A DNA stretch of 38,459 nucleotides from assembly GCA_017432665.1 (NCBI GenBank), contig JAFRIS010000009.1, positions 1 through 38,459 of the forward strand, written 5' to 3'. The number at the start of each line of letters is the position of its first letter. Positions within the stretch are counted from its first letter, which is position 1. Source of the stretch: Bacilli bacterium (GTDB taxonomy: Bacteria > Bacillota_I > Bacilli_A > RF39 > UBA660). Below the pieces are notes generated by a model. The model did no database searches and was not told where the DNA came from. It saw only the letters and a list, made by a program, of their open reading frames with translations. A program made the position numbers and the translations under genes. Positions 1 through 38,459 of the stretch are shown in pieces.

Positions 1-119
1 AACATCTTTTTTGTTTTTTATCTAAGAAGCAGGACCCCCTGAGGCCTGCTTCCAAAAAGAATAAAAAGGGGTTGGCTAGTGTGATACTAGCGACCAATTC
101 GCCTAATTCCGAATTGGTG
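1..119 (-). ncRNA. Structured minus-strand RNA or 5' leader leaving the window
   Basis: On the minus strand a consensus promoter (126-154) would start an RNA near 119. In order it can form a stem CCAATTC/GAATTGG (111-117 with 94-100), a stem GCTAGT/ACTAGC (86-91 with 75-80), an unpaired CAACCCC stretch near 68-73, and an 8-bp stem GAAGCAGG/CCTGCTTC (45-52 with 26-33) whose loop reads CCTCAGGGGGT. The loop GGGGT can pair in cis with the upstream ACCCC, giving a possible pseudoknot. There is no T-run right after the last stem, so this may be the leader of a minus-strand gene beyond the edge rather than a free RNA. Family not recognised. Confidence 0.45.
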
Positions 120-125
120 ATACTT

Positions 126-154
126 ATACTAATCGAAAAGATTCAATTTGTCAA
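126..154 (-). promoter_or_regulatory. Promoter of the minus-strand structured RNA
   Basis: On the minus strand TTGACA (149-154) is followed after 17 bp by TAGTAT (126-131). Predicted start is about 119, right before the first stem. Confidence 0.6.
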
Positions 155-196
155 CAAAAAAAGCAAAAAAAATTAACTTTTTTTTTAAATAAAAAA

Positions 197-228
197 TTCT
201 TTAAAAAAAATGTAGTTTATGCTATAAT
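197..228 (+). promoter_or_regulatory. recG promoter
   Basis: A perfect -10 TATAAT lies at 223-228; the -35 is poor and AT-rich. A start near 235 would leave no leader for the ATG at 246, which argues for the ATG at 273 as the true recG start. Confidence 0.5.
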
Positions 229-272
229 ATGCAAGGAAGAACTACATGTCTTTTAGTAAAGGAAGTGGTTGT

Positions 273-2270
273 ATGGCAAGTTTAAAAGATGTTAAGGGAA
301 TTGGTCCCAAATCTCTTATGCTATTAAACAAAATTAATATTAATGATGTCGAAGATTTAGTAACTCATTATCCTTTTAGATATGACGTTTTAAAGCGTGA
401 TGATTTAACTAAAATTGAAGATGGTGAGAGAATAATCATCGATGGAAAAATAGAAAGTGTACCAATCTTAATGAGATTTAAGGCTGGTTTAAATAAAATG
501 AATTTCAGGCTTGTTACTCAGTCTGGAGTAGTAGGAGTATCTATCTTTAATAGAGCTTTCTTAAAAAGCAAATTATTAGTAGGTACAGATGTAATAGTAA
601 TAGGTAAATTAGATAAGAGTAAAAATGTAATTACAGCGAGTGATATAAAATTAGATGTTTTGTCTAATAAAGTTAAAATAGAACCAGTATATCATTGTAC
701 TAGCGGATTAACTAATAAGAATATGTCTAATTATATTAATATGGCTCTATTACAATTTGGAAAAGAAATAAGAGATTATATTCCAGAATCTTATCGTGAT
801 AAATATAATTTTGTTAATAAAAAGACTGCTTTAAATATAATTCATAATCCAAGTACTAGTGATAAGTTAAAAGAAGTAACTATTAGATTGAAATATGAAG
901 AATTATTTGAGTTTATGTTTAAAATAAACTATTTAAAACAACAAAATAAAAAAGAAAAGAATGGTTTAAATAGAGAAATAGATAGAGATAAACTAAATAA
1001 GTTTATTGAAAAGATTCCGTTTAAATTAACTAATGATCAAGTAGTAGCTCTAAACGAAATACTAGATGATTTGGAATCACCTACTAGAATGAATAGATTA
1101 CTACAAGGTGATGTTGGTAGTGGTAAAACAATAGTAGCTTTTACGGGTATGTATGCGAATTACTTATGTGGTTATCAAAGTGCTTTAATGGCTCCTACTG
1201 AAATACTTGCGACTCAACATTATAATAATTTAGTTAAGTTATTAAAAGGTACTAAAGTAAATGTAGCTTTACTCACAGGATCTACACCAAAGAGGGAAAA
1301 GAATGAAATATATAAGGGATTAATGCTAGGAACTATTAATATAGTTATTGGTACTCATGCTTTAATTCAAGATGAAGTTATCTATAATAACTTAGGATTA
1401 GTTATTACAGATGAACAACATCGTTTTGGAGTACATCAAAGAGCTAACTTACAAAATAAAGGTATTAAACCAGATGTACTTTATATGAGTGCTACTCCAA
1501 TACCTAGAACTTATGCATTAACTATCTTTGGTGATATGGATGTTTCAACTATTAGAGAAAAGCCTAAAGGTAGACAAAAAATAGCTACTTATGTAAAAAA
1601 GAATAGTGAAATAAAAGATGTTTTGGAAATGATGTATAAAGAACTACAAGAAGGACATCAAGTGTATGTGATTGCTCCATTAATAGAAGAAAGTGAAAAT
1701 AGTGATTTAACTACTGTTAATGAGTTAAGAGAACAAATGAAATTAGCTTTTAAAGATAAATATAAGATAGATATTGTTCATGGTAAAATGGCTGGTGGAG
1801 CAAAAGACTTAATCATGGATCAATTTAAACATAATAAAGTACAAATACTAATATCTACTACTGTAGTAGAAGTAGGAGTAGATGTTCCTAATGCTACTAC
1901 TATGGTTATCTTTGATGCTGATAGATTTGGTTTATCTACACTTCACCAATTAAGAGGAAGAGTAGGTAGAGGAACTAGTAAGAGTAGATGTATTCTAATA
2001 AGTGATAGTGATACAGAAAGATTAAAAATAATGGAAAGCTGTGATGATGGATTTGTCATTGCTGAAGAGGATTTTAAATTAAGAGGACATGGGGACTTAT
2101 TTGGCGTTAAGCAAAGTGGTGATATGACATTTAAAATAGCTTCTATTAGGAATGATTATAAAATCTTACTACAAGCAAGAAAAGATTCTAAAGAATACTT
2201 AGAAAATAAAGATACTGATAAAGAAGAACTAAAGAAAGTGTTAATTAATTCTATTACGAATGTCAATTAA
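273..2270 (+). CDS. recG: ATP-dependent DNA helicase RecG
   Basis: Encodes a 665-residue superfamily 2 DNA translocase that remodels stalled replication forks and Holliday junctions in the cytoplasm. The N-terminal wedge/OB region starts with a helix-hairpin-like segment (LKDVKGIGPKSL), followed by a helicase core with Walker A GDVGSGKT, the diagnostic box DEQHRFGVHQR, the ATP motif SATPIPRT, and C-terminal motifs VVEVGVDVPNA and QLRGRVGRG. Length is in the usual 670-700 range. I take ATG 273, preceded by AAAGGAAGTGG, over the in-frame ATG at 246, which adds nine unconserved residues and would sit almost at the predicted transcription start. It is transcribed alone, followed by a hairpin with T-run at 2304-2329. 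Confidence 0.96.
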   Translation: MASLKDVKGIGPKSLMLLNKININDVEDLVTHYPFRYDVLKRDDLTKIEDGERIIIDGKIESVPILMRFKAGLNKMNFRLVTQSGVVGVSIFNRAFLKSKLLVGTDVIVIGKLDKSKNVITASDIKLDVLSNKVKIEPVYHCTSGLTNKNMSNYINMALLQFGKEIRDYIPESYRDKYNFVNKKTALNIIHNPSTSDKLKEVTIRLKYEELFEFMFKINYLKQQNKKEKNGLNREIDRDKLNKFIEKIPFKLTNDQVVALNEILDDLESPTRMNRLLQGDVGSGKTIVAFTGMYANYLCGYQSALMAPTEILATQHYNNLVKLLKGTKVNVALLTGSTPKREKNEIYKGLMLGTINIVIGTHALIQDEVIYNNLGLVITDEQHRFGVHQRANLQNKGIKPDVLYMSATPIPRTYALTIFGDMDVSTIREKPKGRQKIATYVKKNSEIKDVLEMMYKELQEGHQVYVIAPLIEESENSDLTTVNELREQMKLAFKDKYKIDIVHGKMAGGAKDLIMDQFKHNKVQILISTTVVEVGVDVPNATTMVIFDADRFGLSTLHQLRGRVGRGTSKSRCILISDSDTERLKIMESCDDGFVIAEEDFKLRGHGDLFGVKQSGDMTFKIASIRNDYKILLQARKDSKEYLENKDTDKEELKKVLINSITNVN

Positions 2271-2271
2271 A

Positions 2272-2300
2272 TTGACTAAATAGCAACTAACTAATATAAT
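2272..2300 (+). promoter_or_regulatory. Promoter of the 129-residue gene
   Basis: TTGACT (2272-2277), 17 bp, TATAAT (2295-2300). Predicted start is near 2307, inside the 5' arm of the recG terminator, so the new transcript would not carry the complete hairpin. Confidence 0.7.
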
Positions 2301-2303
2301 AAA

Positions 2304-2329
2304 AATATGAATAGACTTCATATTTTTTT
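2304..2329 (+). terminator. recG terminator
   Basis: Stem AATATGAA/TTCATATT with a TAGAC loop and a run of seven T. The stem is AT-only and weak, but position and T-run fit an intrinsic terminator. It overlaps the start of the next transcript. Confidence 0.5.
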
Positions 2330-2342
2330 AAGGAGGGAAACT

Positions 2343-2732
2343 ATGGAAGAATACTATGATACATTTAATAAATTAGGCTATCAGACTAATAAAAAAGGAG
2401 CTGAATACTTCTTTGATTTACTAGATGAAATAAGAATTTTATTAAGAGACGGTGAAAGCGATGAAGAAATATTAAGAGTTATACCTAGTATTTGTTTAGA
2501 GGAGTATCATTTCCGTATAGAAGTAGGAGGAAATCTATATAAAGAAAGAATTAAAGATTTTTTAACTGATAAAAAAGAATCTGAAGATAAAGATCTTTTA
2601 CAAGAAATATCAGGAATTAGTAAAGATTTAAGTATTGAAGAAGCAGCCTTATTATTTGCTAAATACTTCGACGCTAAAGAATTAGAAAGAACTGCTCAAG
2701 AAGAAGAGAATATAGGAGCAGTTCATCGTTAG
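2343..2732 (+). CDS. Small acidic helical protein, possible Spo0A C-terminal-like
   Basis: A 129-residue, mostly helical and acidic protein with no signal peptide or membrane segment. I do not recognise it with certainty. Residues about 10-70, with the pattern LGYQTNKKGAEYF, a helical stretch, IPSIC and an amphipathic helix, are loosely reminiscent of the Spo0A C-terminal DNA-binding domain (IG...KG..YL, YP.IA, VERAIR), but the recognition-helix consensus is not clear. The second half is a charged helical tail. Start ATG 2343 is set by AAGGAGGG at 2331-2338; an in-frame ATG at 2307 coincides with the predicted transcription start and lacks a ribosome site. Monocistronic. Confidence 0.75.
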   Translation: MEEYYDTFNKLGYQTNKKGAEYFFDLLDEIRILLRDGESDEEILRVIPSICLEEYHFRIEVGGNLYKERIKDFLTDKKESEDKDLLQEISGISKDLSIEEAALLFAKYFDAKELERTAQEEENIGAVHR

Positions 2733-2739
2733 AATTGTA

Positions 2740-2768
2740 TTGACAATTTTCTAATTATAATTTATGAT
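2740..2768 (+). promoter_or_regulatory. Consensus promoter of the small RNA
   Basis: TTGACA (2740-2745), exactly 17 bp, TATGAT (2763-2768). Predicted start about 2775 coincides with the first base of the first stem of the RNA. Confidence 0.8.
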
Positions 2769-2774
2769 TAAGAT

Positions 2775-2872
2775 GCGTGATGCATATCACGCCGATATCT
2801 CTAACGATCTATTGTTAGAGTATATTCAACCGAACCCCCTGAAGACACTGTCGTGAGACAGTGTCACTTTTT
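2775..2872 (+). ncRNA. Stand-alone small RNA with C-rich linker and terminator
   Basis: A transcript of about 98 nt with no ORF. Stem 1 is GCGTGAT/ATCACGC (2775-2781, 2786-2792) with a 4-nt loop; stem 2 is CTCTAAC/GTTAGAG (2799-2805, 2814-2820); then comes an unpaired linker containing AACCCCCTGA (2833-2842); stem 3 is the terminator GACACTGTC/GACAGTGTC (2844-2852, 2857-2865) followed by five T. A single-stranded C-run between hairpins is typical of Gram-positive regulatory RNAs that bind Shine-Dalgarno sequences (RsaE/RoxS style). Several genes here have G5 ribosome sites that could be targets. Family not recognised; function is inferred. Confidence 0.75.
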
Positions 2873-2975
2873 ATATATTGATGTGTATATGATTTTAGAA
2901 CTTAAAAAATCAATAATAAGTTTTAAAGTAAATTAAAGAAATATATGATATAATTTATTTGTATAGAGGAGTGTC

Positions 2976-3827
2976 ATGATGAAAGAGAAAAAAATAATAA
3001 TAATTACTGCTGTACTAAATGCCTTAGTAGCTTCTTTAAAATTAATATTAGGAATTACTTTTTCATTTTCTACATTAATTGCTGATTCAATTCAATCATT
3101 TATTGATTTTTTTACTGATTTAATTAGTATGGTAACTAATAGAATTGGTAAAAGAAGGGCAAATAAAACATATCCTTTTGGATATGGTCAAGTATACTAT
3201 TTGTCTAATCTTCTTACAGGAGTTTTATTGTTCTTAATAGGTATCTTTATTATTTATCAAGTTTGTACTGCAGAAAATAAGTTTACTCCTAATATAACAG
3301 TTTTATTAATGTTAATAGTAGTTTTAGCACTTAAATGGATTGTTATTGAATTACTACAGCGTTATTCAAAGAGTAGTAAAAATGAATTGATGGTTGAATC
3401 CTATAGAGAATCAATGGCAGATTTCATATCTACTTGTGTGGTTATAGTAGTATTACTCTTTTCATTTGTTGAAGAATATTTACCAATACATATAAATATT
3501 GATATGATTGGAAGTATTTGTATGGCTATATATGTGTTCTATACTTCAATAAAGATGATTATATCGAATATTCAAGGTATTCTCATAAATGATGAACATA
3601 ATGATGAAATTAAAGAAGATATAATGAAAGAATTAGAACATTTCAAGGATTTACGTATTAAAAATCTTAGAATAATAAAAATTTCATATTATTATAGTGT
3701 ATATCTACAAATAGATGTAGATGATAATATTAAAATAAAAGATTTTCTTAAAATTGAAAAAAAGATTAAACAACGTATAAGAAGCATTAATAACTTAATT
3801 AAGTTTATTGATGTAGAACCATTATAA
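2976..3827 (+). CDS. Cation diffusion facilitator (CDF) metal transporter
   Basis: A 283-residue membrane protein of the CDF family, which exports divalent metal ions such as Zn, Mn, Fe or Co in exchange for protons. About six hydrophobic helices fill residues 1-205 and a cytosolic domain follows (residues about 210-283), ending VEPL. The family hallmark in helix 2, ADSIQSFIDFFTD, has Gln where Zn transporters have His or Asp (QxxxD), and the helix 5 site RESMADFIS has Glu (ExxxD). The metal site is thus Q/D plus E/D, so specificity cannot be assumed to be zinc. ATG 2976 or 2979 both fit GAGGAG at 2966-2971. A -10 TATAAT lies at 2949-2954. Confidence 0.9.
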   Translation: MMKEKKIIIITAVLNALVASLKLILGITFSFSTLIADSIQSFIDFFTDLISMVTNRIGKRRANKTYPFGYGQVYYLSNLLTGVLLFLIGIFIIYQVCTAENKFTPNITVLLMLIVVLALKWIVIELLQRYSKSSKNELMVESYRESMADFISTCVVIVVLLFSFVEEYLPIHINIDMIGSICMAIYVFYTSIKMIISNIQGILINDEHNDEIKEDIMKELEHFKDLRIKNLRIIKISYYYSVYLQIDVDDNIKIKDFLKIEKKIKQRIRSINNLIKFIDVEPL

Positions 3828-3830
3828 AAA

Positions 3831-3855
3831 AAGATATCCATTTGGATATTTTTTT
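3831..3855 (+). terminator. Terminator of the CDF gene
   Basis: Stem GATATCC/GGATATT with ATTT loop, followed by a T-run, directly after the CDF stop codon. Confidence 0.75.
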
Positions 3856-3930
3856 ATGTTTGATGTATATTTCTATAGATATTTAACTGTCTTTATGCTA
3901 AAATTATTATGATAGGGAGGATTGATTAGT

Positions 3931-6087
3931 GTGGACAAGGTGTTATCATTTTTTACAAATGCTGGATTTTCAATAAGTTCTATTTGTATTTGTTTAATTG
4001 TACTTTTTGCATATTTTTTAAAGACACGTGAAAAGAAATTGGAATATCAAAGTAAATTCTTTGTAGTTTACTTAATTTCAATTATTGTAATGAGTCTTGC
4101 GGAAGTTGCTTATGTACTATATTTTTTGAAACATGGTATGAATGGCAGATATGCAGAAGTTATGTATGATATCTATTCTGTTGCCATTTTATTTGCAACA
4201 CTTAGTGCTTGGATGTTTGTTATTTCCTATCGTTCTAATGTCTTGTTAGATAAGAAAACTAATAAAAGTTTTAAAGTGGCATTTTACTCAATAGTTGGTG
4301 TTATTGAAATAGTTATTTGTGTGTTGGTTTTTCTATTACCAGTTAGAATTTATCAAAATTACGGAATATATAATTTTGATAGTATTTCAATTACCACAAC
4401 ACTTGTATATGTATTGATTTCAACTACTGGGTTTATTTTCTTATTATATTTTAAAAATAAAAATGTTACTAAAAATGATCTAGCACCAATTGTAACTTCA
4501 GTAGTAATACTATGTTTATTATTGGTATATAGAATGATTAAACATATAGATATTAATATTGAAACATTCCAGCTTACAATATTCGCATTAGGAATATTCT
4601 TTACTGTTGAAAATCAGGATTATAAGTTGTTAGACACGGCTAGACAGAAACAAACTGCTGCTCAAAATGCAACTAATTCACAAAAAGATTTCTTAGCTAA
4701 TTTATCACATGATTTTCGTTCTCCTATGAATACGATTTTAGGACTTAGTCAATTAATGTTAAAAGAGCCAACAATCACAAGTGAAAGTGCTCATGATGAC
4801 ATGGAAAATATTCATGAAGCATCAACTTCATTAATATCTTTAATAAATAATATAACTGATTTTTCATATTCAGTTTCTGATAAAGGAGAAGTTAAAAAGG
4901 AAAACTATGATATTTATGATGCAGTTTTTGAAATAAATGACAGTGTTGTAAAAGAGGCAACTGATAAAGGCATAGAATTTAGTTTTAGTATTAGTGATAA
5001 TGTACCTAGAAAACTACAAGGTGATTCTAAAATGATAGTTAAGGCTCTTGAGGGTATTATAGGTAATATTGTTTCACATTCAAATACAGGACAAATAACT
5101 TTAGAAGTAAAAGGTGAAAAGAAAGATAAAGAAGTATACCAACTTGAATTTATCGTAAAAGCTACTGGTACAGGTATGAAACCAGAAAAATTTAAATTTG
5201 ATGAAGAATCAGATATCGGATCAGATTATAGTAAAGCTTTAAATAGTGATGTATTAGGTTTAATAGTTGCTAAGAACTTAATTGAAAAATTAGGTGCAAA
5301 AATTGGATTCTCTGAAGAAGTTGGATATGATTTAATTATTGATCAAGAAATTGGAAATTCAACTAACAGTGAACCTGTAGATAAGGTAATAGAAGAAAAA
5401 CCTGCAGTGGCAGAATTAGAAAAAGAATTGGTTAAAGAAAAGAATGAAGAAGTTTCTGAGGCAAAAGAAGAGCCTAAATCAGAAGAGTCAACTGAAGAGA
5501 AAAAAGAAGAAGTTTCTGAAGTAAAGGAAGAAACTAAATCAGAAGAGTCAACTGAAGAGAAAAAAGAAGAGGTTTCTGAAGTAAAAGAGGAACCTAAATC
5601 AGAAGAATCAACTGAAGAGAAAAAAGAAGAAGTTTCTGAAGAAAAAGAAGAACCTAAATCAGAAGAACCAGTTGAAGAAAAGAAAGAAGAAACTTCTGAA
5701 ACAAAAGAAGAACCTAAATCAGAAGAGTCAACTGAAGAGAAAAAAGAAGAGGTTTCTGAAGTAAAAGAGGAGCCTAAATCAGAAGAATCAACTGAAGAGA
5801 AAAAAGAAGAGGTTTCTGAAGTAAAAGAGGAACCTAAATCAGAAGAACCAAAATCAGAAGAACCAACAGAGGAAAAGAAAGAAGAAACTTCTGAGGTAAA
5901 AGAAGAAACAAAATCAGAAGAACCAGTTGAAGAGAAAAAAGAAGAAGTTTTTGAGGTAAAAGAAGAGCCAACAGAGGAAAAGAAAGAAGAAACTTCTGAG
6001 GTAAAAGAAGAATCTAAATCAGAGGAATCAGTTGAAGAAAAAAAATTAGAAACTACTTCAGAAGAAGGAGGTGTTTCTAATGCTTAA
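3931..6087 (+). CDS. Membrane sensor with His-box but degenerate kinase domain, E/K repeat tail
   Basis: A 718-residue protein with about seven membrane helices (residues 1-230), a dimerisation/His-phosphotransfer box around LSHDFRSPMN (His260 present), then a domain placed like a histidine-kinase ATPase (about 330-470) that has lost key residues. The G1 box DxGxG reads ATGTGM (Asp to Ala), the first Asn of the N box is Gly, and the GTGLGL lid reads SDVLGL. ATP binding is therefore unlikely, while the acceptor His remains. Residues 480-718 are a Glu/Lys/Ser/Val tail of 20-residue repeats. GTG 3931 is chosen because AGGGAGG (3914-3920) is too close to an upstream TTG at 3922. The stop overlaps the next gene by 8 bp, so the two are translationally coupled. 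Confidence 0.85.
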   Translation: MDKVLSFFTNAGFSISSICICLIVLFAYFLKTREKKLEYQSKFFVVYLISIIVMSLAEVAYVLYFLKHGMNGRYAEVMYDIYSVAILFATLSAWMFVISYRSNVLLDKKTNKSFKVAFYSIVGVIEIVICVLVFLLPVRIYQNYGIYNFDSISITTTLVYVLISTTGFIFLLYFKNKNVTKNDLAPIVTSVVILCLLLVYRMIKHIDINIETFQLTIFALGIFFTVENQDYKLLDTARQKQTAAQNATNSQKDFLANLSHDFRSPMNTILGLSQLMLKEPTITSESAHDDMENIHEASTSLISLINNITDFSYSVSDKGEVKKENYDIYDAVFEINDSVVKEATDKGIEFSFSISDNVPRKLQGDSKMIVKALEGIIGNIVSHSNTGQITLEVKGEKKDKEVYQLEFIVKATGTGMKPEKFKFDEESDIGSDYSKALNSDVLGLIVAKNLIEKLGAKIGFSEEVGYDLIIDQEIGNSTNSEPVDKVIEEKPAVAELEKELVKEKNEEVSEAKEEPKSEESTEEKKEEVSEVKEETKSEESTEEKKEEVSEVKEEPKSEESTEEKKEEVSEEKEEPKSEEPVEEKKEETSETKEEPKSEESTEEKKEEVSEVKEEPKSEESTEEKKEEVSEVKEEPKSEEPKSEEPTEEKKEETSEVKEETKSEEPVEEKKEEVFEVKEEPTEEKKEETSEVKEESKSEESVEEKKLETTSEEGGVSNA
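5461..6060 (+). repeat. Tandem 60-bp repeat coding an E/K-rich tail
   Basis: About ten imperfect units with an exact 60-bp period over most of the tract, each coding a 20-residue unit like EEPKSEESTEEKKEEVSEVK. Near the 3' end (about 5850-5990) units are partly shortened. The reading frame is kept throughout, so copy number can change in 20-residue steps. Confidence 0.9.
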
Positions 6088-7957
6088 TGTAATGTATTCT
6101 AGATATGTTTTAACAATAGCAGCGTTTGTAGTTATTATTATGATGGATGTTTTATACTTTTCCAAAGCTAAGACTAATAATAAAACTAAGCATAAGATGT
6201 ATTCATACCTAATTATTGTTAATACATTTCTATTATTATTAGAACTTATAATAATGGCATTATTTGGTATTGATGCTCCATTTACTACTTGTGTAGTGGC
6301 TATGAAAATAAGAGATTTATTCTTAATGGGTTATTTCATAGTAGTATTGTTTTATTACTATACAGCAGTTAATGATATAGAGCACAAGAGCCTTTGGGAA
6401 TTTTTGAAAAGTGAAAAAATTATTTATCCACACTTAATATTCACAATAATTGTTCTAATTGTTCATACATTCTTACCATATAATGAAATGGATAAATATA
6501 CATATAGTAATGCTTTTGGTGGATTAGCTTTCTACTTAACAATTGCTTATTGTGTAATTACTACATTAGAAACTATTTTCATTATACTTTTTAAGAATAA
6601 AAAAGGAATTAATTATTCTGAGAAATTAAGTCTTGTTTTATTATTCTTCTTAATGATGATAATATTAATTTTCCAAACAATATTTAGTGGAGTAGCTATT
6701 ATGGGATTAATTTCATCAATCTATATCATTGGATTATACTTCATTTTTGAAAATCCAGATTTAGAGTTAGCAGAAGAAATAAACTCATTAACTTTAGAAG
6801 CAGAAAGAGCTACTCATTCAAAATTAGATTTCTTATCAAATGTATCTAAAGAAATGATTACTCCAATGAATACGATTACTAAATTAAGTGGAGATATTCT
6901 AAATGGAAAAGAAACTGATTCTGATAAAATAAAAGATGATGTTGTACAAATAGAATTAGCAAGTAAGAATTTCTTAGAGATACTTAATAATGCGATTGAT
7001 ATTTCTAATGTTGATAATGAAAATGATGCTTTATATGAGAGTAATTATTCATTAACAACATTATTAAAGAGTTTGACTAAAGTTGCGCAAGAAAAAGTAG
7101 TTAATAAGAAAGTTCAAGTAGTATTAAATGTTGATAATGATATTCCAAACAATCTATATGGAGACTCTACTAAGATTTATCAAATATTATTAAATATTTT
7201 ATCTAATTCCATTAAATTTACTGAAGTAGGTAAAATTGGTATTCGTTTAAATCAAGAGATTAAAAATAATAAAATTATCTTGAAATTTAAAATTAGTGAT
7301 ACTGGTTTTGGTATTAAAGAGGAAGACTATGATAAAGTGTTTAAACAATATACTAGACTTGATGATGCTGTTTCAAGAGGTATAGAGGGTACTGGATTAG
7401 GATTGGCTATAGCTAAACAATATGTTGATTTACTTGGAGGAGAAATTAGTTTTGAAAGTATTTATGGTGCAGGCACTACTTTCTATGTAGAAGTACCACA
7501 ACAAATCGTAGCTATGATACCTACTTTAGGAGAAGTAACTGATGAAGATGAAAAAGATGAAGAAGATAAGAAACTATTAGATTGTTCTAAATACCGATTA
7601 TTGGTAGTAGAAGATGATAAGTTAAATTTAGAAGTTACTAAGAGATTACTAAAAAGATATGGTTTTATAATTGATACTTGTTCTAATGGAAAAGATTGTG
7701 TTTTTAAATTCAAAAAAGGAGAACACTACGACATGATGTTAGTGGATCATATAATGCCAGAGATGGATGGTGTTGAAGTAGTAAGAGTAATTAGAAAGTT
7801 AGATGATTATAAAGCACCTCCGATAGTAGCTTTAACAGCTAATGCATTTACAGGTTCTAGAGATATATATCTAAAAGAAGGATTTGATGATTATTTAGCA
7901 AAACCTATTGATATGACAGAACTTGATACATTAGTAAATAAGTATTTTAAAAAATAG
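6080..7957 (+). CDS. Hybrid sensor kinase lacking the acceptor His, with receiver
   Basis: A 625-residue protein: about seven membrane helices (1-230), a His-box region where the canonical SHExRTPLN reads SKEMITPMN so the acceptor is Lys257, a well-preserved ATPase (N box NILSNSIKFT, G1 SDTGFGI, F box, G2 GTGLGLAI), and a C-terminal receiver (about 505-625) with VVEDD and phospho-Asp in LVDHIMPEMDG (Asp556) and the KP motif. It cannot autophosphorylate in the usual way but should bind ATP. ATG 6080 follows AAGGAGG at 6064-6070 and overlaps the upstream sensor gene, whose defects are the mirror image. Together they may form a working heterodimer. Confidence 0.88.
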   Translation: MLNVMYSRYVLTIAAFVVIIMMDVLYFSKAKTNNKTKHKMYSYLIIVNTFLLLLELIIMALFGIDAPFTTCVVAMKIRDLFLMGYFIVVLFYYYTAVNDIEHKSLWEFLKSEKIIYPHLIFTIIVLIVHTFLPYNEMDKYTYSNAFGGLAFYLTIAYCVITTLETIFIILFKNKKGINYSEKLSLVLLFFLMMIILIFQTIFSGVAIMGLISSIYIIGLYFIFENPDLELAEEINSLTLEAERATHSKLDFLSNVSKEMITPMNTITKLSGDILNGKETDSDKIKDDVVQIELASKNFLEILNNAIDISNVDNENDALYESNYSLTTLLKSLTKVAQEKVVNKKVQVVLNVDNDIPNNLYGDSTKIYQILLNILSNSIKFTEVGKIGIRLNQEIKNNKIILKFKISDTGFGIKEEDYDKVFKQYTRLDDAVSRGIEGTGLGLAIAKQYVDLLGGEISFESIYGAGTTFYVEVPQQIVAMIPTLGEVTDEDEKDEEDKKLLDCSKYRLLVVEDDKLNLEVTKRLLKRYGFIIDTCSNGKDCVFKFKKGEHYDMMLVDHIMPEMDGVEVVRVIRKLDDYKAPPIVALTANAFTGSRDIYLKEGFDDYLAKPIDMTELDTLVNKYFKK

Positions 7958-7984
7958 ATTTAGTTGTTAACTAAATCTTTTTTT
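7956..7984 (+). terminator. Terminator of the sensor-kinase pair
   Basis: Ten-bp stem AGATTTAGTT/AACTAAATCT with a 3-nt loop and T-run, beginning in the stop codon. Confidence 0.85.
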
Positions 7985-8010
7985 GACAAAATAATAAATA
8001 TAAGTATAAT
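7983..8010 (+). promoter_or_regulatory. Promoter of the 116-residue gene
   Basis: TTGACA (7983-7988), 16 bp, TATAAT (8005-8010). The -35 overlaps the T-run of the preceding terminator. Confidence 0.75.
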
Positions 8011-8034
8011 AAATGACACATTTGGGGGATTATT

Positions 8035-8385
8035 ATGAGAGTTAGAGATAATTTTAAGGAAAATAAAAAGGAAGAATTAAAGGATAAAATAAAAGTTACT
8101 GTTTTGGCAGTAGCAGTAGCAACAGTTCCAGCTGCTACAGTATATAAAATAGAACAAGATAAAATGGATACAATGCAAATGTATTATGAAACATTATTAG
8201 AAGAAGAAAAAGAGAATTCCTATATGAAAGGTTTTTTAGATGGTTTATTTGGAGTTGAAGACAATTTCTTTACTCCTGTAGATGCTGATATAAATGAACG
8301 TTTAATCGAAACGGGTGATTTAGTAATAGAAATGCCTGAAAAAGAAAAAACGCTAGTTTATGTTAAAAAGGATATCAAATATTAA
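8035..8385 (+). CDS. Small single-helix membrane protein, unknown
   Basis: A 116-residue protein with a basic and acidic N-terminus of about 22 residues, one Ala/Val-rich membrane helix (TVLAVAVATVPAATVY, about 23-40), then an acidic extracellular or cytosolic tail of about 75 residues. No family recognised. The start is ATG 8035 after a GGGGGA ribosome site. It has its own promoter and terminator, so it is a separate unit just after the sensor-kinase pair; a link to it is not shown. Confidence 0.75.
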   Translation: MRVRDNFKENKKEELKDKIKVTVLAVAVATVPAATVYKIEQDKMDTMQMYYETLLEEEKENSYMKGFLDGLFGVEDNFFTPVDADINERLIETGDLVIEMPEKEKTLVYVKKDIKY

Positions 8386-8399
8386 TTTGATATTTTTTT
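8372..8399 (+). terminator. Terminator after the 116-residue gene
   Basis: Stem ATATCAAAT/ATTTGATAT with ATTA loop and seven T; the stop codon lies in the loop. Confidence 0.8.
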
Positions 8400-8430
8400 A
8401 TGATATAATAATTAAGGAGGCAAGGACATA

Positions 8431-8451
8431 ATGTGTAAAAAAGAGGAATGA
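8431..8451 (+). other. Six-codon leader ORF (MCKKEE) before the Nudix gene
   Basis: The strongest ribosome site here, AAGGAGG (8414-8420), precedes ATG 8431, which opens only six codons and stops at TGA 8449-8451, five bases before the Nudix ATG. The second, weaker site (GAGGA) lies inside this mini-ORF. It may couple or modulate translation of the operon; it could also be a chance ORF. Confidence 0.4.
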
Positions 8452-8455
8452 TACT

Positions 8456-8983
8456 ATGAAAGAAATACTATATAATCCTGATAATTTAAGTAGTAAAGAT
8501 ATAGATGAAGTTATTATTAGAACTAAAGGTTTAATAATAAATAGTAATGATGAGATTACATTGGGATATGCTCATAAAACATATCAATTCCCAGGAGGAC
8601 ATTTAGAAGAAGGAGAAAAATTAGAAGACTGTTTATTAAGAGAAATAAAAGAAGAAACTGGTATAGAGATAAAAGATGCGGTTATAGAGCCTTTTATAAA
8701 GACTACATATTATACAAAAAATTATCATGATAGTGGAAAGAATAGGCAAAATGATATTTATTTTTATGTTGTTAAGACAGATGCCAAATTTGATATGGAT
8801 AAAGCTAATTTAGATGAGGGAGAAAGACATGGAGGATTTACTGCTAAGACTTTACCGTTAGAAGGAATAGAACAAGTATTAATAGAGAGTATTCCTGATA
8901 ATAAGATTAACGAAGTAATCGTAAACGAGATGTTAGAAGCACTTAAAGAGTATAAAGGGAGTATAAGTGAAAAAGAAGGTTAG
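8456..8983 (+). CDS. Nudix hydrolase
   Basis: A 175-residue Nudix-fold pyrophosphohydrolase, which cleaves nucleoside diphosphates linked to another group, using Mg. The Nudix box GX5EX7REUXEEXGU is complete: GGHLEEGEKLEDCL then LREIKEETGI (residues about 45-67). Substrate cannot be read from the sequence; being in one operon with a macrodomain protein makes an ADP-ribose derivative a reasonable guess. A TATAAT at 8404-8409 starts the operon. ATG 8456 is preceded by GAGGA; the 3' end overlaps the next gene by 17 bp, so translation is probably coupled. Confidence 0.92.
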   Translation: MKEILYNPDNLSSKDIDEVIIRTKGLIINSNDEITLGYAHKTYQFPGGHLEEGEKLEDCLLREIKEETGIEIKDAVIEPFIKTTYYTKNYHDSGKNRQNDIYFYVVKTDAKFDMDKANLDEGERHGGFTAKTLPLEGIEQVLIESIPDNKINEVIVNEMLEALKEYKGSISEKEG

Positions 8984-9704
8984 AATAATGTTAATTGCGG
9001 CAATAATATCAACAATTATTATTAAAATATTGTCTAATACTAGTAGTGTATTATATCCTAAAGCTAAAGTTACTGGTGATGGTAAAATAAAAATAGCTTG
9101 CTTAGGAGATAGTATTACTTATGGATTAGGAGTAGTAAGTAATAGAGATAATGCCTGGGTATCTTTGTTAGTTGACAGATTAGGTAATAACTATAAAACT
9201 ATTAATTATGGATTAACTGGTAGAACATTATTATCTAGTGGTGATATGCCATATATGAAAGAAAAATTAGCCAAGAGATTTTGGAATAGAAAAGAAAATA
9301 TCATAATACTTATGTTAGGTACTAATGATACAAAAGAAATTAATTGGGATTATGATAAATATAATGAAGAATATAGAGAATTACTTGATAAGATATTAGA
9401 TAAGAAGAGTGATTCAAAAATATATATTATGATTCCTCCACAAATATATATTAATAAACCTGGTAAGACAGATCCTAATCGTGATAATTTAGAGAATGGA
9501 GTAGTTCCAATAATTAGAAAGATAGAAAAAGATTATAAAGATATAGAAGTAATAGATTTATATTCTTATACATTGGATCATAAAGATTGGTTTACTGATA
9601 ATCTTCATCCTAATAAAGAAGGTAATAAGGAAATAGCCAATGAAATTAGTAGAATAATAAAGGAGACTTATAATGAAAAAAATATTAAAAGAGTATCTAA
9701 ATAA
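8967..9704 (+). CDS. SGNH/GDSL-type esterase or lipase-like hydrolase, membrane-anchored
   Basis: A 245-residue SGNH hydrolase. An N-terminal hydrophobic segment (about 5-25) suggests export with the enzyme outside the membrane. Block I is CLGDSITYG with the nucleophile Ser, block III is LGTNDT with the oxyanion Asn, and block V is DNLHPN with catalytic Asp and His. Likely substrates are acyl or acetyl esters of cell-envelope glycans or lipids, but none can be named. GTG 8967 follows AAAGGGA; an in-frame ATG at 8988 is an alternative that would shorten the signal segment. Second gene of the Nudix-macrodomain operon. Confidence 0.9.
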   Translation: MKKKVRIMLIAAIISTIIIKILSNTSSVLYPKAKVTGDGKIKIACLGDSITYGLGVVSNRDNAWVSLLVDRLGNNYKTINYGLTGRTLLSSGDMPYMKEKLAKRFWNRKENIIILMLGTNDTKEINWDYDKYNEEYRELLDKILDKKSDSKIYIMIPPQIYINKPGKTDPNRDNLENGVVPIIRKIEKDYKDIEVIDLYSYTLDHKDWFTDNLHPNKEGNKEIANEISRIIKETYNEKNIKRVSK

Positions 9705-10317
9705 AGATATAAAATTAAACAGAAAAGAACTAATAAGTGTTATATGTATGATAATAGTATTTTCAGGAGTATTCGGTTGGTTATATGAGTTCTTATTTTA
9801 CTATTTAAATAGTGGTTTTAAGACTTTTTATATGAGGGGTGGTAATTTCCTTCCGTGGATTAACATTTACGCATATGGGGCGTTTTTAATACTATTATTG
9901 GCATATAAAAGAAGAAAACATCCAGTACAAGTGTTTTTAATTAGTATGATATCTACAGGCATATTAGAATATATTTCGGGATATATATTATATGGTAAAT
10001 TACATTGGATAAGATGTTGGGATTATAATCAAGAGATATTAAACTTCGGTAATATCCATGGTTATGTATGTTTAAGAAGTATATTAGTATTTGGTTTATC
10101 TGGATTATTATTAGTATATTTTATACTTCCATTATTTATGAAATTTGTTAAAGGTAATAAGAATATAGATGTTATATTTATAGTAAGTGTAATAGTATGT
10201 AGTATATTCTTAATAGATGAAATATATAATTTAATATTCCCTTCATTATTTGGATTTCCAAAAGCTACTGAAATTTATAAAGGTTTAGGTTTAAAATATA
10301 TATATTTCAAGTATTAA
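9673..10317 (+). CDS. CmpB-type (putative ABC-transporter type IV) membrane protein
   Basis: A 214-residue integral membrane protein with five to six helices. The pattern FGWLYEF near the start, a W-P-I-Y-like segment (LPWINIYAYG), LEYISGY and the signature CWDYNQEILNFGNIHGYVCL (about 113-132) match the ABC_trans_CmpB family, whose name is historical and whose molecular role is not settled. Start ATG 9673 follows AGGAGAC and lies within the end of the SGNH gene (32-bp overlap), so it is translated with it. Its presence between an exported hydrolase and a macrodomain gene does not reveal a job. Confidence 0.82.
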   Translation: MKKILKEYLNKDIKLNRKELISVICMIIVFSGVFGWLYEFLFYYLNSGFKTFYMRGGNFLPWINIYAYGAFLILLLAYKRRKHPVQVFLISMISTGILEYISGYILYGKLHWIRCWDYNQEILNFGNIHGYVCLRSILVFGLSGLLLVYFILPLFMKFVKGNKNIDVIFIVSVIVCSIFLIDEIYNLIFPSLFGFPKATEIYKGLGLKYIYFKY

Positions 10318-10329
10318 AGGAGAAGTATT

Positions 10330-10473
10330 ATGAATGATAAAGATTTAGAGGAATTAATGGGATTTTTAATAACAACTGGTCAAGTAGATGAAAATTTTGG
10401 TTTAAAAGAAAAACAAGATGATGACGATGATAAAGAAGATGAAGAAGAGAATAATAAAGGAAGACGTAGATGA
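10330..10473 (+). CDS. 47-residue acidic protein
   Basis: A small gene preceded by AAAGGAGAAG with ATG at 10330 and ending in TGA 10471-10473. The product begins MNDKDLEELMGFL, becomes a run of Asp, Glu and Lys, and ends GRRR. Its stop overlaps the macrodomain start as ATGA, a classic coupled junction, which together with the good ribosome site supports it as a real gene. No family recognised; no membrane segment. Confidence 0.7.
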   Translation: MNDKDLEELMGFLITTGQVDENFGLKEKQDDDDDKEDEEENNKGRRR

Positions 10474-10991
10474 GTAGTATAAAAATAATACAAGGTTCTT
10501 GTGTTGACCAAGAAGTAGATGCAATTGTAAATGCTTCTAATCAGTATTTAGCCTCTGGTTCTGGCGTTTGTGGAGAAATATTTAGAAGAGCAGGGTATAG
10601 AGAACTGACTGAAGCTTGCGATAAAATAAAAAGTCCTGTTAATGATGGAGATGCAGTAATAACGGAATCTTTTAACATAGATAATTGTAAGCATATAATT
10701 CATGCAGTAGGGCCTAATTTTAATAGAACACCTGATGCCTATGATAAATTATTTGATGCTTACTATAATTCATTACAAATATTAAAAAATAATAATCTTC
10801 ATAGTATAGCTTTTCCATTAATAAGTTCAGGTATATTTGGAGGTAATTTACCTAATCCAGCTAAAGTATCTGCAGAACAATGTTTAAAAGCCTATAATAG
10901 ATTTATAGAAGATAATAAAGATTATGATATAAATGTATTGTTGTGTGCATATTCACAAAATGAGTATGAAGAAATAAAGGAAATTATTTAA
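10470..10991 (+). CDS. Macrodomain protein (ADP-ribose binding/hydrolysing)
   Basis: A 173-residue single macrodomain. Typical elements are DAIVNASNQYL (adenine and ribose contacts), GSGVCGEIFRRAG, HAVGPNF and the diphosphate loop LISSGIFGG. Such proteins bind ADP-ribose, O-acetyl-ADP-ribose or ADP-ribosylated targets, and some remove the modification. The Asn in VNAS and the GVCG segment, used for catalysis in MacroD-type enzymes, are present, so hydrolase activity is plausible. Last gene of the operon that starts with a Nudix hydrolase, which could act on the released ADP-ribose; this link is inferred. Confidence 0.93.
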   Translation: MSSIKIIQGSCVDQEVDAIVNASNQYLASGSGVCGEIFRRAGYRELTEACDKIKSPVNDGDAVITESFNIDNCKHIIHAVGPNFNRTPDAYDKLFDAYYNSLQILKNNNLHSIAFPLISSGIFGGNLPNPAKVSAEQCLKAYNRFIEDNKDYDINVLLCAYSQNEYEEIKEII

Positions 10992-11004
10992 ATGAAAAAG
11001 AAGT

Positions 11005-11032
11005 AAAAAAAAAGAGATTTAATCTCTTTTTT
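11005..11032. terminator. Bidirectional terminator between convergent genes
   Basis: Hairpin AAAGAGATT/AATCTCTTT flanked by A-run and T-run between the macrodomain gene and the TMEM43-like gene on the other strand. Confidence 0.8.
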
Positions 11033-12158
11033 ATTGTTGTGTATTTTCTTCTTGTACTGGTTGTTCTTGCTGTACTGGTGTATCTGTAGGCTTTTTTGAT
11101 TTCTTTCCTCTCATTATTAAGAATACTATTAATACAGCAGCTCCTACTAATAAAGATATACCAAGTACTGGTCTCCATCTAACCCAAGCAATAGCTATGA
11201 CAACAAAACTTAGCGCTAGACCTAATAGCATTGATACTAATCCAACAGCAGCGCCTACTAGACTTCCTAGTAGTGGTACATAACTTGTAATAGCACTTAT
11301 TGGTTTTAGGATAGCTCCTATACCACCGATGATTAAGATAGTTCCTAAGAATCTTAATAACCATTTAATAAAGTTATTTTCTTTCTTAATGACATTAATC
11401 ATATCATGTCCAGAATGAGAACCATCCATAACTCTATTAACATTCTTACCTGCAGATGATACAAAGTCTACAAAACTATTTCCACTTTGTACAGCTAGAA
11501 CACTTAATTCACTTGAATCATTATAAGCAAATGAGATTCTAACATCTCCAATTGATGGACTATCTAGGTTTTTAGATGTAGTTAGATATTTACTAGAAGC
11601 AGTTAAATTTAATTTATTTGCTGTTTCTAAATCAAAGTTAGTATAATCTGCTTTAGTACTTAGAGTTGAAATTTGTTCATCTGTTAAAGAGAAAGCTCCA
11701 ACACTAACATCTTTTGAAGTATATACTTGATCTTCATATGGCTTTGTTTTTGGGTTTACTTTGTTTTTATCATGGAAATTACCTGAATCAATTATATCTG
11801 TATCCCATACTTTCTTATAACTATAAGTAGTATGGCCATCTTCATCAGTATCACTATCTTCATCCCATTGATATACTTCGACAACTCTTTTCATAATTGG
11901 TGTTTGTACTTTTACATTGAATGTTTCGTCAAACATTTCTTCTTCATTAATTACTTTACCATGGGTTGCGACTAGTTTTCCTTCATTAGCAGAATCAACT
12001 TTATCGCTTGGAACATCAACTACAATTTTATCCATTTCAGCAGTTGTCTTAATATTTCTGACATTGTTTCCTTCGTTCCACCATAGTAAAACAATTCCAA
12101 TTAGAATAAATACAAATCCACCTAAAATCCCCTTAAATGCATTTCCGACTCTTTTCAT
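11031..12158 (-). CDS. TMEM43-family membrane protein
   Basis: A 375-residue membrane protein resembling the TMEM43 (LUMA) family. An N-terminal helix GFVFILIGIVLLWWNEGN carries the typical WWNE, followed by a long hydrophilic domain (about 40-265) that should face outside or lie in an envelope compartment, then three to four closely spaced membrane helices (about 268-350) and a short Gln/Glu/Pro-rich tail. Bacterial members have no agreed function; eukaryotic TMEM43 is an inner nuclear membrane/ER protein. ATG 12158 follows TAAGGAGG. It lies downstream of the surface-protein gene in the same direction, but a terminator separates them. Confidence 0.85.
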   Translation of the reverse strand: MKRVGNAFKGILGGFVFILIGIVLLWWNEGNNVRNIKTTAEMDKIVVDVPSDKVDSANEGKLVATHGKVINEEEMFDETFNVKVQTPIMKRVVEVYQWDEDSDTDEDGHTTYSYKKVWDTDIIDSGNFHDKNKVNPKTKPYEDQVYTSKDVSVGAFSLTDEQISTLSTKADYTNFDLETANKLNLTASSKYLTTSKNLDSPSIGDVRISFAYNDSSELSVLAVQSGNSFVDFVSSAGKNVNRVMDGSHSGHDMINVIKKENNFIKWLLRFLGTILIIGGIGAILKPISAITSYVPLLGSLVGAAVGLVSMLLGLALSFVVIAIAWVRWRPVLGISLLVGAAVLIVFLIMRGKKSKKPTDTPVQQEQPVQEENTQQ

Positions 12159-12195
12159 AATACCTCCTTAAAATAATTATATAGTAAATGTTATT

Positions 12196-12223
12196 AAAAA
12201 AAAAGAATCAAAACGATTCTTTT
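12196..12223 (-). terminator. Terminator of the surface-protein gene
   Basis: On the minus strand AAAAGAATC/GATTCTTTT with a 5-nt loop and a long T-run directly after the surface-protein stop codon. Confidence 0.8.
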
Positions 12224-14004
12224 TATTTTATTTTTTCTTTTTCTTTTCTTCTACCAAGTGATAAACCTATTAAAGATAATGATGAAACTAATCCAGTCAT
12301 TGCTGGGATTAAAAGATTTTCTTCATCACCAGTTTGAGGTGAAGTAGATGCTTTTATAGTAGTTTCATGATTAACAGGTTTTGTAGGAACATCTGGTTTT
12401 TCAGGTACAACTGGTGGTTCATCAGGTGTTACTGGTGGTTCAGATTCTTTTACATTAACTAAATCTAAATCTATAGCATAATTTTCATCATATGGATTAA
12501 ACCAAGTTATACCTAATAAGTTTTGGTATGCACCATTATCAAAATCATAGCTTGAAGTATCTGTTGCTTGATTTGGAGTTGAATAAATATATAAATGCAT
12601 ATCTTCTGGATGATGATCCATATCACTAACTAAATATTGATATAACTCATAATATCTAGCAATTTTTGTTCTTACTTCTTCATTATTTTTAGCACCATGA
12701 CCAGAGCTCCAATGTCTAGCCAAGTTACCAAAGGCATCTCCTTCACCAATAACTGTAGTGAAGATATCAGTACCTAATGGAGCATTAGGATTATAAACGA
12801 AGCTTCTATACCAAGGATATAGATACCATACAAATCTACCATCTTCAGTTTCATAATAATCATATTTATCATATCCAGTTGGTACACTATTTATGCCAAT
12901 TCTTTGTACTCTTGTTAGGCCAGCATTTGTATAATTTTTAAGTGCTGACTCAGTTATATATCTAATTTCTGCAGGTGTTAAATCATCAAATAATTCAACA
13001 GCAAGTTGACGGTGATAAATAATATCTAATATTTTGTCATATAATTGTTGATCATTTAAACTTTGATCTGACACATCGATCTTATTAGTATTTTGATGTG
13101 AATCAGTATAAACAGTTTGTCGCATGAAGTTTCTAATATCTTCTGAACCTAATACCATTCCATCATAAATAGAATTTTCATCTGGTGTTTCCCAGTCTTG
13201 ATTTATACAGTAAACTTCACTCTTTTGAGATTCCATTTCTATATAATACAATGGAGTACCACCATAATGTTCACATGGTGTTTCTGAGAAATCTACACCA
13301 GCATTTAAATCTTTTACTTCTACTTTAATAGTAAATGGTTTGTCAGCAGCTTTGATATATCCATTTGGAGCTGCTACTTCATGTAAAACATAATCACCTT
13401 CAGGAAGCATAGATATATGATCAGTTCCATCAGAAACCCATTCATCAACCACGTTTCCTTCGCTATCAAGTATTTGTAAAAGTGATCCGGCTAAAGGTAT
13501 ACCATCTTCATCCAATTTAGAAGTTGTTGTTTGTACTTTATGAACTTCATGTTGTTGTGAAGTAGTAGCCTCTATAGTTTGTTCATTTCCACCGGTAAGT
13601 GATGGTGCTGTTTTACCAGCAGACTTAGCTGTATTTTCTACTTCTTCAGCTTCTTCCTTAGTTTTCTCTTGTACTTCTTCTTTAGTTTCTTCTTTAACTA
13701 CTTCTTCAGCTTCTTCTTTAGTTTCCTCTTGTTTTACTTCTTCTTGCTTAACATCTTCTTTAGTTTCCTCTTGTTTTACTTCTTCTTGCTTAACTTCTTC
13801 TTTAGTTTCTTCTTGTTTTGCTTCTTCTTGCTTAACTTCTTCGGTTTTCACTTCTTCATCTATTACTTCTTCAACTGTAACTTCTTCGTTTAACTCTTCA
13901 TCAGCTGCAAATACTGGTTGAGCTAATACTAAACCTGATGAACTAGTTAGAGCTACTGATAAAGCAACAGATGCAGCATTAATTTTTAGCTTTTTGAAAT
14001 CCAC
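12223..14004 (-). CDS. Sortase-anchored surface protein with SpaA-like and thioester-like domains
   Basis: A 593-residue cell-wall protein. Signal peptide residues 1-33 end VFAAD; residues 35-125 are Glu/Lys/Val/Gln repeats; about 150-240 is a prealbumin/SpaA-type domain (LDEDGIPLAGSLLQI, PEGDYVLHEVAAPNGY); about 245-515 resembles an adhesin thioester domain with YCIN (Cys266) and QNLLGITWF. The usual thioester Gln motif TQxAIW seems to be ITESALKNYT (Glu352), so the thioester may not form. The C-terminus has SPQTGD, a hydrophobic helix and a basic tail: a sortase signal with Ser in place of Leu. GTG 14004 follows AAAGGGAGG. Monocistronic, with its own strong promoter. Confidence 0.88.
   Translation of the reverse strand: MDFKKLKINAASVALSVALTSSSGLVLAQPVFAADEELNEEVTVEEVIDEEVKTEEVKQEEAKQEETKEEVKQEEVKQEETKEDVKQEEVKQEETKEEAEEVVKEETKEEVQEKTKEEAEEVENTAKSAGKTAPSLTGGNEQTIEATTSQQHEVHKVQTTTSKLDEDGIPLAGSLLQILDSEGNVVDEWVSDGTDHISMLPEGDYVLHEVAAPNGYIKAADKPFTIKVEVKDLNAGVDFSETPCEHYGGTPLYYIEMESQKSEVYCINQDWETPDENSIYDGMVLGSEDIRNFMRQTVYTDSHQNTNKIDVSDQSLNDQQLYDKILDIIYHRQLAVELFDDLTPAEIRYITESALKNYTNAGLTRVQRIGINSVPTGYDKYDYYETEDGRFVWYLYPWYRSFVYNPNAPLGTDIFTTVIGEGDAFGNLARHWSSGHGAKNNEEVRTKIARYYELYQYLVSDMDHHPEDMHLYIYSTPNQATDTSSYDFDNGAYQNLLGITWFNPYDENYAIDLDLVNVKESEPPVTPDEPPVVPEKPDVPTKPVNHETTIKASTSPQTGDEENLLIPAMTGLVSSLSLIGLSLGRRKEKEKIK
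13640..13900 (-). repeat. E/K/V/Q codon repeat of the surface protein
   Basis: Imperfect units of 10-11 residues such as VKQEEVKQEETKEE are coded in tandem just after the signal peptide. They form a long charged helical spacer. The style is like the tail repeat of the sensor gene at 5461-6060 but the unit is different. Confidence 0.8.
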
Positions 14005-14046
14005 AATAAAACCTCCCTTTCACAAAAAATTTCTTTACTCTTAAGT

Positions 14047-14075
14047 ATTCTAAAGTAAAAGGCTTTATTTGTCAA
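14047..14075 (-). promoter_or_regulatory. Promoter of the surface-protein gene
   Basis: Minus strand TTGACA (14070-14075), 17 bp, TAGAAT (14047-14052); start near 14040, giving a short leader to GTG 14004. Confidence 0.75.
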
Positions 14076-14094
14076 TTTTTTGTGAATAAGAAGT

Positions 14095-14976
14095 TCATTT
14101 TTTTAATAATTCTAAAAAATTTTTAATAATAGTATTATTCAAACGATTAGATTCAATTAAACATACTAAATTTTTGTCAGGCAAGGTAAAATTCGTTTTT
14201 AATTCAAATAGTTCTTTACTATCTAATTTATTTTGTACATATTCTCTTACTACTAGACCAACACCTAATCCTCCTCGAGCACAATCTTCTATTATTAAGT
14301 CGTTTCCTATTTCCATTTGTGGATTAATAACTATACCATTTGTAGCACAAAACTTATTAAAGTTTTTTCTGTTACTCGCATCAAATGGTAATAATATTAA
14401 TGGTAAATTTCTTAAATCTTTTTTATTAATAATTTTGTCTTTATATTCACTATCTTTATTAACTACTAAAATATCGTGTAGCTTTTTTACATTAATAATA
14501 TTAAAATTGTCTGGAACATCATTAGGTAGATGAGTAAATACTATATCAACTAATCCTACTTGTGCTCTTTTAATTAATTCTGGTGTTACTACTGTATGAA
14601 CAATAACGTTTATATTTGGATATTTCTCATGAAATTTTTTAATATAGGGCATTAAGAATCTTTGCATAATAGTATTACCCGCTCCTATATTAATAGTTCC
14701 ATATTCCATATTATTTAAACTAGTTAAATCTTCTTCAGCAGAAGTAATTAGCTCCATAGCTCTTTTTATTTTATTATATAGTAATTCCCCGGCATTATTT
14801 AGAGATACTCCGTGTTTATTTCTGTTTAGTAGAGTAGTATTTAAATCTCTTTCTAATACTTTAATTGCTTTAGATACTGCTGGCTGACTTATCATCAACT
14901 CATTCGCAGCTCCTGTGATACTTTGATTTTTTGCTACATAATAAAATGTTTTATATAATTCTAAATTTGTTTTCAT
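14095..14976 (-). CDS. LysR-type transcriptional regulator
   Basis: A 293-residue LysR family regulator. The winged helix-turn-helix spans residues about 4-62 (LYKTFYYVAKNQSITGAANELMIS, QPAVSKAIKVLE), followed by the linker helix and a periplasmic-binding-like effector domain (about 90-293) with IGAGNTI at its start and GGLGVGL near the second lobe. Ligand unknown. It is divergent from the gene at 15112, with a perfect palindrome just upstream of its ATG, so it probably controls itself and the divergent gene. Its ribosome site is an unusual run of seven G. Confidence 0.95.
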   Translation of the reverse strand: MKTNLELYKTFYYVAKNQSITGAANELMISQPAVSKAIKVLERDLNTTLLNRNKHGVSLNNAGELLYNKIKRAMELITSAEEDLTSLNNMEYGTINIGAGNTIMQRFLMPYIKKFHEKYPNINVIVHTVVTPELIKRAQVGLVDIVFTHLPNDVPDNFNIINVKKLHDILVVNKDSEYKDKIINKKDLRNLPLILLPFDASNRKNFNKFCATNGIVINPQMEIGNDLIIEDCARGGLGVGLVVREYVQNKLDSKELFELKTNFTLPDKNLVCLIESNRLNNTIIKNFLELLKK

Positions 14977-14990
14977 AATAACCCCCCCTT

Positions 14991-15009
14991 ATATAACCAC
15001 TGGTTATAT
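14991..15009. promoter_or_regulatory. LysR operator palindrome
   Basis: ATATAACCA-C-TGGTTATAT, a perfect 9-1-9 inverted repeat that contains the LysR T-N11-A core TAACCACTGGTTA. It lies about 15 bp upstream of the LysR ATG and 22 bp upstream of the -35 of the divergent promoter. Confidence 0.8.
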
Positions 15010-15030
15010 GTGCCATGAAAAAAAAGTATT

Positions 15031-15058
15031 TTGATTATATCACATTTTCCTTTATAAT
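15031..15058 (+). promoter_or_regulatory. Promoter of the 194-residue gene
   Basis: TTGATT (15031-15036), 16 bp, TATAAT (15053-15058), divergent from lysR and close to the palindrome. Confidence 0.65.
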
Positions 15059-15111
15059 ACAAATCTAAGTTTGAGAGGCCTATCAGACTAAACTATAAAG
15101 GAGGGTTAGAG

Positions 15112-15696
15112 TTGAGTAAAAGATTATTAGATAATTTACAAGAAATGAAAGACAATCAAGGTTTTAATTATGTAAGTTTTTTCAATAATGGTATCACACG
15201 TAAAGATGATTATAATCTTGAAAAAGATATTAGATGGGCTGATTATAGCGATAGCTATTATGGTGTCACATCTACTTTATGTTCAGCTATTGAGAAAAGT
15301 ATAGATGGTAATGACTTTGATACTGTTAACATGGAAGTAATGCTTGGATTAATTTATGAAACTAGTGAACTTGATGAAAATGGACAAATCACTGCTAAAT
15401 CTAAACCAGTTAAAAATGTAGTTCGTTACTATACTGGTCCTATCACTTGCTTATTAGATGGTGAAAAAGCTAATGATTATGATTATGATAGAAACATCTA
15501 TCATTCTCAAGGTGTCCTTAAATATAACAAATTTATTTCAGGTTCTAAAGAAGAAGGTTTTATAGTAGATGCTCCTCGTTCTTTTGAACAATTTAAAAGA
15601 GCTATTCTTTCCGGTGAACCATTTGATATAAACGTAAGTGCTAAGTTTAAGACAAAAGAAAAATCTGATGTTAAGCAATTTGTAAAACAAAAGTAA
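15112..15696 (+). CDS. Unknown protein, likely LysR target
   Basis: A 194-residue soluble protein with no signal, membrane helix or recognised domain. It contains many Tyr and Asp residues (for example YSDSYYGVT, NDYDYDRNIY) and a C-terminal basic tail. The start is TTG 15112 after AAAGGAGGG. It is divergently placed from the LysR gene with the operator between them, so regulation by that protein is likely. It has a terminator before the ADA-like gene, so the two are separate transcripts. I cannot assign a function. Confidence 0.75.
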   Translation: MSKRLLDNLQEMKDNQGFNYVSFFNNGITRKDDYNLEKDIRWADYSDSYYGVTSTLCSAIEKSIDGNDFDTVNMEVMLGLIYETSELDENGQITAKSKPVKNVVRYYTGPITCLLDGEKANDYDYDRNIYHSQGVLKYNKFISGSKEEGFIVDAPRSFEQFKRAILSGEPFDINVSAKFKTKEKSDVKQFVKQK

Positions 15697-15700
15697 ACAT

Positions 15701-15732
15701 AAAAAGGCAATTTCTAGCAAATTGCTTTTTTT
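15701..15732 (+). terminator. Terminator after the 194-residue gene
   Basis: Stem GCAATTT/AAATTGC with CTAGC loop, flanked by A-run and T-run. The -10 TATAAT of the next gene follows at 15737-15742. Confidence 0.8.
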
Positions 15733-15763
15733 ATGTTATAATTTATTATAGAGGGTGATGTAT

Positions 15764-18700
15764 ATGCCAAGAATTAATATTAACGAGTATTTATACATTG
15801 ATTATGAATTAGAATCAGATAATAGTGTTGAAAATATTGAGCAATACAGTATTCCAAGAAAAGAAAGTATTAAATTACATAATATCCCTAATGGGATTAT
15901 GTTTTATGATGAAAAAGAAGGCATTATACGTTTAAAAAGTGGAATAAATTGGGTAGAGATACTTAAGTTTGATAAAGATACAGGTGAGTTCAAGTGGTTA
16001 ATTAATCCATTAGATTTTATAACGACATTAGAAGTGACTAATGAATACTTAGATAATGGTACTAATGCTAACTATGCTAGAAATACTGAAATATTTGATG
16101 AGCAAAGGAAAAGAAAAAGAGGAATTCTTCCAAGCATAGATACTGAAAGAGAACTTCACACTCATTTTATTCAAGTTTTGAGTGCTGAACAATTATTAGA
16201 TTTTTTGGAATCTCAAGGTGTAAAATCAATTTTTTGTATTAAAGGACCAGCAAAAGCTATAGCAATTATTCCAGAAGATGATTATATAAAATTAACGGTT
16301 GCTCAAATAGAGAAAAAATATAATTGTAAAGCAATTAGTATTGAAGAAGCGAAAAAAGAACCAAAAATTCTTGATCAATTATCCGCACCAATTGATACTA
16401 ATACTGATTTTGAGTATTTTGAAAGTTGTTTTCCAATGCGTTCTGCACTAATATCGTTAGCTTGTTGTAGCGCTAAAGATAATAGTCAACAAGAAGGCAT
16501 TGATGAAATAAGAACATTAAATGAAGAAATTGAAGCAATAGAAAAGACGATTAAAAGTTTAGAAGAAGATTATAATAAAGAATATGTTGGTTTAATCAGG
16601 ATAAAAGAAATACGTGAACAGATTGAAAATGAAGACAGTCGTAAAAAGGCATTAGAAAAACTAAATGATGAGATTAAAGAATTAGAAAATCGTGATTTAG
16701 AAGCTATTAAAAAGGAATTAGAAAGTAATCTTGCAAGAAAAAAGAAATTAGTTCAAGAAAAAAGAGAAGTTGTATTGATAGAGACTTATAAAGACTTATT
16801 TGCTAAAAGTTTGGAAGTCTTAAGAGATTATGGTGTCAAATATGTTGAATTCAGTTATTCAAATATAGAACGAATAAAGAAAATGATTGAAGGATTTCCT
16901 GGTGTTGAAGGTATTGATTTTAAGTTCTTAATAAGTCAACATCGTAAGGATAGTGAAGGTAGTGCTCTAATAGGAGCATGTAAGGTTTTATCAGAAATGC
17001 TTAGTGATGATAAGCATAAAGATAAAATAGCCGGTTTTGATTTGATGGGAATGGAAGATAGAATTAGAGATCCCGAAGATTTTATAGATAGCGGTAAAAA
17101 GTGTAATACTTTACGCACAAAATTAGAATATGCTATTACAGGAATGTTAGAAGGTTCAATAGATTCAGAAAAGAAACCAGTATTACGTCTACATGCCGGT
17201 GAAATATATTATGAAGAAGGCAATCCTAATTTAACTTTAGAGATTCTTAAACAAATAGAAGATGCGATAAGGAATGAATATGCAGAAATATATTCTATAC
17301 TTAACGATTATAAAAATAACGGTATAGAGGATATAGAAGCATTGTATAGAAACCATAAAAAATATGAATTTTTGGTGAACAAAAGTAATATTGATAGTTT
17401 AAAGAGATGGATAAAACAGAAGAAAAAACTAAATAGTGCAAAAAATCCCGAGAGTAAAAAAGTTCAAAAGATAGCTAAAGAATTAAGTCAAATTGAAAAA
17501 CAACTTGAAGATATTCTTGGTACTGATATCATGTCTAAACTTAACAACACTATTATTTCAAAATTTGAGAGTGGTGATATTTCTGAAGATGATATTGTCG
17601 ATGCAATTATTACTGAAGAATTAAAAGTTTTAGAGAAAGATTCCATAAAATATAGAATTATTACTGAAGTTGAAAGACAAAGTCTTTCTGAAGAGGAGTT
17701 AGAAGTAGAAATAGAAATACTAAAAGATTTAAAAGATAATTTTTGCTTAAAAGATAGATTAGAAATAAGAGTTGGACATGGACTTCATTTTAAAGAAACT
17801 AAAGAATACTATGAAATGTTAAGACATTTTGGAGTTATAGTTGAACTATGTACAAGTTCAAATACTAAATTGGGTAATATGAAAACGCTAGATGAAATAC
17901 CTTATGATAAATATGTTGTAGAAGGGATACCTGTTGTTGTAGGAACTGATGGAGAAGGATATTTTAGAGATTCTATGAAACAAGAAGCAAGTTTAATTTC
18001 TGCTATTTCTGAAGGTAAAACAGATACTATGACTGATTCAAATGATCCTGATAATGGTCCGAAAAAGCCAAGCAAAATGGATAAGTATTTAGGTCATTTT
18101 CTTAGTGGATGGACGATTCATTCTAAATTAAGTAAAACTGCAAAAGGACTTAATATGGATGTGACAGTTGAAGAATATATGTCTTCAGTTAATAATAGTA
18201 ATGCTCTATTTATGGAAGGTTATGATAATGCTGATGGCAAAAAGAAGTATGTCAATAATTACTTTAAGAATCTTTACATTATTAACGGAGATAGAAATTC
18301 AAAAGAGATTGAAAGGTTAAAAGTTGAAATTGGAAAAGCATTTAACTTTATTATGGATATGCAATCAAACGAACTTTATTTTAGTAATTCTGAATTGCAA
18401 TTAGTTAAAAAGAATCTTGATAAAATTGAAGAATATTTTAAAGAAGAAAAATATGTTAAAGCAGCTATACTTTTAGTATCATTGCAAGCAGTGATGGGAT
18501 ATCAAACAGATTTGGTGGAAGTATTATATTTAATGAAAGAAAATAATTTAAGTTTTTCTCAATGCTTAAAGACAAAAGTAATTAACAAATATAAATTTGA
18601 TGAAATGGATCGTATCAATAACGATAATGTTAAAAATAATAATTTAAGACCACGATCATATATAAATATTCATGGTGATCACTATATGCAGTATGCATTT

Positions 18701-19132
18701 ATAAAGAAATACTATAATGAAAAATCTTATTTAAGAAAATTAACTATCGAATATAAAAAATTGTTGGCTGCCATAGAAGAAAGTCCTAAAAAGGATGACT
18801 ATAAAGTTATGTTGGTTGTTGATGATATTTGTAATCTTATGCATAGACTTTATAATTGTGAAAATGATCAAAAATATTACTTTGATAATAAAAATATTAT
18901 AAGGGCTACTTTCCTAATTATAGGTTTAGGAAAGAGTTTAGGAATTGATGTTGACTTACCTGAAAATATTATTAATAATAAAAGCCATGATATGAATGAT
19001 TATGTGGCTGATAGTAATAATGATATTATTAATGATGCTGAATCGATTGATAAAAAAGATTCTGAATCAGATGACTATTTAAAAGACAAATACGACTTAT
19101 ATTCAAAAGAAACTAAAAAAAGGAAGTATTAA
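15764..19132 (+). CDS. Giant adenosine-deaminase-like amidohydrolase
   Basis: A 1122-residue protein, about three times a normal adenosine deaminase. Scattered through it are the ADA motifs: ELHTHF (metal ligands His132, His134), LRLHAGE (His477 and the catalytic Glu480), VGHGLHF (His672), VELCTSSNTKLG (from Glu694), and GTDGEGYF (metal ligand Asp729; the second Asp of the usual TDD is Gly). About 340 residues, including a coiled coil near 240-340, separate the first two motifs. An N-terminal beta-rich part and a C-terminal helical part of about 370 residues are unassigned. Probably a cytosolic purine (or base) deaminase with added regulatory or assembly domains. ATG 15764 follows GAGGGTG. 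The next gene begins 3 bp later. Confidence 0.82.
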   Translation: MPRININEYLYIDYELESDNSVENIEQYSIPRKESIKLHNIPNGIMFYDEKEGIIRLKSGINWVEILKFDKDTGEFKWLINPLDFITTLEVTNEYLDNGTNANYARNTEIFDEQRKRKRGILPSIDTERELHTHFIQVLSAEQLLDFLESQGVKSIFCIKGPAKAIAIIPEDDYIKLTVAQIEKKYNCKAISIEEAKKEPKILDQLSAPIDTNTDFEYFESCFPMRSALISLACCSAKDNSQQEGIDEIRTLNEEIEAIEKTIKSLEEDYNKEYVGLIRIKEIREQIENEDSRKKALEKLNDEIKELENRDLEAIKKELESNLARKKKLVQEKREVVLIETYKDLFAKSLEVLRDYGVKYVEFSYSNIERIKKMIEGFPGVEGIDFKFLISQHRKDSEGSALIGACKVLSEMLSDDKHKDKIAGFDLMGMEDRIRDPEDFIDSGKKCNTLRTKLEYAITGMLEGSIDSEKKPVLRLHAGEIYYEEGNPNLTLEILKQIEDAIRNEYAEIYSILNDYKNNGIEDIEALYRNHKKYEFLVNKSNIDSLKRWIKQKKKLNSAKNPESKKVQKIAKELSQIEKQLEDILGTDIMSKLNNTIISKFESGDISEDDIVDAIITEELKVLEKDSIKYRIITEVERQSLSEEELEVEIEILKDLKDNFCLKDRLEIRVGHGLHFKETKEYYEMLRHFGVIVELCTSSNTKLGNMKTLDEIPYDKYVVEGIPVVVGTDGEGYFRDSMKQEASLISAISEGKTDTMTDSNDPDNGPKKPSKMDKYLGHFLSGWTIHSKLSKTAKGLNMDVTVEEYMSSVNNSNALFMEGYDNADGKKKYVNNYFKNLYIINGDRNSKEIERLKVEIGKAFNFIMDMQSNELYFSNSELQLVKKNLDKIEEYFKEEKYVKAAILLVSLQAVMGYQTDLVEVLYLMKENNLSFSQCLKTKVINKYKFDEMDRINNDNVKNNNLRPRSYINIHGDHYMQYAFIKKYYNEKSYLRKLTIEYKKLLAAIEESPKKDDYKVMLVVDDICNLMHRLYNCENDQKYYFDNKNIIRATFLIIGLGKSLGIDVDLPENIINNKSHDMNDYVADSNNDIINDAESIDKKDSESDDYLKDKYDLYSKETKKRKY

Positions 19133-19135
19133 AAT

Positions 19136-19519
19136 ATGATAGAATTGATTGAAGAAATAGAAAAACATAAAAGTAAGAATAATTCTAATGTTTGTGAAGA
19201 ACTTATAGAAAGAATAAAGGATTATAATATAAAATCTAAAGAGGAATTATTAACTCATGAAAACAGTTACTTTTATGAAAATGATTTAGATAAGAAAATT
19301 GATCAAAAATATAAGTCATATGTTCTTGATTATACTAGACTGGATAATGCTACTAATAGTGATATTATCAAATTAAAAGAATATGAAGCAAATATGAAAA
19401 AAGCTACTAATAATTTAGAAAAATGTAAGTATTTAATATTAATTTATGATTATGTGGGTTATGAATTAGCTTTTCCATATGAAGCATATTTACTAATTGT
19501 TAGTGATAATTTGAATTAG
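19136..19519 (+). CDS. Small helical partner of the ADA-like gene, unknown
   Basis: A 127-residue, charged, helical protein with no membrane segment or recognised domain. It starts 3 bp after the ADA-like stop with AAAAGGAAG upstream, so the two form one operon and may act together. It could be an accessory or assembly subunit, but there is no direct evidence. Confidence 0.75.
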   Translation: MIELIEEIEKHKSKNNSNVCEELIERIKDYNIKSKEELLTHENSYFYENDLDKKIDQKYKSYVLDYTRLDNATNSDIIKLKEYEANMKKATNNLEKCKYLILIYDYVGYELAFPYEAYLLIVSDNLN

Positions 19520-19522
19520 TAC

Positions 19523-19550
19523 TTGATATTAATAAAAAGCATGTTATAAT
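19523..19550 (+). promoter_or_regulatory. Promoter of the SAM-riboswitch operon
   Basis: TTGATA (19523-19528), 16 bp, TATAAT (19545-19550); start near 19557, just ahead of the aptamer. Confidence 0.75.
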
Positions 19551-19560
19551 GAATTTACAT

Positions 19561-19640
19561 CTTATAAAGAGTGATGGAGGGACTAGCCCTATGAAGTCAC
19601 ACCAACCTATTAAATTAGGTGGTAAAGCTAGATCTATAAG
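19561..19640 (+). promoter_or_regulatory. SAM-I (S-box) riboswitch aptamer
   Basis: P1 is CTTATA (19561-19566) with TATAAG (19635-19640). Between them are the S-box hallmarks: AAAGAGTGATGGAGGGA, GCCCTATGAA, CCAACC and GGTGGTAAA-GCTAGATC. Binds S-adenosylmethionine and reports on its level. Minor differences from consensus (ACACCAACC in place of GGCAACC) do not affect the fold. It governs the downstream metK-like operon. Confidence 0.9.
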
Positions 19641-19679
19641 ATAACTTTAAGAACGCAAGTTATCTTGGGTTCTTTTTTT
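19638..19679 (+). terminator. Riboswitch expression platform (antiterminator/terminator)
   Basis: AAGATAACTT (19638-19647) can pair with AAGTTATCTT (19657-19666); this shares bases with P1 and traps AAGAAC in its loop. With P1 closed by SAM, AAGAAC (19649-19654) pairs with GTTCTT (19669-19674) before seven T, ending transcription. An OFF switch. Confidence 0.75.
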
Positions 19680-19709
19680 GTATCTAGCAAGGTGTAGAAA
19701 GGAGATAGT

Positions 19710-19934
19710 ATGGATAAAGATGTAGAAGTAATGCTTTATAGACTTTATGATGTAGTTAATACTCCACATGATGATGTAATGATACTCCCATTTGGGAATA
19801 GTAAGCCAGAAGAAGTAATTAAGTGGTTAGATGAATTAAGCGATGAAGAGTTTTCCTTATTAATGAAAACCCCCATAATTCATCAAGCAAAACATTTTTA
19901 TACTAAAGTTAGAAAACAATTGAAAGGAGAATAA
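19710..19934 (+). CDS. Unknown 74-residue protein of the SAM operon
   Basis: A 74-residue protein, acidic in the first half and basic at the C-terminus, with no membrane segment. It is the first gene behind the SAM-I riboswitch and ends 2 bp before the metK-like start, so it is expressed only when SAM is low. ATG 19710 follows GAAAGGAG. Its place ahead of an abbreviated MetK makes an accessory role possible; no family recognised. Confidence 0.75.
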   Translation: MDKDVEVMLYRLYDVVNTPHDDVMILPFGNSKPEEVIKWLDELSDEEFSLLMKTPIIHQAKHFYTKVRKQLKGE

Positions 19935-19936
19935 GA

Positions 19937-20719
19937 ATGATAGAGAAAGTTAATCCAAGTCATCCTGACAAATTAGCTGATCGTATTGCAGGTGCAATAG
20001 TTGATTTGGCTTATAAAAAAAATAAAAACCCTAAAATAGCAGTAGAAGTATTATTAGGGCATGGTCATTGTCATATTATTATTGAGACAAGTGAGTCTTT
20101 TAAGAAAAAAGAAATTGAAAGTATTGTAGAACGCATTGTGGGAGATGTAGAAGTAGATTTATTGGTAGTTAAACAAGATAAATATTTAGCTAGTAACCAA
20201 AAAGATAAAATACGTTGTGGAGATAATGGTATTTTTAAAGGTGTACCATTAAAAGAATATGATAAAAAATTATCTGAAATAGCTAGAACTATTTATAAAA
20301 AATATCCACATGATGGTAAATATATTTTATCTAATGATAAGCTAATTATTTGCCAAAGTAATTCTCCTACAGACAAACTAAAAGAAATGTATCCAGAGGC
20401 TATTATTAATCCTTTAGGTGATTGGATAGGTGGTATTAATACTGATAGTGGAGCAACTAATAGAAAACTAGGTTCTGATATGGCTGAATCTGTTACTGGT
20501 GGTGGTCTTCATGGCAAGGATTTATCTAAAGCGGATGTCAGTATTAATATCTATGTTTTTAATAAGGCACAAGAAACAGGAAAAGAAGTAAAACTATACT
20601 GTGCTATTGGTGATGAATTCATAGATGGGAAACCATATAGTGAAATAGTTGATTATGCTAGAGACTATATTGATAAAATAGGTGGTTTTGAAAAACTAGC
20701 TGAATGGGGATTGTATTAA
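19937..20719 (+). CDS. Short-form S-adenosylmethionine synthetase
   Basis: MetK family enzyme making SAM from methionine and ATP, in the cytoplasm. Only 260 residues against about 395 for usual MetK. Signature residues are kept: SHPDKLADRI near the start (usual GHPDK), CGDNGIF (GDQG), INPLGDWIGG, TDSGATNRK (usual CGLTGRK with Arg and Lys), and TGGGLHGKDLSKAD (usual GGGAFSGKD..K.D). Loss is mostly in the linking regions and the central domain, including the GEITT segment. It sits under a SAM-I riboswitch, which strongly supports a role in SAM supply. ATG 19937 follows AAAGGAGA. The enzyme may need a different partner or assembly. Confidence 0.88.
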   Translation: MIEKVNPSHPDKLADRIAGAIVDLAYKKNKNPKIAVEVLLGHGHCHIIIETSESFKKKEIESIVERIVGDVEVDLLVVKQDKYLASNQKDKIRCGDNGIFKGVPLKEYDKKLSEIARTIYKKYPHDGKYILSNDKLIICQSNSPTDKLKEMYPEAIINPLGDWIGGINTDSGATNRKLGSDMAESVTGGGLHGKDLSKADVSINIYVFNKAQETGKEVKLYCAIGDEFIDGKPYSEIVDYARDYIDKIGGFEKLAEWGLY

Positions 20720-20743
20720 AAAAGAGCTTTGAGCTCTTTTTTA
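20717..20743. terminator. Bidirectional terminator
   Basis: AAAAAGAGCT/AGCTCTTTTT with a TTG loop between the metK-like gene and the convergent deacetylase gene. Confidence 0.85.
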
Positions 20744-21676
20744 CTTGTTAACCATAACACTGTCATAGAATAAAGGTAATAAGATATAGTTATTATCTTC
20801 TAAATATTTTATTACATCAGGTAAAATAGAGTAAGTTATATGATTATAGTCATGGAATAGTACTACTTCTATGTCTTTGTCAATTGATTTAGTAAAAGTA
20901 TTCCAAGCCTGTTCTTTAGTCTTTAATCCACCACCATCACCATCTTGTGCAGTCCAATCAACCCAACCATATCCTTTTTCTCTTAACTTAGTAATAATAG
21001 GTTCTTTTAAATTTTTAGCAGTACTACTACCACCAGGAAATCTCATAATATTAGTTTTTATGTTAGTTTTGTTATAGATCAATGTTTCTTGTTTTTGAAC
21101 ATCAGCAATAAAGTTATCAACACTACTATATAAACCAGCAAATATGGCATGAGAATAAGTATGATTAGCTATAGTATGATTATTATCAGTTATCTTTTTA
21201 TAAATAGTTGTACAATCTTCTTTACGATTATCAATGCAAGAATCTTTTCCAAGACCTATAGTAAAGAAAGTGGCTTTTACTTGCTTTTCATTTAAGGTAT
21301 TTAAAACATCATTAGTTAAATAATAAGGACCATCGTCAAAAGTAAGATAAGCTATTTTCACTTTACCATTTCCTTCTTGAATAGTAGTCTCAACTTTTTT
21401 AGCTAAATCAAATACTTCTTTTTTAGTATTTTCAATAGTTTGATCAATATGTTCTAATTTATTTAATTCAGTACTAAATTCCTGATTAGTTTTTAAAACG
21501 TTATGATAGTCGTTTTTAATTTTATTATATTTTTCTTTTTGAGTAATAGTATCTTTCTGATACTTTTTTATTTGAAGATAATTATTAATAGTTAGGAAAC
21601 AACCTATACCTAGAATTATTAGATAGATAAGAATAATTATAGGGCTTTTTTTAGCTTTTCTTTTGCTTTTTCCCAT
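20741..21676 (-). CDS. Polysaccharide (peptidoglycan/chitooligosaccharide) deacetylase
   Basis: A 311-residue NodB-type deacetylase anchored by one N-terminal helix (about 13-33) with a coiled-coil stalk (about 35-100). The catalytic domain has TFDDGP (Asp114, Asp115), HTYSH (His172, His176), RFPGG (Arg212) and FHDY (His274). These give a metal-dependent enzyme removing N-acetyl groups from an envelope glycan outside the membrane, often peptidoglycan GlcNAc to resist lysozyme. ATG 21676 has AGGAA 8 bp upstream. It overlaps the upstream gene by 40 bp, which makes translational coupling probable. Confidence 0.92.
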   Translation of the reverse strand: MGKSKRKAKKSPIIILIYLIILGIGCFLTINNYLQIKKYQKDTITQKEKYNKIKNDYHNVLKTNQEFSTELNKLEHIDQTIENTKKEVFDLAKKVETTIQEGNGKVKIAYLTFDDGPYYLTNDVLNTLNEKQVKATFFTIGLGKDSCIDNRKEDCTTIYKKITDNNHTIANHTYSHAIFAGLYSSVDNFIADVQKQETLIYNKTNIKTNIMRFPGGSSTAKNLKEPIITKLREKGYGWVDWTAQDGDGGGLKTKEQAWNTFTKSIDKDIEVVLFHDYNHITYSILPDVIKYLEDNNYILLPLFYDSVMVNK

Positions 21677-21900
21677 ATTTGTAATTCCTGGTTTTTATTT
21701 TCATTCTTTTTCTTTAAATTATCTATCTCTTTAGTATAAGTGTCATTGTCTTTGTTTAACTTATCCATCTTTTTAGTTATTTCTTTGATATTATTTTTAA
21801 TTTTAGTATTTTGTTCTTTAGTATTATTTTTTATCATGAATGAATAAATACAAGAACCTGATACTATTATTAATAATAATCCTAATAATAATCTCTTCAT
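21637..21900 (-). CDS. Membrane-anchored coiled-coil protein before the deacetylase
   Basis: An 87-residue protein with one N-terminal helix (LLLGLLLIIVSGSCIYSFMI) and a long coiled coil made of Asn, Lys, Glu and Leu. The same layout (helix plus coiled coil) forms the N-terminus of the deacetylase that overlaps it, so the two stalks may pair. ATG at 21900 follows AAGGAG; a longer frame to 21951 lacks a ribosome site. No known family. Confidence 0.72.
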   Translation of the reverse strand: MKRLLLGLLLIIVSGSCIYSFMIKNNTKEQNTKIKNNIKEITKKMDKLNKDNDTYTKEIDNLKKKNENKNQELQIWEKAKEKLKKAL

Positions 21901-21980
21901 AGCAAACTCCTTTATTACTAATAAGTTAACATATTTTCTTAATAAAAACAATGTGCTATAATTTGTTTAGGAGGTTTACT

Positions 21981-22184
21981 ATGGGAAAAGCTTTAAAAGA
22001 CTTAGAGAAACAAGCTAAAGAATTACTTAAGGATAAGAAAAAGGTAGAACAAGCAGGGGATATGGTTGAAGATTTCTTAGAAAAGGCTAAGAAGAAGACA
22101 AAAGATAAGAAAAAGCAAAAAACACTAGATACTATTATTAAAGCTGTTGATGATGCTACTACTACTAAGAAGAAGAAAAAGTAA
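21981..22184 (+). CDS. Small lysine-rich protein
   Basis: A 67-residue, strongly basic helical protein (MGKALKDLEKQAKELL, ending in a Lys run). ATG 21981 follows TAGGAGG; TATAAT lies at 21957-21962. Composition is like small nucleic-acid-binding or antitoxin-like proteins, but no toxin lies next to it and no motif supports either. Divergent from the coiled-coil/deacetylase operon. Confidence 0.72.
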   Translation: MGKALKDLEKQAKELLKDKKKVEQAGDMVEDFLEKAKKKTKDKKKQKTLDTIIKAVDDATTTKKKKK

Positions 22185-22210
22185 AAAAAGCGTGCATTTT
22201 TCTTCTTTTT
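22170..22210 (+). terminator. Terminator of the Lys-rich gene
   Basis: The codons for the Lys tail, AAGAAGAAAAA (22170-22180), pair with TTTTTCTTCTT (22197-22207) followed by T. The coding end doubles as the terminator arm. Confidence 0.6.
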
Positions 22211-22252
22211 GTGTTATAATATGAAGCCATACGAAATTGAGGTGTGGTTTTT

Positions 22253-22804
22253 GTGAAAACAATAGAAAAACTCGAAGAAGAATATAATAATTATGAAGTA
22301 GGAGAAAACTCTATTGATGATTACGAGGAGTTTTATGCTTATTTGGGTAGAGTTATCGATAATGTAGAAAGACATTGGGAAGATGCTTTTAAACAAATTT
22401 CTGAGAATAATCATTGGAAAAAAATTGGCGAAATTAGAAATTTATTCCCAATATTCTTTGTAAAAGAAGATACAGTTTTCTATGAATTTGATAATGCAAT
22501 ACTTACTGAAGCTAGTGATTTGTTAGTTCATAATTTAGAATACTATGAAAAAATTAGAAATGTTGCGACTAGAAGTAATTTTCTTGAATTAAACAAACTA
22601 CTTAATTTCTTATTAGATAGATATGAAGAAAGTATGAATTATCTAAATTTTAAGAGAGATAAATTAAGTGCTGACTTTAAAGGTACAGACATAGTAGAAC
22701 CAGAGTATGATTACAATTTTGAATTAGTTGACAAATTTGCAAATAAACATATTTCTTCTTTTGAGCCAGAAAAAAAATATGCGTATATAAAAGCTCATAA
22801 GTAA
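22253..22804 (+). CDS. Unknown acidic helical protein
   Basis: A 183-residue acidic protein rich in aromatic residues (HWEDAF, NHWKKIG, LFPIFFVKEDTVFYEF), without signal or membrane helix. Family not recognised. GTG 22253 is chosen because GAGGTG (22239-22244) lies 8 bp upstream; an in-frame GTG at 22244 is inside that site. TATAAT at 22215-22220. It precedes the lipoprotein gene by 16 bp, so they probably form one operon. Confidence 0.75.
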   Translation: MKTIEKLEEEYNNYEVGENSIDDYEEFYAYLGRVIDNVERHWEDAFKQISENNHWKKIGEIRNLFPIFFVKEDTVFYEFDNAILTEASDLLVHNLEYYEKIRNVATRSNFLELNKLLNFLLDRYEESMNYLNFKRDKLSADFKGTDIVEPEYDYNFELVDKFANKHISSFEPEKKYAYIKAHK

Positions 22805-22820
22805 TATTGGAGGTTGTAAT

Positions 22821-23528
22821 ATGGAAAAGAGTAAGATGAAAAGAATAACTACTGGGGTAGGAACGATATTTATTAGTACTTGCTTATTAACTGCCTGTGG
22901 ATTAAAGAAAGAAGTAGAGATTCATCCTGAAAATATTACAACTGACGAAATAGAAGAAGAATTTAATGATAAGACTATTGATTTAGAAGATAAAGCATTA
23001 TTAGTTACTTTTGATGATTATCGAAAAGTCGATGATAGTGTTTATACTTCTGATGATTTAAAACATATTGACTGTCTAATTATTAGGGTTGATGATGATT
23101 TTGATTATAGTTTTATTAATGATTTAACTAACTTAGAATTTCTTCATTTAGATGATCATAGTACTGGTGATAGTTTAAATAATATTGATTTAAGTAAATT
23201 AGGAAAACTTACTTCAGTAGCAATTACTATGGATCCTGAAATAGGAGAGTTTAATAGTAAAAGATATGGTTTTTTAAAAAATATTAAAAGTATTAATAAT
23301 TTAATATTAGGTAGTGAAAAAACACCAATGGCTATTGATGATGACTACTTAGAAGATTTGACTAATGTTCATAATTTAGTAATTGGTATTGGTAAAAATA
23401 CTGATATAGATTATGATGATTTAGAACATTTAGATTCATTAACTATTGAAGGACCGAGTAAATATCTTAATCAAGAAGATACTGATAATTTAAAAGAAGA
23501 AGGAGTAAAAGTATATATAAAAGAATAG
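22821..23528 (+). CDS. Lipoprotein with leucine-rich-repeat-like domain
   Basis: A 235-residue lipoprotein. The signal peptide ends in the lipobox LLTAC (Cys at residue 26), so the mature protein is lipid-anchored on the outer membrane face. The mature part is acidic, with short repeats of the type LTNLEFLHLDDH, LGKLTSVAIT, INNLILG, VHNLVIG and LDSLTIEG, which resemble irregular leucine-rich repeats. Likely binds a protein or surface ligand; no enzyme motif seen. It starts 16 bp after the 183-residue gene with a TGGAGG site. Confidence 0.85.
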   Translation: MEKSKMKRITTGVGTIFISTCLLTACGLKKEVEIHPENITTDEIEEEFNDKTIDLEDKALLVTFDDYRKVDDSVYTSDDLKHIDCLIIRVDDDFDYSFINDLTNLEFLHLDDHSTGDSLNNIDLSKLGKLTSVAITMDPEIGEFNSKRYGFLKNIKSINNLILGSEKTPMAIDDDYLEDLTNVHNLVIGIGKNTDIDYDDLEHLDSLTIEGPSKYLNQEDTDNLKEEGVKVYIKE

Positions 23529-23550
23529 ATGTCAGTAGACATCTTTTTTT
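23528..23550 (+). terminator. Terminator of the lipoprotein operon
   Basis: GATGTC/GACATC with AGTA loop and eight T, starting at the stop codon. Confidence 0.85.
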
Positions 23551-23567
23551 AGACAAAATTTATATTT

Positions 23568-23609
23568 TTAGCACTTATACTTGACAAGTGCTAAAAATAG
23601 TGTTAATAT
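23568..23609 (+). promoter_or_regulatory. CIRCE operator and promoter of hsp20
   Basis: TTAGCACTT (23568-23576), 9 bp, AAGTGCTAA (23586-23594): the CIRCE inverted repeat, with one change per arm from TTAGCACTC/GAGTGCTAA. The -35 TTGACA (23581-23586) lies inside it and TAATAT (23604-23609) is 17 bp on. HrcA bound here would block the promoter until heat shock. Confidence 0.9.
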
Positions 23610-23640
23610 TAAATTGTAATAAGAAAGGAAGTTGATATAT

Positions 23641-24060
23641 ATGATGTTAATGCCAAGAAGAGATTTCGATTTATTTGGTGATGACTTTTTTAGAGATGAT
23701 TTTTTCAAAAGTGAAAAAAATAATCTAATGAAAACTGATATAAAGGAAACAGAGGATAGTTATATCCTAGATATCGATCTTCCAGGATATAAAAAAGAAG
23801 ATATTAAAGTAGATATCACAGATGGATATTTAACTATTAATGCAAAGACTTCTCATGAAAAAGAAGACAAAGAAAAAGGTAAATTCGTAAGACGTGAGAG
23901 ATTTATGGGTGAATGTAGTCGTAGTTTCTATGTAGGAGAAGATATTAAAGAAGAAGAAATTACTGCTAGTTTCAAGAATGGTATTTTAAATCTAGAAGTA
24001 CCTAAAGCAAAACCAGAAGAAAAGAAATCTGCTAAAAAATATATTGAAATTGGTGATTAA
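23641..24060 (+). CDS. Hsp20-family small heat-shock protein
   Basis: A 139-residue alpha-crystallin-type chaperone that holds unfolding proteins in the cytoplasm without ATP. The crystallin domain covers about 30-125, with the end motif NGILNLEVPK (A-x-x-x-n-G-v-L) and the LPGYKKEDI start. The N-terminus (RRDFDLFGDDFFRDDFF) is short and Phe/Asp-rich. ATG 23641 follows AAAGGAAG (23624-23631); a TTG at 23632 touches the ribosome site. Under CIRCE control, hence HrcA-repressed and heat-induced. Confidence 0.95.
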   Translation: MMLMPRRDFDLFGDDFFRDDFFKSEKNNLMKTDIKETEDSYILDIDLPGYKKEDIKVDITDGYLTINAKTSHEKEDKEKGKFVRRERFMGECSRSFYVGEDIKEEEITASFKNGILNLEVPKAKPEEKKSAKKYIEIGD

Positions 24061-24090
24061 AAAAAAGAATTCAATTTGAATTCTTTTTTT
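24061..24090. terminator. Bidirectional terminator
   Basis: AAAAAAGAATTC/GAATTCTTTTTT with a 5-nt loop between hsp20 and the convergent 143-residue gene. Confidence 0.85.
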
Positions 24091-24520
24091 ATTTACTGTT
24101 TCCTTCTTTTTTTTTGTCTGCTCGTTCTTGGACTGAATCCCACTGTTCTTGATCTAAAAATTTGTGCCCGCCAGCTTCAACAATCTTAGAAAAAGCTTTT
24201 AAAATACTTGGAATTCTTTCTTTTTCATCATAATTTTCAAACAATTGATCAATAAAATGATTAGTATGAATCTTAATTTCATCACCTAGTTCTTCAAAAC
24301 CTCTGTTTACTAAAAAACTAATATTATCAACAGTAGTAACTCCAAGCCTAAATAATTCAATATTTTTATCATCAAAGTAACCAATTGGGTAAGCTCGTCC
24401 ATTAGCGTCAACAGTAGTATAAGTCCAAGTTAATCCTTGCATATGTAGATTTAAATAGTCATCAATCGCATCAGTAACTCTTTGCCCAGCATTTAATCCA
24501 AGAACTTCAACATAAGCCAT
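24089..24520 (-). CDS. Unknown 143-residue protein
   Basis: A 143-residue soluble protein with no recognised family. It contains the segments LNLHMQGLTWTYTTVD and IGYFDDKNIELFRLG, and a charged C-terminus. ATG 24520 follows TAGGAGATG. Single gene converging on hsp20 and divergent from the pseudouridine synthase gene. Confidence 0.75.
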   Translation of the reverse strand: MAYVEVLGLNAGQRVTDAIDDYLNLHMQGLTWTYTTVDANGRAYPIGYFDDKNIELFRLGVTTVDNISFLVNRGFEELGDEIKIHTNHFIDQLFENYDEKERIPSILKAFSKIVEAGGHKFLDQEQWDSVQERADKKKEGNSK

Positions 24521-24594
24521 AATATCATCTCCTAAGATGATTATAACATAATATTATAAAGTATGATATAATAAATACGGATTGGAGGTACTAT

Positions 24595-25479
24595 ATGACT
24601 GTAAAAGATAAAGTTGGTTTAAGAATAGATAGTTATTTAGCTGAAGAATTAGATTTATCTCGTAGTAAAGTACAAAAACTAATAAAAGAAGGATTAGTTT
24701 TAGTAAATGGAAAAGAAATAAATAGTTCTTATAGTGTAAAGTTAGATGATGAAATAGAAGTAAATGATGATTTAAACTATGAAATTAATGTTGAACCAGA
24801 AGATATTAAATTAGATATTATCTATGAAGATAATGATTTATTAATTATTAATAAACCTAGTGGTATGGTAGTACATCCAGCACCAGGGCATTATACTGGA
24901 ACTTTAGTAAATGCTTTACTTTACTATTTGAAGAAAGATTCTACTACAAATTTAAGACCAGGAATTGTTCATAGATTAGATAAAGATACTAGTGGTTTAA
25001 TGATAGTAGCTAAGAATGATGAAATGTTAGATAAACTGTCTAATATGATTTCAAAAAAAGAAGTAGAAAGAAAGTATTTAGCTATTGTTGATGGTTTAAT
25101 TAAACATGACACTGGAACTATAGATGCTCCTGTAGGAAGAGATATTAATGATAGACAGAAGATGGCTGTTACTGATCAAAATGCTAAAGAAGCAGTTACT
25201 CATTTTAAAGTATTAGAAAGATTTAATAATAATACTTTAATTGAATGTATCTTAGAGACAGGAAGAACTCATCAAATAAGAGTACATTTAGCTTATATAG
25301 GATATCCTGTTACTAATGATCCAGCATATAATAAGAAAAAGAGTACGGAGTTTGGTCAAATGTTACATTCATATTCAATTAAGTTCAAACATCCGAGAAC
25401 AGGAAAAGAGTTAGCATACACTGTAGAAGCACCTAAAGAATTCAATGATAAATTAGAAGAATTAAGAGAAGCTGAATAG
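24595..25479 (+). CDS. RluD-family 23S rRNA pseudouridine synthase
   Basis: A 294-residue RluA/RluD-family enzyme that converts uridines in 23S rRNA to pseudouridine. An N-terminal S4 RNA-binding domain (about 10-65: RIDSYLAEELDLSRSKVQKLI, with GLVLVNGK) precedes the catalytic domain with HRLDKDTSGLM (catalytic Asp129), and the motif TGRTHQIRVH. The SNPDP-like loop is NDPAYN. Bacilli often have several paralogues, so RluD itself is a likely but not certain name. ATG 24595 follows TTGGAGG; TATAAT is at 24567-24572. Monocistronic. Confidence 0.94.
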   Translation: MTVKDKVGLRIDSYLAEELDLSRSKVQKLIKEGLVLVNGKEINSSYSVKLDDEIEVNDDLNYEINVEPEDIKLDIIYEDNDLLIINKPSGMVVHPAPGHYTGTLVNALLYYLKKDSTTNLRPGIVHRLDKDTSGLMIVAKNDEMLDKLSNMISKKEVERKYLAIVDGLIKHDTGTIDAPVGRDINDRQKMAVTDQNAKEAVTHFKVLERFNNNTLIECILETGRTHQIRVHLAYIGYPVTNDPAYNKKKSTEFGQMLHSYSIKFKHPRTGKELAYTVEAPKEFNDKLEELREAE

Positions 25480-25487
25480 CTTCTTTT
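25466..25487 (+). terminator. Terminator of the pseudouridine synthase gene
   Basis: AGAAGC/GCTTCT with the stop codon in the loop and a short T-run. Confidence 0.65.
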
Positions 25488-25488
25488 C

Positions 25489-25517
25489 TTGACTTTTTAA
25501 CAATTTTATGCTATAAT
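25489..25517 (+). promoter_or_regulatory. Promoter of the DUF1292/metalloprotease operon
   Basis: TTGACT (25489-25494), 17 bp, TATAAT (25512-25517). Confidence 0.8.
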
Positions 25518-25544
25518 TAGCACGTCAAAAAGGGGTAGGTTGAC

Positions 25545-25802
25545 ATGAAAAACAATAATATAAAAATAACAGATATTAGTGGCAAAGTTTATGAATATGA
25601 AGTGCTTGCTAATTTTAAATGGACTAAGACAAATAAGTATTATGTCATTTATACTGATAATCAAGTAAAGAATGATAAATTACAAATATCTGCGTCTATT
25701 TACAATCCAAAAGAGCCGGGTAAACTATATCCAATAGAAACAGAAGAAGAATGGCAAGAAATAGATAGAATTCTAAAAGAAAGAGTGATCAACAATGGTT
25801 AA
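25545..25802 (+). CDS. DUF1292-like small protein
   Basis: An 85-residue beta-rich protein resembling the DUF1292 family of Bacillota (F-x-Y-V-I-Y-TD in the centre, then a Tyr-x-P segment, LYPIETEEEWQEIDRIL at the end). The family role is unknown. ATG 25545 follows AGGGGTAGG. The last codons overlap the start of the metalloprotease-like gene (ATGGTTAA), so both are translated together. Confidence 0.78.
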   Translation: MKNNNIKITDISGKVYEYEVLANFKWTKTNKYYVIYTDNQVKNDKLQISASIYNPKEPGKLYPIETEEEWQEIDRILKERVINNG

Positions 25803-27426
25803 TATAATTGATGTTGCTGATGCTCTGAAAGATATAGCTATAATTTCTAGTAGTGGATTTTTCTCTTTTGTACTTTTTTGTAGTAGAAAAAAAATAAAGA
25901 AAGATTATCAATTAATTATGGGTAACTATTTACCACAAGAAAGTGATATTTCTAAAATAGAAGTACCAAAATGTATGACAACTGAAATATCTGATGTTGA
26001 CATAGAAAAATTATCTGAAAATAAATTTTATGAAGATATAAAAAGTTTTAATAACTTTTTAGAGAATAATTTTAGTGAAAAAACACTTCAAAACTATTAT
26101 AAAAACATAAGTAACATAGAAGTGGCTAAGCCAAATAAGTTTAAAGGTAAAAGAATGAAATTGGATAATACAGTAGGTCAATATAGTATATTGAACAATA
26201 AAATTTCATTGATAAATGAAAGCGCTGTATATCATGAGTTGTTTCATATGGCTAGTACTAATAGTGATAACTATTCTACAGGATTTAGGTATGGAAGAAT
26301 TGGTAGAGCTATTAATGAAGGTTATACTGAGCTTATGAATCATAGATATTTCCATGATGAATATGATGACTTTGCATACCATGATCAAGTAATACTAGCT
26401 TTTTTCCTAGAAAGCATTATTGGTCAAGAAAAAATGGAAGAGTTGTATTTAACATCTAATTTAAAAGGATTAATTGATGAATTAAAAAAATACAATACTC
26501 TTGAGGAAATTGAACAACTATTTTCTAATTCAGATTATATTTTAACTATTCAGAATGCTTCAAATAATGAAATAATTAGTAAATTACAAACCAAAAGTGT
26601 GAAGAATAAATTGGATAAAAAGTGTAAAAAAGTATCTGAGGAAATAAATGATTTCTTATTAACATCTATGGAGAATAAATTGTTATTAGACAAAGAAACA
26701 GATTCTTATAAACGAGATATGATTGAAAATTTAAGAAGTATGGATAATAGTCTTCCAGAGAATGATAATAGATTAAATAAAGCTCTTATTACTAAAATTA
26801 GAAGTATTGTTACTGGAATGGATATTTACATAGAGCATGATCATGTTTTAGGAAGAATAATTAAAGCGATTGGTTCTGACAACTTATATGATTGTTATTA
26901 TGATAATGGGTTTCAGAGTTTATCTCATGAAATGAAGAAATACTTAACAGATGAAGAATTTAATGACTTAATAGAAACTTATGAAAATTTACATAATTCT
27001 GATAATTTAAGCGAAATGATTGGGCTACGTGAAGAAATTAGAAAAATAACACTATTTTATAGAATCAGAAGTAACATAGAAAACTGTTATAGTAAGAAAT
27101 TTATTATTAATTTAATAAGTAGTTATATTGAAGGGTCTGATATTACTATAAATAGTAATAATGATAATATTCAGATTGCTAATTATTGCTTAGTTGATGA
27201 TATTAATAATATTTTAACTGACATAAGTGAGAATTTTAAAGACAACATATTGGTTTTAAAGCCAGTAAAAATGATTAGAAATCGTGTTCAAAAACTAGGA
27301 GATTTAACGATTGATGTTGATTATTTATATTGCTATGATATTGAAGAGTATATTTCTGGAGAAACGACAACTAGTAAGAGTGAATTCAATAAAGCTTTTA
27401 AATGCCGTAGAGAATGGTATATATAA
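25795..27426 (+). CDS. Membrane-anchored HEXXH metalloprotease-like protein
   Basis: A 543-residue protein with one N-terminal hydrophobic segment (about 14-30). Residues about 100-200 form a zinc-protease-like core: YHELFH (His147, Glu148, His151) and 24 residues later NEGYTEL (Glu175), the gluzincin third-ligand pattern. The remaining 360 residues are helical and unassigned. The protease class is inferred only from the motifs. There is no strong ribosome site; the start overlaps the DUF1292 gene stop by 8 bp, so reinitiation is likely. A short N-terminal topology could put the protease inside or outside; I cannot decide which. Confidence 0.78.
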   Translation: MVNIIDVADALKDIAIISSSGFFSFVLFCSRKKIKKDYQLIMGNYLPQESDISKIEVPKCMTTEISDVDIEKLSENKFYEDIKSFNNFLENNFSEKTLQNYYKNISNIEVAKPNKFKGKRMKLDNTVGQYSILNNKISLINESAVYHELFHMASTNSDNYSTGFRYGRIGRAINEGYTELMNHRYFHDEYDDFAYHDQVILAFFLESIIGQEKMEELYLTSNLKGLIDELKKYNTLEEIEQLFSNSDYILTIQNASNNEIISKLQTKSVKNKLDKKCKKVSEEINDFLLTSMENKLLLDKETDSYKRDMIENLRSMDNSLPENDNRLNKALITKIRSIVTGMDIYIEHDHVLGRIIKAIGSDNLYDCYYDNGFQSLSHEMKKYLTDEEFNDLIETYENLHNSDNLSEMIGLREEIRKITLFYRIRSNIENCYSKKFIINLISSYIEGSDITINSNNDNIQIANYCLVDDINNILTDISENFKDNILVLKPVKMIRNRVQKLGDLTIDVDYLYCYDIEEYISGETTTSKSEFNKAFKCRREWYI

Positions 27427-27447
27427 ATATAATTAGGGGGTATTAAT

Positions 27448-28839
27448 ATGTATTGGGATGAAAGAGATAGATATAGTTCAAAAGAAAAAGAATTATTAAA
27501 AGAATTAGGTGCCGATAAATTTGGTTGTAGTATTTGTATTACTGAAGTAGGTACTGTTTATTATAATCTAATGGTTACAGAAAAGGAATTATCTTTTGAA
27601 AAATTTATTAAAGATATTGAAAAGAAAATTATTAAAAACAAACCTAATGAAAGAGCAGCTATTAAATATGATAAAGAAGATAATAAGTTTTATTTGATAA
27701 TAGAAGAGGATAAGTATTACACACAAACAATAGCGCATGTATTAGATATAAAAAAAGAAGCAATGGAAGGTTATGTTTTTGGTAAAAACAATGATGTTAT
27801 CTCTAAATTACATGATTTGTATCTAATGAGTATGACTAATGAAGAAAAAGAGAATTTAAAGATTAAAAGAGAACAAGAAGTAAATGCAATAATTTTAAAA
27901 ACACGTCAAAGACATGAATTACCAACTCTTGCTGAAGCTAAAGTCTATTCAGAGTATTTAGAAGATACTAAAAAAGCTAATAATAAAGTGATTAAGAGTA
28001 AAGCTTCCAGACTTGCCGGATTAGTAGGAACTCCTTTAATTTCCGCTTTTAGTGCTGGATTAGCTATTATTACTTCAATGAATGATGAGATGCTTATAGA
28101 AACTTTATTTGCTGTACCAGCAGGAATCTTTAGTGCTTTTATTGTTTTACTGATTACGGATGATATTGTTCACGATAAAACATCATACTGGGGCGTATCT
28201 GATTATGTTGAAAAAGCTGCTGGAACAATAAAAGAAAAATATAATGAAAATAATATTATTAATACAAAATTAGCTACTCTTAATTCTAGAATTGAAGGGT
28301 TAAGCAAAGTGGTTATTGCTAATGGTGAAGAAGTTCCAGAAGATGATAACGCAGACAATAGTGTGAAAATAGAATTATTAAATTTAAAAGATAGTGTTAT
28401 GCATGACTTAGATGTGTTAGTCAGTAGAGCTGGTTTGCTTAATTACAACGATAAAATGGCTTTTATAACAGAAGCATCAGAAATTCTTGAAGAATATACT
28501 GTAAGAGCCATTAATATTGCTAATCAAGATAAAAATGTTATTAATTTAGGAGCAGATAATTCTATAGAATTAAAATTCGACATGATAAAAAGAATAACTG
28601 ATCTTGAAATAAGAATAAACGAAGCAAGACAAAAAGATATTGAGATTATGAAAATTATTGCTCCAGCTAAATTATTAAAAGATAAGATGGATGGATTTAG
28701 TGATTTTGATTTAGAATTACAAAGAACACATAATATTACACAAAATAAAGTAAGAGTAAGAACATTAGAACGACATAACCATCCAAGATTACAGGAAAAG
28801 AGTTTATCAGAATTAAAATTGGAATTGGCAGCAGAATAG
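27448..28839 (+). CDS. Two-helix membrane protein, unknown
   Basis: A 463-residue protein with a hydrophilic N-terminal half (1-190), two membrane helices (about 200-245, LISAFSAGLAIIT and LFAVPAGIFSAFIVLLI) and a helical, coiled-coil-like C-terminal half (260-463). No catalytic motif or family recognised. Its ribosome site is the unusual AGGGGGT, 7 nt of which are the exact complement of the C-rich motif of the small RNA at 2775-2872. It follows the metalloprotease-like gene by 21 bp and ends at a strong terminator, so it is the last gene of that operon. Confidence 0.82.
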   Translation: MYWDERDRYSSKEKELLKELGADKFGCSICITEVGTVYYNLMVTEKELSFEKFIKDIEKKIIKNKPNERAAIKYDKEDNKFYLIIEEDKYYTQTIAHVLDIKKEAMEGYVFGKNNDVISKLHDLYLMSMTNEEKENLKIKREQEVNAIILKTRQRHELPTLAEAKVYSEYLEDTKKANNKVIKSKASRLAGLVGTPLISAFSAGLAIITSMNDEMLIETLFAVPAGIFSAFIVLLITDDIVHDKTSYWGVSDYVEKAAGTIKEKYNENNIINTKLATLNSRIEGLSKVVIANGEEVPEDDNADNSVKIELLNLKDSVMHDLDVLVSRAGLLNYNDKMAFITEASEILEEYTVRAINIANQDKNVINLGADNSIELKFDMIKRITDLEIRINEARQKDIEIMKIIAPAKLLKDKMDGFSDFDLELQRTHNITQNKVRVRTLERHNHPRLQEKSLSELKLELAAE

Positions 28840-28871
28840 TAATCTAATAATAGTATTAGATTACTTTTTTG
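28838..28871 (+). terminator. Strong terminator of the metalloprotease operon
   Basis: Twelve-bp stem AGTAATCTAATA/TATTAGATTACT with ATAG loop and seven T. Confidence 0.9.
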
Positions 28872-28897
28872 TGGTATTATTTTAAGAGGAGGTAATT

Positions 28898-29341
28898 ATG
28901 AAAGAAGTTAAAAGTATCCATGTAGGAGCATATGGATTTATCATTAAAAATGATGAAGTAGCTCTAATAAAAAAAGCCAGAGGAGGCTATACGGGATTAT
29001 TAGATATTCCTGGTGGTGGTATAGAACATAATGAAACTCCAGTAGAAGGATTAAAAAGAGAATTATTAGAAGAAGCAGAAGTTACAGTAATTAATCAAGA
29101 GTTATTAACTGTTACCTCAAGAACATTTAAATGGCAAATGACAAAAAATATAGTGGAAAGTCTACATCATATAGGTATACTTTATAAGGTTGAAGTTAAA
29201 GAAGATAAAGTAAAAGAAGATCCTGATGGAATAGATTCTAATGGATGTAATTATTACAAAATAAAAGACCTATCTAAAAAAGAATTAACCCCTTTTACCA
29301 TAGAAGGATTAGAATTACTAGGTTATTCTTTAAAAGATTAA
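28898..29341 (+). CDS. Nudix hydrolase (second)
   Basis: A 147-residue Nudix enzyme. The Nudix box GGGIEHNETPVEGL then KRELLEEAEV fits GX5EX7REUXEEXGU except that the penultimate Gly is Ala (EEAEV). Substrate unknown; the small size and early VGAYGFIIKND are typical of housecleaning Nudix proteins. Ribosome site AGAGGAGG precedes ATG 28898. It is unlike the Nudix gene at 8456 (shared only in the box). The 150 bp after it (29342-29491) hold a weak hairpin (29333-29350) and tandem promoters. Confidence 0.9.
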   Translation: MKEVKSIHVGAYGFIIKNDEVALIKKARGGYTGLLDIPGGGIEHNETPVEGLKRELLEEAEVTVINQELLTVTSRTFKWQMTKNIVESLHHIGILYKVEVKEDKVKEDPDGIDSNGCNYYKIKDLSKKELTPFTIEGLELLGYSLKD

Positions 29342-29397
29342 GGTCTTTTAATATTATTACTATTTGTAGTTTTAATGTAAAAGAAATGTTAAGTTGT

Positions 29398-29464
29398 TTG
29401 ACAAGAAATTGTTAATTAGATATCATTAAAATAACTTGAAAAATAATACTATAAGTGGTATTAT
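29398..29464 (+). promoter_or_regulatory. Tandem promoters of the acyltransferase gene
   Basis: First: TTGACA (29398-29403), 17 bp, TATCAT (29421-29426). Second: TTGAAA (29436-29441), 17 bp, TATTAT (29459-29464). The second spacer holds the inverted repeat TAATAC/GTATTA, a possible operator. Confidence 0.65.
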
Positions 29465-29491
29465 ATATGCCAATTTAAATGGGGGATTAAT

Positions 29492-30448
29492 ATGGAAATA
29501 TTAATGGATAGTGATTTAGAAAATTTATCTCTTTCTGATAAGAAAGATTATTATAAAAAATTACGTGAAAAGTGTTTGCTTTTAAAAGATAAACAATTAC
29601 ATGTTGGACAAGGTTTAATAAAAAATATTTATCCATTTTTTAGAGGATATAAGTTGGAATTAGAGGGTGTTGAAAATATACCTGTTGATTCTAATGTTTT
29701 ATTCTTATTTAATCATAGTAATTCTCATGATATTTTTACTGCTTATGAAATACTTTCTCAGTTACAAAGAAAAGGTAGTGTTATGGTCGCAACTGATTGT
29801 TTGAATCCTATCACAACTGAAATATTTAACATTTCAAATGCAACTCTATTAGACAGAAGGAACAAAGATGAAAGACAGAATTCAATATTAAGAATGTCTA
29901 GAAAAATACTTGAAGGGAATGATGGTGTTATTTTTGGAGAAAGTACATGGAATCTTCATCCAACACTCTTAATGCATAATATTAGAAAAGGTGTAGCATC
30001 AATATCAGCTATTACTCAAGTACCGGTCATACCAACAGTAGTAGAATACATTGAAAAAGATGAAATTATAAAAACAGAAAGTGATCTATATAAAAAGTGT
30101 TTGATAAGATTTGGTAAACCTATTATGATAGATTATGATATTGATTTGATAAGTCAGATTTGTATAATTAAAGAAAGTATGATGGGGATAAGAAATCAAA
30201 TTTGGCAAGATTATGATATCAATAGGGAAAAATTAAGCGATGTTGATCCTTATATATATATTAATCATACATATTTAAAGAAGTTTAAAGCATTTGGTTT
30301 TACCTATGATTCTCAAAGAGAACAAGAGTATTTATTATTTTTAGAAAATGAAAAGAAAGAAAATGAGTATACACTTGATGATAACGGTAATTTAAAACCA
30401 GGTATTACTGAAAAAAGTTTTGAGTTAAAAAAAGTATTGTACAAATAA
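29492..30448 (+). CDS. PlsC-type acyltransferase
   Basis: A 318-residue lysophosphatidate-acyltransferase-family (PlsC) protein, which adds an acyl chain to a glycerol phosphate at the membrane. Motif I is NHSNSHD (His75, Asp80, the HX4D catalytic pair); motif II is LLDRRN; motif III reads FGESTWNLHP (the usual EGTRS, altered); motif IV is VPVIPTVVE. The C-terminal 100 residues are extra. The altered motif III and the length suggest a different acceptor from the standard PlsC. Two consensus promoters precede it. ATG 29492 follows GGGGGA. Confidence 0.85.
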   Translation: MEILMDSDLENLSLSDKKDYYKKLREKCLLLKDKQLHVGQGLIKNIYPFFRGYKLELEGVENIPVDSNVLFLFNHSNSHDIFTAYEILSQLQRKGSVMVATDCLNPITTEIFNISNATLLDRRNKDERQNSILRMSRKILEGNDGVIFGESTWNLHPTLLMHNIRKGVASISAITQVPVIPTVVEYIEKDEIIKTESDLYKKCLIRFGKPIMIDYDIDLISQICIIKESMMGIRNQIWQDYDINREKLSDVDPYIYINHTYLKKFKAFGFTYDSQREQEYLLFLENEKKENEYTLDDNGNLKPGITEKSFELKKVLYK

Positions 30449-30467
30449 TTTCTTTAACTCTTTTTTT
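30422..30467 (+). terminator. Terminator of the acyltransferase gene
   Basis: GAGTTAAA (30422-30429) inside the CDS end pairs with TTTAACTC (30453-30460), followed by T7. The loop of 23 nt is long. Confidence 0.6.
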
Positions 30468-30531
30468 ATGAAAAAAATGCAAATAATATTTTTATGTGCT
30501 ATAATGAAACAGAATAGGGAGTGTAGCAATT

Positions 30532-33075
30532 ATGGACGGAGTTTATAATTTATATATACCGGTATGTGCATTGATTACTGTAATTATTTGTACTGTTGTA
30601 TTTTTTTCGAAAGAAAGAGCAAAAAATAAGGAAACTGCCATATTTTCTCGTGTATTAATTTATAGTCTAGTTGATTGTATTTTGATGGTCATTATTATCA
30701 GTCTAGCACTATTTCATAGTGAGAGTATTGCGCTAATGAAGTTTTTAAACAAAGTTGATTATGCAATGTATATTCTGTTTTCAAGCAATTTTTTCTTGTA
30801 TGTCTATTATGTAACTTCAAAAGAGGACAAAGATCAAAAGGTAAAATTATATATGTTTTTCTTTTATCTTACTACTGTCTTAGATATTATATTAATGATT
30901 TTATTATTGTTTATGAATGTAGATGTTCATATTGAAGGAAATGCCATGTACAGTGATGGCATGGCTTTAACAAGTACACTGGTAGGATGCGCTTTATATT
31001 TTATAGCTATCATTATTTGTTTAATTATAAACTTTAAAAAAGCTATTACTAGAAAGTTAACACCATTATATGTGCTTATTCTATTCTTTGGTCTAGTTTT
31101 TGTTTTAAATCAAGTTGATAAGACAATTGTTATTATTTCTATGGTATTAGCTTATGTTAATTTAATTATGTTGTTTACTATAGAAAATCCTGATATGAAG
31201 ATGGCTAAAGCTTTAGAAGTAGCTCGTGAACAAGCTGATAAAGCTAATCGAGCTAAAACAGAGTTCTTAAGTAGTATGTCACATGAGATTCGTACACCAT
31301 TAAATGCCATAGTAGGATTTAGTGGTGAAATACTAGAAGCTAAGGATTTAAATGAAGCTCAAGAAAATGCTAATGATATAGTTAATGCCTCCGAGACATT
31401 ATTAGAGATAGTTAATGGTATTTTAGATATTTCTAAGATTGAGGCTGGTAAAATAGAGATTGTTAGTTCACCATATAATGCTCATGAAACATTTGATGAA
31501 TTGGCTAAGTTAATTACACCTAAAATGAAAGAAAAAGGATTAGATTTCTCATATAGTATTGCTCCGGATTTACCAGGAACTTTATATGGAGATCATGCCA
31601 ATTTAAAGAAGATTGTTACTAACTTACTAAGTAATGCTTGCAAATATACAGAAAAAGGATATGTTCGTTACGAAGTAAATTGTATTAATACTGATAATGT
31701 TTGTAAATTAATTATTTCAGTAGAAGACTCCGGTCGAGGAATTAAAAGAGAAAATGTTGATCAATTATTTACTCAATTCCAAAGATTAGAAGAAGACCGT
31801 AACACTACTATTGAAGGTACTGGACTTGGATTAGCAATTACTAAGCAGTTAACTGAGTTAATGGGTGGTAGAATTATTCTTCATACTGTATATGGGGAAG
31901 GTTCTAAGTTTACGGTTGTTTTAAATCAAAAAATTGAAACTGTTCAAGTTCAAGAGAAGAAGAAAACTAAAACTACTCTTGAATTAAAGGATGTTAAGAT
32001 ATTATTAGTTGATGATACTCCTTTAAATTTAAAAGTTGCAACTAAATTGTTAGAAAGATATGGAGCTAATAAAATAACTTCCTGTGAAAGTGGTTTTGAG
32101 TGTATTGATAAAATTAAAGCAGGTGAACAATTTGATTTAATTTTATTAGATGATATGATGCCTAAGTTAAGTGGTACTGAAACTTTAAAACAATTAAAAG
32201 AATTAGCTGATTTTAAGACTCCAACTGTTGCGTTAACAGCTAATGCTATTACTGGAATGAGAGAAAAATACTTAGCTGATGGATTTGATGATTATTTGGC
32301 TAAGCCAATAGATAAAGAACAATTGGTACAAGTTATTAATCAAATATTAGGTAGAAGTGTTACTGAAGAAATAAATACTGAAGAAATAAAACAACAGGAA
32401 CCAAAATCTACGGAAATAGTTGAAGAAAAAACTGAAGATTCTAATAGTGAGGAAAAATCTAAAGACAGTAGTATTATTCCAGTAGAAGAGAATATTGAAG
32501 AAATGCTTGGTGAAAAACTAGATAGAACATTTAGTGAGGAGGAAGCAAAGATGAATAATAATTTAGATAATAGTATGGAAACTAGTACAGAACCGGTAGT
32601 GGAAACTCTTGTAGCCGAAGAAATTAAAGCTGTTCCTCCGGTAGAAGTAGCACCTATTGAAGATCCATTCGCAGAAGATGATAAGGCAATTACTCCAATT
32701 GCAGAAGGAGTCTATGACCGTAGTTATTTAGAAGCTAATGGGGTAGATGTAGAACATGGCTTAGAATTGCTTGGTGATATGCAAATGTATAATGATACTA
32801 TCGCAGACTTTGTCAGTGAAGTAGAAACAAAATGGGCTGATATTGTAAGATATAAGGAAGAAAACAATATGCCTGAATATGCTATTTTAGTTCATTCATT
32901 GAAGAGTGATTGTAAATACTTAGGATTTATGACTTTAGCTGATATTGCTTATCAACATGAATTAAAAAGTAAAGAAAATGATAGTGCTTTCGTTAATGAT
33001 AATTTTGCTAAATTAGAAGAAAATTATAATAAAGTACTAGAGGTTGCTAAAGAATATGTAAATCACAATAAATAA
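30532..33075 (+). CDS. Full hybrid sensor histidine kinase with receiver and HPt
   Basis: An 847-residue membrane sensor: about seven helices (1-225), His box SHEIRTPLN (His251), intact ATPase (N box NLLSNACKYT, G1 EDSGRGI, F box, G2 GTGLGLAI), a receiver (about 485-605, LLVDDTPLN, phospho-Asp540 in LLDDMMP), an acidic linker (about 605-725) and a C-terminal HPt domain (His788 in HSLKSDCKYLG). All phosphorelay residues are present. It resembles the sensor genes at 3931 and 6080 in layout and junction (ENPD before the coiled region), so all three are probably paralogues and this one the complete version. ATG 30532, AGGGAG upstream. No separate response regulator lies nearby. Confidence 0.93.
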   Translation: MDGVYNLYIPVCALITVIICTVVFFSKERAKNKETAIFSRVLIYSLVDCILMVIIISLALFHSESIALMKFLNKVDYAMYILFSSNFFLYVYYVTSKEDKDQKVKLYMFFFYLTTVLDIILMILLLFMNVDVHIEGNAMYSDGMALTSTLVGCALYFIAIIICLIINFKKAITRKLTPLYVLILFFGLVFVLNQVDKTIVIISMVLAYVNLIMLFTIENPDMKMAKALEVAREQADKANRAKTEFLSSMSHEIRTPLNAIVGFSGEILEAKDLNEAQENANDIVNASETLLEIVNGILDISKIEAGKIEIVSSPYNAHETFDELAKLITPKMKEKGLDFSYSIAPDLPGTLYGDHANLKKIVTNLLSNACKYTEKGYVRYEVNCINTDNVCKLIISVEDSGRGIKRENVDQLFTQFQRLEEDRNTTIEGTGLGLAITKQLTELMGGRIILHTVYGEGSKFTVVLNQKIETVQVQEKKKTKTTLELKDVKILLVDDTPLNLKVATKLLERYGANKITSCESGFECIDKIKAGEQFDLILLDDMMPKLSGTETLKQLKELADFKTPTVALTANAITGMREKYLADGFDDYLAKPIDKEQLVQVINQILGRSVTEEINTEEIKQQEPKSTEIVEEKTEDSNSEEKSKDSSIIPVEENIEEMLGEKLDRTFSEEEAKMNNNLDNSMETSTEPVVETLVAEEIKAVPPVEVAPIEDPFAEDDKAITPIAEGVYDRSYLEANGVDVEHGLELLGDMQMYNDTIADFVSEVETKWADIVRYKEENNMPEYAILVHSLKSDCKYLGFMTLADIAYQHELKSKENDSAFVNDNFAKLEENYNKVLEVAKEYVNHNK

Positions 33076-33096
33076 AAGCACTTGGGTGCTTTTTTT
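33075..33096 (+). terminator. Terminator of the hybrid kinase
   Basis: AAAGCAC/GTGCTTT with TTGG loop and T-run; the next -10 TATAAT follows at 33101-33106. Confidence 0.85.
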
Positions 33097-33127
33097 GTGC
33101 TATAATTATTTAAAATGAGGTAGTTTT

Positions 33128-33688
33128 ATGAGAATAAAGGAATTTATAATATTTATTGGAATATTTACAGTTTGCTATATTATGTTTTTTATTGTCTTAG
33201 ATAAAGTATCTAATATTAGAACTAAAAAAAGTGCAATAAAGAAGGCTAAGTCTTTGATGACATTAGAACAATATGCTAAGTTTGCTAGCTTTTATGGTGT
33301 TCAAGCTACTACCTCTATAGATAATCTTCTAAAAGCATATACAGAGTTATTAATTGGAAATAACTGGGTTATTTCTGAGAAAGCTAAATTATATAATGTA
33401 TCTAATCTTGAACTTGTAATTATGGTCTTATATATAGAGTATTTAGGGCTAATTAACAAAAGAATGATTTCTATTGAAATGGATTCTATTAAGAAAACTT
33501 CTTTTGTAGAACAAAATATGGTTCAAAAATATAATACATATTTCAAAGAAAAGAAAGATTATGATTCTATAATTGAAGCTATGGGTAATAAGGCTGCGAA
33601 TGATTTGGCTACTATGAATGATACCTTTTTAATGCCAGGAATTCGATTAATTAATTCTAAACTTTATTATGTAGGTGATTATCTATGA
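33128..33688 (+). CDS. Single-helix membrane protein, unknown
   Basis: A 186-residue protein with one N-terminal helix (IIFIGIFTVCYIMFFIVL) and a helical soluble part. No family recognised. Its stop overlaps the transglutaminase-like gene start as ATGA, so they are coupled and probably work together at the membrane. Confidence 0.78.
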   Translation: MRIKEFIIFIGIFTVCYIMFFIVLDKVSNIRTKKSAIKKAKSLMTLEQYAKFASFYGVQATTSIDNLLKAYTELLIGNNWVISEKAKLYNVSNLELVIMVLYIEYLGLINKRMISIEMDSIKKTSFVEQNMVQKYNTYFKEKKDYDSIIEAMGNKAANDLATMNDTFLMPGIRLINSKLYYVGDYL

Positions 33689-34572
33689 AAACAAAAAGAA
33701 TAGTATTATATTTTGTTTTAGTATTTATTATGTTTGCTTTCAATTTCTATTTAAGACCTATTGAAGGTAATAAGTTAATTACTCCTAAATATCAAGATAG
33801 TGCTGCTTATGTTAATGATTTATATATGAGTGATGAATACTTTAAAAAGAAATTATTATCTGAAGAGGATTATTTTATCTATAATCAAATTATGGAAGGT
33901 AGTATGGAAGATAAACCAGAGATAGCAATTAAGTGTAATAAGGATTGTAAAAATATATTTTATAAAGCGTATTATGCGGTTTATCTTGATCATCCAGAAT
34001 TGATCAGTTTCCTAGGAATAAAAGGCTTCTATTATGATAATAATACTATTACATATCACAATTATGAAAATTTAAGTAAGGTTAAAGCTTACTTAGGAGC
34101 TCGTAGAATTGAAAGAGAAATGGAAAATATTCGTAAAGATACTAAGAATATGGATGAACAAGAAAAGATTTTATACGTTTATGATTATGTTGCTTCTCAT
34201 AATTATGATAGATTATTTACAGTGTTAGGTTCTAATCAATCAGCATATAGTTTCTTTACTAAGAAATCATCTGTTTGTGCTGGATTTGCAAAAGCATCAC
34301 AAATAATATTTCAAAATATTGGTATTAATTCATATTTGGTATTATCTGATGATCATATGTGGAATTATGTTGAATATGAAGGTAAATATTATATTTTTGA
34401 TGCTACTGTAGGAACTAGTTATTATGAAAAGAAGAATGATAGATATTATGAAGGCTTAGGAAGAACTACTACTGGTGTTACAGAGGGATTGTTCAAAGAA
34501 TATTATCCGAAAATAGAAACAGAAAGTACTCTAAAAGAAATTTTTAATAAAAAAATTAAAAAAACCCCTTGA
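33685..34572 (+). CDS. Membrane-anchored transglutaminase-like protein
   Basis: A 295-residue protein with an N-terminal helix (about 5-22) and a C-terminal transglutaminase-like/cysteine-protease fold. The triad is visible: VCAGFAKA (Cys198), HMWN (His224), FDAT (Asp239), the usual order and spacing. Such bacterial proteins act as peptidases or crosslinkers outside the membrane, often on peptidoglycan or surface proteins. It starts in the end of the upstream 186-residue gene (ATGA overlap). The last codons contain the -35 of the next promoter. Confidence 0.88.
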   Translation: MKTKRIVLYFVLVFIMFAFNFYLRPIEGNKLITPKYQDSAAYVNDLYMSDEYFKKKLLSEEDYFIYNQIMEGSMEDKPEIAIKCNKDCKNIFYKAYYAVYLDHPELISFLGIKGFYYDNNTITYHNYENLSKVKAYLGARRIEREMENIRKDTKNMDEQEKILYVYDYVASHNYDRLFTVLGSNQSAYSFFTKKSSVCAGFAKASQIIFQNIGINSYLVLSDDHMWNYVEYEGKYYIFDATVGTSYYEKKNDRYYEGLGRTTTGVTEGLFKEYYPKIETESTLKEIFNKKIKKTP

Positions 34573-34596
34573 TTTTATAAAAATAAGTAGTAAAAT
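34569..34596 (+). promoter_or_regulatory. Promoter of the RSH leader
   Basis: TTGATT (34569-34574), 16 bp, TAAAAT (34591-34596), partly inside the transglutaminase-like gene. Start about 34603 gives a leader of some 185 nt. Confidence 0.6.
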
Positions 34597-34628
34597 AGTC
34601 TACATATATTTTCAGAGGGGGAAAGTAT

Positions 34629-34748
34629 ATGTGTTATTTTACTATATTAATTGATTATATTTATAAAATAGATTCATATTGTAAGAATATGATGTGCTTT
34701 TATGTCCCTTTAAATAGAATGTTAATTAGGCGCGTTGATTTCAGTTGA
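34629..34748 (+). CDS. 39-codon upstream ORF (leader peptide candidate)
   Basis: ATG 34629 follows AGAGGGGGAAAG, a very strong ribosome site. The product (39 residues, starting MCYFTILIDYIYK, with Cys at 2, 18 and 23, ending RRVDFS) stops at TGA 34746-34748, which is exactly in the loop of the terminator hairpin. The start codon lies in the stem ACATATA/TATATGT (34602-34608, 34626-34632) with the ribosome site in its loop. This fits a leader peptide whose translation affects the terminator, but a chance ORF is not ruled out. Confidence 0.5.
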   Translation: MCYFTILIDYIYKIDSYCKNMMCFYVPLNRMLIRRVDFS

Positions 34749-34767
34749 TGAAATTGCCGCGTTTTTT
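34731..34767 (+). terminator. Intrinsic terminator/attenuator ahead of the RSH gene
   Basis: CGCG-TT-GATTTC (34731-34742) pairs with GAAATT-GC-CGCG (34750-34761) followed by six T. It sits 20 bp before the RSH start, after a promoter, so transcripts must read through it to express the operon. Confidence 0.75.
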
Positions 34768-34786
34768 GTTTGATAGGAGGTATATT

Positions 34787-36226
34787 ATGACTTTAGATAA
34801 ATTACTTGAAATAGTTGAAGATTATAATCCTGAAGAAATTGAAAATGTAACAAAAGCATATAAATTTGCTGAAGCTATGCATGAAGGACAATACCGTCAA
34901 AGTGGTGAACCTTACATTATTCATCCTTTGAATGTTGCTTACATACTAGCAGAAATGCATGCAGATGGTAGTACTTTATGTGCTGGCCTTTTGCATGACG
35001 TCCTAGAAGATTGTGATTGTACAAAAGAAGAGATAGCCAAGGAATTTAATCCTGAAGTTGCTAATTTAGTTGATGGTGTCACTAAATTAAGTAAATTAAA
35101 TTTTTCTTCAAAGTCTGATCAAAATTTGGCTAATACTAGAAAAATAATTATAGGTATTACTTCCGATGTCAGAATAATAATTGTTAAGTTAGCAGATAGA
35201 CTTCATAATATGAGAACGTTACAGTATAAAACAGAGTTTAAACAAAAAGAAAATGCTATGGAAACAATGGATATCTTTGTACCATTAGCTTATTATATAG
35301 GAGCTTATAGAGTTAAGTCAGAACTTGAAGACTTATCTTTACAATACTTATATCCTGATAAATATAAAAGAATTGAAGATATTAAGTATAAACTAGAAGT
35401 AGACAATAAAGAGATTCTTCAAGAAATGTTATATACAATAAATAAGATATTAAATGATAGGAATATTCCTAATGAAATAAAGGTTAGAACAAAGAATATT
35501 TATGGTATATATAAAAGGCTTAACGAAGGAAATAAGTTATATGAAATACATGATTTATTAGCTTTAAAAATAATGGTAGATGATATAGCTAATTGTTATC
35601 AAACATTAGGACTTGTTCATAGTAAATATCATCCTATTAATGATAAATTTAAAGATTATATATGTAATCCTAAAACTAATATGTATAGGAGTTTACATAC
35701 GACTGTGTTTGGTCCTGAAAATAGATTGGTCCAGACTCAAATAAGAACATTTGATATGGATAATGTAGCTTCTTTTGGATTAACCGCTTATTGGGATATT
35801 GAAAAAGGGAATGCTAGAAATGTTATGCAGGAAGATTTAAAAAGTAAATATCAATTCTTTGATAGTTTAATTGAAATAAATCAGGTTTTTGCTGATAATC
35901 AAGAATTTGTTTGGCAAGTTAAATCAGAATTATTTGCTGATAAGATTTATGTTTATACAACCAAAGGAGACATAATAGAATTACCTAAAGGTGCTACCGC
36001 AATAGATTTTGCTTATAAAATTCATTCTGATGTTGGTAATACTATGGTAGGAGCCATAGTAAATGACAAACAAGTGAAACCTGATTACATATTACATAAT
36101 AAAGAAAGAGTAAGAATTATTACAGACATAATGTCATATGGACCAAGAGAAGAATGGTTAGATAAAGTTCAAACAACAAAAGCAAAGAGAAAAATAAAGG
36201 ATTTTATTAACAATAAAGAGGGGTGA
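34787..36226 (+). CDS. Short RelA/SpoT homologue, likely (p)ppGpp hydrolase
   Basis: A 479-residue RSH protein with HD hydrolase, synthetase and TGS domains but no C-terminal ACT/zinc-finger region (usual length about 730). The hydrolase is intact: IIHPLNVAYIL, LLHDVLEDC (His70, Asp71), VDGVTKLSKL, KLADRLHNMRTL. In the synthetase RTKNIYGIYK and EIHDLLALK (Asp256) are kept, but the catalytic Glu of the usual E-x-QIRT is Gln (VQTQIRT, Gln316), followed by MD for MH and AYW for AHW. It therefore probably hydrolyses (p)ppGpp and makes little or none. ATG 34787 follows TAGGAGG. First gene of an operon with the HAD-HIT, radical SAM and asnS genes. Confidence 0.9.
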   Translation: MTLDKLLEIVEDYNPEEIENVTKAYKFAEAMHEGQYRQSGEPYIIHPLNVAYILAEMHADGSTLCAGLLHDVLEDCDCTKEEIAKEFNPEVANLVDGVTKLSKLNFSSKSDQNLANTRKIIIGITSDVRIIIVKLADRLHNMRTLQYKTEFKQKENAMETMDIFVPLAYYIGAYRVKSELEDLSLQYLYPDKYKRIEDIKYKLEVDNKEILQEMLYTINKILNDRNIPNEIKVRTKNIYGIYKRLNEGNKLYEIHDLLALKIMVDDIANCYQTLGLVHSKYHPINDKFKDYICNPKTNMYRSLHTTVFGPENRLVQTQIRTFDMDNVASFGLTAYWDIEKGNARNVMQEDLKSKYQFFDSLIEINQVFADNQEFVWQVKSELFADKIYVYTTKGDIIELPKGATAIDFAYKIHSDVGNTMVGAIVNDKQVKPDYILHNKERVRIITDIMSYGPREEWLDKVQTTKAKRKIKDFINNKEG

Positions 36227-36230
36227 TAAG

Positions 36231-37412
36231 ATGAAGATAGCTATAGATTTAGATGATACAATTACAAATTCAAGTGATGTCTTTGTAAAATATGCTAAGC
36301 AATATAATAAAATAGAAGGTATAAAGTATAAAATAAACACAAATGAATTAGATCAAAAGTTAGCCTTTGGTTGGAATGATAAAAATAAAAAAGAATTTAA
36401 AGAAGAATACTTACCAAAAGTAATAATGGAAGCAGTTCCAAATGAAAATACTATTAAAGTATTAAAGAAAATACAAAATAGTGGTAATCAAATAATTATT
36501 ATGACTGCTAGAAATAACAAAGAAATTAAAAACGTAGAAGAATTAACAAAAAAATGGTTGAAAGATAATAAAATACCGTACGATGAATTATTAATTAATT
36601 GTCAAGACAAAGGCAAAGCCTGTTCTAAATATAAAGTAGAGGTATTTATTGATGATAATATTAATAATTGTATTAGTGTATATGACAAATTAAAAATACC
36701 TGTATTTTTGTATTCTACTAGGTACAACAAAAGTGAAAAAGCTATTGGAGTATATAGAATTTCTAATTGGGAAGAATTAAGTGATAAAGCTATTATCTAT
36801 AAACCATTACATTATATTGATGTAGATAAAAAAAGTGATTATCCACCAATAAAGGGTAATAGTAGATATATACACTTTTATGGCGGTACAAAGAATTATA
36901 GGGCATACATTGCTCCTGAAGAAATATCTCGAGCTGATTTTATGGAATTATATCCTGAATATGTTCCTTTTCAAAATCAACCGATATATGAAAATAATGG
37001 AATTATAGTTAGAGCAGATCCAAAATATCCTTGTCCAGGATTTTATATATTTGCATTAAATAAAACATATCGAGCATTTGATTTATTAGATGACATTACA
37101 TTTATAAGATTTAGTTTTATTTTAAAAAAGATTAAGGAAGGAATGAGAAGTGAATTAAATATTAATTATGCACATCTTCTATCAAATGAAAAATCTGATC
37201 CATTTGTAAATGTTCATTTTTGGTTAGTCCCGGTTAATGGAACTACTTCTCCAGATTTGTTGGACTTCGATGTTAAATCATATTTAGAAGGTTTTAAACC
37301 AAAAAATGAACTACAAAAAGTACTAGAATACAACGAAAAATTAAAAGAATATATAAATAGGATTGATTTAGTTAAACAAGACAACGATTTAACTAAGAGA
37401 TTGAGTAAATAA
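36231..37412 (+). CDS. HAD phosphatase-HIT-like fusion protein
   Basis: A 393-residue two-domain protein. Residues 1-180 are a HAD-superfamily phosphatase of the nucleotidase type: DLDDT (Asp6, Asp8, Thr10), MTARN, a Lys near 125 (QDKGKACSK), FIDDN. Residues 200-375 resemble a HIT-fold nucleotidyl hydrolase/transferase (IVRADPKYPCPGFYIFALNK, a long helix, then VNVHFWLVPV). The triad HxHxH reads N327-V-H329-F-W331: the middle nucleophile His remains, its neighbours changed. It may process a nucleotide or nucleotide-linked phosphate. ATG 36231 starts 4 bp after the RSH stop. Confidence 0.8.
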   Translation: MKIAIDLDDTITNSSDVFVKYAKQYNKIEGIKYKINTNELDQKLAFGWNDKNKKEFKEEYLPKVIMEAVPNENTIKVLKKIQNSGNQIIIMTARNNKEIKNVEELTKKWLKDNKIPYDELLINCQDKGKACSKYKVEVFIDDNINNCISVYDKLKIPVFLYSTRYNKSEKAIGVYRISNWEELSDKAIIYKPLHYIDVDKKSDYPPIKGNSRYIHFYGGTKNYRAYIAPEEISRADFMELYPEYVPFQNQPIYENNGIIVRADPKYPCPGFYIFALNKTYRAFDLLDDITFIRFSFILKKIKEGMRSELNINYAHLLSNEKSDPFVNVHFWLVPVNGTTSPDLLDFDVKSYLEGFKPKNELQKVLEYNEKLKEYINRIDLVKQDNDLTKRLSK

Positions 37413-37439
37413 GCATAATAAAATAAAGGTGGTGTGAAT

Positions 37440-38309
37440 ATGGGATTAAATATTTTTGTTAGTAATAGATGCTTTATATATTGTAAAGGTTGTTATAGTT
37501 ATTCTCGTGAAGAAAGATGTAATGCAGTATTATCAACTAAAGTTATAGAAAAGTTTTTGAAATATGCATATGATTACGGAATTAAAAAAGTTACTCTATG
37601 TGGGGGAGATCCACTAGCTAGAAATAATATTATTAACTTGTTAGAGAAAGTAAAAGATATCGGCTTTTCTATTTCAATAGATACTGTTGGAACTCCGTTA
37701 TTACGAGATGTAAGTATTGGAAAAAAAGTTATTGAGCAAGTAGATGCTCAAAAGATATCAAAATTAGTTAATTTCGTAGGGATACCTATCGATGGGTCGA
37801 GTAATGAAATTATAAGACTCTTTAGACCAACAAGAAGAGATATTTTAGGAGAACAAATAGCAATTTGTAATATTCTAAATGATAATAAAGTAAAAGTTTG
37901 TATCAATACAGTTGTTCATAAAGGAAATGTAAAAGATGCAAAAAAAATGGCAAAAATAATAAAAGAAATAGGAGCTTATAAATGGCAATTATTTCAATAT
38001 GCGCCACTTGGTAAATATGGATTTATAAATAAAGAAAAATTTGAAATCTCTGAAAAAGAATTTGATAAGTTTAAAGAAGATATATTGAAAGAATGCAGTG
38101 AATCAGAGATAAAAATTGAGTTTAAAAAGAATAGAGATAGAGTAAAGAATTATATATTGATTGATAATTCTGGAAATGCCTGGATTCCTGAATTTGAAAA
38201 GATAATTACAGCTGAGAATCCAGATTCAGGACGATTGATTATTGGGAATATAAAACATGAAGATGATTGGGAAAAGATATGCCAATATGTTAAAGGTCAG
38301 TCAAAATAG
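37440..38309 (+). CDS. Viperin-like radical SAM enzyme
   Basis: A 289-residue radical SAM protein with the cluster motif C11-FIY-C15-KG-C18 and the glycine motif CGGDPL. The C-terminal half matches viperins in order and spacing: VKVCINTVVHKGN (viperin KINSVIN), KWQLFQ (RWKVFQ), KFEISEKEFDKF (FxIxDEEFExF) and a late YILID (SYLILD). Viperins make 3'-deoxy-3',4'-didehydro nucleotides that block nucleic-acid synthesis. Basic positions of the nucleotide-binding segment are changed (CIN for KIN, KWQ for RWK), so another substrate is possible. ATG 37440 follows AAAGGTGG. It lies between the HAD-HIT fusion and asnS. Confidence 0.82.
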   Translation: MGLNIFVSNRCFIYCKGCYSYSREERCNAVLSTKVIEKFLKYAYDYGIKKVTLCGGDPLARNNIINLLEKVKDIGFSISIDTVGTPLLRDVSIGKKVIEQVDAQKISKLVNFVGIPIDGSSNEIIRLFRPTRRDILGEQIAICNILNDNKVKVCINTVVHKGNVKDAKKMAKIIKEIGAYKWQLFQYAPLGKYGFINKEKFEISEKEFDKFKEDILKECSESEIKIEFKKNRDRVKNYILIDNSGNAWIPEFEKIITAENPDSGRLIIGNIKHEDDWEKICQYVKGQSK

Positions 38310-38318
38310 GAGGTTGAG

Positions 38319-38459
38319 ATGAAACACGAAGATATAAAAGAGATATTATTAAATGAAGATTATTTAAGCAAAGAAGTAGTTGTTTGTGGTTGGGTAAGGA
38401 CTATAAGAAGATCAAAAAATATGAGTTTTGTAGAACTAAATGATGGAACATCATTAAAA
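38319..38459 (+). CDS. asnS: Asparaginyl-tRNA synthetase, 5' end
   Basis: The first 47 codons are inside the window; the frame is open to the last base. The start of the anticodon-binding OB domain reads VVVCGWVRTIRRSKN then SFVELNDGTS, typical of AsnRS (and shared with AspRS in part); the RSK-x(4)-F-x-ELNDG pattern favours AsnRS. ATG 38319 follows TAGGAGG, 9 bp after the radical SAM stop, so it is the fourth gene of the RSH operon. Confidence 0.85.
   Translation, partial: MKHEDIKEILLNEDYLSKEVVVCGWVRTIRRSKNMSFVELNDGTSLK

Follow-up and report, generated by a model that had tools for sequence, protein, structure and literature searches.

Organization of the Locus

The window, i.e., the whole 38,459-nucleotide stretch of DNA that was analysed, contains two overlapping genes coding for sensor kinases with complementary defects, designated gene 1 (the upstream partner, U) and gene 2 (the downstream partner, D), and a further kinase gene downstream. 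The relevant features are the following:

3931..6087, + strand: gene 1, partner U, 718 aa, GTG start (ORF and translation, Pfam, position in the U clade of the tree)
4681..4866, + strand: HisKA (DHp) domain of gene 1, residues 251–312 (Pfam PF00512, E 1.3e-12)
4708..4710, + strand: His260 codon of gene 1, in SHDFRSPMN, the sole phospho-acceptor His of the pair (translation)
5161..5178, + strand: degenerate G1 box ATGTGM of gene 1, residues 411–416, Asp gone (translation, alignments)
5245..5262, + strand: degenerate G2 box SDVLGL of gene 1, residues 439–444, GxGLGL gone (translation, alignments)
5436..6045, + strand: Glu/Lys-rich tandem repeat tail of gene 1, main unit 60 bp (Tandem Repeats Finder)
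6067..6071, + strand: Shine-Dalgarno sequence GGAGG of gene 2, inside the last codons of gene 1 (EGGVSNA); junction alike in relatives (sequence)
6080..6087, + strand: overlap of genes 1 and 2, 8 bp, ATGCTTAA; also 8 bp in G026, G008, and G019 (sequence)
6080..7957, + strand: gene 2, partner D, 625 aa, ATG start (ORF and translation, Pfam, position in the D clade of the tree)
6848..6850, + strand: Lys257 codon of gene 2, at the phospho-acceptor position, in SKEMITPMN (translation)
7160..7504, + strand: intact HATPase_c of gene 2 (Pfam, E 3.9e-24), with DTGFG at 7298–7312 and GTGLGL at 7388–7405
7601..7936, + strand: receiver domain of gene 2 (Pfam PF00072, E 2.1e-22), with the phospho-acceptor Asp556 at 7745–7747
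30532..33075, + strand: complete stand-alone hybrid kinase HisKA-HATPase-REC-Hpt (Pfam, tree, own-genome Hpt search)

The product of gene 1 is characterized by a multipass membrane N-terminus, a HisKA domain, a degenerate HATPase domain, and a tail of Glu/Lys repeats, and is devoid of a receiver; the GTG at 3931 is favoured over an alternative TTG start at 3922 because GGGAGG (3915–3920) is better spaced for the former. The HisKA domain reaches 48 bits against a Pfam cut-off of 26.9 and contains the acceptor His; HATPase_c scores just 29.2 bits against 26.4 and does not have intact N, G1, and G2 boxes. The original prediction, according to which this protein keeps His260 and has lost its ATP-binding residues, is therefore verified to the residue by translation and Pfam. 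The tail, on which that prediction was silent, as it was on the Shine-Dalgarno sequence of gene 2 lying within gene 1, spans about 200 aa and includes approximately 7 copies of the 60-bp unit; the same repeats are carried by the kinase C24.

The product of gene 2 consists of a multipass membrane N-terminus, a HisKA domain lacking the His, an intact HATPase, and a receiver; an in-frame GTG at 6071 is a possible alternative start. Its HisKA domain, at 12.8 bits, lies under the Pfam cut-off, the acceptor position 257 being occupied by a Lys that is invariant across four orthologues, and HATPase_c and Response_reg reach 85.7 and 79.8 bits, respectively. The predicted combination of Lys257, a live ATPase, and a receiver with Asp556 is thus found, as is the predicted 8-bp overlap, which is retained in four genomes together with the coupled ribosome site. 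An assembly artefact caused by the repeats of gene 1 is unlikely: G026 and G008, which are repeat-free, and G019, whose contig breaks inside the repeats, all show the same gene order and junction.

Complementary Losses in the Relatives

The complementary state of genes 1 and 2 recurs across a set of 41 resolved tandem U-D pairs, all belonging to one family and spread over several of its genera, and is therefore more than chance. In 24 pairs, a U with the His and a dead ATPase stands beside a complete D; in 13, the same type of U is joined to a D that has lost the His and kept a live ATPase; three basal pairs have both partners intact, and in a single pair (L132) U is without both His and ATPase and D is complete. 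At least one acceptor His and at least one live ATPase are retained in all of the 41 pairs. The genomes of the family measure 1–2 Mb and have a Spo0A-like regulator. Beyond the family, a class-level sample of 395 genomes gave no relatives at E 1e-150, and more distant ones are possible.

Phylogenetic analysis indicates that U and D are sister lineages derived from one ancient duplication, each forming one clade (98*/100*), and that their trees mirror each other (r 0.89, resolved pairs). The ATPase was lost in U in one event, and the His was lost in D in three independent events (replacement by K; by Q; by Y, V, or S; bootstrap range 3–3), a single-clade model for the latter being rejected (AU p 1.4e-6). 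Every loss of the D His sits beside an ATPase-dead U that kept its own; this and the intact ancestral pairs lend support to the original proposal of obligate partners. Lone homologues with the same defects, which would speak against it, were searched for in a sampling led mainly by similarity to U, strong if not exhaustive, and no U or D stood alone unless its contig was cut off at the junction; one such contig, that of G019, begins upstream of D with the last part of a U tail.

The kinase at 30532–33075, which had been pointed out as a complete hybrid kinase, is indeed complete. In the tree it belongs to a more distant, stand-alone type outside the U and D lineages, and a role as ancestor or direct template of the gene pair is ruled out.

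At the residue level, dead-ATPase U proteins have the His in 40/41 and the Arg at +3 in 41/41 cases, and lack the G1 Asp in 40/41. In the His-lost D proteins, the G1 Asp, the G1 glycines, and the receiver Asp are each present in 13/13, the His site is occupied by Y, K, V, Q, or S, and the +4 phosphatase residue drifts. Both genes are under purifying selection, with dN/dS of 0.04–0.25 for U and D alike among close relatives. Gene 1 is fast-evolving (NG86 dN/dS about 0.6–0.7 against distant orthologues), and therefore a relaxed function is possible in the clade of the window.

Proposed Mechanism and Alternative Explanations

Since complementary loss evolved three separate times, the two proteins most likely function only as a mixed pair. 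With good confidence, genes 1 and 2 can be regarded as encoding the two halves of a single hybrid histidine kinase, a probable obligate heterodimer that acts by phosphorylation in trans and originated by a ratchet. A complete hybrid kinase would have been duplicated in tandem to give U and D; U lost its ATPase first, which would have made the His of D redundant, and the three separate losses of this residue that followed would have locked the partners together. The motif states, the adjacency, the single origin of each lineage, the order and number of losses, and the selection on both genes come directly from the comparison; as for the present function, we infer heterodimerization, the direction of phosphate flow, and the relay partner. 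The gene 1 and gene 2 products would pair via the helices of their DHp domains, gene 2 would use its intact ATPase to phosphorylate His260 of gene 1 in trans, and the phosphoryl group would pass to Asp556 in the gene 2 receiver, the sole one left in the pair, and then via an Hpt to a response regulator. An Hpt and a REC-HD_5 response regulator are linked to U-D pairs in several genera, and the kinase at 30532–33075 possibly provides a candidate Hpt.

Predicted structures are compatible with a kinase fold in both subunits. The modelled U core is a kinase core whose nearest structures are GacS and RetS (Foldseek, VIA-align), and the best superpositions of the gene 2 monomer model are with the cis kinases HK853 and YycG, a point against phosphorylation in trans, although such a superposition is no test of handedness. 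Phosphorylation in trans requires the right DHp handedness, and many kinases require an acidic residue following the His. The latter is Asp in gene 1, Gln in G026, Gly in G019 and G023, and Ala in the C24 family, a variability that would count against a trans-phosphorylated U. Hybrid kinases may be of either the cis or the trans type (PMC4734776).

A different role of U, as a RetS-like pseudokinase regulator that binds D and inhibits it or dephosphorylates its receiver via HExxT, without being a kinase substrate, is unlikely. U does show the RetS signature, in which the HATPase is degenerate and the H-box preserved, RetS is among the top structural matches of its model, and RetS serves GacS both as a transmitter phosphatase and as a sink for phosphate (PMC5992135); moreover, such a role suits the 24 pairs whose D stays complete. 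It is at odds with the 13 pairs, of three origins, whose D is His-less and yet invariant in the ATPase motifs, since in these nothing would charge the D receiver for U to dephosphorylate; the His is also among the most conserved sites of U, and the +4 residue in the U proteins of the window clade is Ser. Quite improbable is the same division of labour without a DHp heterodimer, in which homodimers of U and of D come together in a larger assembly, as the CheA3/CheA4 halves do within a larger signalling cluster (PMC3591291), or D proteins encoded at other loci phosphorylate this U as well. The three U-D loci of this genome make cross-talk possible; the strict adjacency of the genes, their coupled translation, and their mirrored trees speak instead for one-to-one partners, and the whole DHp is kept in both U and D.

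The fast evolution of gene 1 and its receiver loss in the window clade might also indicate a decaying pair, or a gene 2 phosphorylated on Lys257 or another residue with gene 1 as a leftover. This is very improbable in view of the long open frames, the invariant ATPase and receiver motifs of D, and the purifying selection in close relatives; Lys257 was rejected as an unlikely new acceptor because different origins show different residues in place of the His (K, Q, Y, V, S). The heterodimeric kinase thus remains the preferred reading, and it is on balance likely that the pair is a natural, obligate, reciprocally broken hybrid kinase produced by a one-way ratchet, all the intermediate stages of which are alive in relatives.

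Stages that run from a duplicated complete kinase via half-dependent pairs to pairs with no self-sufficient subunit all survive in this family, which took the final step three times; whether molecular complexes become obligate via complementary decay thereby becomes a testable question. U-D pairs are also natural material on what determines cis versus trans phosphorylation. Annotation pipelines would label either gene as a dead or partial kinase; together they are probably one enzyme.

Comparison with Known Systems

Histidine kinases are textbook homodimers. Among the exceptions, the adjacent sensor kinases FasB and FasC of group A Streptococcus (FasBCAX) form heterodimers and no homodimers in two-hybrid assays, and His246 of FasC, a protein that can do without its own kinase domain, is the proposed target of the FasB kinase domain (PMC12675982). 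The original remark that no described split kinase of this layout was known therefore does not hold for tandem-gene heterodimers; it stands inasmuch as FasB/FasC are non-hybrid and without reciprocal residue losses. Like them, U and D are adjacent, co-inherited, and complementary in their active residues (41 pairs, no internal orphans). In contrast to U-D, FasB/FasC (six TM, DHp, HATPase) have no receiver and signal to FasA, and candidate His residues persist in FasB; for this system, neither a reciprocal loss of residues nor its repeated evolution is described.

In CheA3/CheA4 of Rhodobacter sphaeroides, of which the mixture alone is active (PMC3591291), and in Hik36/Hik43 of Synechocystis (PMC7656254), acceptor His and ATPase are located on different proteins. 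These systems are of the CheA class and were split by whole-domain loss, whereas U and D are membrane hybrid kinases of HisKA type, both with full DHp and CA folds, in which residues were lost.

RetS/GacS of Pseudomonas aeruginosa show a DHp heterodimer interface in the crystal (PMC5992135, PMC12148439; 7N0E). They resemble the U-D pair in the degenerate HATPase and intact H-box of one partner and are the closest structures to the gene 1 model; unlike in U-D, GacS is complete and inhibited by RetS, and neither needs the other for phosphate entry, whereas gene 2 has Lys257 and the His is lost in 13/41 paired D.

DivL of Caulobacter, in which the acceptor His is replaced by Tyr, is likewise a HisKA-type pseudokinase cooperating with another kinase; unlike gene 2, it does not supply the ATPase to a tandem partner. 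This protein has been converted into a sensor that monitors a response regulator (PMC4211667). In EnvZ and tripartite kinases, the in vitro complementation of G2-box and His mutants demonstrates phosphorylation in trans (PMC4734776); the two defects are the same, there as artificial mutants of one protein and in U-D fixed in two natural genes. The U-D pairs have near precedents in FasB/FasC, CheA3/CheA4, and RetS-GacS; what is notable about them is the repeated reciprocal loss in hybrid kinases.

Residue losses in gene 1 and gene 2

The features involved are the following:
3931-6087, gene 1, the upstream partner (U) of the tandem pair, 718 aa, with His260 in SHDFRSPMN
5436-6045, Glu/Lys repeat tail at the C-terminal end of gene 1, about 7 copies of a 60-bp unit
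6080-7957, gene 2, the downstream partner (D), 625 aa, with Lys257 in SKEMITPMN

Translated motifs and Pfam scores bear out the original prediction that gene 1 keeps His260 and has lost its ATP-binding residues (G1, ATGTGM; G2, SDVLGL) and that gene 2 has Lys257 in place of the histidine, intact ATP boxes (DTGFG and GTGLGL), and a receiver with Asp556. In particular, HisKA scores 48 bits in gene 1 versus 12.8 bits, below the cut-off, in gene 2; HATPase_c scores 29.2 versus 85.7 bits. The overlap of 8 bp between the genes is also confirmed in the sequence, and the GGAGG of gene 2 sits inside the final gene 1 codons (EGGVSNA).

AlphaFold2 predicts both kinase cores confidently, with a mean pLDDT of 82 for gene 1 and 88 for gene 2; a weak stretch lies between the G1 and G2 boxes of gene 1 (pLDDT ~45, block 201-210). 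The structures nearest to the gene 1 model are GacS (Z 20.3) and RetS (Z 19.3, rmsd 3.0); those nearest to gene 2 are HK853 and YycG-type cores.

Elsewhere in the window, 15755-19132 encodes a 1125-aa protein whose adenosine deaminase match is limited to residues 671-746.

Orthologues and paralogous loci

Three other species of the genus (G026, G008 and G019) carry a gene 2 orthologue, 59–62% identical, and in each of them Lys stands where the His would be. Upstream of each lies a gene 1 orthologue that keeps the His but not the ATPase boxes; the two defects occur together in these genomes, as the original prediction had suggested checking. In G019 the two genes are on separate contigs, both ending in the repeat, and the gene 2 contig begins with the end of a gene 1 tail (EEGGASNA-stop) overlapping the gene 2 start; the 8-bp overlap is identical in 4/4 species, the window's included.

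Tandem kinase genes also lie at two other loci, C36 and C24, of the window genome, which is 1.19 Mb in 47 contigs and 71% complete. At C24 (L040, 1-6391) the downstream kinase is an HK-REC protein followed at the contig end by the 60-bp Glu/Lys repeats of the gene 1 tail, and contig C19 (L153, 1-795) opens in such repeats, followed by an Hpt; the G026 counterpart is a full protein of 1086 aa, HK-REC-linker-Hpt. The C24 kinase probably ends in the C19 Hpt, and the repeats seem common to these paralogous loci. In C24-type upstream partners, Ala replaces the usual acidic residue after the His (SHAIRTPMN), conserved in five species (L040:2340-4193, L048, L049, L050, L051), which makes efficient phosphorylation of that His hard to explain.

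Census of U-D pairs

Gene 1-type profiles were searched against about 390 genomes of the family and two further genera, and the loci were then read; sampling was steered mostly by U-like queries, the D-led search covering the home genus. Both members were resolved in 41 tandem pairs.

States of the resolved pairs
U His+ and ATPase-dead, D complete: 24/41
U His+ and ATPase-dead, D His-lost and ATPase-live: 13/41
U and D both complete: 3/41
U without both (His to Arg), D complete: 1/41

Each of the 41 has at least one acceptor His and one live ATPase, and the reciprocal loss pattern is well supported as real. In D, the His is replaced by K, Q, V, Y, or S. The sole pair whose U has neither His nor ATPase, with both retained in D (L132, G424:C8, 70-3746), is an exception, yet it fits the rule of at least one His and one live ATPase per pair. 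In this mainly U-led sampling a U or D gene without partner, which would have spoken against the proposed interdependence, was seen only at contig ends (52 U and 48 D genes were counted, with repeats, since some loci entered twice); the single kinases of genus g58, when checked, are a third, stand-alone type.

Locus L129 (G428:C8:51000-60546, 2836-9547) is a double pair, U-D-U-D, with Tyr for His in both D copies, the last truncated by the contig end. The 7.8-kb contigs L082 (G062:C53) and L170 (G023:C37), from genomes assigned to different genera, are 99.8–100% identical and probably cross-binned.

Conservation and history of the losses

Of 41 dead-ATPase U proteins, 40 retain the His and all 41 the Arg at +3; 40 have lost the G1 Asp, and the G2 glycines are variable. 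The 13 His-lost D proteins all share the G1 Asp, the two G1 glycines, the N-box Asn, and the receiver Asp, and their most variable positions include the +4 phosphatase residue and the site of the missing His. dN/dS is 0.04–0.25 for U and D alike in close species pairs; constraint on gene 1 is weaker in the window clade (0.56–0.69 against distant orthologues, a rough value at such distance).

In a tree built without the motif columns, U genes form one clade (98) and D genes another (100), with stand-alone kinases, including the complete hybrid at 30532-33075, outside the D clade. Since pairs complete on both sides (genera g20 and g127) branch first in both clades, the order is one duplication, a single ATPase loss in U, and then His losses in D. 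U and D distances are mirrored (r 0.89; 0/2000 permutations as high). On the careful D-gene tree the His must have gone three times (bootstrap range 3-3): in the window clade (K), at the C10 locus of G008 (Q), and in genus g58 (Y, V, S). A one-origin model is rejected (AU p 1.4e-6). The long branches of the quick tree make the deep placing of fast single rows such as L132 and L046 uncertain; the three-loss count does not rest on such rows alone.

Further family kinases with partly degenerate ATP boxes (L092:1396-3564, L089:5782-7953, L101:4862-6679, L112:8415-9206) fall outside both clades; some are close to a complete kinase and might have evolved into pseudokinases separately.

Receivers and phosphate exit

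Most U partners still have a receiver; it is lost or ruined in the window clade, and therefore the gene 2 receiver is the only one left in the pair, which is complementarity once more. In several other genera an Hpt protein and a REC-HD_5 response regulator precede or follow the pair, completing a His-Asp-His-Asp relay. Neither gene lies beside the pair in the window's genome, which does have, as candidate exits for the phosphate, an Hpt-REC protein (C6), the Hpt domains of 30532-33075 and of C19, a Spo0A-like regulator (C10, named by sequence), and an OmpR-type regulator (C25).

Mechanism and known systems

In His-lost-D pairs the only acceptor His is that of U and the only live ATPase that of D, so that charging of the U His by the D ATPase in trans would be the only way for ATP to enter by the usual reaction. 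The trans geometry is a prediction; the structural models are monomers, and cis versus trans handedness lies beyond what these settle. RetS, which like gene 1 has kept its H-box beside a degenerate HATPase (PMC5992135), associates with GacS as a DHp heterodimer (PMC12148439), and by analogy a U-D heterodimer is plausible. The same likeness favors a role of U as a RetS-like regulator alone, which would leave the conserved D ATPase substrate-less in the 13 His-lost-D pairs. A weak point of D-to-U phosphorylation is the acidic residue beside the U His, replaced in some relatives by Q, G, or A.

The original prediction knew of no described split kinase of this layout. This stands for reciprocal residue loss in hybrid kinases and for its repeated evolution, neither of which was found described in the open-access literature searched; it does not extend to the way such a pair would work, which is similar in FasB/FasC and CheA3/CheA4. 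The nearest in working are FasB/FasC of group A Streptococcus, adjacent kinases of which one is proposed to phosphorylate the His of the other (PMC12675982); also close are the split CheA kinases CheA3/CheA4 (PMC3591291) and Hik36/Hik43 (PMC7656254), RetS-GacS, and the pseudokinase DivL (PMC4211667).

Follow-up and report, generated by a model that had tools for sequence, protein, structure and literature searches.

Two adjacent genes on the forward strand of the window, the whole stretch of 38,459 nucleotides analysed here, encode an enlarged deaminase of the adenosine deaminase (ADA) fold and a conserved helical partner. The ADA fold match, the retained metal ligands, the lost substrate-gripping residues, the separate clade, the conserved partner and the two-gene unit are all well supported. 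For substrate, partner contact, trigger and physiological role we infer an enzyme that depends on metal, deaminates a phosphorylated adenine nucleotide and is regulated by its helical partner, a reading to which we give a little less than an even chance. The features of the unit and its borders are given below.

15707-15732, forward strand: terminator-like hairpin with a T run, low in G+C, upstream of the pair (read from the sequence; absent from the consensus-scan sites)
15764-19132, forward strand: TDG-type ADA-fold deaminase, 1122 aa, or 1125 aa from the GTG at 15755 (Pfam A_deaminase, motif order, fold match)
16157-16165, forward strand: HTH, the first two metal ligands; the Asp19 position (second His +2) is Ile
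16469-16828, forward strand: insertion 1, predicted long helices between barrel strands 1 and 2, residues about 239-358 (AlphaFold2 secondary structure)
17192-17203, forward strand: HAGE, metal His and catalytic Glu (motif and tree alignment)
17222-17740, forward strand: insertion 2, predicted helical, between HAGE and GHG, residues about 490-662 (spacing, AlphaFold2)
17768-17782, forward strand: RVGHG, catalytic His (motif and tree alignment)
17945-17953, forward strand: TDG, metal Asp and then Gly, a position held by Asp or Asn in canonical ADAs (motif, tree alignment)
18029-19129, forward strand: C-terminal region, predicted helical, mostly at pLDDT below 50 (AlphaFold2)
19136-19519, forward strand: conserved helical partner, 127 aa (reciprocal profiles; AlphaFold2 pLDDT 83.5)
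19559-19642, forward strand: SAM riboswitch RF00162 of the downstream MetK-like gene (Rfam, 67 bits); it ends the two-gene unit and lies outside it

The open frame of the deaminase runs from the GTG at 15755 to 19132. The ATG at 15764 is the favoured start, judging by the SD-like GAGGGTGAT and by the corresponding start regions in relatives, and would give the 1122 aa that an earlier note on this DNA had stated; residue numbers of motifs and insertions refer to the 1125-aa frame. The same note had read all ADA motif blocks in their order, and HTH (residue 135), HAGE (480), RVGHG (672) and TDG (731) do follow one another in this way, with matches beyond chance to Pfam A_deaminase (PF00962; E=4e-12, above the curated cut-off) and to NCBIfam TIGR01430 (E=4e-11). 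It may be added that TIGR01430, the equivalog model of canonical adenosine deaminase, reaches 42.5 bits and misses its cut-off of 216.55. Two of the spacings between blocks are enlarged relative to the canonical ADAs compared, namely HxH to HAGE (345 residues against 171-189) and HAGE to GHG (195 against 23-24), and the spacing from GHG to TDG is 56, the same as in most canonical ADAs. Therefore the barrel carries two insertions and not one: the gap of about 340 residues after HxH was seen correctly, but the single insertion postulated for it has to be supplemented by another one, about 170 aa long, that separates HAGE from GHG. The long helices predicted at residues 243-358 agree with the coiled coil that had been placed inside the first insertion, and about 365 residues follow the barrel, close to the 370 given before for the C-terminal region. 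Insertion 1 is missing from the 383-aa relative; insertion 2 is common to the window protein and L003 only, the other relatives being without it.

AlphaFold2 modelling of the deaminase on a 14-row alignment gave a mean pLDDT of 61.9, with most of the core blocks at 70-93 and values mostly below 50 at the N terminus and over the last 365 residues. In a second-look structural alignment the model matched human ADAL at Z 21.3 (284 residues, 3.8 A, model residues 83-758), Plasmodium ADA at Z 19.4 and the type III CRISPR deaminase Cad1 at Z 18.8; Foldseek alone was weaker (best E 2.7e-5). RdrB, the large ADA of the RADAR system, stood at Foldseek rank 33 (E=0.19) and was not among the 50 second-look matches listed. 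Every motif block is included in the superposition of the predicted core on the ADA barrel; the blocks would therefore sit on one barrel, which is recovered in the model from first strand to last. The earlier claim had been staked on the blocks meeting in a predicted structure, and it withstood this prediction. With HxH, H..E, GHG and the metal Asp ordered on one modelled barrel, the window protein belongs to the ADA-fold deaminases in the broad PF00962 sense.

In the tree alignment, the metal ligands and the catalytic Glu are retained in all 29 rows, including 14 of 14 TDG/SDG proteins, so hydrolytic deamination of a purine-like ring is still predicted for the barrel. Asp19 occurs in every canonical row (12 of 12) but in 0 of 14 TDG/SDG rows and 0 of 3 RdrB relatives, and Gly follows the metal Asp in all 14 TDG/SDG rows and in none of the 15 others; the window protein has Ile at the Asp19 position and Gly at 296. 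A wider set of canonical ADAs of the class was assembled with no residue filter (54 loci, of which 34 were kept, 9 dropped as duplicates and 11 were without a qualifying ORF). Here Asp19 is found in 33 of 34, and position 296 holds Asn in 29, Asp in 5 and Gly in none. The Gly that had been noted in place of the second Asp of TDD is thus present in the window protein, but TDD is not an invariant state. As Asn is usual at 296 in the canonical ADAs of the class, a change at this position alone says little, and from the aligned residues the loss of Asp19 is as telling as that of Asp296. Two exceptions may be mentioned: the ADA-like L006 has TDD together with Ile at the Asp19 position, and in L103 of the TDG clade HAAE replaces HAGE.

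According to the accessible part of PMC12669630, Asp19 of mouse ADA binds the ribose hydroxyls, and TaqCad1, which has Gly and Asn at the Asp19 and Asp296 positions, is without adenosine activity, converts ATP to ITP and is not rescued for adenosine activity when both residues are restored. Conversion of ATP to ITP by Cad1 and RdrB is also described in the accessible parts of PMC11645235 and PMC9994260. Since the window protein has lost both Asp19 (ribose) and Asp296 (base), its predicted substrate would be an adenine compound other than adenosine; by analogy with Cad1, a phosphorylated nucleotide (ATP or dATP, for instance) is the likeliest candidate. The superposition with ADAL, which deaminates at the AMP level, equals or betters that with Cad1, and the substrate could therefore be a monophosphate or a modified nucleotide. 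That ordinary ADA structures match the profile far better than Cad1 (4.6e-22 vs 3.8e-4) counts against a Cad1-like substrate. The loss of both gripping residues, along with the HAAE of L103, would also suit a catalytically altered or dead barrel that serves as a scaffold or a sensor and has the partner for its output. We hold this to be quite improbable, because ligands and Glu persist in 14 of 14 proteins across deep divergence, which argues for selection on catalysis.

Searching 99 related genomes with the window protein gave G001 (993 aa, L003), G008 (976 aa, L005/L013) and a remnant in G015. A family-wide profile search of 291 genomes added G649 (383 aa, L082), G498 (434 aa, L083) and G577 (722 aa), and an order-wide one of 385 genomes added G026 (762 aa) and G709 (796 aa). 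Class-wide, PF00962 had matches in 51 of 395 genomes, 6 of them with TDG or SDG proteins of 812-846 aa and 3 with RdrB-like proteins; the class also includes genomes with ADA genes read through TGA, a trait from which it was taken to be GTDB Bacilli. Fourteen proteins from 14 genomes share TDG or SDG instead of TDD/TDN, and a 434-aa protein of G120, with TDDP, falls outside this group. A tree was built from 29 sequences and 295 columns (14 TDG/SDG, 3 RdrB, 12 canonical), leaving out 4 of 16 canonical rows that the motif finder had missed, L006 among them. Support was 100/99 for the TDG/SDG clade, 100/98 for the RdrB relatives and 100/99 for canonical ADA. The proteins of 796-846 aa (L102, L015, L047, L048, L049, L050, L051) form a sister subgroup at 100/100; the seven other members of the TDG clade, the window protein included, are not resolved as a clade (14% of bootstrap trees). 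Deep placement is unsure because long branches lead to L103, L013 and L054, an RdrB relative. The TDG/SDG clade is not defined by size, its members being 383 to 1125 aa long, and by sequence the giant form is a local elaboration, the 383- and 434-aa relatives carrying the same signature.

The sister subgroup resembles the window protein in having TDG or SDG, in the loss of Asp19 and in its clade, but differs in its C-terminal region and in having no partner nearby (0 of 7 loci, as in 0 of 3 RdrB loci). Judged by eye this C-terminal region may be Rossmann/SLOG-like, LSDAT matches being sub-threshold (E about 0.07 for L102). N-terminal homology between the two subgroups was unsupported (hhalign E=0.09 over 15 columns). 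We also considered the C-terminal region of the window protein as a fusion with the middle genes of L082 and L083, which is plausible by eye; it was unsupported by hhalign (E=0.82), and in a shuffle test each of the 8 pairs was reached by at least one of 300 shuffles, the best of them by 21.

The partner ORF of 127 aa predicted by the earlier note is present and is conserved across genera. A partner profile from the window and L003 found, among 823 ORFs, L083 (2.3e-9), L013 (2.6e-4) and L082 (2.7e-4), and the reverse profile found the window (1.2e-8), L012 (2.2e-8) and L013 (1.5e-9). The homologues at L082 and L083 had been spotted by position and eye before the reciprocal profiles confirmed them. 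In all, 5 of 7 window-type loci have the partner, the L013 copy being cut short near a contig end; it is missing beside the deaminases of G577 and G026. At L082 and L083 an extra gene (205 or 147 aa) separates it from the deaminase. The partner is modelled as seven helices on an alignment of four rows, two of the five models being confident. Solved relatives were not found by Foldseek (best E 6.8), the second look (best Z 5.5) or sequence (best E 0.18), which does not imply a new fold. Among 282 family genomes a partner-like domain is also present in G467 (a 261-aa protein, 6.9e-11) and, with a weaker match, in G658 (8.5e-5); the ORFs of the stretches carrying it include no deaminase. The earlier note had proposed a separate stand-alone deaminase family. 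The separate family is borne out by a clade of its own, by the missing RdrB match and by the conserved partner; the word stand-alone, taken strictly, fails, as the partner adjoins and two genomes have an extra gene besides. Of the well-described families in Pfam, NCBIfam and PADLOC, none of this size claims the window protein, in line with that proposal, and no description of the TDG clade or its sister subgroup was found in the openly available literature. In our reading the two genes would act as one unit of metal-dependent ADA-fold deaminase and helical companion. The companion is predicted to contact the enzyme and gate its activity, so that adenine nucleotides would be turned into inosine nucleotides in a regulated way when the cell is stressed or infected.

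Deaminase and partner are separated by 3 bases in the window and overlap by 4 bases in G001. The flanks of the pair show synteny with G001 and G015. All that G015 retains of the pair itself is a 67-aa ORF, the window segment 15886-19350 being missing with CTAAT shared at the join, and a second missing segment (window 19381-19476) lies between two copies of ATATGAAGCA; this loss may reflect an assembly error in the draft. Between G000 and G001 the deaminase shows the lowest conservation (37.6%) of the 16 ORFs compared, a few of which may not be genes, and the partner stands at 69.3%. Such a least conserved deaminase is as expected of a conflict or regulatory gene. The compact gene order, the joint reduction of both genes in G015 and the fast divergence of the deaminase would also be in keeping with a toxin-antitoxin-like pair, in which the deaminase poisons the nucleotide pool of its own cell and the small helical protein is a silencing antidote and not an activator. 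We consider this unlikely, given that the deaminases of G577 and G026 have no adjacent partner although an antidote would be required, that profile searches gave no toxin-antitoxin match, and that no full relative of the pair was found on plasmids, phages or viral contigs, where the short matches are stretches of ordinary-length ADA.

The neighbours scanned (RecG, RelA, sensor kinases, a TMEM43-like protein, LysR and similar) do not make up a defence island. The MetK-like gene at 19937 was rejected as part of the system, as it has its own SAM riboswitch and occurs in 13 of 39 genus genomes, 9 of them without such a deaminase. LysR and a 194-aa gene were rejected likewise, being a separate conserved pair in genomes lacking the deaminase. 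A radical-SAM protein at 37434-38309, 18 kb from the pair, matches viperin profiles. Such housekeeping surroundings fit a salvage enzyme for an unusual nucleoside or nucleotide (e.g. N6-modified AMP) whose insertions and partner serve assembly, and so do the best structural match among those listed, ADAL, an N6-methyl-AMP deaminase, and the resemblance of the short relatives to plain enzymes. Against it stand the patchy spread (only G000, G498, G577 and G649 among the 291 family genomes have this deaminase type), the remnant in G015 and the fast divergence, and we regard a housekeeping role as rather unlikely. The housekeeping flanks give no support to a defence role, and for the deaminase-partner pair such a role is doubtful, though it deserves consideration. 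To the same tentative degree, the TDG deaminase and its partner might be a third independent immune or stress module deaminating adenine nucleotides, besides RADAR and Cad1, with the partner as sensor or gate and the sister subgroup doing the same job with a fused nucleotide-sensing domain. If this were true, regulated nucleotide deamination as a cellular weapon or brake would be broader than RADAR and Cad1, and would include at least one further enzyme family with its own regulatory subunit. The natural size series of 383, 434, 722 and 1122 aa makes testing practical, since its two short forms and their partners are of a size suited to direct expression and assay.

Among the known systems, RdrB is, like the window protein, a large ADA with insertions, has lost Asp19 in 3 of 3 relatives and joins the TDG side of the tree branch, opposite canonical ADA, though on long branches. 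That the window protein is itself a divergent RdrB of the RADAR system is nevertheless very improbable. The PADLOC RdrB models had no match to it at E up to 1, whereas they match the RdrB-like L052, L053 and L054 of the same class, the positive controls, at 6e-32 to 1.5e-20. The RdrB relatives keep TDD and form a separate clade, their spacing from GHG to TD(G/D) is 213-214 (L052, L053) against 56, and RdrB has, by the accessible part of PMC9994260, an insertion 3 after the last catalytic His, where the window protein has none. The window has 37 ORFs of 80 aa or more; Pfam scans of 19 of these, and of one 74-aa ORF, gave no RdrA-type ATPase, which upholds the earlier observation that none lies nearby. 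A genome-wide search with an RdrA model, which matched no control either, carries no weight for or against. On profile, spacing and tree evidence, and with no RdrA ATPase gene beside the pair, we rejected membership in RADAR.

Canonical ADA and ADAL (PF00962) share the fold, metal ligands and catalytic Glu with the window protein. Canonical ADAs, however, retain Asp19 in 33 of 34 proteins and have Asp or Asn at 296 in all 34; size and the partner are further differences. From Cad1/CAAD, the CARF-fused deaminase of type III CRISPR, the window protein is set apart by Gly and not Asn at 296, by its helical partner and by insertions inside the barrel. Also, outside the ADA stretch no CARF was recognised by Pfam, NCBIfam or PADLOC, the N terminus being modelled at low confidence, and the Cas10 palm domain was found in 0 of 8 genomes (two are incomplete or contaminated, and the window genome is 71% complete). 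The likeness to Cad1 lies in the modelled ADA barrel (Z 18.8), in the match to the PADLOC CARF-ADA profile (1.9e-9) and in the replacement of both Asp19 and Asp296, as far as the accessible part of PMC12669630 describes Cad1. The best reading is a deaminase that would work like Cad1 and RdrB and is a member of neither.

Seven loci from related genomes encode a sister subgroup of deaminases that carry TDG or SDG in place of TDD/TDN, for which no name was found in the libraries searched.

Sister-subgroup deaminases, 796-846 aa:
L015:8732-11203
L047:6835-9300
L048:7073-9511
L049:6326-8866
L050:7523-10027
L051:6023-8557
L102:819-3209

Their C-terminal region differs from that of the window deaminase and, judged by eye, looks Rossmann/SLOG-like.

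In another related genome the deaminase-partner pair survives as a 67-aa leftover, separated from the intact pair by two deletions across both of which the reading frame is kept, the second being bounded by 10-nt direct repeats. A partner-like sequence also forms the C-terminal half of 261-aa proteins whose genes adjoin an uncharacterised 229-aa gene and a sigma-factor-like gene, and no deaminase was seen near them.

Remnant and partner-like sequences:
L014:6125-6328, remnant of the pair
L150:7048-7833, 261-aa protein
L151:7086-7871, 261-aa protein

Downstream of the pair, a SAM (S-box) riboswitch is followed by a 74-aa ORF and by a MetK-like gene of reduced length (260 aa), the product of which matches methionine adenosyltransferase only partially; the MetK-like protein is present in 13 of the 39 genus genomes. 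The radical-SAM protein matched prokaryotic viperin profiles (E=4e-26) and may be a viperin or some other radical-SAM enzyme.

Window features:
19559-19642, SAM riboswitch
37434-38309, radical-SAM protein

Judged by motif (HVGE and TDDP, without Asp19), a 434-aa ADA-like protein is outside the TDG clade. RdrB-like proteins, resembling the enlarged ADA of the RADAR defence system, each adjoin a large gene (637-1047 aa).

ADA-like and RdrB-like proteins:
L055:8497-9801, ADA-like
L052:1899-7834, RdrB-like with large neighbour
L053:13-5362, likewise
L054:1068-5579, likewise

These large neighbours are not called RdrA, the RADAR ATPase, by the PADLOC models, and one of them has an AAA-type ATPase match.
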